From NCBI RefSeq assembly GCF_030409875.1, contig NZ_JAUFQR010000001.1, positions 186,001-250,000 on the forward strand: a DNA stretch of 64,000 nucleotides. The letters are read 5' to 3'. A model generated the notes under the pieces. It had not been told where the DNA came from, made no database searches, and saw only the letters and a list, made by a program, of their open reading frames with translations. Below are positions 1 through 64,000 of the stretch, piece by piece (the stretch's first letter is position 1; the number at the start of each line of letters is the position of its first letter). The position numbers were made by a program, and so were the translations under genes. The stretch is from Chryseobacterium tructae (GTDB lineage: Bacteria > Bacteroidota > Bacteroidia > Flavobacteriales > Weeksellaceae).

Positions 1-270
1 CAATGTATTTTGTCCGTTTCTTGCAAGTTCTTCAGCTTTTTCCTGTCCAAACTCGCTGAATTCCTTGATGTCAGCTCCAGCTACAAAGGACTTTTCTCCG
101 CTACCTGTAAGGATAATTACCCTGCAGGAGGTGTCAGAATTAAGCTCATCCAATGCAGTACTGATCTCCTGAATCGTTTTTGCATTTAATGCATTTAAAC
201 TTTCAGGTCTGTTTATTGTAATGATAGATAATTTATCTTCCTTTTTTAATAATATATTTTCGTAACTCAT
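1..270 (-). CDS. Enoyl-CoA hydratase/isomerase family protein, N-terminal part
   Basis: The reverse strand reads 90 codons from an ATG at 270 and runs off the window edge. The protein starts MSYENILLKKEDKLSIITI and continues with NRPESLNALN and a GADIKEF segment, the usual N-terminal crotonase pattern (substrate-binding loop and the A-G-A-D-I oxyanion-hole motif). The family hydrates or isomerises enoyl-CoA thioesters, mostly in beta-oxidation. Only about the first third is visible, so the exact substrate cannot be judged. Confidence 0.85.
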   Translation of the reverse strand, partial: MSYENILLKKEDKLSIITINRPESLNALNAKTIQEISTALDELNSDTSCRVIILTGSGEKSFVAGADIKEFSEFGQEKAEELARNGQNTL

Positions 271-316
271 TTTTCCACTTTGAAATATCATCCTCTGCAA
301 ATTATGAATTTTTTAC

Positions 317-358
317 AAAAAAAAAGGAAAAAAATATTATTTTTTTTTCCTTTTTTTT
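317..358 (-). terminator. A/T-rich hairpin terminator after the catalase gene
   Basis: An inverted repeat of long A and T runs with a central GG/CC pair (A9-GG-A7, loop TATTA, T-run-CC-T-run) lies just past the catalase stop. It could work on either strand. Such runs are also difficult to sequence correctly. Confidence 0.55.
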
Positions 359-377
359 AATTTATTGTTCAATATGA

Positions 378-1864
378 TTATTTGGAGTGATTCATCATAT
401 TTGCATCAATATTGATATTTAGTTGTGAAGCCACTTTCATGCCAAGCTCAATGTTGGCGCGGAAAAAGTGACATAATTGTCTATTGATAATTTCCTCTCT
501 TTTAGGGCCTGTAATTCCCTGCATGCTTCCTACAATATTTTGGATCAGATTATTTCTATCCTCAGAATTCATCGCTTTTGAATATAAAAGGCCAGGTTGG
601 GTATAGTGATCACTGTCATTATCATTTCTATTATAGTTAGCTACATGAGCGCTATCTAATTCATACTCAAAGTTTTTATAGGACGAATCTGGCTTGATAT
701 CATCAAAGCTGTTCGGGTGATAGTTCGGCTTGTCCTGATATTCACTGGAGTCTGCCATATAGCCATCTCTCTGATAGTTATTGACTGCAAAAGGGCATCT
801 GTTTACTTCCAGTTGGTGAGCATTCACACCTACTCTGTATCTGTGAGCATCCGGATAAGAGAATAATCTTCCCTGAAGCATTTTGTCCGGTGAGAAGCTG
901 ATTCCATTAATCAGGCTGCTAGGTGAGAATGTAGACTGTTCTACGTGTGCAAAATAGTTAACAGGAACTTCGTTAAGCTCCATTTCTCCTACTTCAATCA
1001 ATGGGAAATCATCATGAAACCATACTTTAGTAACATCAAAAGGATTCCATCTGAAATCTTTTGCCTGTTCTTCAGTCATCACCTGAATATACATTGTCCA
1101 CTTCGGAAAGTCTCCATTTTCAATAGCATTACAAAGATCTTCCTGTGCAAAGTCAGGATTTTGTCCTGCCATTTTTACAGCTTCTTCATCCGTGAAGTTT
1201 TTTACTCCTTGTTTTGTTTTGAAGTGAAATTTCACCCATATTCTTTCATTTTTGTCATTGATCATAGAGAAAGTATGAGATCCAAAGCCATGCATATGCC
1301 TGTAGCCATAAGGAGTTCCTCTGTCTGACATTAATATAAGAACCTGATGAAGTGATTCCGGGTTTAAGCTCCAAAAATCCCACATCATGGTGGCGCTTTT
1401 CAAATTCGTTCTTGGAAGCCTTTTTTGAGTATGAATAAAATCTGGGAATTTTTTAGCATCTTTAATAAAGAATACCGGAGTATTATTTCCTACCAGATCC
1501 CAGTTTCCATCTTCAGTATAAAATTTGAGGGCAAATCCTCTAGGATCTCTTGCGGTATCTGCACTTCCTTTTTCTCCGCCTACCGTAGAAAAGCGGGCAA
1601 ACATTCTGCAGGAGTTTCCTACTTTTGAAAATAATGTAGCCTTAGTGTACTGGCTGATGTCATGCGTTACGGTAAACGTTCCGTATGCTCCACTCCCTTT
1701 GGCGTGTACAATTCTTTCAGGAATCCTTTCCCTAACGAAATGCGCAAGATTTCCTGAAGGACAAAGTCTTGCAGCAATACCGGGCCTCTTGGTCCTACCG
1801 TCTGGGAATCCTGATGCTCAAAATAAGGTGCTCCGTTGCTTAACGTTAATTTTTTAGAATCCAT
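378..1864 (-). CDS. Monofunctional heme catalase, frameshifted in this sequence
   Basis: This is a small-subunit clade catalase of about 495 aa that degrades hydrogen peroxide. It starts MDSKKLTLSNGAPYF at 1864. Near 1750-1752 the frame breaks: one extra A in the coding-strand run GAAATC restores an uninterrupted protein, including VHAKGSGAYGTF with the catalytic His, then MFARFSTVGGEKGSADTARD and the proximal heme-binding region RLFSYPDAHRYRVG. The catalytic His is lost in both broken reading frames. The gene is divergent from oxyR, its likely activator. A real null allele is possible, but the same type of break occurs in essential genes nearby, so a sequencing error is more likely. Confidence 0.9.
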
Positions 1865-1949
1865 ATATTGATGATTTGAATAATTATTCTCGTGTTTTTC
1901 TAAAACGAACTGTAAAGGTACTAATTATCAAATTTACTTGAATTTTTAA

Positions 1950-1978
1950 TTGCTAATAACAAAAACGTTATATCTTTG
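1950..1978 (+). promoter_or_regulatory. Probable oxyR promoter
   Basis: A TTG at 1950-1952 is followed after 18 nt by TATCTTTG at 1971-1978, matching the Bacteroidota -33/-7 promoter (TTTG and TAnnTTTG). It ends 20 nt before the oxyR ATG. The 134-bp gap shared with the catalase gene probably also holds the OxyR operator, but no clear operator could be picked out by eye. Confidence 0.55.
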
Positions 1979-1998
1979 TAATAGATAATATTAATCAA

Positions 1999-2949
1999 AT
2001 GAACATTCAACAATTGGAGTATCTTATCGCGGTTGATAAGTATAAACATTTTGGAAAAGCGGCTCAGGCGTGCTTCATTACCCAGCCTACCTTAAGTGCC
2101 ATGATACAGAAATTTGAGGATGAATTGGATGTAAAGGTTTTCGACAGAACTACACACCCGATTCGTACTACAGATGTAGGACTTCAGATCATCGATCAGG
2201 CAAAGGTGATTATAGAATCTGTCAATGAGCTGAAAAACAAAGCCAACCTGTTGAATAACATTTTAGGAGGAACCATTAATCTGGGAATTATTCCAACCGT
2301 TTCTTCATTTATTTTGCCTACGGAGATCTTCAAATTCCTTGAAGCCAACCCGAAGATCCAAATGAATGTAAAGGAGATGACTACGGATAATATTATTAAA
2401 GCGTTGAAAGCAGGAGAATTGGATGCCGGAATTATCTCTACTCCTTATGATACTGCTGATGAGTTTTACCAGGATTTCTTATTCAATGAAGAATTAATGA
2501 TCTACAGTTCCAATACTGAAGCAAACAAAAAGAATTCTTATATTATCCCTGAAGAACTGAATGTAGAAAAAGTATGGCTACTTGAAGAAGGAAACTGTCT
2601 TAGAAATCAGTTCGAAAATATTTGTCATCTGAAAGAAAATACGCTGAAACCTAAGAACTTAGATTTTTTAGCTTCCAATATTCAGACTTTGGTACACATG
2701 GTAGACAAAGTAGGAGGGATCAGTATTCTTCCGGAATTAGCATTGAGTCAGCTTTCTGATGAACAGAAAAAGAATGTATTTAGATTCAAGAAGCCATTCC
2801 CTTACAGAGAGATCAGTATTATTTACTATAAGCCAACCTTTAAGCAAAAGATTATTGATGAATTGTCACATTCTATCAAAAATTCGTTGGAGCTTAAGTT
2901 GAATTACCACGAAAGTCCGAAAGAATTTGTAAGCATTAAGCCTCAGTAA
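1999..2949 (+). CDS. oxyR: LysR-family hydrogen peroxide sensor OxyR
   Basis: A 316-aa LysR-type regulator. The N-terminus (MNIQQLEYLIAVDKYKHFGKAA) is the winged helix-turn-helix. The C-terminal two thirds is a periplasmic-binding-protein-like sensor domain. Two cysteines, C200 and C209 in the segment EEGNCLRNQFENIC, have the same spacing and nearly the same numbering as the peroxide-sensing C199/C208 pair of E. coli OxyR. Divergent placement next to a catalase gene supports peroxide-responsive control of that gene. The ATG at 1999 follows an A/T-rich leader and a good TAnnTTTG box. Confidence 0.92.
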   Translation: MNIQQLEYLIAVDKYKHFGKAAQACFITQPTLSAMIQKFEDELDVKVFDRTTHPIRTTDVGLQIIDQAKVIIESVNELKNKANLLNNILGGTINLGIIPTVSSFILPTEIFKFLEANPKIQMNVKEMTTDNIIKALKAGELDAGIISTPYDTADEFYQDFLFNEELMIYSSNTEANKKNSYIIPEELNVEKVWLLEEGNCLRNQFENICHLKENTLKPKNLDFLASNIQTLVHMVDKVGGISILPELALSQLSDEQKKNVFRFKKPFPYREISIIYYKPTFKQKIIDELSHSIKNSLELKLNYHESPKEFVSIKPQ

Positions 2950-3013
2950 TCAAGAGGCTTTACAATGATATAAATCATTAATTTAAAGAAAATTATAATT
3001 AATAAACAAAAAT

Positions 3014-3045
3014 TTTGAGTATTACGAAAATAGTGCTTAAATTTG
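3014..3045 (+). promoter_or_regulatory. Probable metK promoter
   Basis: TTTG at 3014-3017, a 20-nt spacer and TAAATTTG at 3038-3045 match the Bacteroidota housekeeping promoter very well. Transcription would start a few bases later, placing the SAM-II-like aptamer at the very 5' end of the metK mRNA. Confidence 0.7.
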
Positions 3046-3056
3046 CTGACGTTTAT

Positions 3057-3110
3057 TAACGAGGAAAAATTTGACCTGATTGCAACCTCTATAAAAATAT
3101 GCTAAAACAG
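3057..3110 (+). promoter_or_regulatory. Candidate SAM-II riboswitch upstream of metK
   Basis: The segment contains, in order, GAGG (3061-3064), AAAAATTTGACC, TGATTGCAA, CCTC (3086-3089) pairing with GAGG, an A-rich joint and TATGCTAAAACAG. This is the order and near-consensus wording of the SAM-II aptamer (stem, UUUAACC, AUUGCAA, stem, A-rich joint, GCUAAAA), a pseudoknot riboswitch known from alphaproteobacteria and Bacteroidota methionine/SAM genes. It sits between a strong promoter and S-adenosylmethionine synthetase, so feedback repression by SAM makes sense. The P1 stem is only four base pairs, and the aptamer ends 76 nt before the metK ATG, farther than usual. Confidence 0.72.
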
Positions 3111-3185
3111 TATTCTTTTTTCTGGGCAATTGTTATTCTTATTTTTCTTCAACACAATTTTTTTAATCTAAAAAACAAAGAATAA
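3099..3185 (+). CDS. Possible 28-aa leader peptide between SAM-II aptamer and metK
   Basis: An ATG inside the 3' strand of the putative aptamer opens a 28-codon frame whose TAA is one base before the metK ATG. The peptide (starting [18 protein letters not shown]) is hydrophobic. If translated, SAM binding would hide its start, and its termination next to the metK start could couple translation of the two. There is no independent evidence for translation and the frame may be chance in an A/T-rich leader. Confidence 0.3.
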
Positions 3186-3186
3186 T

Positions 3187-4465
3187 ATGTCTTATTTATT
3201 TACATCTGAATCAGTTTCAGAAGGACATCCGGATAAAATTGCCGACCAAATCTCCGATGCATTAATCGATCATTTCTTAGCATACGATAAAAGTTCAAAA
3301 GTAGCATGTGAAACACTTGTAACTACAGGACAGGTAGTATTGGCAGGAGAGGTAAAATCTGATGCTTACCTTGATGTACAGACCATTGCCAGAGAAGTAA
3401 TCAATGGAATTGGGTATACAAAAGGTGAATACATGTTTAATGGTGATTCTTGTGGAGTAATTTCTGCAATTCATGAGCAGTCTCCAGATATCAATCAGGG
3501 TGTTGACAGAGCTGTAAATGATGAGTCATTCGAAGCTAAAGCAAACGCTCAGGGAGCTGGTGACCAGGGAATGATGTTCGGATATGCTACTAACGAGACG
3601 GCTAACTATATGCCACTTGCTTTAGATTAGCACACACTATCCTTAAAGAACTTTCTGCGATCAGAAGAGAGAATAAAGAGATTGCTTATCTACGTCCTGA
3701 TGCAAAAAGTCAGGTGACGATTGAGTATTCTGATGATCATAAGCCAATTAGAATTGATTCTATTGTGGTATCTACTCAGCACGATGACTTCGGAACAGAA
3801 GAAGAAATGTTGAATAAGATCCGTGAAGATATCAAGAGTATTCTTGTTCCTAGAGTTGTTGCTCAACAGACTGAGGAAATCAAAGCTTTATTCAACGATC
3901 AGATCAAATATCATATCAATCCTACAGGTAAATTTGTAATCGGTGGTCCTCACGGAGATACAGGTCTTACAGGTAGAAAGATTATTGTAGATACTTACGG
4001 AGGAAAAGGAGCTCACGGTGGTGGAGCCTTTTCTGGAAAAGATCCATCTAAAGTAGACAGAAGTGCTGCATATGCAACAAGACACATTGCTAAAAACCTT
4101 GTAGCAGCAGGTGTTGCTGACGAAGTTTTGGTACAGGTATCTTATGCAATTGGTGTTGCTGAACCTTGTGGTTTATATATCAATACTTACGGAACTGCCA
4201 AAGTTGATCTTCACGATGGTGATATCGCTAAAGAAGTTCTAAAATCTTTGATTTGAGACCATATGCTATTGAGCAGAATTTAAAATTAAGAAACCCTATC
4301 TATCAGGAAACAGCTTCTTACGGTCACATGGGGAAAGAGCACTACATAGCTGATAAAACTTTCAACAAAGGGCATAAAAATGAGCTTACATTAGAAGGTC
4401 TTGAATTCTTTACTTGGGAAAAATTAGACAAAGTAGATGAGATTAAAGCCGCTTTCGGAATTTAA
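3187..4465 (+). CDS. metK: S-adenosylmethionine synthetase, two frame breaks in this sequence
   Basis: MetK makes SAM from methionine and ATP. The protein (about 426 aa when repaired) starts [20 protein letters not shown] and has the ATP/methionine-binding GHPDK motif, [12 protein letters not shown], the P-loop-like [20 protein letters not shown] and the C-terminal HMGKEHY. The frame breaks at 3627-3628 (one missing T, restoring ALDLAHTIL) and at 4247-4249 (one missing T, restoring [10 protein letters not shown]). Two separate single-base losses in short T runs of an essential gene, with otherwise perfect conservation, point to assembly error rather than inactivation. It lies behind the promoter/SAM-II leader and ends at a strong terminator. 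Confidence 0.93.
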
Positions 4466-4493
4466 TTTTTTCTTTAAACTAAAATATTATGAG

Positions 4494-4526
4494 CTGCTTT
4501 ACCTTCTGGTAAGGCAGTTTTTTTTA
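4494..4526 (+). terminator. Rho-independent terminator of metK
   Basis: A ten-base-pair stem (CTGCTTTACC / GGTAAGGCAG, one G-U pair) with a TTCT loop is followed by nine T bases, 28 nt after the metK stop. Confidence 0.85.
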
Positions 4527-4551
4527 ATTTTACACCTTAATAAATTGAGAA

Positions 4552-5043
4552 ATGATGAATTTTCGAACTGTAATTACCATTCTATCCCTATTTTTACTAA
4601 GTACATTGGTAAAAGCACAATATACCATGCATAAAATGATCAGTGTGGGATATACTTACCAGAATCAAAGTTTTGGGGAAGTAGGAGGGAAATTGCTTTT
4701 TCTTAAAAATGATGATGTAATTTATAGATTGGGAGGTTCTGCCATGATGGGAGTAGCAGATTCAAAATTTGCTATTATGCCGAAGCTGCAGGCCGATGTT
4801 TTACTTAATTTTGAAAAGAACGTAGATTTTTATCACTCTTATTACTTTTTAGTGGGAGCAGAAGGAACGAACAAATATATTGCTCCAAAAATAGGAGTTA
4901 CCTTATTTGGGATGCTTGACCTTACCGGAGGGTATGCTTTTCCTATTGGAGATACCCGATTAAACGGAAAAGAAATGAAAGGTCTAAATATTAATTTTAC
5001 ATTAAATATCCCTACTGTATTCATTCATGACATGTTTAAATGA
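4552..5043 (+). CDS. Secreted hypothetical protein, possible small outer-membrane barrel
   Basis: A 163-aa protein with a Sec signal peptide (about residues 1-23, ending VKAQ). The mature part is rich in alternating polar/hydrophobic stretches and aromatic-ended strands (ISVGYTYQ, YRLGGSAMMG, KIGVTLFGMLDLTGGYAF, GLNINFTLNI), as in small beta-barrel outer-membrane proteins. No family is recognised. It is a single gene between the metK terminator and the sigma-factor gene. Confidence 0.7.
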   Translation: MMNFRTVITILSLFLLSTLVKAQYTMHKMISVGYTYQNQSFGEVGGKLLFLKNDDVIYRLGGSAMMGVADSKFAIMPKLQADVLLNFEKNVDFYHSYYFLVGAEGTNKYIAPKIGVTLFGMLDLTGGYAFPIGDTRLNGKEMKGLNINFTLNIPTVFIHDMFK

Positions 5044-5238
5044 TTTTTTTTAAATTTTTATGATGAAAATTTAATAATTGCTTAACAGTTATTAAAAAAT
5101 TATTATATTTACGCCATAATATAATTGTACCACCTATCGAAGAGACTCTACTCTGAAGAACTGTTTTGTATATACAGCGCGAACTAGATAATTTATCTGG
5201 GCGATGGCTGGGCTGCAAATATTATATTGAGAAGAGTT

Positions 5239-5829
5239 ATGAAATCAAAATCGGATAGTTTACTAATTTCGCTTTACCAGAAAGGTGACGAGGGTGCATT
5301 ATCAACCCTTATTCATCGTCATCAGAGAGAACTGTTTACATTCATTTTTTACAAAATAAATGATGAAGACTTAGCCAACGATATTTTTCAGGATACATTC
5401 ATGAAAATTATTGTGATGCTAAAAGAAGGACGTTACAACGAAGAGGGTAAATTTATCCTTTGGGCCAAAAGAATTTCCCACAACCTTATTATCGATCATT
5501 TCAGATCAAAATCCAAGAATATTAAAGTTTCAGAAACTACTTTTGAAACCGATGAGTATTCTATTTTTGACCTGATCCGGGAGCCCTCTGAGAATATTGA
5601 AGACCAGCTGGTAACCAATCAGATTCAGGAAGACCTGCTGAGAATGCTACAATTTCTTCCATTGAATCAACAGGAAGTGATTAAATTAAGATTTTTCGAC
5701 GGATTAAGTTTTAAGGAAATCGCCGATCATACTGATATGAGTATTAATACCACATTAGGGAGAGTAAGATATGCACTGATAAACCTGAGAAAAATCATGG
5801 ATGAAAATAACATAATATTAACCAGATAG
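5239..5829 (+). CDS. RNA polymerase ECF-type sigma-70 factor
   Basis: A 196-aa sigma factor. Region 2 (HQRELFTFIFYKINDEDLAN, then a DIFQDTFMKI segment) binds core polymerase and the -10 element. Region 4 (LPLNQQEVIKLRFFDGLSFK with a helix-turn-helix ending NTTLGRVRYALINLRK) binds the -35 element. The start chosen is the ATG at 5239 (MKSKSDSLL); an in-frame TTG at 5227 is less likely. No anti-sigma gene is adjacent; a 44-aa frame follows instead. The regulon is unknown. Confidence 0.9.
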   Translation: MKSKSDSLLISLYQKGDEGALSTLIHRHQRELFTFIFYKINDEDLANDIFQDTFMKIIVMLKEGRYNEEGKFILWAKRISHNLIIDHFRSKSKNIKVSETTFETDEYSIFDLIREPSENIEDQLVTNQIQEDLLRMLQFLPLNQQEVIKLRFFDGLSFKEIADHTDMSINTTLGRVRYALINLRKIMDENNIILTR

Positions 5830-5877
5830 ATAATATTTTGTAAAATCTCACGTTTTTAAGGAAAACATACTTCGCTT

Positions 5878-6012
5878 ATGAAAAAAAATGACTCCTTAAA
5901 AGTGAAAACTTTGAAACCTAAAAAACAAACCATCGATTTTCTGCTCAATTTTTCTAAAAGCATTGAAATTGTGAAAAGCAAGAGCAAGAATTATCCTGTT
6001 ACCAAAAATTAA
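5878..6012 (+). CDS. Small basic hypothetical protein (44 aa)
   Basis: The frame starts MKKNDSLKVKTLKPKKQTID and ends NYPVTKN. It lies 48 nt after the sigma-factor stop with a good A-rich start context and 20 nt before the HAD phosphatase. It is lysine-rich with a short hydrophobic-aromatic middle (FLLNFSKSIEIV). Position and composition suggest a real gene, possibly cotranscribed with the sigma factor. No function is recognised. Confidence 0.55.
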   Translation: MKKNDSLKVKTLKPKKQTIDFLLNFSKSIEIVKSKSKNYPVTKN

Positions 6013-6032
6013 AATTATTAACTTTGTGCTGT

Positions 6033-6727
6033 ATGAAAATGCAGCACGTTTTTTTTGACCTGGACAATACGCTCTGGGATCATCGCAGAAATGCCTACCT
6101 AACGATCAAAGATCTTTTCGAAAAGCAGGAGATTACTTCTAAGTATACTATAGACTTTGAAGCGTTTCATGCTGTTTACCATGATATCAACGAAGATTTA
6201 TGGGAGAAGATAAGAGATGGGCTTATAGGCAAAGAGTATTTGAGAGAACACCGTTTTTATGACACCTTCATGCATTTTGGAGTAGACAATAGAGAACTTT
6301 CCCTTTATTTTGAAGAGAACTTTCTTGATAATATTGTAAGTCATAATGAACTGGTGGAAGGGGCTGAAGATGTTCTTGAATATCTTAAGTCGAAGAATTA
6401 TAAACTTCATATTATTTCCAATGGTTTTCAGGAAGTAACGGAAAGAAAATGTACCCTATCCGGAATTGCACCGTATTTTGAAACGATTACGAGTGCGGAT
6501 GCAGTAGGGGTAAGAAAACCAAATCCTAAGATTTTTGAATATTCCCTAGGACTTTCTGAAGCTAAGAAAGAAGAAAGTATTATGATTGGTGATGATTGGA
6601 TCGCTGATGCTTTGGGAGGAAGAGATTTCGGAATGGAGGCCATCTTCTTTGATGTGTATAAAGAAGATAAAAAGAAGCCGGATTAAAGGCGATTACCCAT
6701 CTTCAACAGATCAAGGAATACTTATAA
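6033..6727 (+). CDS. YjjG-family HAD phosphatase (pyrimidine nucleotidase-like), C-terminal frame break
   Basis: A HAD-superfamily hydrolase of about 231 aa. Motif I is FFDLDNTLWDH (nucleophile and acid/base aspartates), motif II HIISNGF, motif III the K in VRKPNPKIF, motif IV MIGDDWIADALGG. The YjjG subfamily dephosphorylates non-canonical pyrimidine nucleotides. As written it stops at 6686, but one extra A in the run at 6669-6673 restores the usual ending EAGLKAITHLQQIKEYL with a stop at 6727. ATG 6033 is preferred over an upstream TTG. Confidence 0.85.
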
Positions 6728-6752
6728 AGTTTAAGACTTTTCATCTGATATG

Positions 6753-6792
6753 AAAGCCATTAAGTTCATCTTAATGGCTTTCTTGTTTTTAA
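6753..6792 (+). terminator. Rho-independent terminator after the HAD phosphatase gene
   Basis: A perfect 12-bp stem (AAAGCCATTAAG / CTTAATGGCTTT) with a TTCAT loop and a following T-rich tail (TTGTTTTT). Confidence 0.85.
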
Positions 6793-7295
6793 TAGCAGAG
6801 TCTGATGCCAAAATTGAAAATTAGTACGGAATCTAAACAGTCTTTTGTTGAATGAAATAAGCTATTTTCTAAAACACAAAGAAAGGTAATTCGGATGTGT
6901 TATTGTTAAGGGAGTTAAGAAGAAAAGCGACAAAGTTGCTGAAGAAGCTCATGGATATGCATCTGCTTAGAAAGAATCAATAAAATTGATTCCACTCTTT
7001 GCTCTCTTATAATATTCATTCTAAAAAATGGAGTTTTGCGTTTCAAAAGAATCGATTCATGTTATATTTAAATGCTATTCATTCTTGACTTTATCCATAG
7101 ACTATTTGAGCTCTTAGGTTGACAATCATTATATAGAAATCTTACTTAATATTCTTAACAGCTTAATTTTGTCTTAATGGTTTTTATTTTGCCTGAATTA
7201 TTTCCTTTTTAATTTTCTTATTTCAGTTTTTCCCAATTCTTTCCTAATTTGATTCCCAACTTTGCTTCATAATAATAACAGAAAAACTTAGTGTT
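6793..7295 (+). other. Intergenic region without a convincing gene
   Basis: About 500 bp between a terminator and the PepSY-like gene. Short coding-like stretches occur around 6840-6990 in different frames (for example one reading VKKKSDKVAEEAHGYASA before a stop), which could be the remnant of a small gene. No frame with a good start is intact. The last 150 bp are very A/T rich and probably hold the promoter of the next gene. Confidence 0.4.
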
Positions 7296-7745
7296 ATGAA
7301 AAATGTAAAGAAAATCACAGGAGTATTTGTTTTAATCTTCTTATTGATCGGTGGTTTGATCTCTGCACAGGACAGGGTTATTAGTTCCAACCAACTCCCT
7401 AAGACTGCTAAAACTTTTCTTATAGGGTATTTTAAAGGAATTCCGATATCATCTGCTATCGAAGACAGAGAGATCTATGGAGTTGATGAATATAAGGTAT
7501 ATCTGAACAATGGAATGAAAATGGAATTTGATAGTAAAGGAAATTGGAAAGAAGTAGATGGGAATCATCAGAAGATTCCTTATGGTTTTATTCCTGCATC
7601 AATTAAAAATTATAGCAGCAGAAATTTCCCAAATACATATATCGTTAAGATAGAAAGAAAAAGATGGTCTTACAAAGCAGAGCTTTCCAACGGGCTGGAA
7701 CTTGAATTCGACAGGAATGGAAATTTTAAAAAAATTGATGACTAG
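7296..7745 (+). CDS. Secreted PepSY-like protein with two repeats
   Basis: A 149-aa protein with a signal peptide (about 1-24, ending LISAQ) and two roughly 60-aa repeats, each with the PepSY-like pattern: an LP-x-x-(A/I)-K helix, Y-x-V/A-x-L-x-N-G strands and an E-F-D-x-x-G-x-W/F-K turn (YKVYLNNGMKMEFDSKGNWK and YKAELSNGLELEFDRNGNFK). This Bacteroidota periplasmic family (formerly DUF2874) often neighbours two-component systems, as here. A role as periplasmic sensor accessory or protease modulator is inference. Confidence 0.8.
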   Translation: MKNVKKITGVFVLIFLLIGGLISAQDRVISSNQLPKTAKTFLIGYFKGIPISSAIEDREIYGVDEYKVYLNNGMKMEFDSKGNWKEVDGNHQKIPYGFIPASIKNYSSRNFPNTYIVKIERKRWSYKAELSNGLELEFDRNGNFKKIDD

Positions 7746-7773
7746 ACTTATTTAAGATTAACAATAAAATTTT

Positions 7774-7986
7774 ATGATTATGGTAAACTGGAGTTTAATA
7801 AACAGTAATGGAAGAAAAAGGTCTTCCGCTAAGATTAGAAAGAGTATTGTGTCTTTTATGACCAAGCACCATCCGTGCAGTGTGATTCAGTCTATTGAAA
7901 AAAAATATAACGCTTACAAGATTCAACTGATGAATGGCTTGTGCCTCGTCTTTGATGCGGATGGTTACCACGTAAAAACGAATTAA
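7774..7986 (+). CDS. Short PepSY-like protein lacking a signal peptide
   Basis: A 70-aa frame 28 nt after the preceding PepSY-like gene. Its C-terminal half (YNAYKIQLMNGLCLVFDADG) matches the repeat unit of its neighbour, but no export signal is present and only one repeat remains. It may be a truncated paralogue or a gene whose signal region has been lost. Confidence 0.55.
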   Translation: MIMVNWSLINSNGRKRSSAKIRKSIVSFMTKHHPCSVIQSIEKKYNAYKIQLMNGLCLVFDADGYHVKTN

Positions 7987-7994
7987 TTTTTAAA

Positions 7995-8130
7995 GAAGGG
8001 AAGCTGGAAGTGGAAGAGAGAAGTTGTCTATAACACCATTGAAATTATCTGTTGATCTAAAACAGGCAGTTGTATAAGGTAGAAAGAAACTTCAAGTCTC
8101 TCTCTTCCGGCTTCCCACCTTATAATTTCT
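7995..8130. repeat. Imperfect inverted repeat rich in GGAAG/CTTCC
   Basis: The left arm, near 7997-8029 (GGGAAGCTGGAAGTGGAAGA followed by GAGAAGTT), is roughly complementary to the right arm near 8088-8117 (AACTTCAAG, CTCTCTCTTCC, GGCTTCCC). It fills most of the gap between the PepSY-like genes and the response regulator. A similar GGAAG-rich stretch occurs near 18686-18700. It is probably a member of an interspersed non-coding repeat family. Confidence 0.5.
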
Positions 8131-8164
8131 TATATTTGATTAAGTTACCCAAGCAGAAGAGCCT

Positions 8165-8836
8165 ATGAAGATTTTAATAGTTGAAGATGAACCGGATTTA
8201 AGGGACACTGTGCAGAAATTTCTGGAAGCAGAGCATTTTATTGTAGAGTATGCCGATAATTTTAGCTCCGGATTGGAAAAAATTATTTCCTATGAATATG
8301 ACTGTATTTTATTGGATATTATGCTTCCTGATGGTAATGGAATAGATCTTTTGCGCGAAATTAAAAAAATGCACAAAAAAGATCCGGTGATTATCCTTTC
8401 TGCTAAAGATTCTGTAGATGATAAGGTGACAGGATTGGAAATAGGAGCTGATGATTATCTTGCAAAACCTTTTCATCTGGCTGAATTAATGGCGAGAATC
8501 CGATCGGTGATAAGAAGAAAGAATCAGGATGGAGAGAATATCATCAGATATAAAAACATAAGCATTGATCCGGAAAGTAGAAATGTTAAGGTAGGAAATG
8601 AAGAACTGGTGCTTAACCGTAAGGAATATGATCTTCTGTATTACTTTGTCATTCATCCGGAAAAAACGCTGCAGAAAACGACTCTTGCAGAAGCCATCTG
8701 GGGAGATTATATTGATCAGGCAGACAGTCTTGATTTTATTTATTCACAAATTAAAAATCTTCGTAAAAAACTGAAAGCACTCAATGCAGAAGCCGATTTT
8801 CAGGCTGTATACGGTATAGGATATAAATTCGTCTGA
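8165..8836 (+). CDS. OmpR/PhoB-family response regulator
   Basis: A 223-aa protein with an N-terminal receiver domain (acidic pair in VEDEPD, phospho-acceptor D51 in ILLDIMLPDG, conserved K in YLAKPFH) and a C-terminal OmpR-type winged helix (LNRKEYDLLYYF through FQAVYGIGYKF). Its stop overlaps the kinase ATG by one base, so the two are cotranscribed. The nearby PepSY-like genes are plausible targets or partners. Confidence 0.93.
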   Translation: MKILIVEDEPDLRDTVQKFLEAEHFIVEYADNFSSGLEKIISYEYDCILLDIMLPDGNGIDLLREIKKMHKKDPVIILSAKDSVDDKVTGLEIGADDYLAKPFHLAELMARIRSVIRRKNQDGENIIRYKNISIDPESRNVKVGNEELVLNRKEYDLLYYFVIHPEKTLQKTTLAEAIWGDYIDQADSLDFIYSQIKNLRKKLKALNAEADFQAVYGIGYKFV

Positions 8837-10119
8837 TGAAAGTATCTTTAAAATATTACACCATACAATATCTTATTATGATCCTGCTGGTAATTATTGC
8901 CGTTTGGGCAGGATTATTCTATGCTTATATTCTGGATGAGGTACATGATAATGTAGATGATGGGCTTAAGGATAGAAAGATACAGATCATCAAGGCAGTA
9001 TATCTTAATCCGCAGTTGCTCAAAAATAACGATTTTGGATTTAATGAGTTTAAAGTCATGCCGATTACTGCTGCAGAATATAAAAACAAAAGCAGGCTCT
9101 ATAATAAGATGTATTATATGGAGTATGATGATAAAGATCAGCCTTATCGAGTATTGGAAGCTGATTTTATTGATCAGTATAAAAGCCATCAGAGGCTCGT
9201 TATCAGAACTTCCACAGTGGAAGAAGATGAGCTGATCTATGACCTTACAACGGCCTTAATCGTTCTTTATATTCTGTTGGTTATAAGTATTGTGGTAGTT
9301 AATGGCTATCTGTTGAATAAAGCAATGCGGCCGTTCTACATGATTCTGGATAAATTGAAGAAATATCAGTTTGGAATTCCTTTCTCTCAGGAAGATCAAA
9401 ATTATTCCATTAAAGAATTTGAGGAATTGAATGTTGAAATCAATGAAATGATCGATCGTAATGAGCTTGTTTTCTATCAACAGAAACAGTTTATTGAGAA
9501 TGCTTCTCATGAGCTTCAAACGCCGCTTGCAATTGTTATTAATAAAATAGATCTGCTTATTCAGAATGAGAATCTTGATAAAAAGAATCTAACCTTTCTT
9601 ACGGAAGTTAAAAATGATCTGAGAAGAATGGTGGGATTGAATAAATCTCTGTTAATGCTTTCCAAGATTGAGAATAGTCAGTTTAATGCCATATCAGAAG
9701 TTGATTTTAATACTTTGATTAATAGTCTTGTACAGAATTATGAAGACTTTATTACTTTTAAAAATGTAGAGGTTAATATTATTGAAAAAGGAATTTTTAA
9801 AGCTGATTTCAATCAGGATCTTGCAGATATTCTTTTATCTAATCTTCTTAAAAATGCTGTTAAATACAATAACGAAGAAGGAACTTTAAACATTTTTATT
9901 GAGAACAACAGAATTGTCTTTCAAAACAGCGGATTGCAGGAGTCGCTGGATAAATCCAGGATTTTTAACCGTTTTTATAAACAAAGTTCAGATCATACTT
10001 CTACAGGTTTAGGATTATCTATTATTAAAACGATCATCAAACAATATCCAGGTTGGGATATTACCTATGAATTTGAAGATAATATGCATTACTTTATTCT
10101 TATGAAAAATAAAAAGTAA
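8836..10119 (+). CDS. Membrane sensor histidine kinase
   Basis: A 427-aa kinase. Transmembrane segments lie at about residues 10-32 and 139-161, with a roughly 105-residue periplasmic sensor between them. The HisKA motif is ENASHELQTPLA (phospho-His H225), the N box is LLSNLLKNAVKYNN and the G2 box is STGLGLSIIKTI. It pairs with the upstream regulator. The signal sensed is unknown. Confidence 0.93.
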   Translation: MKVSLKYYTIQYLIMILLVIIAVWAGLFYAYILDEVHDNVDDGLKDRKIQIIKAVYLNPQLLKNNDFGFNEFKVMPITAAEYKNKSRLYNKMYYMEYDDKDQPYRVLEADFIDQYKSHQRLVIRTSTVEEDELIYDLTTALIVLYILLVISIVVVNGYLLNKAMRPFYMILDKLKKYQFGIPFSQEDQNYSIKEFEELNVEINEMIDRNELVFYQQKQFIENASHELQTPLAIVINKIDLLIQNENLDKKNLTFLTEVKNDLRRMVGLNKSLLMLSKIENSQFNAISEVDFNTLINSLVQNYEDFITFKNVEVNIIEKGIFKADFNQDLADILLSNLLKNAVKYNNEEGTLNIFIENNRIVFQNSGLQESLDKSRIFNRFYKQSSDHTSTGLGLSIIKTIIKQYPGWDITYEFEDNMHYFILMKNKK

Positions 10120-10120
10120 A

Positions 10121-10151
10121 TCAAATAAAAAGCCCTTCAACTGAAGGGCTT
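10121..10151 (-). terminator. Terminator between the kinase gene and trpS
   Basis: The stem AAGCCCTTCA / TGAAGGGCTT (10130-10151) has a strong T tract on the minus strand (complement of ATAAAAAG), so it mainly serves trpS. It may also stop the convergent kinase transcript. Confidence 0.75.
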
Positions 10152-10173
10152 CTGCATATTTTAAAAATCAGGA

Positions 10174-11142
10174 TTAAAATCCTAAACTTGTTCTTACTCT
10201 TTTAAGAGTTGCCATTGCAACAGGTCTTGTTTTTTCTGCTCCCTGCTGAAGTTTTGCCTCCAACTCATCAAGATTATTCATATAATAATTGAACGTTTCT
10301 CTTTCCTTCTCAAAACGAACTAAAATAAGATCTAAAAGCTCTTTTTTAGCATGTCCATATCCGAAGTTACCTGCAAGATATTTTGCTCTTAATTCCTCAG
10401 TCTGTTCAGGAGTTGCGATCAGTTCATAAATTTGGAACGTTTTATCTGTTGCAGGATCTTTAGCCTCTTCTAAAGACTTAGAATCGGATTCAATACTCAT
10501 CACCTGTTTTTTCAATTCTTTCTCAGGTAAGAAGATATTGATAATATTTCCCATAGATTTGGACATTTTACGGCCATCAGTTCCGGGAACATATTTCGTG
10601 TCTTCCTGAAGTTCAGATTGTGGCAATACGAAAACTTCACCCATCTGATTGTTGAATCTTGAAGCGACATCTCTTGCAATTTCCAAATGCTGAAGCTGAT
10701 CTTTTCCTACAGGAACAATCTCTGCATCGTATAATAAAATATCAGCAGCCATTAAAATAGGGTAGGTAAACAAACCAGCATTCACATCCTGAAGACGGTC
10801 AGCTTTATCCTTAAATGAATGGGCTAATGTTAATCTTTGATAAGGAAAAAAACATGATAAATGCCAAGATAGTTCACAGGTTTCAGCGATATCACTTTGT
10901 CTGTAGAAAAATGTTTTTTCGGTATCTAATCCACAAGCAAGCCAAGCCGCAGCAATCTCGTAGGTATTCTGTCTTAAAATTTGCGCATCTTTAATCTGGG
11001 TAAGCGTATGAAGATTCGCAATAAATAAAAATGATTCGTTTCCTTCCTGCTTAGAAAGTTCGATCGCAGGAATAATAGCCCCTAATAAATTTCCAAGATG
11101 GGGTGTTCCGGTGGCTTGAATGCCGGTAAGAATTCTTGACAT
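10174..11142 (-). CDS. trpS: Tryptophan--tRNA ligase
   Basis: A 322-aa class I aminoacyl-tRNA synthetase. The HIGH-type motif is in TGTPHLGNLLGAI near the N-terminus; the KMSKS motif is in DGRKMSKSMGNI. Bacterial TrpS is normally 320-350 aa, so the gene is complete. It is monocistronic, with its own terminator. Confidence 0.96.
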   Translation of the reverse strand: MSRILTGIQATGTPHLGNLLGAIIPAIELSKQEGNESFLFIANLHTLTQIKDAQILRQNTYEIAAAWLACGLDTEKTFFYRQSDIAETCELSWHLSCFFPYQRLTLAHSFKDKADRLQDVNAGLFTYPILMAADILLYDAEIVPVGKDQLQHLEIARDVASRFNNQMGEVFVLPQSELQEDTKYVPGTDGRKMSKSMGNIINIFLPEKELKKQVMSIESDSKSLEEAKDPATDKTFQIYELIATPEQTEELRAKYLAGNFGYGHAKKELLDLILVRFEKERETFNYYMNNLDELEAKLQQGAEKTRPVAMATLKRVRTSLGF

Positions 11143-11177
11143 TTGTTTAAAATTTATATTTAAAAATTAATGAATTG

Positions 11178-11195
11178 CAAATTTACGCAAAATTA
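11178..11195 (-). promoter_or_regulatory. Possible trpS promoter -7 elements
   Basis: On the minus strand two TAnnTTTG boxes lie close together (TAATTTTG, complement of 11188-11195, and TAAATTTG, complement of 11178-11185), 36-53 nt before the trpS ATG. No clear -33 TTTG was seen, so which one is used is uncertain. Confidence 0.4.
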
Positions 11196-11263
11196 CTTTC
11201 TAATTGTGTTATAGTATTCGATTCCTACTCTTTTCTTTAATGAAGAATTCTACATCAATAAAC

Positions 11264-12124
11264 CTATTTCTTTAATTCAATTTTATACATAAAAGTAAGA
11301 ACTTTGAAATGCCACAGGGTTAAAGTTTGTTCTGCTGATATTATATCATTTTCGGAACCAATAATGAGACGATCACGGAAAGAACGTATAAATTGCGACC
11401 AATATTCGCCTTTAGAATCTTTAAGTAAAAAATAAAAACCAGCATCCCCAAAATTTTTTCCTGAAGAATCTAAAATCAGTTCCCCATTTTTTCCTACGCT
11501 AGGAATCATCAACACGGTTGCATTCCCATTGGGCAAAGGAAATACAGCCTTTACGCAAGTTTTTCCTGACGGCAAATTACTGATACCATACACTCCGGAA
11601 TAGATCACTTGCCCGGTAGATTCATTAGAACGAAACCAAAACGTATATTTTATTTCATTGGTCTTGGGGTCGGTGAGGTTGATGATTTCACTTTTTAGAG
11701 ATTCTGAACCGTCGATGTTTTTGGTAGGAATATTCAGTTGGTTAATTCTATTACTGAATAATTTATTAACTAAAATTCCAAAAAACTTGAAAAATGGATT
11801 CCATTTTATAGAAAAATTTAAGGTATGATTTGAGGTGTTTTCATAGAAGTCAATCACATTTTTGGATAAATTTGAGAATTCAGTTTCAGATAAGTTAAGC
11901 TTTAGCATTGAAGGAATAATACCTTTTACTTTTGAATCTTTTTCTACAATTAAATTTTCTTTTTCTGCAAATTGATGGATAAAATCCTCACTCATTGCAT
12001 TCAAGCTTCCAAAAGGTCCCATCAACCAGAGAGAATTTTCAGGCTTAATTTTTCTTCCACGCAGAATTACCCATTGTTGAGTAAACCAATCCTGGAACTT
12101 CTGTATCGGATAAGCCAATCTCAT
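11264..12124 (-). CDS. Hypothetical protein paired with a CrtA-like monooxygenase gene
   Basis: A 286-aa protein with no signal peptide and no recognised family. It contains several W/F-rich segments (FQDWFTQQWVILRGRKI, LWLMGPFGSL). Its ATG follows the upstream stop with one base between, so translation is probably coupled to the monooxygenase-like gene and they may act together. A flavin- or lipid-related role is only a guess from the neighbour. Confidence 0.7.
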   Translation of the reverse strand: MRLAYPIQKFQDWFTQQWVILRGRKIKPENSLWLMGPFGSLNAMSEDFIHQFAEKENLIVEKDSKVKGIIPSMLKLNLSETEFSNLSKNVIDFYENTSNHTLNFSIKWNPFFKFFGILVNKLFSNRINQLNIPTKNIDGSESLKSEIINLTDPKTNEIKYTFWFRSNESTGQVIYSGVYGISNLPSGKTCVKAVFPLPNGNATVLMIPSVGKNGELILDSSGKNFGDAGFYFLLKDSKGEYWSQFIRSFRDRLIIGSENDIISAEQTLTLWHFKVLTFMYKIELKK

Positions 12125-12125
12125 T

Positions 12126-12836
12126 TTAGTTGTTTTTTAGATGGGGAATAATATTGCGTTGCCCATTCCATTCCCCAAATTCTGAAATAGGTTTAAAGCG
12201 CAACGTTGTAAATTCGAAATGAAAATCTTTTCGATCTCTTTCTTTCATGGCGTTGGCGTGCCTTTCTGGTTGGGGAACTTTGCTATGTCCATGAACCATA
12301 TCAGTCATTTCTTTTTGATTTTTCCAAATTGAAAAAGTGGAAACGGTATTAGGAAATTTGATGGAGGCCAAAGACAAAGTCGTTGCCGGATGGTCTCGAA
12401 CCAATTTTTCAACCGGCCTTCCCCAATGAATGAATCTGGGGATTTGCAAAAATTTCATTCTGGCAATGGTGACTGCAACGACTGGCGAATTCGGATTTTC
12501 AAATTCTATGGTTTCATCAGGAATTTCAAACTTGTTGAATTTCCCCCATTTTCTCATAAAAATTAATCTTGTGTGCCAACCTTCAGATAAAATTTTGCCT
12601 AAACTGTCTTTAGCTAAAAAGGTTTCGATATCACTTTCATTTTCCCATTGTGCAAATACAGCAATTTGTCTTATCAACATTCGGGAGGGTGAAAAAATAG
12701 GAGAGCCTAACGTCATCGCCGTCATAATTTCTGTGTGAATTAACCCAGAAATATTTCTTGACTTCGGTGAAGAAAAAAGAATTCTGAGTGCAGAAAGGGA
12801 ATCTGTTTTTACTAAATGATACGTGAAGACACTCAT
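12126..12836 (-). CDS. Spheroidene monooxygenase (CrtA)-like protein
   Basis: A 236-aa protein with the conserved core of the CrtA-like family: VTIARMKFLQIPRFIHWGRP, VEKLVRDHPATTLSLASIKF, FSIWKNQKEMTDMVHGHS and ERDRKDFHFEFTTLRF. In phototrophs CrtA adds a keto group to acyclic carotenoids, but in many non-phototrophs these genes stand away from carotenoid genes, as here, so the substrate is unknown. It is likely an operon with the next hypothetical. Confidence 0.7.
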   Translation of the reverse strand: MSVFTYHLVKTDSLSALRILFSSPKSRNISGLIHTEIMTAMTLGSPIFSPSRMLIRQIAVFAQWENESDIETFLAKDSLGKILSEGWHTRLIFMRKWGKFNKFEIPDETIEFENPNSPVVAVTIARMKFLQIPRFIHWGRPVEKLVRDHPATTLSLASIKFPNTVSTFSIWKNQKEMTDMVHGHSKVPQPERHANAMKERDRKDFHFEFTTLRFKPISEFGEWNGQRNIIPHLKNN

Positions 12837-12863
12837 TTTTTATGATTGTATTTGTTTTTAATA

Positions 12864-13508
12864 CTAAGGAATCAAAATCTTTTCTCCTCCAAACTTTGGT
12901 TGTACACCAAGGATAAGGTCCCAATATACTTTAGCCTTTGCCAGATACTCTCTCAAATTCGTCTTTAAACCTGCATATTTATTCACATCTTCTGCATTAT
13001 ACCCAAAAGCCTGTATTCCGTTTTTCTGAGCCAGAAAGACGGCTCTTTCGTTGTGGAATTTCTGAGAGATAATAGTAAGTTTGGTTTGTCCAAAAATATC
13101 CTTAGCTCTTACCACAGAATCCAAGGTACGAAATCCTGCGTGATCCAGAATAATTTTATCCTGTGGAATTCCCTGCTGAACCAATGCAGCCTGCATATCT
13201 TCCGGTTCATTATAGTCTTTGCTGCTGTTGTCACCACTCACAATGATGTATTGAATCTTTCCGCTTTTAAAAAGATCTGTAGCTGCTTTAATCCTATTAT
13301 AGAAATAAGCATTGGGCATCCCGTTGCTTAAGGTTTTTCCGGTACCCAGCAATAAAGCTGTTTTTGCTTCCGGTACATCAGCGATATTGTAAGATACAAA
13401 AGCTGCACTTTCCTCTTTAATGCTGTAATTTGCCCAGGCTATAAAAATAATTCCTGCGACTAAAAGAAGCAGGAAAAATTTAAAAATATTTTTGATTGTT
13501 TTTCTCAT
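12864..13508 (-). CDS. SanA/ElyC/YdcF-family (DUF218) membrane-anchored protein
   Basis: A 214-aa protein with one N-terminal transmembrane helix (about 7-26) and a DUF218 domain: TALLLGTGKTLSNGMPNAYF, YIIVSGDNSSKDYNEPEDM, LDHAGFRTLDSVVRAK and TIISQKFHNERAVFLA. E. coli SanA and ElyC of this family affect envelope integrity and vancomycin sensitivity. It lies 14 nt upstream of the lspA stop. Confidence 0.85.
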   Translation of the reverse strand: MRKTIKNIFKFFLLLLVAGIIFIAWANYSIKEESAAFVSYNIADVPEAKTALLLGTGKTLSNGMPNAYFYNRIKAATDLFKSGKIQYIIVSGDNSSKDYNEPEDMQAALVQQGIPQDKIILDHAGFRTLDSVVRAKDIFGQTKLTIISQKFHNERAVFLAQKNGIQAFGYNAEDVNKYAGLKTNLREYLAKAKVYWDLILGVQPKFGGEKILIP

Positions 13509-13522
13509 TCGAAATACATCTG

Positions 13523-14164
13523 TTAGAATTCCAGTCCGTTCGGGAATGCTTTTTTTCTAAAGATTAATAAGAAAGCAGCACCTACAGTAATGGCTGAATC
13601 GGCAACATTGAAAATATATTTAAAGAATTCAATATGTTTTCCGCCAATGATAGGCCAGCTGTCCGGAACATACCAGTCTACTACCGGGAAGTGAAGCATA
13701 TCTACTACACATCCTTTCATAAAGGTAGAGTAACCTTGTCCAAAAGGAACAAATTTTGAAATGCCACCATAACCAATCCATCGGTCGGTACTGGCATCAT
13801 AAACCGTTCCGCTATCGAAGATCATTCCGTAGAACATCCCATCAATAAGGTTTCCGATGGCTCCTGCAAAAATGATGGCCATAGGAATTAAAAGATAGTT
13901 GGAGGCTCCTTCTTTGATCCATTTTTTAAACATATAAACCATTCCTCCAATCAGGAAAACTCTTAGAATAACAAGGAAATATTTCCCGAGAATCCCTCCA
14001 AAATGAAATCCGTAAGCCATTCCTGGATTTTCAACAAAAGTTTTATTAAAGAAACCTTCTACAACGGGAATGCTCTCATTGAGTTCAAAATGGGTTTTAA
14101 TATAAATTTTTGAAGCCTGGTCTATCAATAATACCAAAAAGGTAATAGCTAAGATCTTTTTCAT
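13523..14164 (-). CDS. lspA: Lipoprotein signal peptidase
   Basis: A 213-aa aspartyl protease of the inner membrane that removes signal peptides from prolipoproteins. It has four predicted transmembrane helices, the catalytic aspartates in GAIGNLIDGMFYG and FNVADSAITVGA, and a VDMLHFPVVDW segment. It is longer than the E. coli enzyme because of an insertion between helices, as is usual in Bacteroidota. The gene overlaps the upstream DUF2683 gene by one base. Confidence 0.95.
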   Translation of the reverse strand: MKKILAITFLVLLIDQASKIYIKTHFELNESIPVVEGFFNKTFVENPGMAYGFHFGGILGKYFLVILRVFLIGGMVYMFKKWIKEGASNYLLIPMAIIFAGAIGNLIDGMFYGMIFDSGTVYDASTDRWIGYGGISKFVPFGQGYSTFMKGCVVDMLHFPVVDWYVPDSWPIIGGKHIEFFKYIFNVADSAITVGAAFLLIFRKKAFPNGLEF

Positions 14165-14358
14165 TACTCTCCTTTAGGTTTTGAAGGTTTCGAAGCAGGT
14201 CTTACATTTTTATTATCGCTTGCTTTCTTAACCACTTTTTGTCCGTTATATGAACTTTTCACATGAGCTTTCTCAAATTTAATGTTCATTTCTTTTAAAA
14301 CACCTTTCAGTGCGCTAAGCTCCATTGCATTTTTAGGATGTACTATGATTGATTCCAT
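14164..14358 (-). CDS. Small DUF2683-type protein
   Basis: A 64-aa basic protein (MESIIVHPKNAMELSALKGV..., with a lysine/proline-rich tail). The first 35 residues match the DUF2683 pattern of a short beta-alpha unit that resembles antitoxin-like small proteins. It overlaps lspA by one base. Function unknown. Confidence 0.75.
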   Translation of the reverse strand: MESIIVHPKNAMELSALKGVLKEMNIKFEKAHVKSSYNGQKVVKKASDNKNVRPASKPSKPKGE

Positions 14359-14376
14359 TTCTTAGTATTTAAATTT

Positions 14377-14622
14377 TTACATTTTGGACAACTCATCCAG
14401 TCTTTTCCGGTCTTTCGCGGAAAGATCATTGATTCCGTTTTTGCCCATCTTACTCAATAGTCTGTCTATTTCTTTCTCCCTGTCACGTTTGTCGGAATTA
14501 AACTGGTCATCAATAGTGTAGTTGGTGTGTTTTCTAGGGAAAAACCTGTTTCTGATCCACTCCCTGTTGAAAAAAGCCAATACTGCAGCCACAATGATTA
14601 CCAATATTAATATTTCGCTCAT
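14377..14622 (-). CDS. Small membrane-anchored DUF6576-like protein
   Basis: An 81-aa protein with one N-terminal transmembrane helix (about 3-18), a basic stretch (REWIRNRFFPRKH) and a C-terminal helical segment (EKEIDRLLSKMGKNGINDLS) like the DUF6576 tail also found on Bacteroidota rhomboid-family proteins. It is in the lspA-ileS block; its role is unknown. Confidence 0.7.
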   Translation of the reverse strand: MSEILILVIIVAAVLAFFNREWIRNRFFPRKHTNYTIDDQFNSDKRDREKEIDRLLSKMGKNGINDLSAKDRKRLDELSKM

Positions 14623-14700
14623 GGGTATACATTAAAAATTAGGTTTATAAAGTACCCGGAGATACCATATAAACCCAATATTATTTTACAAACCTTACGG

Positions 14701-15081
14701 CTATTTTTGCATGTTTTTCGCTTCGATGCTTAGTGTAGCATGAGGAACGGCTAAAAGTCTTTCCTTAGGAATTAGTTTTCCTGTTACTCTACAAACACCG
14801 TAAGTCTTGTTTTCGATTCTGATTAAGGCATTCTTAAGATCACGAACGAATTTTTCCTGTCTTCCTGCAAGAATAGAGTTCTGCTCTTTGCTCAAAGTTT
14901 CTGCACCTTCTTCAAATGCTTTGAAAGTAGGTGAAGTATCATCCGTCCCATTATTCTGGTCATTGATGAAACTTTCTCTGATTAGCTGAAGATCTTTTTC
15001 TGCTTTTTCTATTTTCTCTTTTATGATCGCTCTAAATTCCTGTAAATCAGCATCGCTGTATCTAACTCTTTCGTCTGACAT
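14701..15081 (-). CDS. TraR/DksA-type protein with a degenerate zinc finger
   Basis: A 126-aa protein with the DksA coiled-coil (about 10-75) and the C-terminal globule GVCRVTGKLIPKERLLAVPHATLS. The four-cysteine zinc finger of DksA is reduced to one Cys, so the fold must be held without zinc. The family binds RNA polymerase through the secondary channel and modulates transcription with ppGpp. The gene lies directly after ileS, which fits a conserved growth-related cluster. Confidence 0.88.
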   Translation of the reverse strand: MSDERVRYSDADLQEFRAIIKEKIEKAEKDLQLIRESFINDQNNGTDDTSPTFKAFEEGAETLSKEQNSILAGRQEKFVRDLKNALIRIENKTYGVCRVTGKLIPKERLLAVPHATLSIEAKNMQK

Positions 15082-15138
15082 ATTCTTTCTCTTTTTAATA
15101 AAATTATGAAATGGAATTTGAAATACAATAACTACATG

Positions 15139-18100
15139 TTAATTTTTTTCGACATTTATCTTAAAATTAACTTCATCTATTTCGATTTCGTTAAAATTTG
15201 AAAGTGAAGATACAATTTCTATTTTATTTGACAAGACTTCAGAAGAAATATATTCTTCATTTTTCTTAATATCTTCAATGAATGGTGAGTTTTCTTCAAT
15301 GGAGATATTAATTCTGTCTGTAAGCTCGAAATCTTTCTCTTTTCGCAGGTTCTGAATTCTGTTGATGAATTCTCTTGCGATTCCTTCAGATTTTAATTCA
15401 TCGGTTAACGTCAAATCTAGTGCCACAGTAGTTTTACCGTCGGAAGTTACCGTCCATCCAGGGATGTCTTTCGTTGAGATTTCCACATCATCAAGTGTGA
15501 TCTCATAGCCCTGAACATCTAGTTTTCCTTCTTTTTCCAGAGCAGCAATCTGTTCTGTGGTAAGATTGCTAATCTCAGCACCAACTACCTTCATGTCTTT
15601 CCTAATTTAGGACCTAGCGCTTTGAAGTTGGGTTTTATCTGTTTTACAATTAAGTGTGATGCTTCTTCAGCATTGATTAACTGTAGTTCTTTTACGTTTA
15701 CTTCCTGTTTGATCAGATCTGCAACAGCAAGAATTTGCTCTTCTGTTTTAGCATCCAATACAGGAACCAATACTTTTTGTAATGGCTGACGAACTTTTAC
15801 ATTCTCCTTCTTTCTTAAAGAGAATACCATACTCGTAATGTTCTGAGCTAGGTGTGTTTTCTCAACCAGATCCTGATCGATTAAACTTTCATCAGCAACA
15901 GGGAAGTCTGTTAAGTGTACAGATTCACAGTTTTCTTTACCTGTTACTTTATTCAGATCCTGATATAACTGATCCATAAAGAATGGAGCAATAGGAGCTG
16001 ATAATTTAGCAACGACTTCAAGACAAGTATATAAAGTCTGGTAAGCAGAGATCTTATCATCAGAATAATCTCCTTTCCAGAAACGTCTTCTGCATAATCT
16101 TACATACCAGTTACTCAAGTTATCATTTACAAATGTACTGATGGCTCTTGCTACTCTTGTTGGTTCGTAATCTTCATAAAAAGCTTTTACGTCTTTGATC
16201 AATAAGTTCAGCTCAGAAAGGATCCATCTGTCGATTTCAGGACGGTTTTCCACTTCTTTTTCTGAATAATTGAATCCATCAACATTCGCATATAAAGAGA
16301 AGAATGAATAGGTGTTGTACAGAGTTCCAAAGAATTTTCTTCTTACCTCGTCAATTCCTTCAATATCAAACTTCAGGTTTTCCCAAGGGTTTGCATTAGA
16401 AATCATATACCAACGGGTAGCATCCGGTCCGTACACAGAAAGTGTTTCAAACGGATCTACTGCATTTCCTAAACGTTTTGACATTTTTTGTCCGTTTTTA
16501 TCCAAAACAAGACCGTTACTCATTACATTTTTATAAGCAACAGAGTCAAAAACAGCAGTTCCAATCGCGTGAAGCGTATAGAACCATCCACGAGTCTGGT
16601 CAACACCTTCTGCGATGAAGTCAGCAGGGAATGCCTTGTTGTTGTCAATCATTTCCTTATTCTCGAAAGGATAGTGCAGCTGTGCATAAGGCATAGAACC
16701 TGAATCAAACCAAACATCGATCAAGTCGCTTTCGCGCTTCATTGCTTTCCCTGAATCGGAAACCAATACTACTTTATCCACTACATTTTTGTGAAGATCA
16801 ACCAATTCATAGTTGGATTCGGACATATTGCCTATTTCAAAACCTTTGAATGGGTTTTCAGTCATTACTCCTGCAGCAATCGATTTTTCGATTTCATTGT
16901 AAAGTTCTTCTACAGAACCGATGATCTTTTCTTCTTTCAGGTCATCTGTTCTCCAGATTGGCAATGGAATACCCCAATATCTTGAACGGGATAAGTTCCA
17001 GTCGTTTACATTTTCCAACCAGTTGGCAAAACGTCCTTCTCCGGTAGCTTTTGGTTTCCAGTTGATTTCTTTGTTCAGATTAACCAATCTGTCTTTTACA
17101 GCAGTCATCTTTACAAACCATGAATCCAACGGATAGTATAATACCGGCTTGTCAGTTCTCCAGCAGTGTGGATAGGAGTGAACATATTTCTCTACTTTGA
17201 AGGCTTTGTTCTCTGTTTTCAACAAGATCGCAAGCTCTACATCCCAAGACTTCTCAGGTGCAGTTCCCTCATCGTAATATTCATTTTTGATATATTTTCC
17301 TGAGAATACTTCAGGGACATTTTCTCCCTGAAGGAATTTACCTTGCAGATCTACCAATGGAATAAGATTGTCATTTTCATCCTTTATCAACATCGGTGGA
17401 ATCTCGGGCTGAGCCATTTTAGCAACTCTCGCATCATCAGCACCAAAAGTAGGAGCTGTGTGTACGATACCTGTACCATCCTCTGTCGTTACGAAATCTC
17501 CTAAGATCACTCTAAAAGCATTTTCAGGGTTATCGTTTGGCGTAAACCAAGGAACTAATTGCTCATATCTTGTATCAACAAGTTTTTCTCCAGTAAATTC
17601 TTTTAAAATTCTGAACGGAATTACCTTCGTTTCCTGCGTATAGTTGGCAAAATCCTCATCTGTACCTTCAGCATATTTTTTACCGAATACTTTAGGTAAA
17701 AGAACGCTGGCTAATACAACCGTTACCGGCTCAAATGTATATTGGTTAAATGTTTTAACAACAACATACTCAATGTCTCTACCAACTGTCAATGCTGTGT
17801 TGGAAGGCAACGTCCAAGGAGTTGTCGTCCATGCAAGGATATGTACATCTCCATCAACATCGTTGAATAAAGCAGATGAATCTTTTTTTACTTTAAATTG
17901 AGCGACAACCGTTGTATCTGACACATCACGATACGTTCCAGGCTGGTTCAATTCGTGAGAAGAAAGCCCTGTTCCTGCTTTTGGAGAGTAAGGTTGGATC
18001 GTATATCCTTTATACAACAAGCTTTTGTCGTATAATTGTTTCAACAACCACCAAACAGTTTCCATATATTTTGACTTGTACGTAATGTACGGATCATCAA

Positions 18101-18533
18101 GGTCTACCCAATATCCGATTTTCTCTGTAAGGTTATTCCATACATCGGTATAACGCATTACAGCTTCACGACAAGCTTTATTATAATCTTCAATAGAGAT
18201 TTTTTTGCCAATATCTTCCTTTGTAATTCCTAATTCTTTTTCTACACCTAGTTCCACAGGAAGACCATGCGTATCCCAGCCTGCTTTACGGAAAACCTGT
18301 TTCCCGTTTTGAGTCTGGTAACGGCAGAAAATATCCTTCAATGCTCTTGCCATTACGTGGTGAATTCCAGGCATACCATTTGCTGAAGGCGGACCTTCAT
18401 AAAAAACAAACTCAGGATTTCCCTGACGAATCTCAACACTCTTATTGAAAGTTTTATTTTGTTTCCAAAACTCCGCTACATTCTCTGCTACGTCAATAAG
18501 GTTGAGGTTTTTGTATTCTTTAAATTGGCTCAT
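15139..18533 (-). CDS. ileS: Isoleucine--tRNA ligase, one frame break near the C-terminus
   Basis: A class I synthetase of about 1131 aa when repaired. It has the HIGH-type site in NGMPGIHHVMARALKD, an editing domain including WTTTPWTLPSNTAL, and KMSKS in GQKMSKRLGNAVDP. At 15598-15600 one extra A on the coding strand joins LGPKLGK to DMKVVGAEISNL and the remaining 150-aa anticodon-binding tail. The gene is essential, so an under-called A run is the likely cause. Confidence 0.95.
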
Positions 18534-18568
18534 TGTAAATATCTCAATTCGTTGATTAATTAAGTCTG

Positions 18569-18576
18569 CAAATTTA
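18569..18576 (-). promoter_or_regulatory. Possible ileS -7 promoter element
   Basis: On the minus strand TAAATTTG lies 36 nt before the ileS ATG and matches the TAnnTTTG consensus. No convincing -33 element was found. Confidence 0.4.
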
Positions 18577-18722
18577 CTAAAATTTGTCGGTTTATAATAT
18601 ATGTTTTATGTAGGTAATTTCTATTAAAAACTTCAATCTCAGAAATATAAATAAAAAGTGGAATGAAAAGTGAATAAAGAAGGGTGGAAGAGTGGATTTA
18701 ATTCATGGTTTTGATGTGAATT

Positions 18723-18754
18723 TATGAAAAAAAATAAGCCACCCGGAGGTGGCT
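18723..18754 (-). terminator. Terminator of the toxin/immunity operon
   Basis: Seven-bp stem AGCCACC / GGTGGCT with a CGGA loop; on the minus strand it is followed by a run of T bases (complement of GAAAAAAAATA). It lies a few bases after the last immunity-like gene. Confidence 0.8.
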
Positions 18755-18759
18755 GTGAA

Positions 18760-19077
18760 TTATTCAAAGTCGCTAAGGCTTGGTATATCCGGCCATCTTC
18801 CTGCTTCGTATTCTTGAACATAGTAGTCAATGGATCTATTTGTTCCAAACACTATAATTTTACCAGTTTTACTTTCTACTAAGAATGGAGAGCAGCCTAT
18901 TAGCTTGGCTTTTTCAATTTTATCTTCTACAAATTTTTTTGAATTAAAATAAAATATCATGCCATATTCTTTTTGAATTGAGCGTTCCTCTGCAATAGTA
19001 AGTTCTATTTCCCATTTTTGACTTAATTTTTTTATATAGTCTTTTGCGGTTTCTATTACTTTTTGCTCCGTCAACAT
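18760..19077 (-). CDS. Imm35/YrhB-type immunity-like protein, copy 2
   Basis: A 105-aa cytosolic protein: an N-terminal helix (TEQKVIETAKDYIKKLSQKW), strands, the core CSPFLVESKTGKIIVFGTNR and a DYYVQEYEAGRWPDIPSL ending, which is the Imm35/YrhB pattern. Family members are found beside polymorphic toxins and probably block them. It follows a sister gene after a 36-nt gap and is the last gene before the terminator. Confidence 0.8.
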   Translation of the reverse strand: MLTEQKVIETAKDYIKKLSQKWEIELTIAEERSIQKEYGMIFYFNSKKFVEDKIEKAKLIGCSPFLVESKTGKIIVFGTNRSIDYYVQEYEAGRWPDIPSLSDFE

Positions 19078-19113
19078 GTAGGTTTTTATTTTAATACAAG
19101 ATTGGGTTTGATA

Positions 19114-19422
19114 TTAATTCTGGTTAGGATCCCAAACTCCATGAATGCTAGGTTTCCATGTGCCATCTTCATATCCATTTAAATAATACTCTACATCGTC
19201 TGATGTTCCAAACTGAATGACTATACCGGTGTCATTTCTTACAAGAAATGGGCCATTGCCTGCTAAGCGATGTTTTGTAGAGTCCTTCGCAACATAATCA
19301 TAAACATTGCCATAGCTTTTGTTAATGAATTCGTGAGGAATTTCAAGTTCAATATTTATTCTTTGCCCTATTTGCTTTATATACTTATTGGCTATTTCTA
19401 GCATTTTGTTGTCTGTTAACAT
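19114..19422 (-). CDS. Imm35/YrhB-type immunity-like protein, copy 1
   Basis: A 102-aa protein with the same layout as the next gene: helix DNKMLEIANKYIKQIGQRIN, core NGPFLVRNDTGIVIQFGTSD and YYLNGYEDGTWKPSIHG. Sequence identity with its sister is low, so they may protect against different toxins or variants. It starts six bases after the toxin-like gene, a normal toxin-immunity spacing. Confidence 0.8.
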   Translation of the reverse strand: MLTDNKMLEIANKYIKQIGQRINIELEIPHEFINKSYGNVYDYVAKDSTKHRLAGNGPFLVRNDTGIVIQFGTSDDVEYYLNGYEDGTWKPSIHGVWDPNQN

Positions 19423-19428
19423 ATTATT

Positions 19429-22044
19429 TTATTTTACTTTTAAATATTCTACAAAATCTGCCTTCTCAAATGTTTGCATAAGTCCTTTTTGTCCATTAAG
19501 AAGCATTAGTCTCTCATTTTTTTTAATAACATTGAAAACGTGGCCATGTTTAAATCCTTTTTTATAAATATACATTATACCGATTTCACCTTCGGCCATA
19601 TCAATACTCCTAATATCTTCAATTTTAACAGGTGAAGAAAAACTATTCTCAAATATTTGTTCTAAAACTTCAACATCTTGTCCATCGGAATGTAATGCTT
19701 GTGATATATTACCTGTTTCTAAATATTCTATTACTTTTTGAACAACATTAACACAATTGGAATCAGAAACCATAACCACTTTATTGTTAAGTATATAGTG
19801 GTTAAAATATGGTAATACATCATATATGTAATCAATTGCGTTTTCAGCATTGATTTCAGTTTCTTCAAGGACTTTTAATCCTGCTTTAAACTCCTCAACA
19901 GTAAGACTAATGCGAGGTGTGAGATTCTCTGCCATCCCCGCAAGTCTGCTAAACTCTTCTTCAAGTTTACCTACCTTGCCTCCTGCTTTTCTATAGATAT
20001 AATCTAAAAAAATATCAGTCCTTGCGGGTGACTTTCCTTGGAAAAGTAATTTTCCTTTATGAAGTACACCTATTTCTTTCGCAGCGTTCTCCACAAAAAG
20101 GACTCTCAGCTTCTCAAAATCAGAAGAATGCGTGATAGTCTTTTCAACACTGGCTTTTGAAAGAACTTTTAATCCATTTTTGGAATAATTCCTTAAAGGA
20201 AACGAATATAATGTATTTTCAATTAATTTCTCTAAACTTCTCTGCTGTGATGGAAATCGGGAATGGTATAGTATTTCTACGGTTGCATCTAAGGCTTTTT
20301 GTGCTTTTGGAAGCATACTTACCATGGCACTTGCTGTACCCTGAACCATATAAATATCATCCCATAACTCTAAAAGTTTCCTTCCCTGGGTGGTCATTGT
20401 AAGCTCATCTCTCAATTGGGCTTCGATGTAAAAATCTGAAAGAGCCAATCCAATATCTGCATAGGCTGCATATAAAGGTAATCCCGATACTCCCGATTCT
20501 ATAGTTGCAAGACTGGCGGATATAACGATGAGATCTGCAACCACACGAAGGCACCTTAATGCATCTTCAACGGCTTTCTTTTGGGCAATGTGATAAAGAA
20601 ATAACGCGGGAACTTCAGTATCCGTTTCAATGGTTTGAATTTTACCGGAAGGGGTTTTTGCCCTTTCATAGACTTTGAGATGCAGCATATCCAGTGGTCT
20701 GAATTCTCCATTTTCAATTTCATTTTCAGCTTCAATCTTCTTGGTTTTTAGATTCCAGACTTTTACATTGTTGATCAGCGTGACATTGTTGTCCCGATCT
20801 CCTTCCATAAAATATCCTGTAAGCTCACAATGCCTTTCTATGGTATCAGAATCTCTGCTTACTCCCAATGCGAAAAGAGAACCCCGTTGCTGGGGCTGAT
20901 GAGCATCATCCATTGCATGTTGTGCCTGCATGAATGCCGTTACGTAAATGACAAAGAGCTCTTTGTTTTCAAACATTTGCCCATGAGCAACCTGGTTGGT
21001 ATCGGAAATAATACCTTTTCCCATGTAAACACTTTCACCATCTAAAGAATGATAAATGTGAAGAATGAGCTTGGGATCATTTTTAATCTTTTTATAAACA
21101 AACTCTCCGGAAATTGCTGTAAGAATACGAATGGCATATCGGCTTTTGTCTCTGAAAGGTTCTGCTGCCAAAGCTGCAGCTTTACCTATGGAGTCTACAT
21201 CACGAAGCAATTGAGAATCATAATTGAGAAACTGTATAAAATGATCCCATAATAACTGATCTGAAAGTTTTTTTGCTTTTCCTTTATAATCTACACCGGT
21301 TAAAGCAAAATTGGGGAGCTGGTTATAGAAAAACATCAGATCATCAATGGAGGTAAGTCCTTTTCCTGCTTCTTCAAAACGTGAAATGAGAGCCACCTGT
21401 GCAACCTCTCTATGATATGGAAAAAGATAGGTGATGGCATCCATATAATCTTCAACATCACTAAGTCTGATTTGTATCGCATCAGGTGATTTAGATAAGT
21501 AACTTATGGTAGCTTCTACTTCATTTACATCGGTTTGGGTAGCTTCTCTATTATAGTCGCGATAAGGGATATTGATTGTGCAGGCTATTTTTCTTTCCGA
21601 AATTCCTATTTCAGTATGATGGGTATATTTTTTAGGATCAATATAGCCAGGGCTTACATTTACCCATACCTTATTATCCATGCGCTCTAAAAAAGAATTC
21701 TGAAATTGTTTTTCATCTATTTTAGGCTCTTGAATGATTAATTTCTCAATCATTTTAGTCTTCACTCTTACATTGTCAATTCTCGCAGGAGGAATTTCCT
21801 TCAGGTTTACCTTTTCTACTTCTTGAGAATAGTCTATAAAGTTTTTTCTTGCATCAAATAGATAGGAGTTGAAATCTGTTGAAGAAGCAAGTAATCTGAA
21901 AAGTTTTCCCTCATCTACCCAAAGATTTGTAAAAAAAGGTTCTATGGAGTTGGTGGCTATTTTTTCGCCTTTCATATCTGCCCATATTTTCCTACTTATG
22001 GCATCAAAGTCGTCCATTTTCTTTAAAGGGTCTTTAAAATTCAT
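19429..22044 (-). CDS. Large polymorphic toxin-like protein with C-terminal papain-fold (Tox-PL-like) domain
   Basis: An 871-aa protein with no signal peptide. Residues 1 to about 700 belong to no family I recognise; a helical stretch near 485-545 (VEDALRCLRVVADLIVISAS, then GVSGLPLYAAYADIGLALS) may be membrane-active. The last 110 residues contain DSNCVNVVQKVIEYL (Cys about 764), FKHGHVFNVIKKNE (His about 835) and LLNGQKG (Asn about 850). The order Cys, G-H-V-F-N-V, L-(D/N)-G-Q-x-G fits papain-fold glutamine deamidase/protease toxins, with Asn where many have Asp. Two immunity-like genes follow at once. Delivery route (type VI or other contractile system) is unknown. Confidence 0.72.
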   Translation of the reverse strand: MNFKDPLKKMDDFDAISRKIWADMKGEKIATNSIEPFFTNLWVDEGKLFRLLASSTDFNSYLFDARKNFIDYSQEVEKVNLKEIPPARIDNVRVKTKMIEKLIIQEPKIDEKQFQNSFLERMDNKVWVNVSPGYIDPKKYTHHTEIGISERKIACTINIPYRDYNREATQTDVNEVEATISYLSKSPDAIQIRLSDVEDYMDAITYLFPYHREVAQVALISRFEEAGKGLTSIDDLMFFYNQLPNFALTGVDYKGKAKKLSDQLLWDHFIQFLNYDSQLLRDVDSIGKAAALAAEPFRDKSRYAIRILTAISGEFVYKKIKNDPKLILHIYHSLDGESVYMGKGIISDTNQVAHGQMFENKELFVIYVTAFMQAQHAMDDAHQPQQRGSLFALGVSRDSDTIERHCELTGYFMEGDRDNNVTLINNVKVWNLKTKKIEAENEIENGEFRPLDMLHLKVYERAKTPSGKIQTIETDTEVPALFLYHIAQKKAVEDALRCLRVVADLIVISASLATIESGVSGLPLYAAYADIGLALSDFYIEAQLRDELTMTTQGRKLLELWDDIYMVQGTASAMVSMLPKAQKALDATVEILYHSRFPSQQRSLEKLIENTLYSFPLRNYSKNGLKVLSKASVEKTITHSSDFEKLRVLFVENAAKEIGVLHKGKLLFQGKSPARTDIFLDYIYRKAGGKVGKLEEEFSRLAGMAENLTPRISLTVEEFKAGLKVLEETEINAENAIDYIYDVLPYFNHYILNNKVVMVSDSNCVNVVQKVIEYLETGNISQALHSDGQDVEVLEQIFENSFSSPVKIEDIRSIDMAEGEIGIMYIYKKGFKHGHVFNVIKKNERLMLLNGQKGLMQTFEKADFVEYLKVK

Positions 22045-22331
22045 CTTTAATTTTTTTCATTAATACTACTTTTATGTTTTGGTTCTTGCTTGGCAGAGAA
22101 AAGGGGTTTATCTAAACTTCCCCTTTGATCTATAATGCAAATATCATTGTGGGAAGCGACAAAACTTGGCGTGTAATAAATAAATGATGGCTTGATGAAT
22201 GGAAAAGGATTAAGAAATGGGTTGGGAAAATCTACACGATTTGTGGGTGAAAATAAAATCTGTAAAAGCAAAATAGCATGATCATTGCTTGAAATCCCGT
22301 ATATTTAAGTAGAACTAAACCCAAATGCTGT

Positions 22332-24020
22332 ATGAAAGTATTCTCTAAACTGATGGTTATTGTTTTTTTCATCAATATCTTCATCGCCCAAGCCCAAAAT
22401 AACTATCCCCAAAACTATTTCAGAAATCCCCTGAATATTCCTATGCAACTTGCAGCCAATTTTGGAGCAGTAAGAACCAATCATTTTCACATGGGATTGG
22501 ATCTGAGGACGAACAGTCAGGAAAATTTATCGGTTGTAGCAGCAGCAGACGGTTATGTAAGCAGAATAAAAGTAGAACGTTATGGCTTTGGAAATGCAGT
22601 ATATATTACTCATCCAAATGGTTTTACAACAGTATATGCTCATTTGAATAAGTATTTTGATAAGCTTGATGAATATGTAAAAGAGAAGCAATACAAAGAT
22701 GAAAAATGGGAACAAGATATTGCTTTCCAACCGGGACAGTTTCCTGTAGCCAAAGGTCAGCTCATTGCATTGAGTGGAAATACAGGCGGTTCGGCAGGTC
22801 CTCACTTGCATTTTGAGATAAGAGATACCAAGACAGAAGAATGTCTTAATCCTTTGTTGTTTGGATTTAATATTCCGGATTCTGTGGCTCCTATCATCAG
22901 TGGATTGTATTGGTATGATCGCAGATTCAGTACCTATGAGCCCGGAGCGAATGGAATTGCAGTTAAAAAAGCAGGAAATACTTATACGGCCGACGTTGTG
23001 AAAGTCAATTCTCCCAAGATAAGTTTGGGAATTAAAGCGGTAGATAAGGCCAATCAAGGATTTAATTTAGGGATTTATAAAGCCGAATTATTGATGGATG
23101 GAAAGCTGATCTACGGATTTAGCATTGATAAAGTGAGTTATGATGATACCCGTTATCTGAATGGTTGTATAGATTACACCAAATTTATAAGAGATAAAGT
23201 GGGTATTCAGCATCTGTCTACGCTACCGGGAATGAAGTTATCTGATTACAGCAGTCCTAATCTTTCCGGCGTTATTAATCTACAAGATGAGGAAGTCCAC
23301 ACTATTGAAATTATTTTAAAAGATGTAAAAGGAAATACCAGCCGATTAACTACAAAAGTGCAGCTTGCTAAAACAGATAATGGCGTTTCTCCTTCTGCAA
23401 AAACTGTTTTGCCTAATCAGGGAAAAGTAATGACAACCGATAATGCAGAAATCATTTTTAGTAAAAATGCGATGTATGATGCTGTGAATTTTAATATGTA
23501 TGAAAAAAATAGCGGAGACGGAAATGCTGTATCCAATACCATTGTTTTACAGAATCCATACATACCGGTGCAGGATTATTATACTTTAAAGATAAAGCCG
23601 AACAGAAAACTCTCCAAAGAAGAGAAGGATAGAGTAGTTGTTTTATTTAATTATGGAAGTGATAAAGATGCCATAAAAGCAAAATGGAATGGTGATCAGG
23701 CAGAAGCACAGTTCAACAGATTAGGAAGTGCAGAACTTATATTAGATAATAGCCTGCCGTCTGTTTCTCCAGGTTGGAAGGAAGGAGCTGTTGTAGGCGG
23801 TAATACTTTACGTTTGAAAGGCAGTACGAAAATTGGTGATATTGTTTCATTTCGTGCAGAATTGGATGGGACATGGCTGCGATTTGCTCGTATAAAAAAT
23901 GATTTTGTCTATACTTTTGACGAGAAATGTCCAAAAGGTTCCGGTTCTCATACTTTGAAAGTGGCCACAGTCAATTCTGCGGGAAATACCAATACACAGA
24001 CGTTTACCTTTCAGAGATAA
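22332..24020 (+). CDS. Secreted M23-family metallopeptidase
   Basis: A 562-aa protein with a signal peptide (about 1-21, ending AQAQ). The LytM/M23 domain (about 45-170) has zinc ligands in NHFHMGLDLRT and GPHLHFEIRD. The C-terminal 380 residues form beta-rich, probably Ig-like domains. M23 enzymes cut peptidoglycan cross-bridges. It is divergent from the toxin gene and precedes the pigment cluster by 85 nt. Confidence 0.88.
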   Translation: MKVFSKLMVIVFFINIFIAQAQNNYPQNYFRNPLNIPMQLAANFGAVRTNHFHMGLDLRTNSQENLSVVAAADGYVSRIKVERYGFGNAVYITHPNGFTTVYAHLNKYFDKLDEYVKEKQYKDEKWEQDIAFQPGQFPVAKGQLIALSGNTGGSAGPHLHFEIRDTKTEECLNPLLFGFNIPDSVAPIISGLYWYDRRFSTYEPGANGIAVKKAGNTYTADVVKVNSPKISLGIKAVDKANQGFNLGIYKAELLMDGKLIYGFSIDKVSYDDTRYLNGCIDYTKFIRDKVGIQHLSTLPGMKLSDYSSPNLSGVINLQDEEVHTIEIILKDVKGNTSRLTTKVQLAKTDNGVSPSAKTVLPNQGKVMTTDNAEIIFSKNAMYDAVNFNMYEKNSGDGNAVSNTIVLQNPYIPVQDYYTLKIKPNRKLSKEEKDRVVVLFNYGSDKDAIKAKWNGDQAEAQFNRLGSAELILDNSLPSVSPGWKEGAVVGGNTLRLKGSTKIGDIVSFRAELDGTWLRFARIKNDFVYTFDEKCPKGSGSHTLKVATVNSAGNTNTQTFTFQR

Positions 24021-24105
24021 ATAAGTGTAGAGGTATAATCTTTTGCTATTTTACTGTTTCAATCCTTTAATTTTAAATAAATTTGTCCTTTAAAAATTAT
24101 AATCA

Positions 24106-25397
24106 TTGGAATTTCATCCGTTCATCGAAAAATCGAATACACAGGAAATAAAGGCTTTTCAGGAAGAAAAACTTCATCAGCTTCTGGTTTATCTTGAAGG
24201 AAATTCACCTTTTTATCAAAGACTTTTTAAAGAGAAAAATATCAAGGTAGAAGAAATCCGGACATTGGAAGATTTGCAGAAGATTCCTACTACAACAAAG
24301 AATGATCTGCAGCAGCACAATCATGATTTTTTCTGTATTACATCGGATAAGATTGTAGATTACAGCACGACTTCCGGAACATTAGGAGATCCGGTAACTT
24401 TTGGGTTGTCTGATAATGATCTTGAAAGATTGGCCTATAATGAAGCGATATCCTTTGCTTGTGCCGGAATTCAGAAAGGAGATGTGGTACAGATGATTAC
24501 TACGATTGATAAACGTTTATGGCAGGTCTTGCTTATTTTTTAGGACTAAGAAAGATGGGAGCCAGTGTGGTCAGAATGGGGCCGGGAATTCCTGAACTGC
24601 AATGGGACTCTATTTTCAGATATAAACCGAAATACCTGATTACTGTTCCGTCATTTTTATTGAAAATGATCGATTATGCTGAAAAACGCGGTTTGGATTA
24701 TAAAAATTCAAGTGTTTATGGTGCGGTATGTATTGGTGAAAGTATCAAAAATCAGGACTTTACAGATAATATTCTTTCCCAGAAGATCAAAGAGAAATGG
24801 AATATAAAACTTTTTTCTACCTATGCTTCTACAGAAATGAGTACCGCTTTTACAGAGTGTGAGTTTCAGGTAGGAGGTCATCACCACCCTGAATTGATTA
24901 TTACAGAGATTCTGGATGATGAAGGAAATATTGTAAAAGAAGGTGAAAGTGGCGAGCTTACCATTACTACATTGGGAGTAGAAGCCATTCCTTTGTTGAG
25001 GTTTAAAACCGGAGATATTGTAAAAGCGCATTACGAGCCTTGTCAATGCGGCAGGAATACAATGCGGCTAGGCCCTGTGATCGGACGAAAACAACAGATG
25101 ATCAAATATAAAGGAACAACACTGTATCCACCTGCGATGAACGATATTCTGAACGATTTTAATAATATTCTGTGTTATCAGATTGTTATTCAGTCTAATG
25201 AAATAGGCTTAGATGAAATTATTATCAAGCTGAGTACTGAACAGGAAAATGAGAACTTTGTGAACGAAGTAAGGGATCATTTCCGTGCGAAGTTGAGGGT
25301 AAGCCCGAAGATTGAAATCATTGATTTTGATGTTTTATCTAAAACTGTTTTTAATCCAAATAGCAGAAAACCAATTACATTCATTGATTTAAGATAA
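24106..25397 (+). CDS. Phenylacetate-CoA ligase-like adenylating enzyme (flexirubin cluster), one frame break
   Basis: An adenylate-forming enzyme of about 430 aa. It has the ATP-binding loop TTSGTLGDPVTFG, an adenosine motif in FSTYASTEMSTAF, and LLRFKTGDIVKAHYEPC. The frame breaks at 24516-24518; one extra T gives DKRFMAGLAYFLGLRKMGAS. The presumed start is TTG at 24106 (MEFHPFIEKS). In flexirubin clusters this enzyme is thought to activate 4-coumarate as acyl-CoA or acyl-ACP primer, consistent with the tyrosine ammonia-lyase gene close by. Confidence 0.85.
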
Positions 25398-25427
25398 ATC
25401 TGGTCATTTTAGAATGAACGATATAAA

Positions 25428-25456
25428 AAAAGACTGCAATGAGCAGTCTTTTGTTT
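25428..25456. terminator. Bidirectional terminator between ligase and halogenase-like genes
   Basis: Stem AAAGACTGC / GCAGTCTTT with loop AATGA; T-rich on both strands (TTTTGTTTTT on plus, seven T on minus). It separates convergent genes. Confidence 0.85.
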
Positions 25457-26704
25457 TTATGATTGTTGTTGCTTTTCCAGTTTGATGAGGTTGGCGAGAT
25501 TCTTAATTACCGTATCGTGTTTTTTCACAAAAGGATTATCCTTGTTCCATACATATCCGGCCAATACAGCGCAAATCTTTTTCTTTACATCCGGGTTTTC
25601 CGGTTGATGGAAGAATAGCTCCTGAAGATTTCCGGTATACCATTCCTTTACATAAGTGGTAAAAACATCTACACCATATAAGATATAATCTGTGTATTCT
25701 GTTTGCCAGTCAATTTTCTCACCATTCAGTTGTCGTAATGCCAGTTTAGCTGCTAGCATTCCTGATTCTGTAGCAAAGGCCATTCCTGAAGAAAATACAG
25801 GATCAAGGAACTCAGATGCATTTCCGGTGAGAGCAAAACCATCCCCGAATAATTTTTTTACAGAACATGAATAATCTTTCAGATGTCTTGGCTCAAAAAG
25901 AAAATCTAGATCCCCAAAACGTTTCATATAATAATCAGAAAGAGAAATTGCTTTTCTTAAAGCTTCAGCAGTATCTCTATTTTCAGATAGTTTTTCAATA
26001 TATTCGGTAGGTCCTACAATTCCTAAACTTGTATTTCCGTTAGAAAAAGGAATGACCCAAAGCCAAACCTCAGTTTCAATGATATCAAAGGAAATTAAAG
26101 TTCCTTCCTCACCTTCCTCTCTGTTTAGATCTTTTACATGAGAGAAAATAGCTGAATGAGGAGATAATTTAGAAGGCTTTTCAAGGTCAAGTAAACGAGG
26201 TAAAACTCTTCCATAACCACTTGAGTCAATAACGAACTTTGCATGGATCTCCTTGGTTTCTCCATCTTTGGTTTTTACTGTTGTGATAGAATCTGTTCCC
26301 TCGAATTTGATATCAATAACTTCAGTTTCAAATTCAAGATCTACTCCTTTATTAATTACCTCCTGAGCAAGTGTATTATCAAAGTCTGCTCTTGGAACCT
26401 GCCAGGTCCAATCCCAGCCTTCTCCAAATTTATTACTAAAATCAAAGATACAAACCTCATCACCACGAAGAAAACGTGCTCCCAACTTCTTCTCAAAGCC
26501 CATTTTATCCAATGCAGGAAAAAGTCCGGCTTCATCAAAGTGATCCATTACTCTTGGAATTAAGCTTTCACCAACGACCAGTCTTGGGAATTTTGTCTTT
26601 TCAACAACTTTTACGCTGACATTATTCTTCTTTAAGTATGAAGAAGATACGCATCCGGAAGGTCCAGCTCCGATTACAAGAACGTCAACAAATTCTTTGC
26701 TCAT
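25457..26704 (-). CDS. FAD-dependent halogenase-like oxidoreductase (flexirubin cluster)
   Basis: A 415-aa flavoprotein with the Rossmann motif VIGAGPSGCVSSSYL, KFPRLVVGESLIPRVMDHF (the K-F-P-R/G-E-S-L-x-P pattern of phenol-type flavin halogenases), GWDWTWQVPRADFDN (the W-x-W-x-(I/V)-P halogenase motif) and the second FAD segment LTGNASEFLDPVFSSG. It could chlorinate the phenol ring; chlorinated flexirubins are known in Chryseobacterium. A reductase or hydroxylase role cannot be excluded. It is divergent from the ammonia-lyase gene with overlapping promoters. Confidence 0.82.
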   Translation of the reverse strand: MSKEFVDVLVIGAGPSGCVSSSYLKKNNVSVKVVEKTKFPRLVVGESLIPRVMDHFDEAGLFPALDKMGFEKKLGARFLRGDEVCIFDFSNKFGEGWDWTWQVPRADFDNTLAQEVINKGVDLEFETEVIDIKFEGTDSITTVKTKDGETKEIHAKFVIDSSGYGRVLPRLLDLEKPSKLSPHSAIFSHVKDLNREEGEEGTLISFDIIETEVWLWVIPFSNGNTSLGIVGPTEYIEKLSENRDTAEALRKAISLSDYYMKRFGDLDFLFEPRHLKDYSCSVKKLFGDGFALTGNASEFLDPVFSSGMAFATESGMLAAKLALRQLNGEKIDWQTEYTDYILYGVDVFTTYVKEWYTGNLQELFFHQPENPDVKKKICAVLAGYVWNKDNPFVKKHDTVIKNLANLIKLEKQQQS

Positions 26705-26705
26705 C

Positions 26706-26778
26706 TTTGATTTTTTATTTTAATAATAACTTTTATCTTTGCCGCAAAATTAGTGACAAATAATTAATATTTTACAAA
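26706..26778. promoter_or_regulatory. Divergent, overlapping promoters of the halogenase-like and ammonia-lyase genes
   Basis: On the plus strand TTTG (26706-26709) and TATCTTTG (26734-26741) point to the ammonia-lyase operon, with a 24-nt spacer. On the minus strand TTTG (complement of 26775-26778) and TAATTTTG (complement of 26745-26752) point to the halogenase-like gene, with a 22-nt spacer. The two -7 boxes lie 3 nt apart, so initiation at the two promoters should interfere. Confidence 0.5.
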
Positions 26779-26802
26779 ATTATCAACTATTACTTTTAAT
26801 TG

Positions 26803-28323
26803 ATGAAAATAAATAACTTTTTAGAACTGAAAGACTTTCAAAAAATTATCATTGAGAATGAAAAAATAGAACTGGATGAATCACTTTTATCAAGAGTGAA
26901 TACAAGTTTTCAGTTTTTAAAGGAATTTTCAAAAAATAAAGTAATATATGGGGTGAATACCGGTTTTGGTCCGATGGCTCAATTTAAGATCAGTGATGAG
27001 GATAAGCATCAGCTTCAGTATAATCTGATAAGAAGTCACTCTTCCGGTATCGGAAATCCTTTACCTGCCCAGGAAGTAAAAGCTTGTATGCTGGCAAGAA
27101 TGAATACCCTATCATTAGGGAATTCAGGCGTGCATGAATCGGTTATTTATCTTCTTCAGGAGCTTATCAACAGAGATATTACTCCATTGATCTTTGAACA
27201 TGGAGGAGTAGGAGCGAGTGGAGACCTGGTTCAGCTGGCTCACCTTGCTTTAGTACTGATCGGAGAAGGGGAAGTATTCTATAAAGGAGAAAGAAAATCT
27301 ACCAAAGAAGTTTTTGAAATTGAAGAATTAAAACCAATACAAGTAGAGATCCGTGAAGGACTTGCCTTAATGAACGGAACTTCGGTAATGTCAGGTATTG
27401 GTATTGTAAATGCTTATAAAGCGAATCAACTCACAGATATTTCCATTAAGCTTTCCTGTGCCATCAATGAAATTGTTCAGGCTTATGATGATCATTTATC
27501 AGAAGCATTAAACGGAACAAAAAGACATTATGGGCAGCAGAAAGTAGCAGAAAGAATGCGTGCTCATCTTGCAGATAGTAAGCTGATCAGAAAGAGAGCC
27601 GATCATTTGTATACCCACTTTGAAGAACAGGAAAAAGTATTCAAAGAAAAAGTACAGGAATATTATTCTTTAAGATGTGTTCCTCAGATTTTAGGCCCGG
27701 TATTGGATACTTTGGAATACACGGAGAAAGTTCTTGAAAATGAGATCAATTCTGCTAATGATAACCCAATCATCAATGTTGAGGATCAACATGTTTACCA
27801 TGGTGGAAATTTTCACGGGGATTATATTTCTTTGGAAATGGACAAGTTGAAAATTGTGGTAACGAAGCTTACTATGCTTGCAGAAAGACAGTTGAACTAT
27901 CTTTTAAATGCTAAAATCAACGAAATTTTGCCTCCTTTTGTAAATTTAGGTAAATTAGGTTTCAATTTCGGGATGCAAGGTGTACAATTTACGGCAACTT
28001 CTACTACAGCAGAAAGCCAGATGTTGTCGAATCCGATGTATGTTCATAGTATTCCGAATAATAATGATAATCAAGACATCGTTAGTATGGGAACCAACGC
28101 TGCTGTGATCTGCAGAAAAGTAATTGAAAATGCTTTTGAAGTATTGGCAATTGAAGCCATTACAATCATTCAGGCTATTGAATATCTTGGTTTCCAGAAT
28201 GAGGTTTCATCATCTACAAAAGAATTGTATGATGATATCAGAAAGATAATTCCTGCATTCTCAGATGATATGGTGATGTATCCGTATTTGGAGGAAGTAA
28301 AGAAATATTTAAAAGCAATGTAA
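26803..28323 (+). CDS. Tyrosine ammonia-lyase (flexirubin cluster)
   Basis: A 506-aa aromatic amino acid lyase. The Ala-Ser-Gly that forms the MIO cofactor is at about residues 138-140 in GGVGASGDLVQLAHLAL; the catalytic Tyr is in VIYGVNTGFGPM. The protein closely follows the characterised Flavobacterium johnsoniae tyrosine ammonia-lyase, including LQYNLIRSHSSG, YHGGNFHGDYISLEMDKLK and NNNDNQDIVSMGTN. Automatic pipelines often call it histidine ammonia-lyase, but no hut genes are nearby and the pigment context demands 4-coumarate. ATG at 26803 is preferred over the adjacent TTG. Confidence 0.88.
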   Translation: MKINNFLELKDFQKIIIENEKIELDESLLSRVNTSFQFLKEFSKNKVIYGVNTGFGPMAQFKISDEDKHQLQYNLIRSHSSGIGNPLPAQEVKACMLARMNTLSLGNSGVHESVIYLLQELINRDITPLIFEHGGVGASGDLVQLAHLALVLIGEGEVFYKGERKSTKEVFEIEELKPIQVEIREGLALMNGTSVMSGIGIVNAYKANQLTDISIKLSCAINEIVQAYDDHLSEALNGTKRHYGQQKVAERMRAHLADSKLIRKRADHLYTHFEEQEKVFKEKVQEYYSLRCVPQILGPVLDTLEYTEKVLENEINSANDNPIINVEDQHVYHGGNFHGDYISLEMDKLKIVVTKLTMLAERQLNYLLNAKINEILPPFVNLGKLGFNFGMQGVQFTATSTTAESQMLSNPMYVHSIPNNNDNQDIVSMGTNAAVICRKVIENAFEVLAIEAITIIQAIEYLGFQNEVSSSTKELYDDIRKIIPAFSDDMVMYPYLEEVKKYLKAM

Positions 28324-28398
28324 TTATTAGCGATCATAAATTGTCTTTACTAAAAACAAGGTAACTTAAAAAAACTAAAACAAAATAAACACTAACGC

Positions 28399-29130
28399 AT
28401 GAAATGTGCAATTGTAACAGGAGGCTCCAGAGGAATCGGGAGGGCTATCTGTATAAAACTGGCCGAAGAGAAGAACTATCACATATTGATTAACTATACT
28501 TCCAACGAAACTGCAGCAAAGGAAACTTTGGCTAAAGTAGAAGAATTGGGAGCTACAGGAGAAATTCTGAAGTTTGATGTAGGAAATTCTGAAGAAGTAA
28601 ATCATGTATTGACAGCATGGCAGGAAAATAATACCAATGCCATCGTAGAAGTGATCGTTAATAATGCCGGAATTACAAGAGATGGTCTGTTTATGTGGAT
28701 GCAAAAAGAAGATTGGAATAGCGTAATCAATACCAGTCTAGATGGTTTTTTTAACGTAACCAATTTCTTTATCCAAAAGCTGCTTCGCAACAAATATGGA
28801 AGAATCATCAATATGGTTTCGGTATCCGGAGTAAAAGGAACAGCTGGACAAACGAACTATTCAGCAGCTAAAGGAGCTTTGGTGGGAGCTACAAAAGCTC
28901 TTGCTCAGGAAGTTGCTAAAAGAAATGTTACCGTAAATGCAGTGGCTCCAGGGTTTATTAAGACAGATATGACTCAGGAGTTCAATGAGGACGAGTTAAA
29001 AGCAATGATTCCTGCTAATAGATTTGGAGAAGCAGAAGAAGTTGCAGATCTCGTGGCATTTTTAGCCTCTAGAAAATCTTCATACATTACAGGAGAAGTG
29101 ATTAATATTAACGGCGGAATTTACTCATAA
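28399..29130 (+). CDS. 3-oxoacyl-ACP reductase-like SDR (flexirubin cluster)
   Basis: A 243-aa short-chain dehydrogenase: NADPH-binding TGGSRGIG near the N-terminus, VNNAGITRDGL, catalytic Ser in MVSVSGVKG and the Y-x-x-x-K in TNYSAAKGALVG. It matches FabG in length and motifs and most likely reduces the beta-keto group in each polyene extension round. It lies 75 nt after the ammonia-lyase gene on the same strand. Confidence 0.92.
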   Translation: MKCAIVTGGSRGIGRAICIKLAEEKNYHILINYTSNETAAKETLAKVEELGATGEILKFDVGNSEEVNHVLTAWQENNTNAIVEVIVNNAGITRDGLFMWMQKEDWNSVINTSLDGFFNVTNFFIQKLLRNKYGRIINMVSVSGVKGTAGQTNYSAAKGALVGATKALAQEVAKRNVTVNAVAPGFIKTDMTQEFNEDELKAMIPANRFGEAEEVADLVAFLASRKSSYITGEVININGGIYS

Positions 29131-29134
29131 AATA

Positions 29135-29236
29135 ATCTAACAATATACCAATGTGCCAGGTGTACCAATGCTGATTGAATCTCAATGAAAATATTGTTAC
29201 ATTGCTAGACTGATACATTGTTAAATTCAATATATA
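29135..29236. repeat. Intergenic repeat of TACCAATGTA type, copy 1
   Basis: The gap holds CAATATACCAATG, TGTACCAATG and, in reverse sense, ATTGTTACATTG and TGATACATTG. The two halves can fold on each other imperfectly. Related stretches lie at three other gaps in this cluster. Confidence 0.55.
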
Positions 29237-29239
29237 CAA

Positions 29240-30460
29240 ATGGAAAATAGGGTTGTAATTACCGGAATGGGAATTTATTCCTGCATCGGGACGTCTTTAG
29301 AAGAGGTCAGGGAATCCCTATATCAAGGAAAATCCGGTATTGTCTTAGATCAGGATAGAAAAGAATTTGGTTTCAGGTCAGGTCTTACGGGAGTCGTTCC
29401 AAAACCTGATTTAAAGAATCTTCTGAACAGACGTCAGCGTGTCAGCATGGGAGAAGAAAGCGAATATGCTTATCTCGCTACCCTTGATGCCCTGAAGCAG
29501 GCCGATCTTGATGAAACCTTTTTAGATACCCATGAAGTGGGGATCTTATACGGAAATGACAGTGTTTCTCAGGCAGTCGTAGAATCCATCGATATTGCAA
29601 GAGAAAAGAAAGATACTACATTGATGGGATCGGGTGCGATCTTTAAATCAATGAACTCAACAGTAACCATGAACCTTTCGACTATTTTTAAATTGAAAGG
29701 CATTAATCTTACCATCAGTGCAGCCTGTGCAAGCGGGTCACATTCTTTGGGACTCGCTTATATGATGATTAAGAATGGTTTTCAGGATATGATCATCTGT
29801 GGAGGAGCTCAGGAAACCAATAAGTATTCTATGGCAAGTTTTGATGGATTAGGAGTGTTCTCTGCAAGAGAAGATGAACCTACAAAAGCTTCAAGACCTT
29901 TTGATGCAGAAAGAGATGGTTTAATTCCAAGTGGAGGAGCTGCTTCTTTAATTGTTGAAAGTTTAGAGTCTGCCCAAAGAAGAGGCGCTCCTATTATTGC
30001 TGAAATCATAGGATATGGTTTCTCATCAAACGGGGGGCATATTTCCACTCCGAATGTGGATGGTCCAGCTTTGGCAATGGACAGAGCCTTGAAACAATCA
30101 GGATTGAAAGCTTCAGATATTGATTATATTAATGCTCATGCTACTTCTACACCTCTTGGAGATGCCAATGAAGCTAAAGCAATCTATGAGATCTTTGGAG
30201 GCGAAGTTCCGGTAAGTTCTACAAAATCCATGACCGGACACGAATGTTGGATGGCTGGTGCAAGTGAAGTTATTTACTCAATTCTGATGATGCAGAACGA
30301 TTTTGTTGCTCCCAATATCAACTTGGAAAATCCTGATAATGAAGCGCAAAGGATAAATTTAGTCTCTAAAACAAAAAATCAAAAAATTGATGTATTTTTG
30401 TCGAATTCTTTTGGGTTCGGGGGAACCAATTCTGCACTAATAGTTAAAAAATTTGATTAA
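29240..30460 (+). CDS. Beta-ketoacyl-ACP synthase (flexirubin cluster)
   Basis: A 406-aa FabB/FabF-type ketosynthase with an intact Cys-His-His triad: C163 in ISAACASGSHSLG, His in NAHATSTPLGD and His in KSMTGHECWMAG. It would condense malonyl-ACP with the growing polyene. It ends 4 nt before the ACP gene start. Confidence 0.92.
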   Translation: MENRVVITGMGIYSCIGTSLEEVRESLYQGKSGIVLDQDRKEFGFRSGLTGVVPKPDLKNLLNRRQRVSMGEESEYAYLATLDALKQADLDETFLDTHEVGILYGNDSVSQAVVESIDIAREKKDTTLMGSGAIFKSMNSTVTMNLSTIFKLKGINLTISAACASGSHSLGLAYMMIKNGFQDMIICGGAQETNKYSMASFDGLGVFSAREDEPTKASRPFDAERDGLIPSGGAASLIVESLESAQRRGAPIIAEIIGYGFSSNGGHISTPNVDGPALAMDRALKQSGLKASDIDYINAHATSTPLGDANEAKAIYEIFGGEVPVSSTKSMTGHECWMAGASEVIYSILMMQNDFVAPNINLENPDNEAQRINLVSKTKNQKIDVFLSNSFGFGGTNSALIVKKFD

Positions 30461-30464
30461 AAAC

Positions 30465-30719
30465 ATGGAAAGGGAAAAAATTGTTGCTATTGTTAATGAT
30501 TTTCTGGTTAACGAATTTGAAGTTGACGGAGATGAGATCAGTAATGATGCCAACCTTAAAAATACACTGGGCTTAGACAGCCTTGATTATATTGATATGG
30601 TCGTAGTGATCGAATCCAATTTCGGAGTGAAATTAGGAGAAGCAGATTTCAAAAAAATGGTAACATTTGATGATTTCTATACAACGATTGAACATAAGAT
30701 CGCGGAGAAAAACGCGTAG
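30465..30719 (+). CDS. Acyl carrier protein (flexirubin cluster, copy 1)
   Basis: An 84-aa four-helix carrier protein with the phosphopantetheine serine in LGLDSLDYIDMVV. The ATG at 30465 (MEREKIVAIVND) is preferred over an upstream TTG. It follows the ketosynthase stop at once, so the polyene chain is probably built on this carrier. Confidence 0.92.
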   Translation: MEREKIVAIVNDFLVNEFEVDGDEISNDANLKNTLGLDSLDYIDMVVVIESNFGVKLGEADFKKMVTFDDFYTTIEHKIAEKNA

Positions 30720-30737
30720 TTATAAGTAATTTATATT

Positions 30738-30815
30738 CCTTACAATATACCAATGTAATAATAGAAAAGAGGGAACTCAAAGATATTGTTACATTGGTAT
30801 CTTTTATATTGGTAA
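30738..30815. repeat. Intergenic repeat of TACCAATGTA type, copy 2
   Basis: ATATACCAATGTAATAAT (from 30745) and ATTGTTACATTGGTATCTTT (from 30785) form an inverted repeat of about 18 bp with few mismatches, followed by a further ATATTGGTAAATTG. It lies directly after the ACP gene. Confidence 0.65.
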
Positions 30816-30824
30816 ATTGTATTT

Positions 30825-31712
30825 ATGGACAACAAGTGGAAAGGTAAATCTAAAGGGACAGTTCTGGGGTACAGAATATTCGTCTGGTGCATTAGAAATA
30901 TCGGAATCAGAAGTTCATATTTTGTATTGTACTTTGTGGCCGCTTATTATGTCTTATTCCAGAAAAAAAGCAACCAATACATTCTCTATTATTTCCAGAA
31001 AAGACTGAATTACAGGTATTGGAAATCCAAACGCTCTATTTTTAAAAGCTATTTCACCTTTGGACAGGTTCTGATCGACAAAACAGCGATCTCAGCTGGA
31101 TTGAGAGAGAAGTATACCTATGAATTTGACGGTATTGAAAACCTTAGAGACCTTTTGGCAGCTAAAAAAGGTGGGGTTCTTATCAGTGCTCATATGGGTA
31201 ATTTTGAAGTGGCTGAACATTTCTTTGCGGATATTGATTTTGATTGCCAGATCAACCTGGTAACTACAGATCAGGAAGTCACTGTTATTAAAGAATATCT
31301 GGAGAGTGTGTCTGTGAAAAAGAGCAATATCAAATTCATTTATGTCAAAGAAGATATGTCGCACATCTTTGAGATCAATCAGGCTTTATCCAATAATGAA
31401 TTGATCTGTTTTACAGGAGATCGCTATTTTGAGGGTTCAAAATTTCTGGAAGCAGATTTACTCGGAAAAAGTGCCAAATTTCCGGCAGGGCCATTTCTCA
31501 TCGCATCCCGATTGGGAGTACCTGTGGTATATGTTTATGTAATGAAAGAAAGCAATCTTCATTATCACCTGTATGCAAGAGTTGCCCAGAATATCAAAAA
31601 CAGAGATTCTCAGGGACTTTTACAGTCTTATGTTCAGAATCTTGAAACCATGATCAGGAAATATCCCTTTCAATGGTTTAATTATTTTGACTTTTGGGAT
31701 GATATAGATTAA
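30825..31712 (+). CDS. LpxL-like membrane acyltransferase (flexirubin cluster)
   Basis: A 295-aa protein of the lysophospholipid/lipid A acyltransferase superfamily: an N-terminal transmembrane segment (about 30-47), the HX4-5(D/E) motif in SAHMGNFEVAEHFF, CFTGDRYFEGSKFLEA and FPAGPFLIASRLGVPVV. These enzymes move acyl chains from ACP. In aryl polyene clusters they are thought to attach the polyene or a fatty acid to a lipid. The exact acceptor is unknown. Confidence 0.85.
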   Translation: MDNKWKGKSKGTVLGYRIFVWCIRNIGIRSSYFVLYFVAAYYVLFQKKSNQYILYYFQKRLNYRYWKSKRSIFKSYFTFGQVLIDKTAISAGLREKYTYEFDGIENLRDLLAAKKGGVLISAHMGNFEVAEHFFADIDFDCQINLVTTDQEVTVIKEYLESVSVKKSNIKFIYVKEDMSHIFEINQALSNNELICFTGDRYFEGSKFLEADLLGKSAKFPAGPFLIASRLGVPVVYVYVMKESNLHYHLYARVAQNIKNRDSQGLLQSYVQNLETMIRKYPFQWFNYFDFWDDID

Positions 31713-31888
31713 TTTTTCTATTTTTATCCCCTAAAAAACTAATAAAAACTCAAAACCGTTAAGAAATATCGAGGAACTGAAATTCAAAAATGATATTGTC
31801 TAAATAGGATTTTCCTGTAGGATGATCACAAAATAATAACTGAAATTCTTAATTTCCCAGTCTCTTAATTTAAAAAGCATCCCCTCTT

Positions 31889-33406
31889 TTGAAAAAAGAA
31901 TATGACATACTTGTAATCGGCAGTGGATTGGGAGGTCTTGTTTCGGCTCTTATTATGGCGAAAGAAGGCTTGAAAGTTTGCGTGTTGGAAAAAAACAATC
32001 AGTATGGCGGCAATCTACAGACTTTTTCAAGGGATAAACTCATTTTTGACACGGGAGTTCATTATTTGGGTGGGCTTTCAAAAGGGCAGAATCTGAATCG
32101 TTTTTTTTCCTATCTGGAGATTATGGATGATCTTGAACTTCAGAAAATGGATGAGGATGGTTATGATAGAATTTCTTTTGGAGATGATGCGGTTAAATAT
32201 CCCCACGCTCAGGGCTATCAGAACTTTGTAGAACAGCTCTCTGTTTATTTTCCCGAAGAAAAAGAAAACCTTGAAAACTACTGTGAGGAGATTCAGTATA
32301 TCTGCAGCCAGTTTCCAAGATATAATGTCATAGGGAAAGATAATTACAATGAAGAGATTCTGCATTTAAATACCAAAAGATTCATAGAATCCGTAACGCA
32401 AAATAAAACTCTTCAGGCTGTTTTATTAGGCTCTAATTTCCTGTATGCCGGAGATTCGGAGAATGTTCCATTTTATGTGCATGCATTAACCGTGAATTCC
32501 TACATCCAAAGTGCCTATAAATGTGTAAAAGGAGGCAGCCAGATTTCTAAATTGCTGATCCGTAAACTTCGCCAATATGGAGCTGAGGTTCATAAACATT
32601 CGGAAGTTTCAGAATTTATTTTTAATGAAAATAATACATTGGCTTCCGTAAAAACAAAGTCAGGGAAAGAATATGCTGCGAAACAGTTTATATCTAATAT
32701 TGAGATTCGATCTACCATTAAACTGATTGGGGAAGAGAAGATTAAAAAATCTTTTCTGAACAGAGTTTTAAGCTGGCAGCCAGTTTCATCGTGTTTTAGT
32801 ATTTATATTGTTTTAAAGCCTCATTGTTTACCGAATTTCAATTATAATATTTATCATTATTCCTCAGAAGATAGGGTTTGGAATGCATTCCGTTACAATA
32901 AACAAACGTGGCCGGAGACCTATATGCTTTCATCTATACCTTCTAAGCAACATCCTGAATTTGCAGAAAGTCTTACTGCTATTTCTTATATGGATTTCGA
33001 TGAGGTGAAACAATGGGAAAATACAATCAATACTGTAGCAGATGAACATGAGAGGGGAGAGCCATATGAAAAGTTCAAGCTGGAAAAAACTGAAAAAATG
33101 ATTGATGCTCTTGAAAAGAGAATTCCTAATCTTAGGCATGCCATTAAGCAGATATATACCTCTTCGCCCCTATCGTATCGTGACTATATAGGCAGTTTTG
33201 AAGGAAATATGTACGGATATATGAAAAACTCAGAGAACCCTCTTAAAACAATGGTATCTCCCCGGACAAAAATTGATAATCTGTTTCTGACAGGCCAGTC
33301 TGTGAATATGCACGGAATCCTGGGAGTTACAATAGGCGCATTCAATACCTGTGCTGAAATGTTAGGGAAAGAAACTATTGACAGCCGCTTGGAGCGTATG
33401 ACCTAA
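31889..33406 (+). CDS. CrtI/phytoene desaturase-like FAD oxidoreductase (flexirubin cluster)
   Basis: A 505-aa flavoprotein with the dinucleotide-binding motif VIGSGLGGLVSALIMAKEG, DTGVHYLGG near residue 55 and the C-terminal GQSVNMHGILGVTIGA, as in phytoene desaturase/retinol saturase-like enzymes. TTG at 31889 is the only suitable start before EYDILVIGSG. In the cluster it may desaturate or oxidise the polyene or resorcinol part; the reaction is not established. Confidence 0.85.
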   Translation: MKKEYDILVIGSGLGGLVSALIMAKEGLKVCVLEKNNQYGGNLQTFSRDKLIFDTGVHYLGGLSKGQNLNRFFSYLEIMDDLELQKMDEDGYDRISFGDDAVKYPHAQGYQNFVEQLSVYFPEEKENLENYCEEIQYICSQFPRYNVIGKDNYNEEILHLNTKRFIESVTQNKTLQAVLLGSNFLYAGDSENVPFYVHALTVNSYIQSAYKCVKGGSQISKLLIRKLRQYGAEVHKHSEVSEFIFNENNTLASVKTKSGKEYAAKQFISNIEIRSTIKLIGEEKIKKSFLNRVLSWQPVSSCFSIYIVLKPHCLPNFNYNIYHYSSEDRVWNAFRYNKQTWPETYMLSSIPSKQHPEFAESLTAISYMDFDEVKQWENTINTVADEHERGEPYEKFKLEKTEKMIDALEKRIPNLRHAIKQIYTSSPLSYRDYIGSFEGNMYGYMKNSENPLKTMVSPRTKIDNLFLTGQSVNMHGILGVTIGAFNTCAEMLGKETIDSRLERMT

Positions 33407-33417
33407 TATAACGAACC

Positions 33418-35106
33418 GTGAAAAAAACTGATCTCCAATACCTGTCGTATAAAAGGCTCCTCATATGCATCCTTTTTTCCTTGCTCCTCAACTCTTGTGG
33501 GGTATCAAAATCTGTTCATCATCTTCCGGATGTAAAACAATATACTCTCGATATTCCAAAGGTCAACAGAATTAATGACAGTACATTTAGCTATAAACAG
33601 AATTATCTCACTAAAAATAAACAGCAGCTCTGGGAGCTTTATATTAAAGGGAATCCTTTACAGCTTGGGTATAACAACGGTGCATTAACTCAGGGTTTGA
33701 TGCAAAAGCAGGAGGGAATTTTTTTCTCTAAAGTAGAAGGCTTTGTTCCTTCAAAATTTAAGCAGAAACTTTTAAATACATTCTTAAAGTGGTATAACCG
33801 TAAAATGTATCTGAATGTAAGAGAAGATTATCAGGCCGAATTGTATGGTCTGTCACAATATTCATCTGATCAGTACGATTTTATTGCGCCAAGATATCTG
33901 AGAAATCTATATTTACATGGAGCTCATGACATTGGACATGCTATGCAGGATCTGGCGATGGTAGGTTGCACTTCTCTGGCGGTCTGGAACGAAAATACAG
34001 AAGACGGAGATCTGCTGATCGGAAGAAATTTTGATTTCTATGTAGGTGATGAATTTGCCCAAAATAAGCTGGTTGAATTCGTAGAACCGGAAGAAGGAAT
34101 TCCTTATATGTCTGTGAGCTGGCCGGGTATGATTGGAGTAGTTTCCGGAATGAATAAAGAAGGAATAACCGTAACAATCAATGCCGGGAAATCAAGGATT
34201 CCTATGACTGCAAAAACACCAATTTCTTTGGTTACAAGAGAAGTTCTGCAATATGCTAAAAACATTGAAGAGGCTATTGTTATTGCCCAAAAAAGGAATG
34301 TTTTTGTCTCAGAATCTATCTTGGTAGGAAGTGCTCATGATAAAAATGCCGTCATTATAGAAGTTTCACCTAAAAACTTCGGTGTATACAGGGTTCAGAA
34401 TACAAGCAAGGTGCTTTGTACCAATCATTTTCAGTCTGAAGCATATAAAGATGATGTAAAGAATCAGAAACAGATTGAAGAAAGTCATTCTGTTTACCGT
34501 TATGAAAAACTTCAGGAACTTTTAGAAAAAGATAAAAAACTCAATCCAGAGAAAATAGCTGCTATTTTGAGAAATCGGTCTGGGTTGAATGATAAAGATA
34601 TAGGTTATGGAAACGAGAAAGCATTAAATCAGCTTTTAGCCCATCATGCTGTTATATTTTCACCCCAAAAACAATTGGTGTGGGTATCTTCTAACCCTTA
34701 TCAACTGGGCGAATTTGTATGTTATGATCTTAATGAAATATTTTCTGAGAAAGGATTACAGCCCAATAACTTCTCAAAATCATTACTGAATATTGCCAAA
34801 GATCCTTTTGTCAATTCAGAGGAATTTAAAAACTATGAAGAATACAGACATTTAAGTTTCAAAATCAATGATGCCATTCGCTATAAAGAAGAGCTTACTG
34901 ATGCTTTTTTAGCCCATTATCAATCTCTAAATTCTAATTTCTGGAAAGGGTATTTTTTGGTGGGAAAATATTATTATCGCCAAAAAGAATATTTGAAAGC
35001 AAAAGCTGAGTTTGAGCAGGCTCTTACTAAAGAAATAACGACCATTCCGGATCAGAGATTGGTTGAGAAATATCTTCATAGAATCAATAAAAAGCTCAAT
35101 AAATAA
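33418..35106 (+). CDS. C45-family acyltransferase/hydrolase lipoprotein (flexirubin cluster)
   Basis: A 562-aa lipoprotein (signal and lipobox LLLNSCG, start GTG at 33418). The central domain is an Ntn-hydrolase of the C45/penicillin acyltransferase type, with the putative self-processing Cys in MVGCTSLAVW and DLLIGRNFDFYVGDEF. The C-terminal 60 residues look like a TPR-type helix pair (YYRQKEYLKAKAEFEQALTK). An extracytoplasmic acyltransferase could join the polyene acid to the dialkylresorcinol, but this is inference. Confidence 0.82.
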   Translation: MKKTDLQYLSYKRLLICILFSLLLNSCGVSKSVHHLPDVKQYTLDIPKVNRINDSTFSYKQNYLTKNKQQLWELYIKGNPLQLGYNNGALTQGLMQKQEGIFFSKVEGFVPSKFKQKLLNTFLKWYNRKMYLNVREDYQAELYGLSQYSSDQYDFIAPRYLRNLYLHGAHDIGHAMQDLAMVGCTSLAVWNENTEDGDLLIGRNFDFYVGDEFAQNKLVEFVEPEEGIPYMSVSWPGMIGVVSGMNKEGITVTINAGKSRIPMTAKTPISLVTREVLQYAKNIEEAIVIAQKRNVFVSESILVGSAHDKNAVIIEVSPKNFGVYRVQNTSKVLCTNHFQSEAYKDDVKNQKQIEESHSVYRYEKLQELLEKDKKLNPEKIAAILRNRSGLNDKDIGYGNEKALNQLLAHHAVIFSPQKQLVWVSSNPYQLGEFVCYDLNEIFSEKGLQPNNFSKSLLNIAKDPFVNSEEFKNYEEYRHLSFKINDAIRYKEELTDAFLAHYQSLNSNFWKGYFLVGKYYYRQKEYLKAKAEFEQALTKEITTIPDQRLVEKYLHRINKKLNK

Positions 35107-35327
35107 TCGGGATATTGTTTAAACAACTGCTTGATTTTCGTTATCTTAAAGCTTGTCTTCTAAAAATGGAAGTGTAAAAAAAACAGATTTATTATTTATT
35201 TTAACGAAAAAAATAAACATTCTGTACTTCTTTAAATCTTTTATCTATCAATTATTTAAATGTATTACTGTTTTCTTGTGTTTTTTTATATGAATGTATA
35301 AGTTCGTCATAATAAAAAACATAGAAT

Positions 35328-37976
35328 ATGATAAAAACCAAACTATCTATTAAATTTCTGCTTCTATCTTCTCTTCTTAGTACAGGAATTATATCTGCTC
35401 AACATCAGGAGCAGGTTATAAAAGAGTATATGAGCTCTTCTAAAGGACAGTTTCAAAGGATGGATTCTGATCTGAAATCTTTTAAAATTGTCAATATTGA
35501 TCATTCAGAAAGTTTAAAAGGAGATGTTGTAGGGATACAGCAAACAATTAATGGAATCCCGATATTTGGAAGCTCTGCCAATGTTCTGATGAGAGATGAT
35601 AAAGTATTAAGTTTTGCCGATACTTTTATAAAAACGTTTCCAAGTTCTATTAAAGGTAAAGAAGGAGCCAATAAAGAGACTCTTATTGCTATTGCTACTA
35701 AAAAACTCAATGGAAATGCTGCTTCAAAAAGTATGGATGGAAAAGATGAGCCTATTAAAGCTACTACTGTTTATTTTGTGAAAAATGGGAGCTTAATATT
35801 AGGATATGAATTTACTATTGAAGAAAAAGACTCCAACAATAGTTGGATGGTGATTATCAGCGCTGAAGATGGCTCAGTTTTGTACAAAGAAAATCTGACG
35901 CTTTCCTGTAATTTCCATTCAGAGGCTTATGAGCATTCCTCTACTGAGATTAGAATGCCTGTTTTATTCCCTCAGCTGCAACAAAAAACGAAACAGAATG
36001 TAAACTTCGTTTTGGCTCCGGACAATGCCTCCTATAATATATTTCCTCTTCCTGTTGAAGCTCCTTCATTTGGGAATAGATCATTGATTACGAATCCTTG
36101 GGATCTGATAGCTTCCCCTGAGGGATGGCATTCTGACGGGACCAATCATTATACCAATACCAGAGGAAATAATGTTTATGCATATACAGACGAAAACGCA
36201 ACTAATATCCCTCAATTTTCTCCGGACGGAGGGGTAACAAGAGCTTTTGATTTCCCATTGGATATAACCCTGCCACCACAAAATTATACGTCTGCATCTG
36301 TGACCAATTTATTTTATTTGAATAATAAGATTCACGATGTATTTTATAAGTTTGGATTTACTGAGTCTGCTAAAAACTTTCAAACTAACAATTTTGGAAA
36401 AGGAGGTTCCGATAGTGATGCGGTCTTAGCTGAGGCCAGAGATGGTAAGGGCTATAATAATGCTAATTTTGCAACACCCAATGATGGTTTTGCACCAAGA
36501 ATGCAGATGTATTTGTATGAACCTAAAAATATGCAGAATCTTTTTTATAACTCACCTGCGTCATTGGTATCACGAACTCCTACTACCAGAACAGCCATAT
36601 TTGGCCCCGCATTGACATCAACAGGAGTTACTGCTGATATTGCCACTACTACACCTATTGATGGCTGTACTGCCATTACTGAAGACCTTACAGGGAAAAT
36701 AGCTTTGATACAGCGAGGTGGGGCTAATAATTGTGGTTTTGTCCTAAAAGTTAAAAATGCCCAGTTAAAAGGAGCTGTAGGAGCGATTATCTATAATGCA
36801 CCAACATCTGTAATTCTTACTGGCCAAATGGGAGGAACAGATACTACGATTACAATTCCATCGGTTAACATAGAAAATCCTGAAGGGGTTGTTATCATCA
36901 ATCAACTTGCATCTGCAACGGTTAACGCAACATTGAAGTATGATAAACTCAATTATATCTATAAGGACGGAAGTCTGGACAACGGTATTGTTACCCATGA
37001 ATATGGACATGGAATTTCCAATCGTCTTACCGGAACAAGTGTCAGTTGTTTAAATTATACAAATGATAATGAACAAATGGGCGAGGGATGGTCGGATTTC
37101 TTTGCTTTAATGTTAACTAACAGACCTGGTGATAATGCTTCTGTACCGAGAGGGATGGGAACTTTTGCTGGTGGAGATCCTACAGATGCTGTTGGAATAA
37201 GACCTAAGAGATATTCTCCGGACTTTGCCATCAATGATTATACGTATGGGAAAACCAACGGAATGAAATATAATGATACTGAAACTAATGGAACTCAGAT
37301 TACCCGGGTTAATTCTCATAGTATGGGATTTGTATGGGCTACTATGCTTTGGGATCTTCATTGGAATTATGTTGAAAAATATGGGTATAGCAGTAACGTT
37401 TTGGATAATCCTGACAGTGGCAGTGCAAGGGTATTGCAGCTTGTTGTAGATGCTTTGAAATTGCAGCCATGCCTACCTACTTTTATAACAGGAAGAAAAG
37501 CAATATTAGATGCTGAACTAGCAAAAACAAACGGAGCGGATAAATGTATGATCTGGAAAACATTTGCAAAACGAGGATTGGGAGTCAATGCAGCCTCTGG
37601 TGGTTTGAAAGGAAGATGGGTTGGATTTGATCAGGCAGCCCCGGATTTAAGTGATCAGGTAGAAGACTTTACAATTCCTGCTGAATGTGCAACATTAGCT
37701 GTACATGAAGTTTCAGAAAATTCAAAAGGGATTTCTATCTATCCGAATCCTGTAAAAAATGAGTTCACTATAAAGACTCCTTCAGGAATGAATCTATCAG
37801 GAATTACAACCGTTTCCATTTATGATTTTACCGGAAAACTTATTTCTCAGGAAAATATCAATCTTAATAGACAAACAACGGTTAATGCAAGTAATCTGAT
37901 TAACGGAGCTTATATTGTAAAGATTAAAAACAATTCTTCAATCGATTACACTCAGAAAATTATTGTTTCGAAATAG
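35328..37976 (+). CDS. Secreted M36 (fungalysin-like) metalloprotease with T9SS sorting domain, copy 1
   Basis: An 882-aa protein: signal peptide (about 1-24), FTP propeptide (about 30-190), M36 catalytic domain with zinc motif THEYGHGISNRL and downstream Glu region MGEGWSDFFALM, a PA insert (about 420-530; IALIQRGGANNCGF) and a C-terminal type A sorting domain (ISIYPNPVKNEFTI through KIIVSK) for type IX secretion and surface attachment. It lies in the pigment cluster but has no obvious role in it. Confidence 0.93.
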   Translation: MIKTKLSIKFLLLSSLLSTGIISAQHQEQVIKEYMSSSKGQFQRMDSDLKSFKIVNIDHSESLKGDVVGIQQTINGIPIFGSSANVLMRDDKVLSFADTFIKTFPSSIKGKEGANKETLIAIATKKLNGNAASKSMDGKDEPIKATTVYFVKNGSLILGYEFTIEEKDSNNSWMVIISAEDGSVLYKENLTLSCNFHSEAYEHSSTEIRMPVLFPQLQQKTKQNVNFVLAPDNASYNIFPLPVEAPSFGNRSLITNPWDLIASPEGWHSDGTNHYTNTRGNNVYAYTDENATNIPQFSPDGGVTRAFDFPLDITLPPQNYTSASVTNLFYLNNKIHDVFYKFGFTESAKNFQTNNFGKGGSDSDAVLAEARDGKGYNNANFATPNDGFAPRMQMYLYEPKNMQNLFYNSPASLVSRTPTTRTAIFGPALTSTGVTADIATTTPIDGCTAITEDLTGKIALIQRGGANNCGFVLKVKNAQLKGAVGAIIYNAPTSVILTGQMGGTDTTITIPSVNIENPEGVVIINQLASATVNATLKYDKLNYIYKDGSLDNGIVTHEYGHGISNRLTGTSVSCLNYTNDNEQMGEGWSDFFALMLTNRPGDNASVPRGMGTFAGGDPTDAVGIRPKRYSPDFAINDYTYGKTNGMKYNDTETNGTQITRVNSHSMGFVWATMLWDLHWNYVEKYGYSSNVLDNPDSGSARVLQLVVDALKLQPCLPTFITGRKAILDAELAKTNGADKCMIWKTFAKRGLGVNAASGGLKGRWVGFDQAAPDLSDQVEDFTIPAECATLAVHEVSENSKGISIYPNPVKNEFTIKTPSGMNLSGITTVSIYDFTGKLISQENINLNRQTTVNASNLINGAYIVKIKNNSSIDYTQKIIVSK

Positions 37977-38001
37977 AAATGATCAGCTTATTGACTGTAA
38001 G

Positions 38002-38029
38002 GCTCCGAAATACATTTCGGGGCTTTTTT
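38002..38029 (+). terminator. Terminator of the first M36 gene
   Basis: Stem GCTCCGAAA / TTTCGGGGC with a TACA loop (one T-G pair) and a run of six T. Confidence 0.85.
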
Positions 38030-38188
38030 AATTTTATTTGCTTTTGTATTAAATAATTGCTTTGTTTTGGCGGTTTTTGTTTTAAATATTTAATTTTTTT
38101 ATAAAATTTTATAATTAAATATGTAACAAATTTATTTATTTCCCTACTAACTGAAAATTGGATATTAATATTTGTTAAAAGAAAACTT

Positions 38189-40844
38189 ATGAAAAAAATT
38201 CGACTTAGTGTTAAGCTATTGTTGTTTTGTTCTCTTTTCAGTGCAGGGGTTGTCTCTGCCCAAAAGTATGAACAGACAATTAAAGAGTATGTAAATTCTA
38301 CAGGATCATTTCAAAAAGCGAATCCGGAGTTAAAAAGCTTTAAAATCATCAATATAGACCCTTCAACAAGCTTAAGGGGAGATGTTGTGGGAATCCAGCA
38401 AACAGTTAATGGTATACCAGTTTTTGGTAGTTCTGCCAATGTTTTGATCAGAGATGGAAAGGTGTTGAGCTTTGCGGATACATTTATTAAAAAATATCCC
38501 ACTTCAATTAAAGGGAAGGAAAGTGGCAGAAAAGAAGCTTTGATTACGCAGACTATAAAAAAATTGAACGGGTTATCGGTTACCAAAAATATAGATGGTC
38601 AGGAAGAGCCGATAAAACCTAACACAGTTTATTTTGCAAAAGAAGATCAATTAACTCTTGGGTATCAATTTTATGTTGAAGAGAAAGGGACAAGTAATGT
38701 GTGGAATACGATTGTGAGCACAGAAGATGGTTCCATTTTATATCAGGAAAATACAACGCTTTCTTGTGATTTTCATCCTGAAGCTTATGAACGACCTGCC
38801 GGAGAATTTTTAACAGGTCTTAATATTGAACCTTCTGCTCTTCCTAATAATTTAGAAGTAGCAAACTTACAAAAGAATACTCCTCTTATTCTATCTCCTG
38901 ATAACGCTTCTTATAATGTATTTGCATTTCCTGTAGAAGCACCCTCATTTGGAAGCAGAACATTACTTACTAATCCTTGGGATCTGGCAGCTTCTCCTGA
39001 AGGCTGGCACTCAGATGGTACTACTAGCTATACAATAACAAGAGGAAATAATGCCTTTGCATATACGGATGAAGCTAATACTAATGTAGCACAATTCTCT
39101 CCTGATGGTGGGGCAAACAGAGTTTGATTTTCCTTTGGATATTACACAAATGCAGCAAACCTATACTTCGGCAGCGGTAACCAATTTATTTTATACAACC
39201 AATAAAATGCATGATGTATTTTATAAATTCGGATTTACAGAGTCGGCGAGAAACTATCAGAAAAATAATTTTGGAAACGGGGGAGCAGGTAATGACCCTG
39301 TTCTTGCTGAATCAAGAGACGGAAGCGGGCTTAATAATGCTAATTTTAATCCTGGTGCTGACGGAACAAGCGGTAGAATGCAAATGTTTCTTTTCGTGCC
39401 TAATAACGCAAGATATCTTTATTATAATTCGCCGTCAAACTATGTAACAAGAACCCCAGCTGCTGCTACGGCTAATTTTGGTCCGCAACTTATTGGAGGA
39501 ACTCCTGTTACCGGAGATCTGGCACTTCCAACACCTGCTGATGCTTGTACTGCAGTTGCAGCTGGAAGTCTTACTGGAAAAATCGCGGTATTAAATGCGG
39601 CAGGGCCAACAGGATGTGGTTTTGCTGTTAAAACCAAAAACCTTCAGAATGCAGGAGCAGTAGGGGTTATACAATATCATCCAAATAGTGATACACCAAT
39701 AGGGTTGGGAGGAGCAGATGCTACCATTACCATTCCTACCATTATGATAGGTAAAACAGAAGGTCTTTTCCTGGTTAATGAATTAACAAATGGGGTTGTT
39801 GGAAATGCTACATTAAAAACGGATGCTGTTTATAGAGATGCCAGTTTAGATAATGGAATTATAAGTCATGAATATGGACATGGAATTTCCAATCGTCTTA
39901 CCGGAACTGGAAGTTCTTGTTTATCCTATTTTTCATCTAATGAGCAGATGGGAGAAGGGTGGTCTGATTTCTTTGCCTTAATGATGACTACGAGACCAGG
40001 AGATGATGCCTCTATTGCTAGAGGAATAGGTACCTTTACTTCAGGAGAAGAAACAAACGGACTAGGAATAAGACCTGCAAAATACTCGCCTGATTTTACA
40101 GTAAATAATTTCACCTATGGAAGAACAAATGGAATGAAAGTGAATGCAAGCATATCCGGAATTGCGATTACGGTTCCTGATGTTCATAGTATTGGTTTTA
40201 TATGGGCTTCAATGCTTTGGGATCTTAACTGGAAATATGTAGAAAAATATGGGTATAGCAGCAATGTTTTAGATAATCCTAATAGTGGGAGTGCAAAAAT
40301 TTTGCAATTGGTAATGGATGCCCTTAAATTACAGCCATGTAACCCAACATTTGCACAAGGTAGAGACGCTATTTTAGCAGCAGACCAGGCTACAACAAAC
40401 GGGGAAAATAAATGTATGATCTGGAAAACATTTGCCAAAAGAGGACTTGGAGTAAACGCATCAGCCGGACAACTTAATGGTTTGGCAATTGGAGCCAATC
40501 AACCTTTACCTGAAATAAGTGATCAGGTAGAAGATTTTACAATTCCTGCTGAATGTGGATCATTGGCAGTGAGTGAAGCGGAAGAAAATTCTAAGGGAAT
40601 TTCTATCTATCCGAACCCGGTGAAAAATGAGTTTACGATAAAAACGCCTTCAGGAATGAATCTATCTGGAATTACAACTGTTTCTATTTATGATTTTACA
40701 GGAAAGCTTATTTCTCAGGAAAACATCAATCTTAACAGACAAACAACAGTTAATGCAAGCAATCTGATTAATGGAACTTATATTGTAAAGATTAAAAACA
40801 ATTCTTCAATCGATTATAGTCAGAAAATCATCGTTTCAAAATAG
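38189..40844 (+). CDS. Secreted M36 metalloprotease with T9SS sorting domain, copy 2, one frame break
   Basis: A paralogue of the preceding gene with the same domain order (signal peptide, FTP propeptide, catalytic domain with SHEYGHGISNRL, PA insert, sorting domain), about 885 aa when repaired. At 39123-39125 the frame breaks; two extra T bases give GGANRVFDFPLDI, aligning without gap to GGVTRAFDFPLDI of copy 1. The last 85 residues differ from copy 1 at only about two positions, while the catalytic parts differ much more. Confidence 0.9.
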
Positions 40845-40867
40845 AAACTTTAAAAATGAATAAGTGT

Positions 40868-40900
40868 AAAGCCTCGGAAAAGTTCCGGGGTTTTACTTTT
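40868..40900 (+). terminator. Terminator of the second M36 gene
   Basis: Stem GCCTCGGAA / TTCCGGGGT with an AAG loop followed by TTTACTTTTTATTTT. Confidence 0.75.
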
Positions 40901-40911
40901 TATTTTCAACT

Positions 40912-42084
40912 CTAATTATTCTCCGGGTTCAGTTTATTCAGAAAAAGAAAAGTACTTATCCCGGCAATAGCTGATAATGTGGTGCTCAGAATAAAGCTTC
41001 CGATCACATATTGAAGCAGATTATTTTTAATCAAATCAAAATTAAGATCCTGACTAAGGAAATTACTGTCTCCATCCACAAATGGTGCTCCCAGAAATAA
41101 TGATGCAGCAATGATAAAAGGAATGAAAGGAGGCAAACTGACATTGGAAGCTACAAAAGCAAGTACCTTATTCAGTTTAAAAAGAACCGATAAACTGATC
41201 ACGAGTAGGGTCTGAAATCCCCAAAAAGGAGAAAGACCTATAAAGACCCCGAGTGCAATGGAAAACGCCTTGGTACGGTTAGTTCCGTCACTTTCCAGCA
41301 CATCCTCTTTTATAAACCTTTTAAAGCTTTTTTTTTTGAAATTATTCACGAAGTTCCTCGGAATAATATAGAAAAGGGTAATGGTGACCAAAATCGTATT
41401 CAGAATGCTGATCCTGGTAAAGTCTTTGAATGGTCTGAAGTGAGAAACCCGTTCCGCCGGATCGTACAAAACCTTGATGGGAACGTTCTTTACAGGAATG
41501 TGTCTCCAGGCTGTTCTTACAATAATTTCAATTTCAAATTCAAACTTAGGCGTGAAATATTTCTTTGGAATTTTATGTAAAGGATAAAGTCTGTAGCCAG
41601 ATTGAGTATCTTCCAGCTTGATTCCTGTTTCAAACCAAAACCAGAAATTGGAAAATCGGTTTCCAAAGCTGCTCTTTTTGGGAATTCCGTCCTGAGACAT
41701 ATTTCTGTTTCCGATCAAAAGAATATCTTCATCTTCCTGAAGAAGCGCTTCTACGAATACAGGAAGATCATCAGGATAATGCTGTCCGTCGGAATCTATG
41801 GTGATCGCATGATCATATCCCAGTTCTTTTGCTTTTCTGAAGCCTATTTTAAGCCCATTTCCCTTTCCTTTATTCTCTGGTAAGGAAATGATTGTAATCT
41901 GGGAATATTGGCGAAGAATTTGAGACGTGGAATCGGTGGAGCCATCATTAACCACAATAATACTTCCGGTGTATTCTAAAACACCGTCAATGACCCTTTT
42001 CAGCGTCTTTTCATTATTGTAGGTAGGTATTAAAACACAGATTTTCCTTTCAGAAATTGCATTTTGTACTTCAGCAAGGGACAT
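40912..42084 (-). CDS. Family 2 glycosyltransferase fused to DUF2062 (flexirubin cluster)
   Basis: A 390-aa protein: GT-A domain (about 12-225) with VLIPTYNNEKTL, VVNDGSTDST and the DXD-like TIDSDGQHYPDD, followed by a DUF2062 membrane domain (about 250-385; FIGLSPFWGFQTLLVISLSV). GT2-DUF2062 fusions are regular members of aryl polyene clusters. It is the last gene of the minus-strand operon, 4 nt after the preceding stop. Confidence 0.9.
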   Translation of the reverse strand: MSLAEVQNAISERKICVLIPTYNNEKTLKRVIDGVLEYTGSIIVVNDGSTDSTSQILRQYSQITIISLPENKGKGNGLKIGFRKAKELGYDHAITIDSDGQHYPDDLPVFVEALLQEDEDILLIGNRNMSQDGIPKKSSFGNRFSNFWFWFETGIKLEDTQSGYRLYPLHKIPKKYFTPKFEFEIEIIVRTAWRHIPVKNVPIKVLYDPAERVSHFRPFKDFTRISILNTILVTITLFYIIPRNFVNNFKKKSFKRFIKEDVLESDGTNRTKAFSIALGVFIGLSPFWGFQTLLVISLSVLFKLNKVLAFVASNVSLPPFIPFIIAASLFLGAPFVDGDSNFLSQDLNFDLIKNNLLQYVIGSFILSTTLSAIAGISTFLFLNKLNPENN

Positions 42085-42088
42085 GTTT

Positions 42089-42565
42089 TTATTTTAAAGT
42101 GGCTCTTTCCGCCTCGGTAATCGTTTTAGACTGCATGGCGAACCTTTTGATATAGTTTTTTAAAGCAGTATTCTGTTTGCTATAGTTGGTAAGAAGAAAT
42201 GCCTTATCATCTTTTAAGCTTCCTCTGTACCCTACAATTTTAGGAATGTTCTCCTGCACACTTATCCTGATCAGACGAAGCTCTGCATTATTCGGATTGC
42301 TTTTAATAATACCTTCAAGATTGGTTGCCCCCGTTTTTACAAGAGCTTTTCGGTTTCCTTTAGATACTTTAGCTTCCATAATTTTGGCCGCTGCTTTATA
42401 CCCTAAAGTGATCGGATCAGAACCTGATTGTTTTTCTGCGGTCTCAATAAAGGCTGAGGTGTTGGTATTGGATTCGCTGGCTTTGGCATAGCTGTTTCTC
42501 AGGGCTTCAAGATCAGACTGGAAGAAAAATAAAAATGCTGCTACGAAGGATAAAATAAGTTTCAT
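42089..42565 (-). CDS. Secreted hypothetical protein (flexirubin cluster)
   Basis: A 158-aa, mostly helical protein with a short signal peptide (about 1-15). Its ATG overlaps the stop of the dehydratase gene by four bases, so it is translated with the cluster. It contains a TPR-like middle (PITLGYKAAAKIMEAK) and no catalytic motif. Function unknown. Confidence 0.75.
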   Translation of the reverse strand: MKLILSFVAAFLFFFQSDLEALRNSYAKASESNTNTSAFIETAEKQSGSDPITLGYKAAAKIMEAKVSKGNRKALVKTGATNLEGIIKSNPNNAELRLIRISVQENIPKIVGYRGSLKDDKAFLLTNYSKQNTALKNYIKRFAMQSKTITEAERATLK

Positions 42566-42942
42566 GACATTAATTTTTTATAGCTTACAGACAATTTCAA
42601 TGCAATAGTCTCGCCAAAAGAGGTTGTGTTTTTTACTTTAACATCCTCGCCATTTTCAGTAATATCCAGCTGAAGTTTCAGATCAGGAGTCTCAAAAGGG
42701 TTGATAATTGCCATAAACTTTACATTCGAAGCCGTTTTTAAAAATAATTTTGACCCTGTAAATTCTTCTGTCAGCTCTTTAATGATCTGCATCATACAAA
42801 CTCCGGGAGTTACCGGATTTCCAGGGAAATGTCCTTTGAAAATATCGTGGTCTTTATTTAAATGGATGTAAGCAATAAAACCTCCGTTTTCTGCCTTTTC
42901 GTATGATGTTAACGTATAAAAGTCTGTAAGAATGGTCTGCAT
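42562..42942 (-). CDS. FabZ/ApeI-like 3-hydroxyacyl-ACP dehydratase (flexirubin cluster)
   Basis: A 126-aa hot-dog protein with the active-site motif FKGHFPGNPVTPGVCMMQII (catalytic His in GHFPG). It should dehydrate 3-hydroxyacyl-ACP to the enoyl form in each polyene cycle; no enoyl reductase gene is seen here, as expected for a conjugated polyene. Confidence 0.88.
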   Translation of the reverse strand: MQTILTDFYTLTSYEKAENGGFIAYIHLNKDHDIFKGHFPGNPVTPGVCMMQIIKELTEEFTGSKLFLKTASNVKFMAIINPFETPDLKLQLDITENGEDVKVKNTTSFGETIALKLSVSYKKLMS

Positions 42943-43016
42943 GATCTTAATTTTTAAGATTTAATGTATGATAAACTTCAATCTGAATCGATATTATTCG
43001 GTTTCCCTATTGGAAA

Positions 43017-43652
43017 TCATTCGGTTTCGGTTATTTGAAATAGTTTTATATTGATCTTAAAATCTTTATGTTGTAAGTTTAAGCTGTCTGCGAAGATATG
43101 CTTTTTTGCATCAAAAGTAAAATCGATCTTCTCTTTGTTGTTTTTCGTATAAATGATCTGTTTCAGCAGATTATTTTCTTTGTTGAAGAATAAATAATAG
43201 CTTTTATTGTCAATCTTGGAGAGATAGATTTTAGCGTTTTCATTCTCAAAGCTTTCACTCACCGGATATTCTCTTTTTAGCAGCTGTTGAAAATCATTTT
43301 TCAGGAAATTAATGACAATTTTCTTATCCAGATCTGGAAGTACATAATTGAGTTTAAAATCATTGCCTGAAATTTCAAAATCAATCAATTTATTCCCGAA
43401 ATCAGAAGTGAGTGCTACGCGGTGTGTTGTTTCACTTATCTTTTTGATGATCAGAATTCCGCTTACATGATTTTTATAAATATCCATCTGACATTTATAG
43501 ACATAATCTTCAGCAGAGGAAAAATAAAGATTTTCAACTGTTTTTTCCTTTGTTGGTACAGGTTTCACATCCGTAAGCTGATAGGTCTTACAGGAAACAG
43601 CCAATACCAGGATCAGGCTATAGAGTAAATTCTGACGCAGGAATCGAAGCAT
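43017..43652 (-). CDS. Hypothetical lipoprotein (flexirubin cluster)
   Basis: Start MLRFLRQNLLYSLILVLAVS, then lipobox Cys and KTYQ; an upstream in-frame ATG at 43676 would add eight residues. About 211 aa, beta-rich, overlapping the LolA-like gene by 35 nt. LolA-like and lipoprotein genes are constant partners in aryl polyene clusters and probably form an outer-membrane delivery system. No catalytic motif is seen. Confidence 0.8.
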   Translation of the reverse strand: MLRFLRQNLLYSLILVLAVSCKTYQLTDVKPVPTKEKTVENLYFSSAEDYVYKCQMDIYKNHVSGILIIKKISETTHRVALTSDFGNKLIDFEISGNDFKLNYVLPDLDKKIVINFLKNDFQQLLKREYPVSESFENENAKIYLSKIDNKSYYLFFNKENNLLKQIIYTKNNKEKIDFTFDAKKHIFADSLNLQHKDFKINIKLFQITETE

Positions 43653-44244
43653 TGATCTTTGTATTTTTGAAAACAATATTGGTAGTATCTCCGGAAGATT
43701 CAGTCATATTCACTTGGGAAACAGTAGATTGGGTTTTAGGGAAATAAAGTTCAATCTGCTTAATATATTTCAGGAGCTGGGAAGTCTTCGGAATAAATTT
43801 CGCTATATTATAATTTCCGTTTTTGAAGTAAGTTACTGTAAACTCCGGATCATTGAACATGGTTCCGTTGGAACTTCCTACAATCAGCTTATTGATCTTC
43901 TCAAAAGTTTTACTTTTAGCATCTACAGACGATTTTTTGCCTTGATCATTGATGTAGATCTTGTTACTTTTAAAAACAATACTGTATTGATAAGGTTTAG
44001 TGTACTTCCAGCTCAGCATATTGGGAGTCTGCAATGACATTTTTCCGTAGGTAACAATACTTTTATCCAGGAAATCCATTTTCTTGGTCTGGGTAAAATC
44101 ACTTTGCAGGGTTTTGATTTCTTTGGTATCTGCAGAAACTTTTGTTACAAATGCTTTAGCTTCTGCTCCTGACATTGTTGTATTTTGAGCAAAAAAGAAT
44201 CCGGATATCAATAGAAATGCTCCGAAAGCAATATTTTTAATCAT
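43618..44244 (-). CDS. LolA-like outer-membrane lipoprotein carrier (flexirubin cluster)
   Basis: A 208-aa periplasmic protein: signal peptide (about 1-19, ending FFAQN) and LolA fold, with LQSDFTQTKKMDFLDKSI, GKMSLQTPNMLSWKYTKPYQ and an SSGDTTNIVFKNTKIN segment near the C-terminus. Within pigment clusters this paralogue probably carries the hydrophobic polyene rather than general lipoproteins. It overlaps the deacetylase stop by four bases (ATGA). Confidence 0.88.
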   Translation of the reverse strand: MIKNIAFGAFLLISGFFFAQNTTMSGAEAKAFVTKVSADTKEIKTLQSDFTQTKKMDFLDKSIVTYGKMSLQTPNMLSWKYTKPYQYSIVFKSNKIYINDQGKKSSVDAKSKTFEKINKLIVGSSNGTMFNDPEFTVTYFKNGNYNIAKFIPKTSQLLKYIKQIELYFPKTQSTVSQVNMTESSGDTTNIVFKNTKINASIPASEFTL

Positions 44245-44993
44245 TTTTTCTTTGAATTTGTAATGGAATCAACCGTAAAGGTTGAGTACTTTTTATCCGC
44301 CAAAAATACTAATAAATCTGCCAGCACACGATACGTTTTTTCTGAAGTATCGTGAAGGAGAATAATGCTTCCTTTTCTTAGGCCTTTAGTTATTCTTTGG
44401 TAGATTTTTTTCTCATCATCAATGATGGTATCCAGTGAACGGACATTCCAACCGATGCTTGTTTTATGAGTCCGTTGTATTGCTTTGGCAATATTTGGAT
44501 TGGTAACTCCAAAAGGGGGTCTGTATAAATCTGTTTGTATATTCCCAACATTCTGCATGACTTCATCACAGTTTTCAATCTCTGCAATCATTTTTGAAGT
44601 TGATAAAAAGCCTGTTGAATTGGAATGGGATAAAGTGTGATTTCCGATCGTATGCCCTTCAGCAATAATCCTTTGAAAGGTTTCAGGATATTTTTCAATC
44701 TGCTTTCCAATACAGAAAAAGGTAGCTTTGATTTCATGTTCTTTCAGTAAGTCTAAAAACTTCGGGGTGAATTCAGTAGGCCCATCATCAAAAGTAAGCG
44801 CTACTTCCTTAATTTTTGTTCTTTTATGAGTAATACTATTGACGAAATATCCCAGTTCAATAGCAAATGATCCCCAGACTACTATCGCAGAAAAAGCAAA
44901 GAAACAAAACAGATACACCCAAAAGCTTCCATGGAACGCATAGATAAAAACATTACAGAAGAGATAAAATAGAATGAATGAATAATGTTTCAT
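44241..44993 (-). CDS. Membrane-anchored polysaccharide deacetylase family protein (flexirubin cluster)
   Basis: About 250 aa from the ATG at 44993 (an alternative ATG at 45044 adds 17 residues). Two N-terminal transmembrane helices are followed by a NodB domain: ALTFDDGPTEF, GNHTLSHSN (metal-binding His), YRPPFGVTNPN and IILLHDTSEK. NodB enzymes remove N- or O-acetyl groups. The gene recurs in flexirubin clusters, but its substrate is not known. Confidence 0.88.
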   Translation of the reverse strand: MKHYSFILFYLFCNVFIYAFHGSFWVYLFCFFAFSAIVVWGSFAIELGYFVNSITHKRTKIKEVALTFDDGPTEFTPKFLDLLKEHEIKATFFCIGKQIEKYPETFQRIIAEGHTIGNHTLSHSNSTGFLSTSKMIAEIENCDEVMQNVGNIQTDLYRPPFGVTNPNIAKAIQRTHKTSIGWNVRSLDTIIDDEKKIYQRITKGLRKGSIILLHDTSEKTYRVLADLLVFLADKKYSTFTVDSITNSKKK

Positions 44994-45130
44994 AATTGAG
45001 TGTTTTTGAATTCTTGAATGACTATTTCCTTCCTTTATAGCCATAAAATGAATCCGAAATCTAAAGGTACAGATTCTTCTTTCACCAAAATGATAATCAC
45101 GGCAGTTTTATCTGTTTATCTTTAAACGTT

Positions 45131-46192
45131 TTATGCTCTTTCCAGTAATACCAAGCTATGATCATCGCCTCCCAGATGATTATAAAGAAGTATATTTTTT
45201 ATTTCTTCTTTTTTTTCTGTATTAATCATCATGACTTCCGGGATTTGCTGCTCCTTGAGAATGTGACAAGCTATGAATGTGGAAAAGCCACTTGCCGTAT
45301 TGAATTCTCCACTCAGATGTTTGTAATACAACAATGCTGAATCAGGAAACATATCCATAGTTTTTGTATAGTAGACATCAGAGTTTACATCACCGCTGAA
45401 ACCTAAAACTAGGGCATCAATATGTTTTGTGGAAAGCTTATTCTTAGTTAAAAACTCTTGAATAAAATCTGAAGTCTCGTTCAATTCTAATCTGTTACTG
45501 ATTTTAATGTCTGTAAGCTTTGCGTAGGTGGTTTCTGTTTTATCTTTTCCAACCACGAAAAAGCTGGCTCCTTCCCCCCAAATAACGCCGTTGGTAGTGG
45601 AATGCAGATAATTCGCAGGAAGATCTGATTCTTTTTTAATGGTATTATTCAGGCAATAGAGTTCCATCGTTCTGTCGGTCTGTTCATCAGTAGATCCCAC
45701 CAGGACGTTGTCAGCTTCGCCATCTTTAATCTGAAGCTGAGCATCCAACAATGAAAACTCCAGCGATGAAGAAGTATTTACATAGGTAAAGTTGTAGGCG
45801 TGACATTGCAACCCCAGCGCAATTTGCCCTGCAACGGTGTTATGAGTAGACTGAATAAAAAATGTTGGAGTTAAAAACTCCTCATGGTTATCAATCACGT
45901 TTTTTAGAAACTTTTCAGAATCCTGAGAACATCCCATTCCGGTTCCTACAATAATGGCCTCCGGTTTTTCTATTCCAGCTTCTTTTAAAGCAAAATGTGA
46001 AGCTACAGAACTCATTTTTACCGTTTTAGACATCCTTCTGCTCATTGCTGGAGGGATGAATTCTTTGTAATTGGGTTCTATGGCTTTGATGATCCTCACC
46101 GAATATTCCGGCTGAAGATTATGAAGAATATTTTCGTTTAAAGTGTCCTGAACAGAGATACAGGATGCGCTGTTAATGTATACTGCACTCAT
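45131..46192 (-). CDS. Ketosynthase partner with Cys replaced by Ser (chain-length-factor-like, flexirubin cluster)
   Basis: A 353-aa thiolase-fold protein. Where ketosynthases have T-A-C-S-S it reads YVNTSSSLEFS, so the nucleophile is Ser (about residue 141), and the usual H-G-T and K-x-x-x-G-H motifs are not conserved. This is the pattern of chain-length factors that pair with an active ketosynthase. It starts with an ATGA overlap on the stop of the active ketosynthase gene, supporting a heterodimer. Confidence 0.87.
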   Translation of the reverse strand: MSAVYINSASCISVQDTLNENILHNLQPEYSVRIIKAIEPNYKEFIPPAMSRRMSKTVKMSSVASHFALKEAGIEKPEAIIVGTGMGCSQDSEKFLKNVIDNHEEFLTPTFFIQSTHNTVAGQIALGLQCHAYNFTYVNTSSSLEFSLLDAQLQIKDGEADNVLVGSTDEQTDRTMELYCLNNTIKKESDLPANYLHSTTNGVIWGEGASFFVVGKDKTETTYAKLTDIKISNRLELNETSDFIQEFLTKNKLSTKHIDALVLGFSGDVNSDVYYTKTMDMFPDSALLYYKHLSGEFNTASGFSTFIACHILKEQQIPEVMMINTEKKEEIKNILLYNHLGGDDHSLVLLERA

Positions 46193-47388
46193 GATTTTGA
46201 GAAGATTAAGGTTGAACAATTTCCACCAAACCCAAATGAATTGGAAAGAACATGATTGATATTTTTCTCCTTTAGTTCAGTAACCGGAGTCAGATCAAAT
46301 TCTTCCATTTTCGTTTTGAAGTTCAGGTTTGGGAAAATAAGACTATGTTGCATCGCTAGAATTGAAAATACAGCTTCAATTCCGGCCGCAGCAGCCAATG
46401 TATGTCCTGTAAATGCTTTTGTAGAGCTGAATTCAGGAACACTATTTTCTCCAAAAATCCTGATCATGGCAATTCCTTCAGATAAATCATTATTAGGAGT
46501 TGCTGTTCCATGAACATTGATGTAATCGATATCTTCTTTTTTCAATCCTGAAATTTTCAGGGCTTGCTGCATCGCTAAAAAAGCTCCTTGCCCGTTTTCA
46601 GAAGACGCAGTTTGGTGGTGCGCATCATTGGCATTTCCGTATCCTGAAAGATAAGCCAGCACTTGTTTGTTTTCCTTTTTAACAACTTCATCAGATTCAA
46701 GCACTAAAAAAGCGGCTGCTTCTCCAAGGTTTAATCCTTTTCTGTCATTATCAAAAGGAGTGTTGTAAGAATCTGTAAGGATCATCAGGGTATTGAAACC
46801 GTTCAGGGTAAACTTTGAAAGAGAATCTGTTCCGCCAACGATCACACGATCCAATACTCCGTTTTTAATAAGTTTAGCACCCATCATGATGGCATTTGCT
46901 GCAGATGAACAAGCTGTACTGATGGTGGAAACCATACCTTTTAATCCCAAATGATCGGCAATAGCCAATGAGGAATTTCCGGCATCATGAGCATCAATAT
47001 ATTTTTGCTTTTCAGGAAAGTCTTCGTAAGAATAAAAATATTTTTCGGTAATATCCATTCCTCCAACGCTGGTAGAGGAGATCAGCCCGGTTTTGTAACC
47101 GTTGATATGTGATATTCCGGCACTTTTTACAGCTTCTTTAGCAGCGATCATCCCTAATAAGGATGTTCTTGTAACGTTATTATCTTCATTAAGCTGAAGT
47201 TGCTGCACAAGTTCCTCATTGGATAATTTTATTTCACCTGTTTTAATCGCTCCGGCATGACGGGTTTCAAACATTTGGATATCTGAGATACCGTGTTTTC
47301 CGGATTGTAATGAAATAAAATTTTCCTCCACATTGTTTCCGATAGAGGAAATGATGCCCATTCCTGTTATGGCAATTTTTTGACTCAT
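46189..47388 (-). CDS. Beta-ketoacyl-ACP synthase (flexirubin cluster, second copy)
   Basis: A 399-aa FabF-type enzyme with the full triad: Cys in ISTACSSAANAIM, His in NVHGTATPNND and His in KAFTGHTLAAAAG. Coupled by a four-base overlap to the Cys-to-Ser partner, it is the probable catalytic half of the polyene-extending heterodimer. Confidence 0.93.
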   Translation of the reverse strand: MSQKIAITGMGIISSIGNNVEENFISLQSGKHGISDIQMFETRHAGAIKTGEIKLSNEELVQQLQLNEDNNVTRTSLLGMIAAKEAVKSAGISHINGYKTGLISSTSVGGMDITEKYFYSYEDFPEKQKYIDAHDAGNSSLAIADHLGLKGMVSTISTACSSAANAIMMGAKLIKNGVLDRVIVGGTDSLSKFTLNGFNTLMILTDSYNTPFDNDRKGLNLGEAAAFLVLESDEVVKKENKQVLAYLSGYGNANDAHHQTASSENGQGAFLAMQQALKISGLKKEDIDYINVHGTATPNNDLSEGIAMIRIFGENSVPEFSSTKAFTGHTLAAAAGIEAVFSILAMQHSLIFPNLNFKTKMEEFDLTPVTELKEKNINHVLSNSFGFGGNCSTLIFSKS

Positions 47389-47393
47389 GTTAT

Positions 47394-47468
47394 TAAATAA
47401 TGTAACAATGTATCAATGTAACAGTTTACCAATTCTTAATACATTGATACACCGTTAGACTATTTTAT
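47394..47468. repeat. Intergenic repeat of TACCAATGTA type, copy 3
   Basis: AATGTAACAATGTATCAATG, a GTAACAGTTTACCAAT stretch and the reversed ACATTGATACACCGTTAGAC. It lies between ketosynthase and ACP genes and resembles the three other gaps in the cluster. Confidence 0.55.
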
Positions 47469-47472
47469 TAAT

Positions 47473-47730
47473 TTATTTTGTTCTGTTATCTTCGATGAAT
47501 TGAGCCATCGTATCGATAGATTGGAAAATTTCCTTTCCTTTTTTAGGATCGGCTAATTTTATTCCATAATCTTTATCCAGAAGAACGATGAGTTCCAAAG
47601 CATCAATAGAGTCTAGCCCTAATCCACCTCCAAATAACGGATCTGTATCTTTAATTTCCTCTACAGAAACGTCTTCAAGGTTAAGTACTTCGATAATTTT
47701 GTGCTTCAATTCAGTTTTTAAGTTTTCCAT
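47473..47730 (-). CDS. Acyl carrier protein (flexirubin cluster, copy 2)
   Basis: An 85-aa carrier with the phosphopantetheine serine in GLGLDSIDALELIV. It differs clearly from the first ACP, so the two carriers may serve different chains (polyene and dialkylresorcinol) or different steps. Confidence 0.92.
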   Translation of the reverse strand: MENLKTELKHKIIEVLNLEDVSVEEIKDTDPLFGGGLGLDSIDALELIVLLDKDYGIKLADPKKGKEIFQSIDTMAQFIEDNRTK

Positions 47731-47737
47731 AATTTAA

Positions 47738-47817
47738 TTAATTTACCAATGTATCCATGTACCAGTTTACCAATATTTAAAATTGTTACATTTCTACATT
47801 GTTATAATGTTGCATTT
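47738..47817. repeat. Intergenic repeat of TACCAATGTA type, copy 4
   Basis: TTTACCAATGTATCCATGTA then CCAGTTTACCAAT, with the reversed ATTGTTACATTTCTACATTG. It directly precedes the second ACP gene on its own strand. Confidence 0.55.
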
Positions 47818-48372
47818 TTACAAGGTTAGCAAATATACAAAAGCTTTATAATTTTCCTGAAATAATTCAACCCAGCCACACAATACTTTATCAGCTTTTC
47901 CGGATTGGAGGATTTGTTCGGAATAATCATTTAAAAATTTTTCATCAAATTCATCCAAAACGAAAAATGCATTCTCAGTCTGCATTTTGTGTTTGATACT
48001 AATTTCACCTACACAAATGTTAGGTAAGGTGTATACAAAGACAGCAGGACTTGGAAAATAGTTTTCCTGGGAATTGATGCTTTCCTGATATTTGTAATCG
48101 GTATCCAGACTGGATGATTTGTTGGCAAAAACCAGCGCTGTTTTGCTGTGGTCTTCTTCTTTTAAAAGCATTTCGGCAGCGAGAAAAGCCAGCTTACTCA
48201 AGCTATCCATTTTATGAAATTTCGGATAACTGAGTTCTAAGTTTTTATAAGCTTCTTTGGCAAACTCCGGAAATGTATTGGTTTTGGTTTCAAAAATAAG
48301 GTTTCCATCAACGGTTATTTTTGAATGTTCTATGGTGCAGGTTTTTGTTTTCCTCATTAATGGTAGTTCCAT
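47818..48372 (-). CDS. Short ketosynthase-like protein without catalytic residues (flexirubin cluster)
   Basis: A 184-aa protein whose middle ([46 protein letters not shown]) resembles the N-terminal half of a ketosynthase, with no active-site Cys/His set. Such short ketosynthase-like proteins occur regularly in aryl polyene clusters, so this is probably a functional accessory subunit and not a broken gene. Confidence 0.75.
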
Positions 48373-48504
48373 TTTTTACAAATATAAAATAATTTGAAAT
48401 GATAGCGAGTTGTTATGAGTGGCATTCAAACTTTCAACTATTTTTACCATTTTTATCTCTGAATAGTGAAAAAATAGTATATTCGGAATCTAAAAAAACA
48501 ACAA

Positions 48505-49986
48505 ATGTCTATGAGAAAAAAATCGATTCTCCGGTTGGCTCTGCTTGCAGTGCTGACTCTTACTCTAAATTCCTGCCGAACGGAAGATGAAGTGCTTCCC
48601 AAAGAGGAACAAACCCAATTCAGGGCTCCTATTGAAATGTTCTTGAAGTTTGAAGAAAAAGCTCAATCTGACCCGGAATTCAGAGCGCAGAACAGACAGG
48701 AAACCGGACAGGCTGCCCAAAAGAATGGCACTTACAATACTACTGTCAATATTCCTTTATCCCCGGTGAGCTATAAAACACCATTCAGAGAAACCATAGA
48801 AGCGTTTTTTAAAAACAATGGTGCTTTAGGGCAGGACTTTTATCGTGATTTTGGAAGACCTTTTTATAACGTATCTACCTATACCTATGGAAATAATTCT
48901 AAGGCGATTGCTTTTCCTATTCTACAGGGTGATCAGGTAACAGCATTTATTCATGGTATTGTCTCTCCCAACAGAGATTATGTGCAGTTTACTGTTGTAC
49001 AGAATAATGATCCTGTAACACTGGGCGTATTAGCAAGGCTTCAGGATGCGGTAGATAATCTCTATCCCAAAAATCCTACGCCCATGGGGAAGTTTGCTAA
49101 AGAGCAATATATCCGGGTGAACGATATAGAGGAAATCACCATTATTAAGTTCAATGTCTTCTCCGGCGGCGGTGGTGGTTTTGGCTATCTATTTCCTGGA
49201 CGAGACTGGTGGAAAGATGCCCAATGGAAAGAACCTGGAAACATGCATTTTGGTGGTGGCGGAAATGCAATGTCCGGAGATGGTTCTAAACACAAGTTTC
49301 CGGATTATCTGGATCCGAAGGATGATCCTTGTAAGAAAGCAAAGAAGCTTTTGGATGATATTGCTGTTCAGCTTAAAGTAAAGGATTTGAAAGAGCATGT
49401 AGAGAAAGGAGCGAAGGGAGAAAAAGGCTGGAAGTTTAATAAAGATGGAAGTGCACCTACAGAAACCACCGAAAATGGAGAGCATAGTGTAAATTTTGGA
49501 GATCCTTCTACCATAAATGGAGGTTATCATAATCATACAAAAACAGGAGTACATATATTTTCTTCAGATGATATTTCTACTTTAATAGAAATTGCAAGAT
49601 ACCAGAGTATAGGAAATACGGGTGATGCCTATATGGGAGTGGTAGCTCCTGGTGGCATACATTATGTAATGTATTTTGATGGAAGTCATGGGGATTTACC
49701 TATCCCGAATTCTTATTCTGAATTACAAAGAGATACATGGAATGTTAACCAAAAAATTCAATCCTTTAAATTATTGAAAGTAGAAAGTTTTATAAGTGTT
49801 GTTAATGGGAATAAAGAATTGAATAGTAGAGGCTTGGAGCAAATTTTTTTCTCAACATTAAAAAGTATGGGATTAGAAAATAAAATAAATCTTCAAAAAA
49901 TAGACTACACTACTAATAATGTTTCAACAATTAAATTAAATTCAGATGGAAGTACAAGTTCAACTGTTTGTCCAAACCAAAAATAA
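48505..49986 (+). CDS. Lipoprotein with C-terminal His-rich JAMM-like motif
   Basis: A 493-aa lipoprotein (lipobox LTLNSCR). The N-terminal 200 residues are mixed alpha/beta; a glycine-rich linker follows (FSGGGGGFGYL). Near residue 335 it has GYHNHTKTGVHIFSSDDIST, the H-x-H...S-x-x-D order of JAMM/MPN metalloproteases, followed by VVAPGGIHYVMYFDG. No family is firmly recognised. It heads a plus-strand island of lipoproteins within the minus-strand pigment operon and may be an effector whose partners are the DUF6705 proteins. Confidence 0.65.
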   Translation: MSMRKKSILRLALLAVLTLTLNSCRTEDEVLPKEEQTQFRAPIEMFLKFEEKAQSDPEFRAQNRQETGQAAQKNGTYNTTVNIPLSPVSYKTPFRETIEAFFKNNGALGQDFYRDFGRPFYNVSTYTYGNNSKAIAFPILQGDQVTAFIHGIVSPNRDYVQFTVVQNNDPVTLGVLARLQDAVDNLYPKNPTPMGKFAKEQYIRVNDIEEITIIKFNVFSGGGGGFGYLFPGRDWWKDAQWKEPGNMHFGGGGNAMSGDGSKHKFPDYLDPKDDPCKKAKKLLDDIAVQLKVKDLKEHVEKGAKGEKGWKFNKDGSAPTETTENGEHSVNFGDPSTINGGYHNHTKTGVHIFSSDDISTLIEIARYQSIGNTGDAYMGVVAPGGIHYVMYFDGSHGDLPIPNSYSELQRDTWNVNQKIQSFKLLKVESFISVVNGNKELNSRGLEQIFFSTLKSMGLENKINLQKIDYTTNNVSTIKLNSDGSTSSTVCPNQK

Positions 49987-49999
49987 TATAGTATAGATT

Positions 50000-50596
50000 A
50001 TGGAGTTAAAATTTTTTTTAAAAAAGCAAGTGTATATTTTTCTAGTTTTGTGCTTAGGTTTAATTAGTTGTAAGGCACAGCAGGTATTAACATTAAATAC
50101 CTCTGATTACAGTTCACCAACAAACTCATATTTTAAAGACCTAGATAATGAATTGAGCCCATACATAGGTACTTGGAAATCAATTTTTCAAAATAAAACA
50201 ATTATATTAAATATTACAAAAGAAGTAAAAAGACCTTATTCTGAGTGGGGAAAAAGTTTTTTTTCAGATGTTCTTATTGTAAAATATGAAATAAAAGATT
50301 CAAATGGGAATATTTTACAAACTACTTTAAATAATACATATCATCCTAATGCAGCCATTAAAAATCTAATATTAAGTTTAGGTACAAAAGCTGATGGACA
50401 AATTGATTTACTATATGCTGGTGGAAATTGTAGTGTAGGAATTGGAAATATTATTTTCAAGAAACTAAGTTCTACACAATTTTCCTGGGGATATTATCCT
50501 GGAACAACAACAAGAAATGACATTACTTGTCCTCCTGATAAAGACTACACAATCTATCTTCCGGAGACAGAGAATCTGATCTTTACAAAGCAGTAA
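50000..50596 (+). CDS. DUF6705 lipoprotein, tandem copy 1
   Basis: A 198-aa lipoprotein (GLISCKAQQ). It shows the family pattern: NSYFKDLDNELSPYIGTWKS, GGNCSVGIGNIIFKKL, QFSWGYYPGTTTRNDITCPP and the invariant end YTIYLPETENLIFTKQ. DUF6705 is an expanded Chryseobacterium family of unknown function, usually in tandem arrays. Its stop overlaps the next start by one base (TAATG). Confidence 0.88.
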   Translation: MELKFFLKKQVYIFLVLCLGLISCKAQQVLTLNTSDYSSPTNSYFKDLDNELSPYIGTWKSIFQNKTIILNITKEVKRPYSEWGKSFFSDVLIVKYEIKDSNGNILQTTLNNTYHPNAAIKNLILSLGTKADGQIDLLYAGGNCSVGIGNIIFKKLSSTQFSWGYYPGTTTRNDITCPPDKDYTIYLPETENLIFTKQ

Positions 50597-51161
50597 TGAG
50601 AAGTGGATGGTTTATATTGGTATTATTTACTGTGCTTTTTGTAAGGCACAGCAGGTATTACCTTTGAATAATTCTGCATCTAAATCTCCAACAAATTCAT
50701 ATTTTAAAGATCTAAATAATGAATTAGATTATTATACTGGAACTTGGGTGGGACATTTCAATAGTAAAACTATAAAGCTTGTTATTACTAAAGACATAAA
50801 AATTCCGTTTGAAATGTGGAAAAAGAATTTTTATACAGATCGATTATTTGTAAAATATGAAGTAAAGAGAGATAATGTAGTTTTAGAAAGTTCACTCAAT
50901 AAAGATTTTACAAATGATGTTGGACTTTCTATTGAAGGTTCAAAAACTAAAGATAATGAAGGTGGAATTACTTTAGTTTTTGCTGGCGGAAATTGTAGTG
51001 TAGGAATAGGAACTATTGTATTAAAGAAAATAAGTTCTGCACAGTTTTCCTGGGGGTATTATCCTGGGACAACTACCAGAAATGATAAAGATTGCCCACC
51101 TACCCAGGATTATACAATCTATCTTCCAGAGACAGAGAATCTGATCTTTACAAAACAGTAA
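50596..51161 (+). CDS. DUF6705 lipoprotein, tandem copy 2, one frame break
   Basis: About 188 aa when repaired. The ATG at 50596 opens MRSGWFILVLFTVLF, and one extra T in the run at 50636-50640 continues to CKAQQ, giving the same lipobox as the neighbouring copies. Without repair only a start at 50607 (MVYIGIIYCAFCKAQQ) is in frame. The body contains NSYFKDLNNELDYYTGTWVG and FAGGNCSVGIGTIVLKKI. Confidence 0.85.
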
Positions 51162-51721
51162 TGAGAAGTAAATTGGTAATATTTGGTTTGTTGGTTGTGT
51201 TTTCTTGTAAGGCACAAGAAATACATCCATTAAATACTTCGGCACTAGATGTTCCAGCAGGTTCATATTTTAAAGATTCAAATAACGAATTAGATTCTTT
51301 TATAGGAAGATGGCAAGGCAATTTTCAAGAAAAAAATATTACGTTACAAATATTTAAGCAAGTAAAAGTTCCAATAGAAAGATTTGGAAAACCGTTTTAT
51401 AGAGATCAAATTTTTGTAAAATATGAGGTGAAAAAAGGTAATACTGTATTGGAAAGCTCAATGAATAAAGACTTCACAAATAATATTGGACTTTCCATAA
51501 AAGGTTCGAAAATTCAAGATAATAGCATTACCCTGGTATTTTCAGGAGGTAATTGTAGCGTGGGAATAGGAATTATAGCCCTAAAGAAAATTAATACTAC
51601 CCAATTTTCTTGGGGGTATTATCCTGGGACAACAACAACAAATGATAAAGATTGCCCTCCGAATAGAGATTATACAATCTATCTTCCAGAGACAGAGAAT
51701 CTGATCTTTACAAAGCAGTAA
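51161..51721 (+). CDS. DUF6705 lipoprotein, tandem copy 3
   Basis: A 186-aa lipoprotein starting MRSKLVIFGLLVVFSCKAQE, with SYFKDSNNELDSFIGRWQGN, FSGGNCSVGIGIIALKKI and the invariant YTIYLPETENLIFTKQ end. It is joined to copy 2 by a TAATG overlap. Units repeat about every 560-565 bp. Confidence 0.88.
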   Translation: MRSKLVIFGLLVVFSCKAQEIHPLNTSALDVPAGSYFKDSNNELDSFIGRWQGNFQEKNITLQIFKQVKVPIERFGKPFYRDQIFVKYEVKKGNTVLESSMNKDFTNNIGLSIKGSKIQDNSITLVFSGGNCSVGIGIIALKKINTTQFSWGYYPGTTTTNDKDCPPNRDYTIYLPETENLIFTKQ

Positions 51722-51840
51722 TGAGAAGTGGTATTATTTACTGTGTTTTCTTGTAAAGCACAGCAGGTATTATCTTTGAATATTTCTGCTTTTGGAGCAG
51801 TTGCAAATTCATATTTTAAAGATCTAAATAATGAAATATG
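51721..51840 (+). pseudogene. Remnant of a fourth DUF6705 copy
   Basis: After the TAATG junction the ATG frame stops after 11 codons, but a shifted frame reads VFSCKAQQVLSLNISAFGAV and then NSYFKDLNNEI before TGA. Compared with copy 2, about 14 bp of the signal-peptide region are missing, and all sequence after NNE is replaced by the next gene, whose ATG overlaps the final TGA. Confidence 0.75.
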
Positions 51841-52935
51841 AAACACTTATTATTTATTTTATCCTTTCTATCGACTTATTTTAATTCCCAAATTATAAAA
51901 GACACAGTTTTGGGTAAACCCAAATTTGTAAAAGAATATGTAGTCTTTCTAAATGAATCTAGTCCTTTTACTTTTATGACAAATGATAGTGAGTATGGGC
52001 ATGCTGTAATCATGACTCCGGATAATTTAAGAAAAAGGATGCGGGATACATGGTTTGAAACAGATTTCTGCAGAGATATCAATAATGAAACTTATTATGA
52101 TAAAAAACGAAATATTATAAACGAAATATGGTATTACAGATCAGGAAAAATTGTAGACGATTACAATTATACTTATGATAGATTAAATAGGTTAACGTCT
52201 CAAAGTAGTAAAGGGTACTCAGAAAGAACATATCTTTATTTTTACGATGGAAATAACAAAACCGCCAAATTTTCAGAATTGTATTATAAAGGAAAAGATG
52301 AGCCTATGGAAAAATATACAAATAATCTTGAAAGCTTTAAGCCTTTATATACTACGAAGTTTGATAGCATTACAAAAACGGACAGCATTTTTGCAATAAC
52401 TAATGATATTTGGAAAAAAGTGGAAAAGGGATATACTATGGTTAAAGACTCTGTTTATCGTAAAAAATTAAGCCAGGTGAAGATTTATAATAATCAATAT
52501 AAAGTAATTGAATCAAAGGCCTTTAATTATACAACTGATTTTGAAAATAAAGAAGTCTATTTATCAGAACATTTTAAATATGATTATGATGAATTGGGAA
52601 ATCTAATAAAAAGAACGAATATTGAACATGGAAAGTACCATAATTATGGTAGAACTTACTATACTGTTTATACTTATACTAAAGATCAAAAGCTAGAAAA
52701 GGAAACCATATATCGTAATGATAAAGTGTGGTTTGAAACGAGATTTGAATATAATGGTAATTATATAACAAAACTTTACTATTTAGATAAATTCGGAGTG
52801 GAAGATAAAGAAGTAGAACCTGTAACAATCACCTTCAAATATACTTTTGATAAAGATAAAAACTGGATAAAGATCATCAAAAATGTGGACGGAAAAGATC
52901 TATATAAATGGATAAGAAAAATTGAATATTATTAA
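51838..52935 (+). CDS. Secreted hypothetical protein with YD-like repeats
   Basis: A 365-aa protein with a signal peptide (about 1-18, ending FNSQ). It has repeated Y-D/Y-x-Y-D-x-x-x-(R/N)-L motifs (YNYTYDRLNRLTSQS, FKYDYDELGNLIKRTN, FKYTFDKDKNWIKI), like the YD repeats of RHS proteins but short and without a toxin domain. It begins within the end of the DUF6705 remnant, so it may have been joined to the array by recombination. Function unknown. Confidence 0.72.
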   Translation: MKHLLFILSFLSTYFNSQIIKDTVLGKPKFVKEYVVFLNESSPFTFMTNDSEYGHAVIMTPDNLRKRMRDTWFETDFCRDINNETYYDKKRNIINEIWYYRSGKIVDDYNYTYDRLNRLTSQSSKGYSERTYLYFYDGNNKTAKFSELYYKGKDEPMEKYTNNLESFKPLYTTKFDSITKTDSIFAITNDIWKKVEKGYTMVKDSVYRKKLSQVKIYNNQYKVIESKAFNYTTDFENKEVYLSEHFKYDYDELGNLIKRTNIEHGKYHNYGRTYYTVYTYTKDQKLEKETIYRNDKVWFETRFEYNGNYITKLYYLDKFGVEDKEVEPVTITFKYTFDKDKNWIKIIKNVDGKDLYKWIRKIEYY

Positions 52936-52939
52936 AATA

Positions 52940-52968
52940 AAAACCACCAAGTTCTGGTGGTTTTAGTA
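52940..52968. terminator. Bidirectional terminator between the lipoprotein island and the pigment operon
   Basis: Ten-bp stem AAAACCACCA / TGGTGGTTTT with loop AGTTC. The T tract is better on the minus strand (complement of TAAAATAAAAA), so it may also end the minus-strand ketosynthase transcript. Confidence 0.8.
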
Positions 52969-52986
52969 TTTATCCGATAAATAGAA

Positions 52987-54129
52987 TTAGCATTTTTCCA
53001 GCACAATCGCTGCATTACAACCCCCAAAACCCGAAGCTGTTTTCAGAATATACTTTACTGTTGCCGGTTGGTTTTCTGTAATAATATTCAACGGTTGGGA
53101 AACTCCCATTTCTTCAAAATTCTTAGAAGGAAGTAAAGTGTTTTGAAGGGCACTTTCCATAGAAATAATGCTTTCTAACAATCCGGAAGCCCCTAAGCAA
53201 TGTCCATAGAATCCTTTCATGCTGTTGAGCGGAGCATTTTGCAGTTCCATTCTGCTGAAGGCAATGCTTTCCATTTCATCGTTGTATAATGTTGCTGTTC
53301 CGTGGGCAGAAATAAAATCGATCTGTTCTGCGGATACGTTGGCTTCTATCATGGCATTTCTGATGCTTCCATATAAACCGTCTCCGGTTCTGGATGGGCC
53401 TGAAATATGATTGGCATCGTTGATCGCAGAATCTCCTAATACTTTAAATCTATATTTTTCATTCTCAGAAGGCTCTGAGGTAATATAAATCGCTGCTGCA
53501 GCTTCGCCAATATTGATTCCGTTGCGATTTTTATCATAAGGTTTGCAAGGTTCTGATCCAATGGCTTGAAATGAGTTGAATCCTGAGATCACAAATTCTG
53601 TGATTTCATCCCCAGCGATCACGAAGGCATCTTTATATTTTCCGGCCTGAATCATATTCTTGGCCACAGCAATAGCCATAACCCCCGAAACGCAAGCATT
53701 AGAAACTATAATAGGGCTTGTTTTAAATTCAAAAAAGTCAGCAATCTTCTGAGCTAATTGTGATAGGTAAACACCTGTAGGCAGTTCGGTCTGATTTTTT
53801 AAAAGACTGATATTCCCTTTTGTTGTAGAGAGGATAAAAGCAGTTTCTTTTGTGATTTCATGCTTTTCTACCAAAGGTTGTATGCTTAAAAGCAGCATTT
53901 TTTCCAGCCTTGTGAATTCCTGATGAGTGTTTTGAGCGAAAACTCTGTCGAATTCTTCATTCAAAGCTTCAGAATTGATTCCGGATGCATAAAAAGCATC
54001 CTGGTTTTCTATAATTTTATGTAAAGCAACTCCTGATTTCCCAGCGAGAAGTGCATTCCAATTAGAATCCACATTGAAGCCAAGCGGAGTTACGCAGTTA
54101 TAGTCTGTGATATAAATTTCCTTCCTCAT
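52987..54129 (-). CDS. Beta-ketoacyl-ACP synthase (flexirubin cluster, third copy)
   Basis: A 380-aa ketosynthase with Cys in VSNACVSGVMAIAV, His in SAHGTATLYND and His in KGFYGHCLGASG, so it is catalytically complete. It starts at 54129 in an ATGA overlap with the thioesterase gene. It may start the chain or build the fatty acid part. Confidence 0.92.
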   Translation of the reverse strand: MRKEIYITDYNCVTPLGFNVDSNWNALLAGKSGVALHKIIENQDAFYASGINSEALNEEFDRVFAQNTHQEFTRLEKMLLLSIQPLVEKHEITKETAFILSTTKGNISLLKNQTELPTGVYLSQLAQKIADFFEFKTSPIIVSNACVSGVMAIAVAKNMIQAGKYKDAFVIAGDEITEFVISGFNSFQAIGSEPCKPYDKNRNGINIGEAAAAIYITSEPSENEKYRFKVLGDSAINDANHISGPSRTGDGLYGSIRNAMIEANVSAEQIDFISAHGTATLYNDEMESIAFSRMELQNAPLNSMKGFYGHCLGASGLLESIISMESALQNTLLPSKNFEEMGVSQPLNIITENQPATVKYILKTASGFGGCNAAIVLEKC

Positions 54130-54554
54130 GATAATCCCATTTTATCTTTCCAGGCTTGAAAAAACTCCGGATTGTATAAACACAAACTTCCGTTACTGTC
54201 CAGAAATACCTGTATGGTTTCTCCACTGCACACTAATTGATCTTCATTATTGAAAAGCTCGTATGTATAGATAAGCTTAGCGGAAACAGAATTGACGAAA
54301 GTGGTGACAATTCTGAATGTTTCTCCATATTTTAAAGGAAGAAAATGCTCGCAGGTGCTTTTTACAATAGGTGTTACATAGCCTGCCTTCTGAATATCAA
54401 GATAAGTAAGACCATGCTGACGGCCGAAAGCTTCTCTTCCGTCTTCAAAATAGACAATGTAATGACCATGCCAGACAATTCCTAAAGGATCTGTCTCATT
54501 GAATCGTACTCTTACTTCTTCAGTACAGGTTAATATATTTTCGTTAGACTGCAT
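54126..54554 (-). CDS. Acyl-CoA/ACP thioesterase, 4HBT type (flexirubin cluster)
   Basis: A 142-aa hot-dog thioesterase with the 4-hydroxybenzoyl-CoA-type motif RFNETDPLGIVWHGHYIVYF (Asp in ETDPLG). It may release the polyene acid or remove stalled chains. It overlaps the ketosynthase gene by four bases. Confidence 0.9.
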   Translation of the reverse strand: MQSNENILTCTEEVRVRFNETDPLGIVWHGHYIVYFEDGREAFGRQHGLTYLDIQKAGYVTPIVKSTCEHFLPLKYGETFRIVTTFVNSVSAKLIYTYELFNNEDQLVCSGETIQVFLDSNGSLCLYNPEFFQAWKDKMGLS

Positions 54555-54623
54555 GTTTTTTCTTCCTGAGGTTTGTTTTTATGAATGTCAGAGATGACCT
54601 GACAATATTAGTAATAAAATCGA

Positions 54624-55892
54624 TTAAATATTATGAAGCTTCCTTTCATAGAAAATAGAAATTGATACGGTAACGATATAAAATAAAAACAGGAATACCA
54701 GTTCTTTGGCAATACCACCGATTCCGCTGTTTCTTAAAATAATATCGTAATAAGCATTCAATCCCCAGTTCATAGGTGAAAATTTGGCTACCGTCTGCAT
54801 GAATTCAGGCATTAAGAACACCGGAACCCAGATTCCTCCAATAGCCGCTAATACTACAACGGATGTTGCTCCAAAAGGTGCCGATTGTTCCTGGGTATCT
54901 GCAATGGTTCCCAATAATACTCCAAATCCAATGGCAGCAAGTCCTGCAAATAAGGTAACTGTAACAAGCTGGAACATTTTTCCGGATACATCAAACGCCG
55001 GAAGATCCATATACGGGAAAAGATAAATACCTACTGCGACCATCAATAAGAACTGAATAAGGCAGATAATAAGATAAGTAAATGTTTTTCCTAAGATATG
55101 AACGAAGTAGGGAGTAGGGCTTATTCTTGCCCTTACGCTTGTACCCTGGCTTTTTTCCTTTACAAGGTTGATGGATAAAGGAACTACGATGAAAAAGATC
55201 GCAAAGAGAGTCCATGCGGGAACATTGTGCTGAACGGAATTCGGCATAATGTCCATTTCTCCTTTCTTAGGAGTAATTTCCTTGAAACTGATGAGGTTTT
55301 TATTCTCGTTCAGATTCTCTGTTGTTCCCAGCTGATCCTGAAAGGCTTTGTAGATCTTTTTATTTTCGATCTCAAAAACCATTTTGTTTACAGAATTCAT
55401 CACCGAATTTTTAAACCCTGCATTGGTGGCCGGATCAAAATACAAATGAATTTCTTTAGCCTTTGGAGCTTCTATTTTGGTTTTTGCAGAATCACCTTCC
55501 AATCCAAATGAACTTACAATCGCCTGAACTTTGGAATCAATATTGGAGTTTAAATCTTTCGTAAGATCTTTAGGAATGACAATAGCCATCTGGTAATCTC
55601 CAGAAAATACAGCATCCTGTGCTGATTTTTCATTATAATTGGTCAATAGCTGGAATGTTTTACTGTTTTCCAGTTCGCCTTTTATATTTTTGGAAACTTC
55701 TGATTGATCATTGTCAATAAAAATAATAGGGATTTTTGAGCCTTCAAGGTTTTTAAAGGTAGAATCCTGGATCAGGGTAATGGTTACAATCAACAGCAAC
55801 GGCATTACGAAAATAATGACAATCCCTCCGATATCTCTTTTCAGCAGAAGAATTTCTTTAATAAAGCTTCTCCACAGTTTATACAACAACAT
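54624..55892 (-). CDS. ABC-2 type transporter permease (flexirubin cluster)
   Basis: A 422-aa membrane protein: one N-terminal transmembrane helix (about 20-42), a roughly 180-residue extracytoplasmic domain, then five C-terminal helices, with NVPAWTLFAIFFIVVPLSIN and GGIWVPVFLMP as conserved ABC-2 segments. It overlaps its ATPase gene by 14 nt. It probably flips the pigment or a precursor across the inner membrane. Confidence 0.92.
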   Translation of the reverse strand: MLLYKLWRSFIKEILLLKRDIGGIVIIFVMPLLLIVTITLIQDSTFKNLEGSKIPIIFIDNDQSEVSKNIKGELENSKTFQLLTNYNEKSAQDAVFSGDYQMAIVIPKDLTKDLNSNIDSKVQAIVSSFGLEGDSAKTKIEAPKAKEIHLYFDPATNAGFKNSVMNSVNKMVFEIENKKIYKAFQDQLGTTENLNENKNLISFKEITPKKGEMDIMPNSVQHNVPAWTLFAIFFIVVPLSINLVKEKSQGTSVRARISPTPYFVHILGKTFTYLIICLIQFLLMVAVGIYLFPYMDLPAFDVSGKMFQLVTVTLFAGLAAIGFGVLLGTIADTQEQSAPFGATSVVVLAAIGGIWVPVFLMPEFMQTVAKFSPMNWGLNAYYDIILRNSGIGGIAKELVFLFLFYIVTVSISIFYERKLHNI

Positions 55893-56637
55893 CTCTTAAT
55901 TCTTTTCCGGTTAATGAAATGAAAACATCTTCAAGGTTTTCTGCATGGGCAATCTGAGAGACAAGTTCTTCAGGAGTTCCCACCGCATGAATTCTTCCTC
56001 TATCAATAATAGCAATCTTGGTACAGAATTCTTCAGCCTCAGAAAGGTGATGCGAGGTATAGATGATGCATGTTCCGCTTTTATTGAGTTCTAAAAGGAA
56101 ATCAATGATTACTTTTTTAGATTGTACATCTACGCCTACAGTAGGCTCATCCAAAAACAAGACTGTTGGGTTATGAAGAGTTCCGGCGATAAGGTTACAA
56201 CGGCGTTTCATTCCTCCGGAGAACTGGCCTACCTGTTTATTGGCAAATTTTGAAAGTCCCATGATTTCCAGAGAATCATCAATAGCTTTGGTAAGTTGTT
56301 TATGCTTTAATCCGTATAAGCTTCCGAAGAACATCAGGTTTTCTTTGGCTGTAAGAGTAGGATACAGCGCATATTCCTGCGGAACAATTCCCATGATCTC
56401 TCTGATCTTGAAATTATCTTTTTGTGGAGACAGCCCATTGATAGTATACTGTCCAGAAGTCGGTTTTATTAAACCGGAAAGCATGGAAATCAAAGTTGTT
56501 TTTCCTGCTCCATTAGGGCCAAGAATTCCGTAGATTTCGTTTTTATCGATATTCAAAGAGATATCATTGACAGAAAACTCGTCGGAATTTTTGTATTTTT
56601 TATATAGATTTTTGATCTCAATCATGTTCTCTGCCAT
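55879..56637 (-). CDS. ABC transporter ATP-binding protein (flexirubin cluster)
   Basis: A 252-aa ATPase: Walker A GPNGAGKTT (about residue 38), signature FSGGMKRRCN, Walker B VLFLDEPTVGVD and switch His in YTSHHLSEAEE. It partners the following permease and begins one base after the BtrH-like gene stop. Confidence 0.95.
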   Translation of the reverse strand: MAENMIEIKNLYKKYKNSDEFSVNDISLNIDKNEIYGILGPNGAGKTTLISMLSGLIKPTSGQYTINGLSPQKDNFKIREIMGIVPQEYALYPTLTAKENLMFFGSLYGLKHKQLTKAIDDSLEIMGLSKFANKQVGQFSGGMKRRCNLIAGTLHNPTVLFLDEPTVGVDVQSKKVIIDFLLELNKSGTCIIYTSHHLSEAEEFCTKIAIIDRGRIHAVGTPEELVSQIAHAENLEDVFISLTGKELRDVVV

Positions 56638-56638
56638 A

Positions 56639-57634
56639 TCAGATTGCTTTTCTCAGTTTTTTATAGAAAGCTTCTTCTAAATCTGCAATATGAAGCATAG
56701 TTTTCGAAAGTTCGTTATAGATGTTGCTCTTAGAGTTTCTGTTTTTGTAAACTCTCGCAATATCCACAGCAAAGTCTCTCCAAAGATCCCCAATAGAGGT
56801 GATTTCTTTTGAAAGTTCTTTTAATTCGTCATTTTTAAGGATAACAGATGCTTCCTGAAGAAATGCTCCATAGATAAATCTGAAACCGCCACCGCCAGTT
56901 CCGATTTCTTCCTGCATTCTGATGAGCTGTCCCAGATAATGGTTCGTTACTTTTGTTCCTTTCTTTTCTGCCCATTTTGGGATACTTTTAGCTACCCATC
57001 TCATCGCCTTTACACCAATAAGCGGAACAGGAGCCAGCATATTTTTGCAGGTGTCCTTGATTCCTTTTTTTATGGCTTCTTCCAAATGAACATTTTCCGG
57101 GATATAGATGGGATAATACATGTGTCCTTTAGGAGGAAGTGCTCCTTTGGCGTATCTTACTTTCTCCAGTTCGGCTTCTGTAAGAGTCGTGGTATAATCC
57201 ATTACCGGATCGCTGATCAGGAATTTTCCGTCTTCTTTACCATATACTACGAGGTTATGAGCATTGAAGTGGAATTTATATTCTTCCGGAAAGTAAGTAA
57301 GATTGAAAACACCTACCTGAAGTCCTGTAGGGATATTTTGTTCTAAGTTTCTTTCCAAGGCTTTTTGTGCCTCTTGTGGATTTGAAAACTTTTCTCTTTT
57401 GATTTTAATTCCTAATCTTTTTGCTGCCTTGCTGAAAATAGCACCCGGCATCGGACGATAGCTGAAGCCCGGCGCAAAGTTTACCTTTAAAAAGGGAAGG
57501 TAGACAAAAAATAATCCTGAACCGATTCCGAAGATCATAGGTTCACTTAGTTTAAGTCCTCTGTTAAGCAGTAGATTAGAAGCGACACCGTTCTCGCAAT
57601 GTGCTGTCTGATGGTGTTCAAAGTTTAATTTCAT
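56639..57634 (-). CDS. BtrH-like acyltransferase (flexirubin cluster)
   Basis: A 331-aa protein whose N-terminal half matches the BtrH domain: a Cys in HHQTAHCENGVAS (about residue 13), His in FHFNAHNLVVYGKEDG and Asp in FLISDPVMDYTT, the layout of a papain-like Cys-His-Asp site. BtrH moves an acyl group from an ACP to an antibiotic in butirosin synthesis. Here it is a good candidate for making the ester between the polyene acid and the dialkylresorcinol. Confidence 0.85.
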   Translation of the reverse strand: MKLNFEHHQTAHCENGVASNLLLNRGLKLSEPMIFGIGSGLFFVYLPFLKVNFAPGFSYRPMPGAIFSKAAKRLGIKIKREKFSNPQEAQKALERNLEQNIPTGLQVGVFNLTYFPEEYKFHFNAHNLVVYGKEDGKFLISDPVMDYTTTLTEAELEKVRYAKGALPPKGHMYYPIYIPENVHLEEAIKKGIKDTCKNMLAPVPLIGVKAMRWVAKSIPKWAEKKGTKVTNHYLGQLIRMQEEIGTGGGGFRFIYGAFLQEASVILKNDELKELSKEITSIGDLWRDFAVDIARVYKNRNSKSNIYNELSKTMLHIADLEEAFYKKLRKAI

Positions 57635-57682
57635 TTGCAGTTTATATCTTTTTCAAGGGTAAATAAAATGGAGTGTATCCTT

Positions 57683-58087
57683 TTATTTCCCGTCGAAGTT
57701 TTTTAGTTCATTGACTGGAATTCCGAATGCATCAGCATATTTTTTCAGTGCAGTTTCGCTCAGTGTTTTAAATACATTAGGTTTAAAATGCCTTTTTACC
57801 CTCCATTGCCACATTCCTACATAAGAAGCAAGCACCCCTAAGTCCATTTTATTGAACTCCATAAAATAAACGATAGGACTTACGATATTATTGGCAACGT
57901 TTTGTTTGGCTTCTTCAATTCTCTCATAAATAAGTTCCATAGATTCGTCCAAAGCTGCTTTTTTTGCATCCCAGCCTGTACTGTTTGCGGTTGTATAATT
58001 ATCATTTTCATCCGTTACATACAGTACTTCCGTCATGTTGGCGGATTTCAGATTACTTTCGTCTTGAGGTAGGTCTTGTTTTTTCAT
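57683..58087 (-). CDS. Hypothetical protein of the flexirubin cluster
   Basis: A 134-aa soluble, mostly helical protein (MELIYERIEEAKQNVANNIV, FNKMDLGVLASYVGMWQWRV, FKTLSETALKKYADAFGI). It lies 48 nt before the BtrH-like gene on the same strand and is probably cotranscribed. No catalytic motif is seen; it may be a small binding partner or regulator. Confidence 0.78.
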   Translation of the reverse strand: MKKQDLPQDESNLKSANMTEVLYVTDENDNYTTANSTGWDAKKAALDESMELIYERIEEAKQNVANNIVSPIVYFMEFNKMDLGVLASYVGMWQWRVKRHFKPNVFKTLSETALKKYADAFGIPVNELKNFDGK

Positions 58088-58515
58088 CTGAAGAATGTTT
58101 AATTTTTTTAGATTTCAGATGAGATAGGTTTCATCTGTTTTTGATTCTTTTAACCAAGTGGCTAAAATAGTGAAAATACATAATATGAAAATTTTATACC
58201 ATATGATCGCAATATTGTTGTGAAATAAAGGCTGAATCTGAGTTTTTATGAATATTTAAAAGAAACTCTTCTTGTTATCTTTCTCCTTTTGAGTAGTGTT
58301 TAAATTGATTTTCGGCTGTGAGATTTTGACTCATATATCACAAAAGATCTTTATTTTCTTTAGTTCTTGAATAATGCTGTTTAACTAATGGGATGTAATG
58401 AAATCTTAAGAAGTACTGTTAATACTTATAATAGGGAACATTGTAACAAGTACCCCTTATGATAAGACTAATGGATTTGAAATTTGGATTGAAAAATAAC
58501 TATTAAATAACAACT
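58088..58515. other. Divergent intergenic region
   Basis: About 430 bp between the minus-strand hypothetical and the plus-strand peptidase. It should hold promoters for both, but no clear TTTG/TAnnTTTG pair was found. A small imperfect palindrome (AAGTA, seven bases, TACTT) lies at 58411-58427. No gene is seen. Confidence 0.4.
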
Positions 58516-61426
58516 ATGAAAAAGTTTTTTATTTCTGTTTCGGTTTTCTGTATGCTTAATGCTATGGCTCAGAAATTCGATACTCAAAAACTGACGGATG
58601 CTCAGGGTTATACTTATGAAACGGTAAAGAATGACCAGGCAGGAGTAAGGGTTTATACCCTGAAAAATGGATTAAAGGTTTATCTGGCCAGAAATGAAGA
58701 TGCACCCAGAATCCAGACCTATATCCCGGTAAGAACAGGATCTAATAATGATCCAAGTGATAATACAGGACTTGCTCATTACTTGGAACATATGGTTTTC
58801 AAAGGAACTTCCCATTTAGGAACTCAGGATTGGGCGAAGGAAAAAGCTTTGCTACAACAAATTTCCGACCTTTATGAACAACATAAGGCAGAAAAAGATC
58901 CGGCAAAGAAAAAGGAACTTTACAAAAAAATCGATGAGGTTTCTCAAGAAGCATCAAAATTTGCGATTGCCAATGAATATGATAAAGCGATTTCTTCATT
59001 GGGAGCTACAGGAACCAATGCTCATACATGGCTGGATGAAACGGTTTACAAAAACAATATCCCATCCAATGAACTGGAAAAATGGTTGAAAGTTGAAAAA
59101 GAACGTTTCTCAGAATTGGTACTTCGTCTTTTCCATACTGAATTGGAAGCAGTATATGAAGAATACAACAGAGCACAGGATAACGACGGCCGTTTGGTAA
59201 ATTATGCTTTGATGGAAGCTCTTTTCCCAAAACACCCGAACGGACAGCAAACTACTATTGGTACTTCTGAACACCTGAAGAGTCCATCAATGATAGCGAT
59301 TCATAAGTATTTGATACCTATTATGTGCCTAATAACATGGCAGTAGTCTTGGTTGGAGATATTGATTATGACAAAACTATAAAATTAGTTGATCAGTATT
59401 TCGGAGCATTCAAGTACAAAGAACTTCCTATGAAGAAGATGGTTACAGAGGAACCTATGACCCAGATTGTTTCCCGAACAGTAAAAAGCCCATCTACTCC
59501 AAGAATGACGATGGCTTGGAGAACAGACTCTTATGGAAGCCAGGAAGCTAGATTAGCAGATGTTGTTGCAGAAATTTTGAGCAACAGAGGAGATGCCGGA
59601 TTAATTGACCTTAATATCAATCAAAAGCAGAAAACGTTAGGAGCTGGAGCCTATGAATCACCATTCAAAATGTATGGAACATTCGCGTTAGTGGTAACTC
59701 CTAAGGATGGACAAAGTTTTGATGAGGCTAAAAAGCTATTGCTTGATCAGCTTGATCTTGTTAAAAAGGGACAGTTCCCAGACTGGATGCTGAAAGCTAT
59801 CATCAATGATAAAAAGGTTCAGCGCATGAAAGGTTGGGAAACTGCTGACGGTTTGGCTACTGAACTTTATGATTCTTATATCAAAGGCAGAACCTGGCAG
59901 CAGGAACTGGACGAGATCAATCAATATGAAAAGATTACTAAGGCTGATGTAGTGAAGTTTGCGAATGACTTCTTTAAAAATAACTATGTAGTGGTTTACA
60001 AAGAGAAAGGAGTGAATGATAAGCTTGTTCGTGTAGAGAACCCGGGAATTACTCCTATTAAATTGAACAGAGAAGCTCAGTCTCCTTTCCTTAAAGACAT
60101 TTAAATACTAAGGTTACTGAAATCAAACCTGAGTTTATCGATTATAAAACAGCGATTCAGACTTCAAAGGTAAAAGACAAGACGGTAAGCTTTGTAAAAA
60201 ATAAATACAATGAGATTGCCCAGGTAAGCTATGTTTTCCCTTTCGGAACAGATCATGATAAGGAGCTTTCGTTAGCAGGAACTCTTTTCGAATACCTTGG
60301 AACGGATAAATATACTCCGGAACAATTGAAAGAAGAATTCTATAAGCTAGGAATTTCTTACAGTTTCAGAACTTCTAATGATCAAACGACTGTTACTTTA
60401 TCAGGACTTGAAAGTAATATGAAGAAAGGAGTGGAGTTAATGAACCATTGGATGACCAACGTAAAAGCAGATAAAGCTATTTACAGCCAAACTGTAAAAA
60501 CAATTCTTGAAGCGAGAGAAGTTGCTAAAAAGGATAAAGTGAGAATTATGGGAGCCCTTTCCAATTATGCAAAATATGGGAAAGAATCAAGAATGACGGA
60601 TGTTATTTCTAAAGCTCGTCTTGAAAGCATTGATGCTGCAGAATTAATGAAAAAGGTGAAAACACTGAATCAATATCCTTATCAGGTATTGCTTTATGGG
60701 CAAGATCAGGCAGGTATGGAGAGCGCGATAAAACCTTATATCACGAATACAAGTCTACAGCCGGCAAAAGCTAAGGAATATACGGAACCTGCAACAACAG
60801 GGAAGGTATATTTCACAAATTATGACATGGTACAGATGGAAATGGCTAAAGTAGCGAAAGCAAGCCCTGTAAACCTAGACAACTTCGGAAAAGCGAATGT
60901 TTTCAATGAATATTTCGGAAGAGGATTATCTTCTATCGTTTTCCAGGAAATCAGAGAGAGCAAGTCTTTAGCTTACTCTGCGTATGTTTCTTACGCCAAC
61001 GCTTCAGAGAAAGGGCATGCCAACTATATTACCAATTATATTGGAACACAGTCTAACAAACTTCCTTTAGCTGTAACTGCAATGAGCGAACTAATGGCTG
61101 AGCTGCCACAGATCCCAACACAGTTTGAAAATGCAAGAGGTTCTGCATTGAAACAAATTGCTTCTAACAGAATCAATAGAACTAATATCTTCTTCAGCCA
61201 GTTAGCCCTTAAAAAATTAGGTGTTGATTATGACCTGAGAAAAGATACCTATGCTGAGATTCAAGGATTGACATTGCCTCAGCTGACAGGATTTTATAAT
61301 ACAGAAGTGAAACCCGTACAATACAATACCGCAATTATCGGTAAGAAAGAAAATCTAAATATGGAGTCTATCAATAAGATGGGTGAGTTCCAGGAAGTAT
61401 CTCTTGAAGAAATCTTCGGGTACTAA
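58516..61426 (+). CDS. Secreted M16-family zinc peptidase (two-domain), two frame breaks
   Basis: About 970 aa when repaired, with a signal peptide (about 1-18, ending NAMAQ). The inverted zinc motif HYLEHMVFKG (H-x-x-E-H) and downstream Glu region LEAVYEEYNR mark the active N-terminal half; the second half carries RGLSSIVFQEIRESKSLAYS, typical of the inactive partner domain. Frame breaks at 59310-59312 and 60100-60102 are each repaired by one T (restoring YFDTYYVPNNMAVV and LKDILNTKVTEIK). M16 enzymes degrade peptides. It has no evident pigment role. Confidence 0.92.
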
Positions 61427-61448
61427 TATTTTAGTTTTAATAATAGGT

Positions 61449-61479
61449 AAAGTGGAGCAGAAATGTTCCACTTTTTTGT
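61449..61479 (+). terminator. Terminator of the M16 peptidase gene
   Basis: Eight-bp stem AAAGTGGA / TCCACTTT, loop of about ten bases and a T-rich tail (TTTTTTGTTT). Confidence 0.8.
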
Positions 61480-61527
61480 TTAAATAAAGACATTTTCCTG
61501 ATAGTGAGTGTTCCACGGGTTTTAGAA

Positions 61528-61543
61528 TGTTTCACGTGAAATA
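61528..61543. promoter_or_regulatory. parS-like palindrome
   Basis: TGTTTCACGTGAAATA differs at one base from the ParB-binding palindrome TGTTTCACGTGAAACA. A second left half-site, TGTTCCACG, lies 19 bp upstream (61509-61517). It lies in a gene-free gap, as most parS sites do or at gene edges. ParB binding is not shown. Confidence 0.5.
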
Positions 61544-61604
61544 TATTGTTGGTTTTAATACAAATATCATAAATAACTCCACAATTGTTGAGGTTAGATA
61601 GGTG

Positions 61605-61900
61605 TTTTTTTAACGCAAGAGTTCGCAAAGGATTATCTATTGTGGATATTTTCGATCGCAAAGGCATTTCACTCAGCAAAGGAAGAAAGAAATATCTTTG
61701 ATCAGTTTGTTGGGTTTTAATTCAATAGAGGTCCAGCTAAATAAAAGATAAATTTCATCTGGCTTTAACCAAAATCTATTTATTTCGGACACAATATCCT
61801 CTCCCTAAAAATAGTCAGGAATCTTAGCTGAGTGAAATGCCCTTGCGAACTTAAAAAAATAGAAATAATCACTTTCTTTGCGATCGTAGCGTTAAAACAA
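61605..61900. mobile_element. MITE-like element with about 78-bp terminal inverted repeats
   Basis: The left arm (61605-61685) contains TTTTAACGC, GTTCGCAAAG, GATCGCAAAGG and CATTTCACTCAGCAAAGG. The right arm (61823-61900), read in reverse, contains TTTTAACGC, GATCGCAAAG, GTTCGCAAGGG and CATTTCACTCAGCTAAG. The arms enclose about 140 bp with no gene. This is the form of a non-autonomous palindromic element or REP-like repeat; no transposase is present. Confidence 0.65.
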
Positions 61901-61928
61901 TAAAGAAAAAACATCAATAATTGTAAAA

Positions 61929-61960
61929 ACAAAAAAAGCTGCACAAAATGTACAGCTTTT
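61929..61960 (-). terminator. Terminator at the end of the darB/dehydratase transcript
   Basis: Stem AAAAGCTG(C)ACA / TGTACAGCTTTT on both sides of a short loop, with a T-run on the minus strand, just after the second ApeP-like gene. It separates this part from the rest of the minus-strand pigment genes. Confidence 0.8.
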
Positions 61961-61979
61961 ATAGTCTTTTTCTTTCTTT

Positions 61980-62423
61980 TTACGATTTTACCTCCTGAAT
62001 AAACAGGTTAATCTCTGCTCTGATCAACAATTCATCATTGTTAAAGGTTTCGCAGAAGATGTGGCAGATATTTTCAAACTGGGAAATCAGTGATGCTTTT
62101 GAAATGATCTTGTCATTTACTTTTGGAAGTCCAAAAATCTCAATCTTTTTGATATTGGTGATAAAGCCTATTACTTTGGTATTGGCTTCCGGATTTTCGA
62201 AGAAGCTTTGTCCAAGGATAGATGAGCAGGTTTGAGCAAGGTTTTCAATTAAGCCTGCTTCTACAAATTCATTGTTATGAACAAATATATTGTCTTCTTT
62301 TATTTCAAAGGAAGTCACTACTTTTTCCTTGGTCAACTCCAGGATATAGTCGGCCATAAGCATCGGCTCGCGATGCGGTAAAAAGTTGTGTATATTAATG
62401 ATATTTTCTTCCCTGATTTCCAT
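61980..62423 (-). CDS. ApeP-like 3-hydroxyacyl-ACP dehydratase (flexirubin cluster, copy 2)
   Basis: A 147-aa hot-dog protein with LPHREPMLMADYIL and VEAGLIENLAQTCSSILGQS, the pattern of ApeP-type dehydratases of aryl polyene synthesis. It follows its sister gene by six bases. The two may work as a heterodimer. Confidence 0.82.
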   Translation of the reverse strand: MEIREENIINIHNFLPHREPMLMADYILELTKEKVVTSFEIKEDNIFVHNNEFVEAGLIENLAQTCSSILGQSFFENPEANTKVIGFITNIKKIEIFGLPKVNDKIISKASLISQFENICHIFCETFNNDELLIRAEINLFIQEVKS

Positions 62424-62429
62424 TAAAAG

Positions 62430-62861
62430 TTATTTTACAACAGTTTTCATTTGAGATTTTGCAATGACTTCATCATTTAATTTAGTAACAATATCTACAA
62501 GCGTTACTCCCATTACTTCATTAAGGATGGTAACCTCTGATGTCAGCTGGTCACCAATTTTAGGCAATCCTTCTGTTTCAAAGGATTTGATGGCTCCAAT
62601 ATATCCTGTTGGGGCATCTTTTCCAAGCAAATAATACTTGTATCCAGTGTGAAGGGCTACACTTTGTGCCTGATGTTCGATTAATCCCGATGCCTGAAAG
62701 AATCCATCCTGAATGAAAAGATTGTCTTCATTTATTTTAAATCCGGAAATAAGATGATTTTCAGAATATTCCGACAGTTCATGTACCATGACAAATGGTG
62801 CACGCTGCGGAATAAGACTTTCTACAAAATCTTTATCGGATGTGGGCAGTCTGTTTTCCAT
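62430..62861 (-). CDS. ApeP-like 3-hydroxyacyl-ACP dehydratase (flexirubin cluster, copy 1)
   Basis: A 143-aa hot-dog protein with IPQRAPFVMVHELSEYS and ASGLIEHQAQSVALHTGYKY. The ATG at 62861 overlaps the darB stop by one base (TAATG) and is preferred over an upstream ATG at 62885 that would lie inside darB. Confidence 0.82.
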   Translation of the reverse strand: MENRLPTSDKDFVESLIPQRAPFVMVHELSEYSENHLISGFKINEDNLFIQDGFFQASGLIEHQAQSVALHTGYKYYLLGKDAPTGYIGAIKSFETEGLPKIGDQLTSEVTILNEVMGVTLVDIVTKLNDEVIAKSQMKTVVK

Positions 62862-64000
62862 TAGCAAACTGTTAATAAAGAACAAGAATAGGCAAATCTT
62901 CCACTTTCAGGAACACAAAGAAGTATTTTTTCTCCTTTTTTCAATGTTCCGGAGTTCATCAGTTCTTCTAATGCAATGAAGATAGATCCGGCACCAATAT
63001 TTCCTACTTCAGAAAGATTGTAGAACCATTTTTCAGCGGGGAAGTCCATGCCTTTTTTAGCAAATTCATCTTTCAATCCATCTTTGAAATACCCTGAAGA
63101 GATGTGGGCCAATACATGGTCAATTTTTTCAGGATCTAAATGATGTTTATCAAAAGAAGCTCTTAAACTTTCTGCCCCTTTGACAAGAATGTATTTATCA
63201 AGGATTTTAGTATCCTGTTTAATAGCAAAAATAGATTGCTTCAACCAATCGTCAGATGGGTAATCTGCCCATGATTTTAAGCTTCCGTCTTCCTGCTTGT
63301 CACATCCTGCATACATACATGCTTCGATCTCGTGAGCATAAGAATAGAAATCAATAAATTCTACCCTTAAAGAAATCCCATTCTCTCTAGGTTTATTTTC
63401 TAATAAGAAAGCACCAGCTCCGTCAGAAAGCATCCATCTTAGGAACTCTCTTTTGAAAGCAATAATAGGTCTTTCTTCTAGTAATTTTAAATTTTCAGCC
63501 TCATGATTGAATTTATCAGCTGTCATCCATGCAGACATCCTTTCAGAACCTGCACATACAGCACTTTCCTGTACACCTGCTCTCACAGAAAGAAATCCAT
63601 AGTTAAGGGCATTCATCCCTGAGTTGCAAAGTCCGGTTGCAGTATTGATCTCAATAGATTTCCCAATGTTCAGTTCACCATGAACCATAGAAGCGTGAGA
63701 AGGCTGAATCTGATCTGGTGAAGTAGTTCCTACTGATAATAGCTTCATATCTTGCTTTTTGAAATTTTCATCAAAAAGTCCTTCAATAGCCTTCGCAGTA
63801 AGCTGTGCATTGGAATGGGTAGGGTTTCCTTCTTTATCTAAAGCGTAATATCTTGTTGTGATTTTATTATTTCTTAAAATAAGTGATCTGGCTTTAGAAG
63901 GTGCGTCATTGATAAGCCCAAGATATGTCTCCATTTCCTCATTAGATACCGGTTCATTGGGTAAATATTTTGAAGCTTTTGTTATAAATACGTCGTACAT
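62861..64000 (-). CDS. darB: DarB-like beta-ketoacyl synthase III for dialkylresorcinol
   Basis: A 379-aa KASIII-type protein. Nucleophile Cys lies in NTATGLCNSGMNALNYG, His in VLAHISSGYFKDG and Asn in LSEVGNIGAGSIF. DarB-type enzymes join a beta-ketoacyl and an enoyl chain to a cyclohexenone that DarA aromatises to a dialkylresorcinol, the alcohol half of flexirubin. The ATG at 64000 is the last base of the window, so a longer N-terminus cannot be excluded. A darA gene is not in the window and is expected just upstream. Confidence 0.85.
   Translation of the reverse strand: MYDVFITKASKYLPNEPVSNEEMETYLGLINDAPSKARSLILRNNKITTRYYALDKEGNPTHSNAQLTAKAIEGLFDENFKKQDMKLLSVGTTSPDQIQPSHASMVHGELNIGKSIEINTATGLCNSGMNALNYGFLSVRAGVQESAVCAGSERMSAWMTADKFNHEAENLKLLEERPIIAFKREFLRWMLSDGAGAFLLENKPRENGISLRVEFIDFYSYAHEIEACMYAGCDKQEDGSLKSWADYPSDDWLKQSIFAIKQDTKILDKYILVKGAESLRASFDKHHLDPEKIDHVLAHISSGYFKDGLKDEFAKKGMDFPAEKWFYNLSEVGNIGAGSIFIALEELMNSGTLKKGEKILLCVPESGRFAYSCSLLTVC

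Follow-up and report, generated by a model that had tools for sequence, protein, structure and literature searches.

Papain-like toxin domains of the Tox-PL1 type are recognized by the signature NC-H-DxQ (PMC3482391). Arrays of orphan immunity genes (rAID) are described from gut Bacteroidales (PMC12247911), the toxin Bxa, one of the MuF toxins of Bacteroidales prophages, is accompanied by two immunity factors, Bsi and BAH (PMC11699363), and a lysis-based release of Tc toxin has been outlined as type 10 secretion (PMC10847048). The locus analyzed here lies in a stretch of 64,000 nt of the Chryseobacterium tructae genome, hereafter the window, and is predicted to encode a toxin composed of a conserved carrier half (the stem) and a C-terminal enzymatic tip, with two small immunity genes, imm1 and imm2, downstream. 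It resembles Tox-PL1 (PF15644) in the NC-H-DxQ order, the C-terminal location of these residues and the Imm35-type gene that follows, but its stem corresponds to none of the published trafficking types. With respect to Imm35 (PF15567), imm1 is unmatched, imm2 scores under the cut-off, and the subfamilies are split by tip type. As in the rAID arrays outlined in PMC12247911, orphan genes related to cognate immunity genes may guard against the tips of neighbors; here, however, a live toxin gene precedes the orphans and their site next to ileS is fixed, and no recombinase was noticed by eye among the ORFs near the window toxin locus. The MuF toxins, as PMC11699363 presents them, likewise combine a constant N-terminal half, varied tips and downstream immunity genes, but the window stem gave no match to MuF (Pfam) or to a phage family (PHROGs). 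Finally, the type 10 release of Tc toxin sketched in PMC10847048 recalls the many loci of an uncharacterized protein of about 1,200-1,500 aa, labeled TLFRF from its N-terminal letters, that contain a co-directional, ChiX-related M15 endolysin gene of phage type, whereas no M15 endolysin gene is found at the window's own toxin locus.

The window's genome (G000) comprises 5.6 Mb in 3 contigs, and all features of the module lie on the minus strand of the window. According to the ORF list, the toxin gene (19429..22044) encodes 871 aa; it has 41 homologues, and every one with a named source is from Chryseobacterium. It is followed after 6 nt by imm1 (19114..19422, 102 aa) and, after a further 36 nt, by imm2 (18760..19077, 105 aa). 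Recomputed ORF coordinates agree with the three genes and both gaps reported in an earlier note on this DNA. The common terminator proposed in that note also has a counterpart, as a hairpin search revealed a terminator-like hairpin after imm2 (18737..18754); it is persuasive by its place only, because the region 18500-22400 holds 4 such sites against 2.4 expected from shuffling. The toxin locus adjoins ileS in 21 of the 23 loci with a near-full stem, the exceptions belonging to genomes G031 and G051.

In the window, ileS appears as two ORFs (15591-18533 and 15139-15594; 980 and 151 aa), that of most relatives being a single ORF of about 1,130 aa. By eye, other window genes are likely interrupted as well (24106-25397, 38189-40844 and 58516-61426), as are tssC and TLFRF in the same genome. 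The split ileS and the other interrupted genes point to small indels left uncorrected in the assembly. The window also carries a tandem trio of similar lipoprotein-like genes with the common motif GGNCSVGIG (50000-51721), and a region with ammonia-lyase-like, ketosynthase, acyltransferase and ABC-export genes (24106-57634), which we presume to resemble a flexirubin/aryl-polyene pigment cluster.

The stem (residues 1-690; 19975..22044) was delimited by per-block identity across the homologues: blocks of 50 aa retain about 55-100% identity in nearly all full-length homologues, and the remainder of the protein is swapped. Searches of the stem against Pfam and NCBIfam (E<=1) and PHROGs (0.01) returned no credible match and no known trafficking domain, as had been stated earlier for the first 700 residues of the protein. 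The toxin sequence gave nothing credible in PDB and no match among plasmid records. The structure model of the stem was too poor for a fold search (pLDDT mostly <50); the helical fold matches obtained were discarded as chance matches, and with such a model the absence of a match carries no conclusion. The stem profile matches 40 of 173 genus genomes, with the stem body present in 38 and a near-full stem in 23, while G037 and G059 hold tail fragments only. Judging from these comparisons, the stem may represent an uncatalogued trafficking module of a Chryseobacterium polymorphic toxin. No description of the stem or TLFRF was found in the literature (title or abstract start; open-licence texts), which is weak evidence of novelty because neither family bears a searchable name.

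The tip (residues 691-871; 19429..19974) is a predicted papain-like domain of the Tox-PL1 type and carries the motifs SNCVNVV (762-768), GHVFNVI (834-840) and LLNGQKG (848-854). Its signature residues are C764, H835, N850 and Q852, so that it bears the NC-H-DxQ signature of Tox-PL1 with Asn in the third position. The alignment of the tip covered 33 of the 41 homologues, six with a metallopeptidase tip and two incomplete ones being excluded. Since N763, C764, H835 and Q852 are invariant in 33/33, the motifs are not due to chance, and the Tox-PL order recognized in the earlier note is sustained. The same note regarded Asn as unusual in the third catalytic position, a view that the homologues contradict (D in 18, E in 8 and N in 7). 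The Gln_amidase profile PF15644 scores 12.9 bits against the window toxin, below its curated cut-off of 24.1, and matches five of 29 relatives at E<=0.5 (best 0.0049). Owing to this score, the tip is better described as one that probably works like Tox-PL1/PF15644 than as a certified member. A fold search with the modeled tip gave papain-like or related enzymes as top matches; the papain fold suggested previously is thus not refuted, although the scores are modest. At least three kinds of tip occur on the conserved stem, namely two papain-like ones (A and B) and an HExxH metallopeptidase (C). Stand-alone tip cassettes were also detected in relatives (14 ORFs <360 aa at nine loci, matching the stem end and/or the tip only), and none was seen in the window.

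The two immunity genes are homologous to each other, with about 38-42% identity. Their earlier assignment to the Imm35 type is supported by the family, 18 of whose 32 members match PF15567 at E<=0.01 (best 9.5e-7); of the window's own pair, imm2 reaches 22.2 bits against a cut-off of 27.5 and imm1 does not match this profile. The immunity genes form two subfamilies divided by tip type. We compared all 23 near-full-stem loci, drawn from the 173 genus genomes, and found that the next gene downstream of the toxin is an imm1-family member in 10/10 loci with tip A and an imm2-family member in 12/12 loci with tip B, while in the one locus with tip C it is an unrelated gene (1/1). Furthermore, the distances between tips correlate with those between first immunity proteins (r=0.92 in 21 loci, after dropping L012, which has tip C, and L006, which has an interrupted toxin ORF), and they do so within each type (0.82 for tip A, nine loci; 0.90 for tip B, 12 loci). 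Stem distances correlate neither with the tip (r=0.02) nor with the first immunity protein (0.04). At 13 loci the immunity family supplies the second gene as well, and there the tip gives r=0.91 with the first gene and -0.09 with the second. Because the tip tracks the first gene and not the second or the stem, imm1 is the probable cognate antidote of the window tip and imm2 appears to be an orphan immunity gene.

When mapped onto a stem tree of 22 loci, the tip type changes 8 times, compared with 8.1 for shuffled labels, and the window pairs with L007 as its sister (100/100), the two carrying different tips. Well-supported branches provide four independent pairs, in all of which the first gene goes with the tip (p 0.125, the pairs being too few to reach 0.05), and in the same four pairs the second immunity gene shows no tendency to do so. 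The window imm2 shares 87, 78 and 77% identity with the immunity proteins encoded first at L005, L007 and L070, all with tip B, which are probably cognate because of their position, and it is 90% identical to the third-position gene of L082. The likeness to a tip-B first-position protein is in line with the earlier proposal that the second immunity gene may protect against other toxin variants. Two or more immunity-family genes are present at 15 of the 23 loci. At the same site in G059 (L074), the toxin is cut to a 230-aa remnant and three Imm35-family genes remain, possibly a case of immunity retained after disarmament.

We consider it very probable that the locus encodes a polymorphic toxin directed at other bacteria, along with an immunity array, in which tip and imm1 are cognate and imm2 is an orphan. 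At the level of sequence, the comparison of loci establishes the swap, the coupling of tip and first gene, the likeness of the orphan to a relative's antidote and the catalytic signature. The stem would bring the toxin to its delivery route, and the tip (about 691-871), a Tox-PL1-type enzyme, would then act through Cys764-His835-Asn850 on a protein in the cytosol of a rival bacterium, either cutting it as a protease or modifying it as a deamidase. A cytosolic target seems likely, because neither immunity protein starts signal-like by eye. Direct binding of imm1 to the tip would protect the producer and its kin, imm2 may guard against the type B tips of neighbors, and the tip together with the first immunity gene would be exchanged as a single cassette behind the fixed stem. 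It could be argued that both immunity genes serve the window toxin and together give full protection, given that they are adjacent, share one terminator and are homologous, and that two immunity proteins for a single toxin have already been published, as reported in PMC11699363. We find this improbable, however, since the tip is followed by the first immunity gene and not by the second (r=-0.09, 13 loci), and the nearest relatives of imm2 are first-position genes at tip-B loci and third-position genes at other loci with tip A. Even less credible is a role outside warfare, namely that of a cysteine peptidase, accompanied by inhibitor genes, in housekeeping or the stress response: the stable site beside ileS (21/23 loci) would suit such a role, but the repeated swap of the tip for another enzyme class together with the neighboring gene, and the confinement of the near-full stem to 23 of 173 genomes, speak strongly against it.

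TLFRF was found via distant stems and the two close stems that lie away from ileS (G031 and G051). Its profile matches 141 of 173 genus genomes; across the order it matches 50 of 395 genomes and eight of 108 genera. All 38 genomes with the stem body possess TLFRF, versus 103 of the 135 others (Fisher p 1.4e-4, kinship ignored), and for near-full stems only the figures are 23/23 versus 118/150 (p 0.006, kinship again ignored); among the genomes with tail fragments, TLFRF is present in G037 and absent from G059. Of 46 distinct stem loci, 15 follow TLFRF on its own strand at a distance of at most three genes, and the other 31, including that of the window, do not; 13/44 is the fairer figure, because two loci were fetched by way of TLFRF. 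No match for TLFRF was obtained in Pfam, NCBIfam, PADLOC, PHROGs, PDB or phage records, and PADLOC gave 0 matches for six proteins. The source label "MACPF domain-containing" of the TLFRF homologue P0151 is unsupported by Pfam and was rejected.

A survey of 20 of the highest-scoring TLFRF loci revealed a recurrent organization. In 18 of them TLFRF is followed by a cargo gene of 600-860 aa and a smaller one of 88-184 aa, in this order, sometimes with a fibre-like gene of ~500 aa or a 168-aa gene in between; of the two exceptions, L121 is without cargo and L123 has two short ORFs. Upstream and in the same direction, a patatin gene is present in 16/20 and an M15 peptidase gene in 14/20. In PHROGs the M15 protein is matched to phage endolysins, and its PDB matches are an L-alanyl-D-glutamate peptidase of a phage (2vo9, E 5e-24) and ChiX (5opz, E 1.6e-4). 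The order M15-patatin-TLFRF-small gene-stem toxin is seen in L062 and L066, the available upstream DNA being too short at most other stem-linked loci. There is also a second family of TLFRF cargo, whose members share a different N-terminus, and profile comparison detected no relation between this stem family and the window stem. Its C-terminal domains above the Pfam cut-off are Tox-MPTase4 (L113, L122) and a WHH nuclease (L104), and the window's genome itself carries a member with Tox-MPTase4 (45.4 bits, cut-off 25).

The TLFRF locus with this member in the window's genome (L090/L091, G000 C3:383306-397663) contains an M15 endolysin gene, a patatin gene, leucine-rich and fibre-like genes, TLFRF, a fibre gene present as two ORFs, the Tox-MPTase4 toxin (750 aa), a 96-aa PepSY-like gene and a WYL regulator. 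A second TLFRF locus (L092, C3:513388-520714) is split into several ORFs, followed by a 617-aa gene and a 162-aa HExxH ORF, and beside it large uncharacterized genes of 707, 354, 1133, 884, 452 and 448 aa were observed (L093, C3:525691-539447).

Regarding delivery, TLFRF is found in every stem carrier and no contractile machine is found in all of them, and on this correlation we favor a TLFRF-based carrier, acting in trans for the window toxin, over its main rival, type VI secretion; we would put this route a little short of an even chance. More tentatively, and with doubt outweighing belief, Flavobacteriales may possess an undescribed toxin-delivery system without type VI, in which a TLFRF carrier of ~1,250 aa, often with fibre-like proteins and with release aided by the adjacent M15 endolysin and the patatin-like lipase, serves interchangeable toxins with stems from two or more unrelated families, that of the window being one, and also reaches stem toxins encoded far from it, such as that of the window. 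Equally possible, and equally on the doubtful side, is that T6SSiii of this genome delivers the toxin as one of its ordinary cargo effectors, with the stem as an unrecognized loading domain, the tie to TLFRF being coincidental or TLFRF being a part of that machine. T6SSiii is near ubiquitous in Chryseobacterium according to PMC10781749, and TssC was detected in 170 of the 173 genus genomes. The search for type VI or contractile genes in the same genome, which the earlier note had advised, was positive in part, with TssC (PF17541), TssN and TssD genes, as well as VgrG- and PAAR-like genes by eye, but without a PF04984 sheath. The classical sheath model PF05943 also found nothing there, but it is the wrong model for Bacteroidota and was abandoned. 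Additionally, the stem and TLFRF proteins start with no obvious signal peptide by eye, which also suits type VI. On the other hand, the toxin lacks a T6SS marker domain (Pfam, NCBIfam), and no T6SS gene lies beside it among the ORFs of the window, by eye. Moreover, G029 carries a stem-family toxin and an Imm35-like gene directly behind TLFRF (L065; stem match E 9.3e-9, this locus being absent from the training set of the profile) and has no TssC, TssN or TssD match, while G076 and G153 have kept TLFRF with no match to any of the three; these genomes are about 99% complete. A carrier independent of type VI is plausible.

An eCIS or phage-tail-like particle is a considerably weaker candidate, which we regard as unlikely. 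Phage-sheath (PF04984) matches were found in 9 of 26 genomes, six over the cut-off, and since one of them is in G029 (40 bits), a contractile particle may operate in that genome. The sheath genes of eCIS lie side by side, and several adjacent sheath matches were indeed noted in G055, G051 and G135. However, the window's genome is without a PF04984 match, as are 14 of the other near-full-stem carriers (23 in all) and also G076 and G153, with the proviso that sheaths below the sensitivity of the profile may be missed. No T9SS sorting domain was detected in the toxin (NCBIfam, E<=1), whose N-terminus is not signal-like by eye, and no Tc domains (TcA/TcB/TcC) were found by Pfam in the toxin, TLFRF or the scanned cargo.

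The locus thus belongs to a known kind, the toxin-immunity module, and its new elements are the stem, the order of cognate and orphan genes, coded by position at one fixed site, and the association with TLFRF. It offers a clean natural experiment, in which the site is fixed, the stem is constant and pairs of tip and antidote are exchanged. The position of an immunity gene distinguishes cognate from orphan, and cross-protection between relatives can now be tested directly. Through its link to TLFRF, which also occurs in genomes where type VI genes are lacking, the stem points to a delivery route which, if true, could account for many anonymous toxins of Flavobacteriales.
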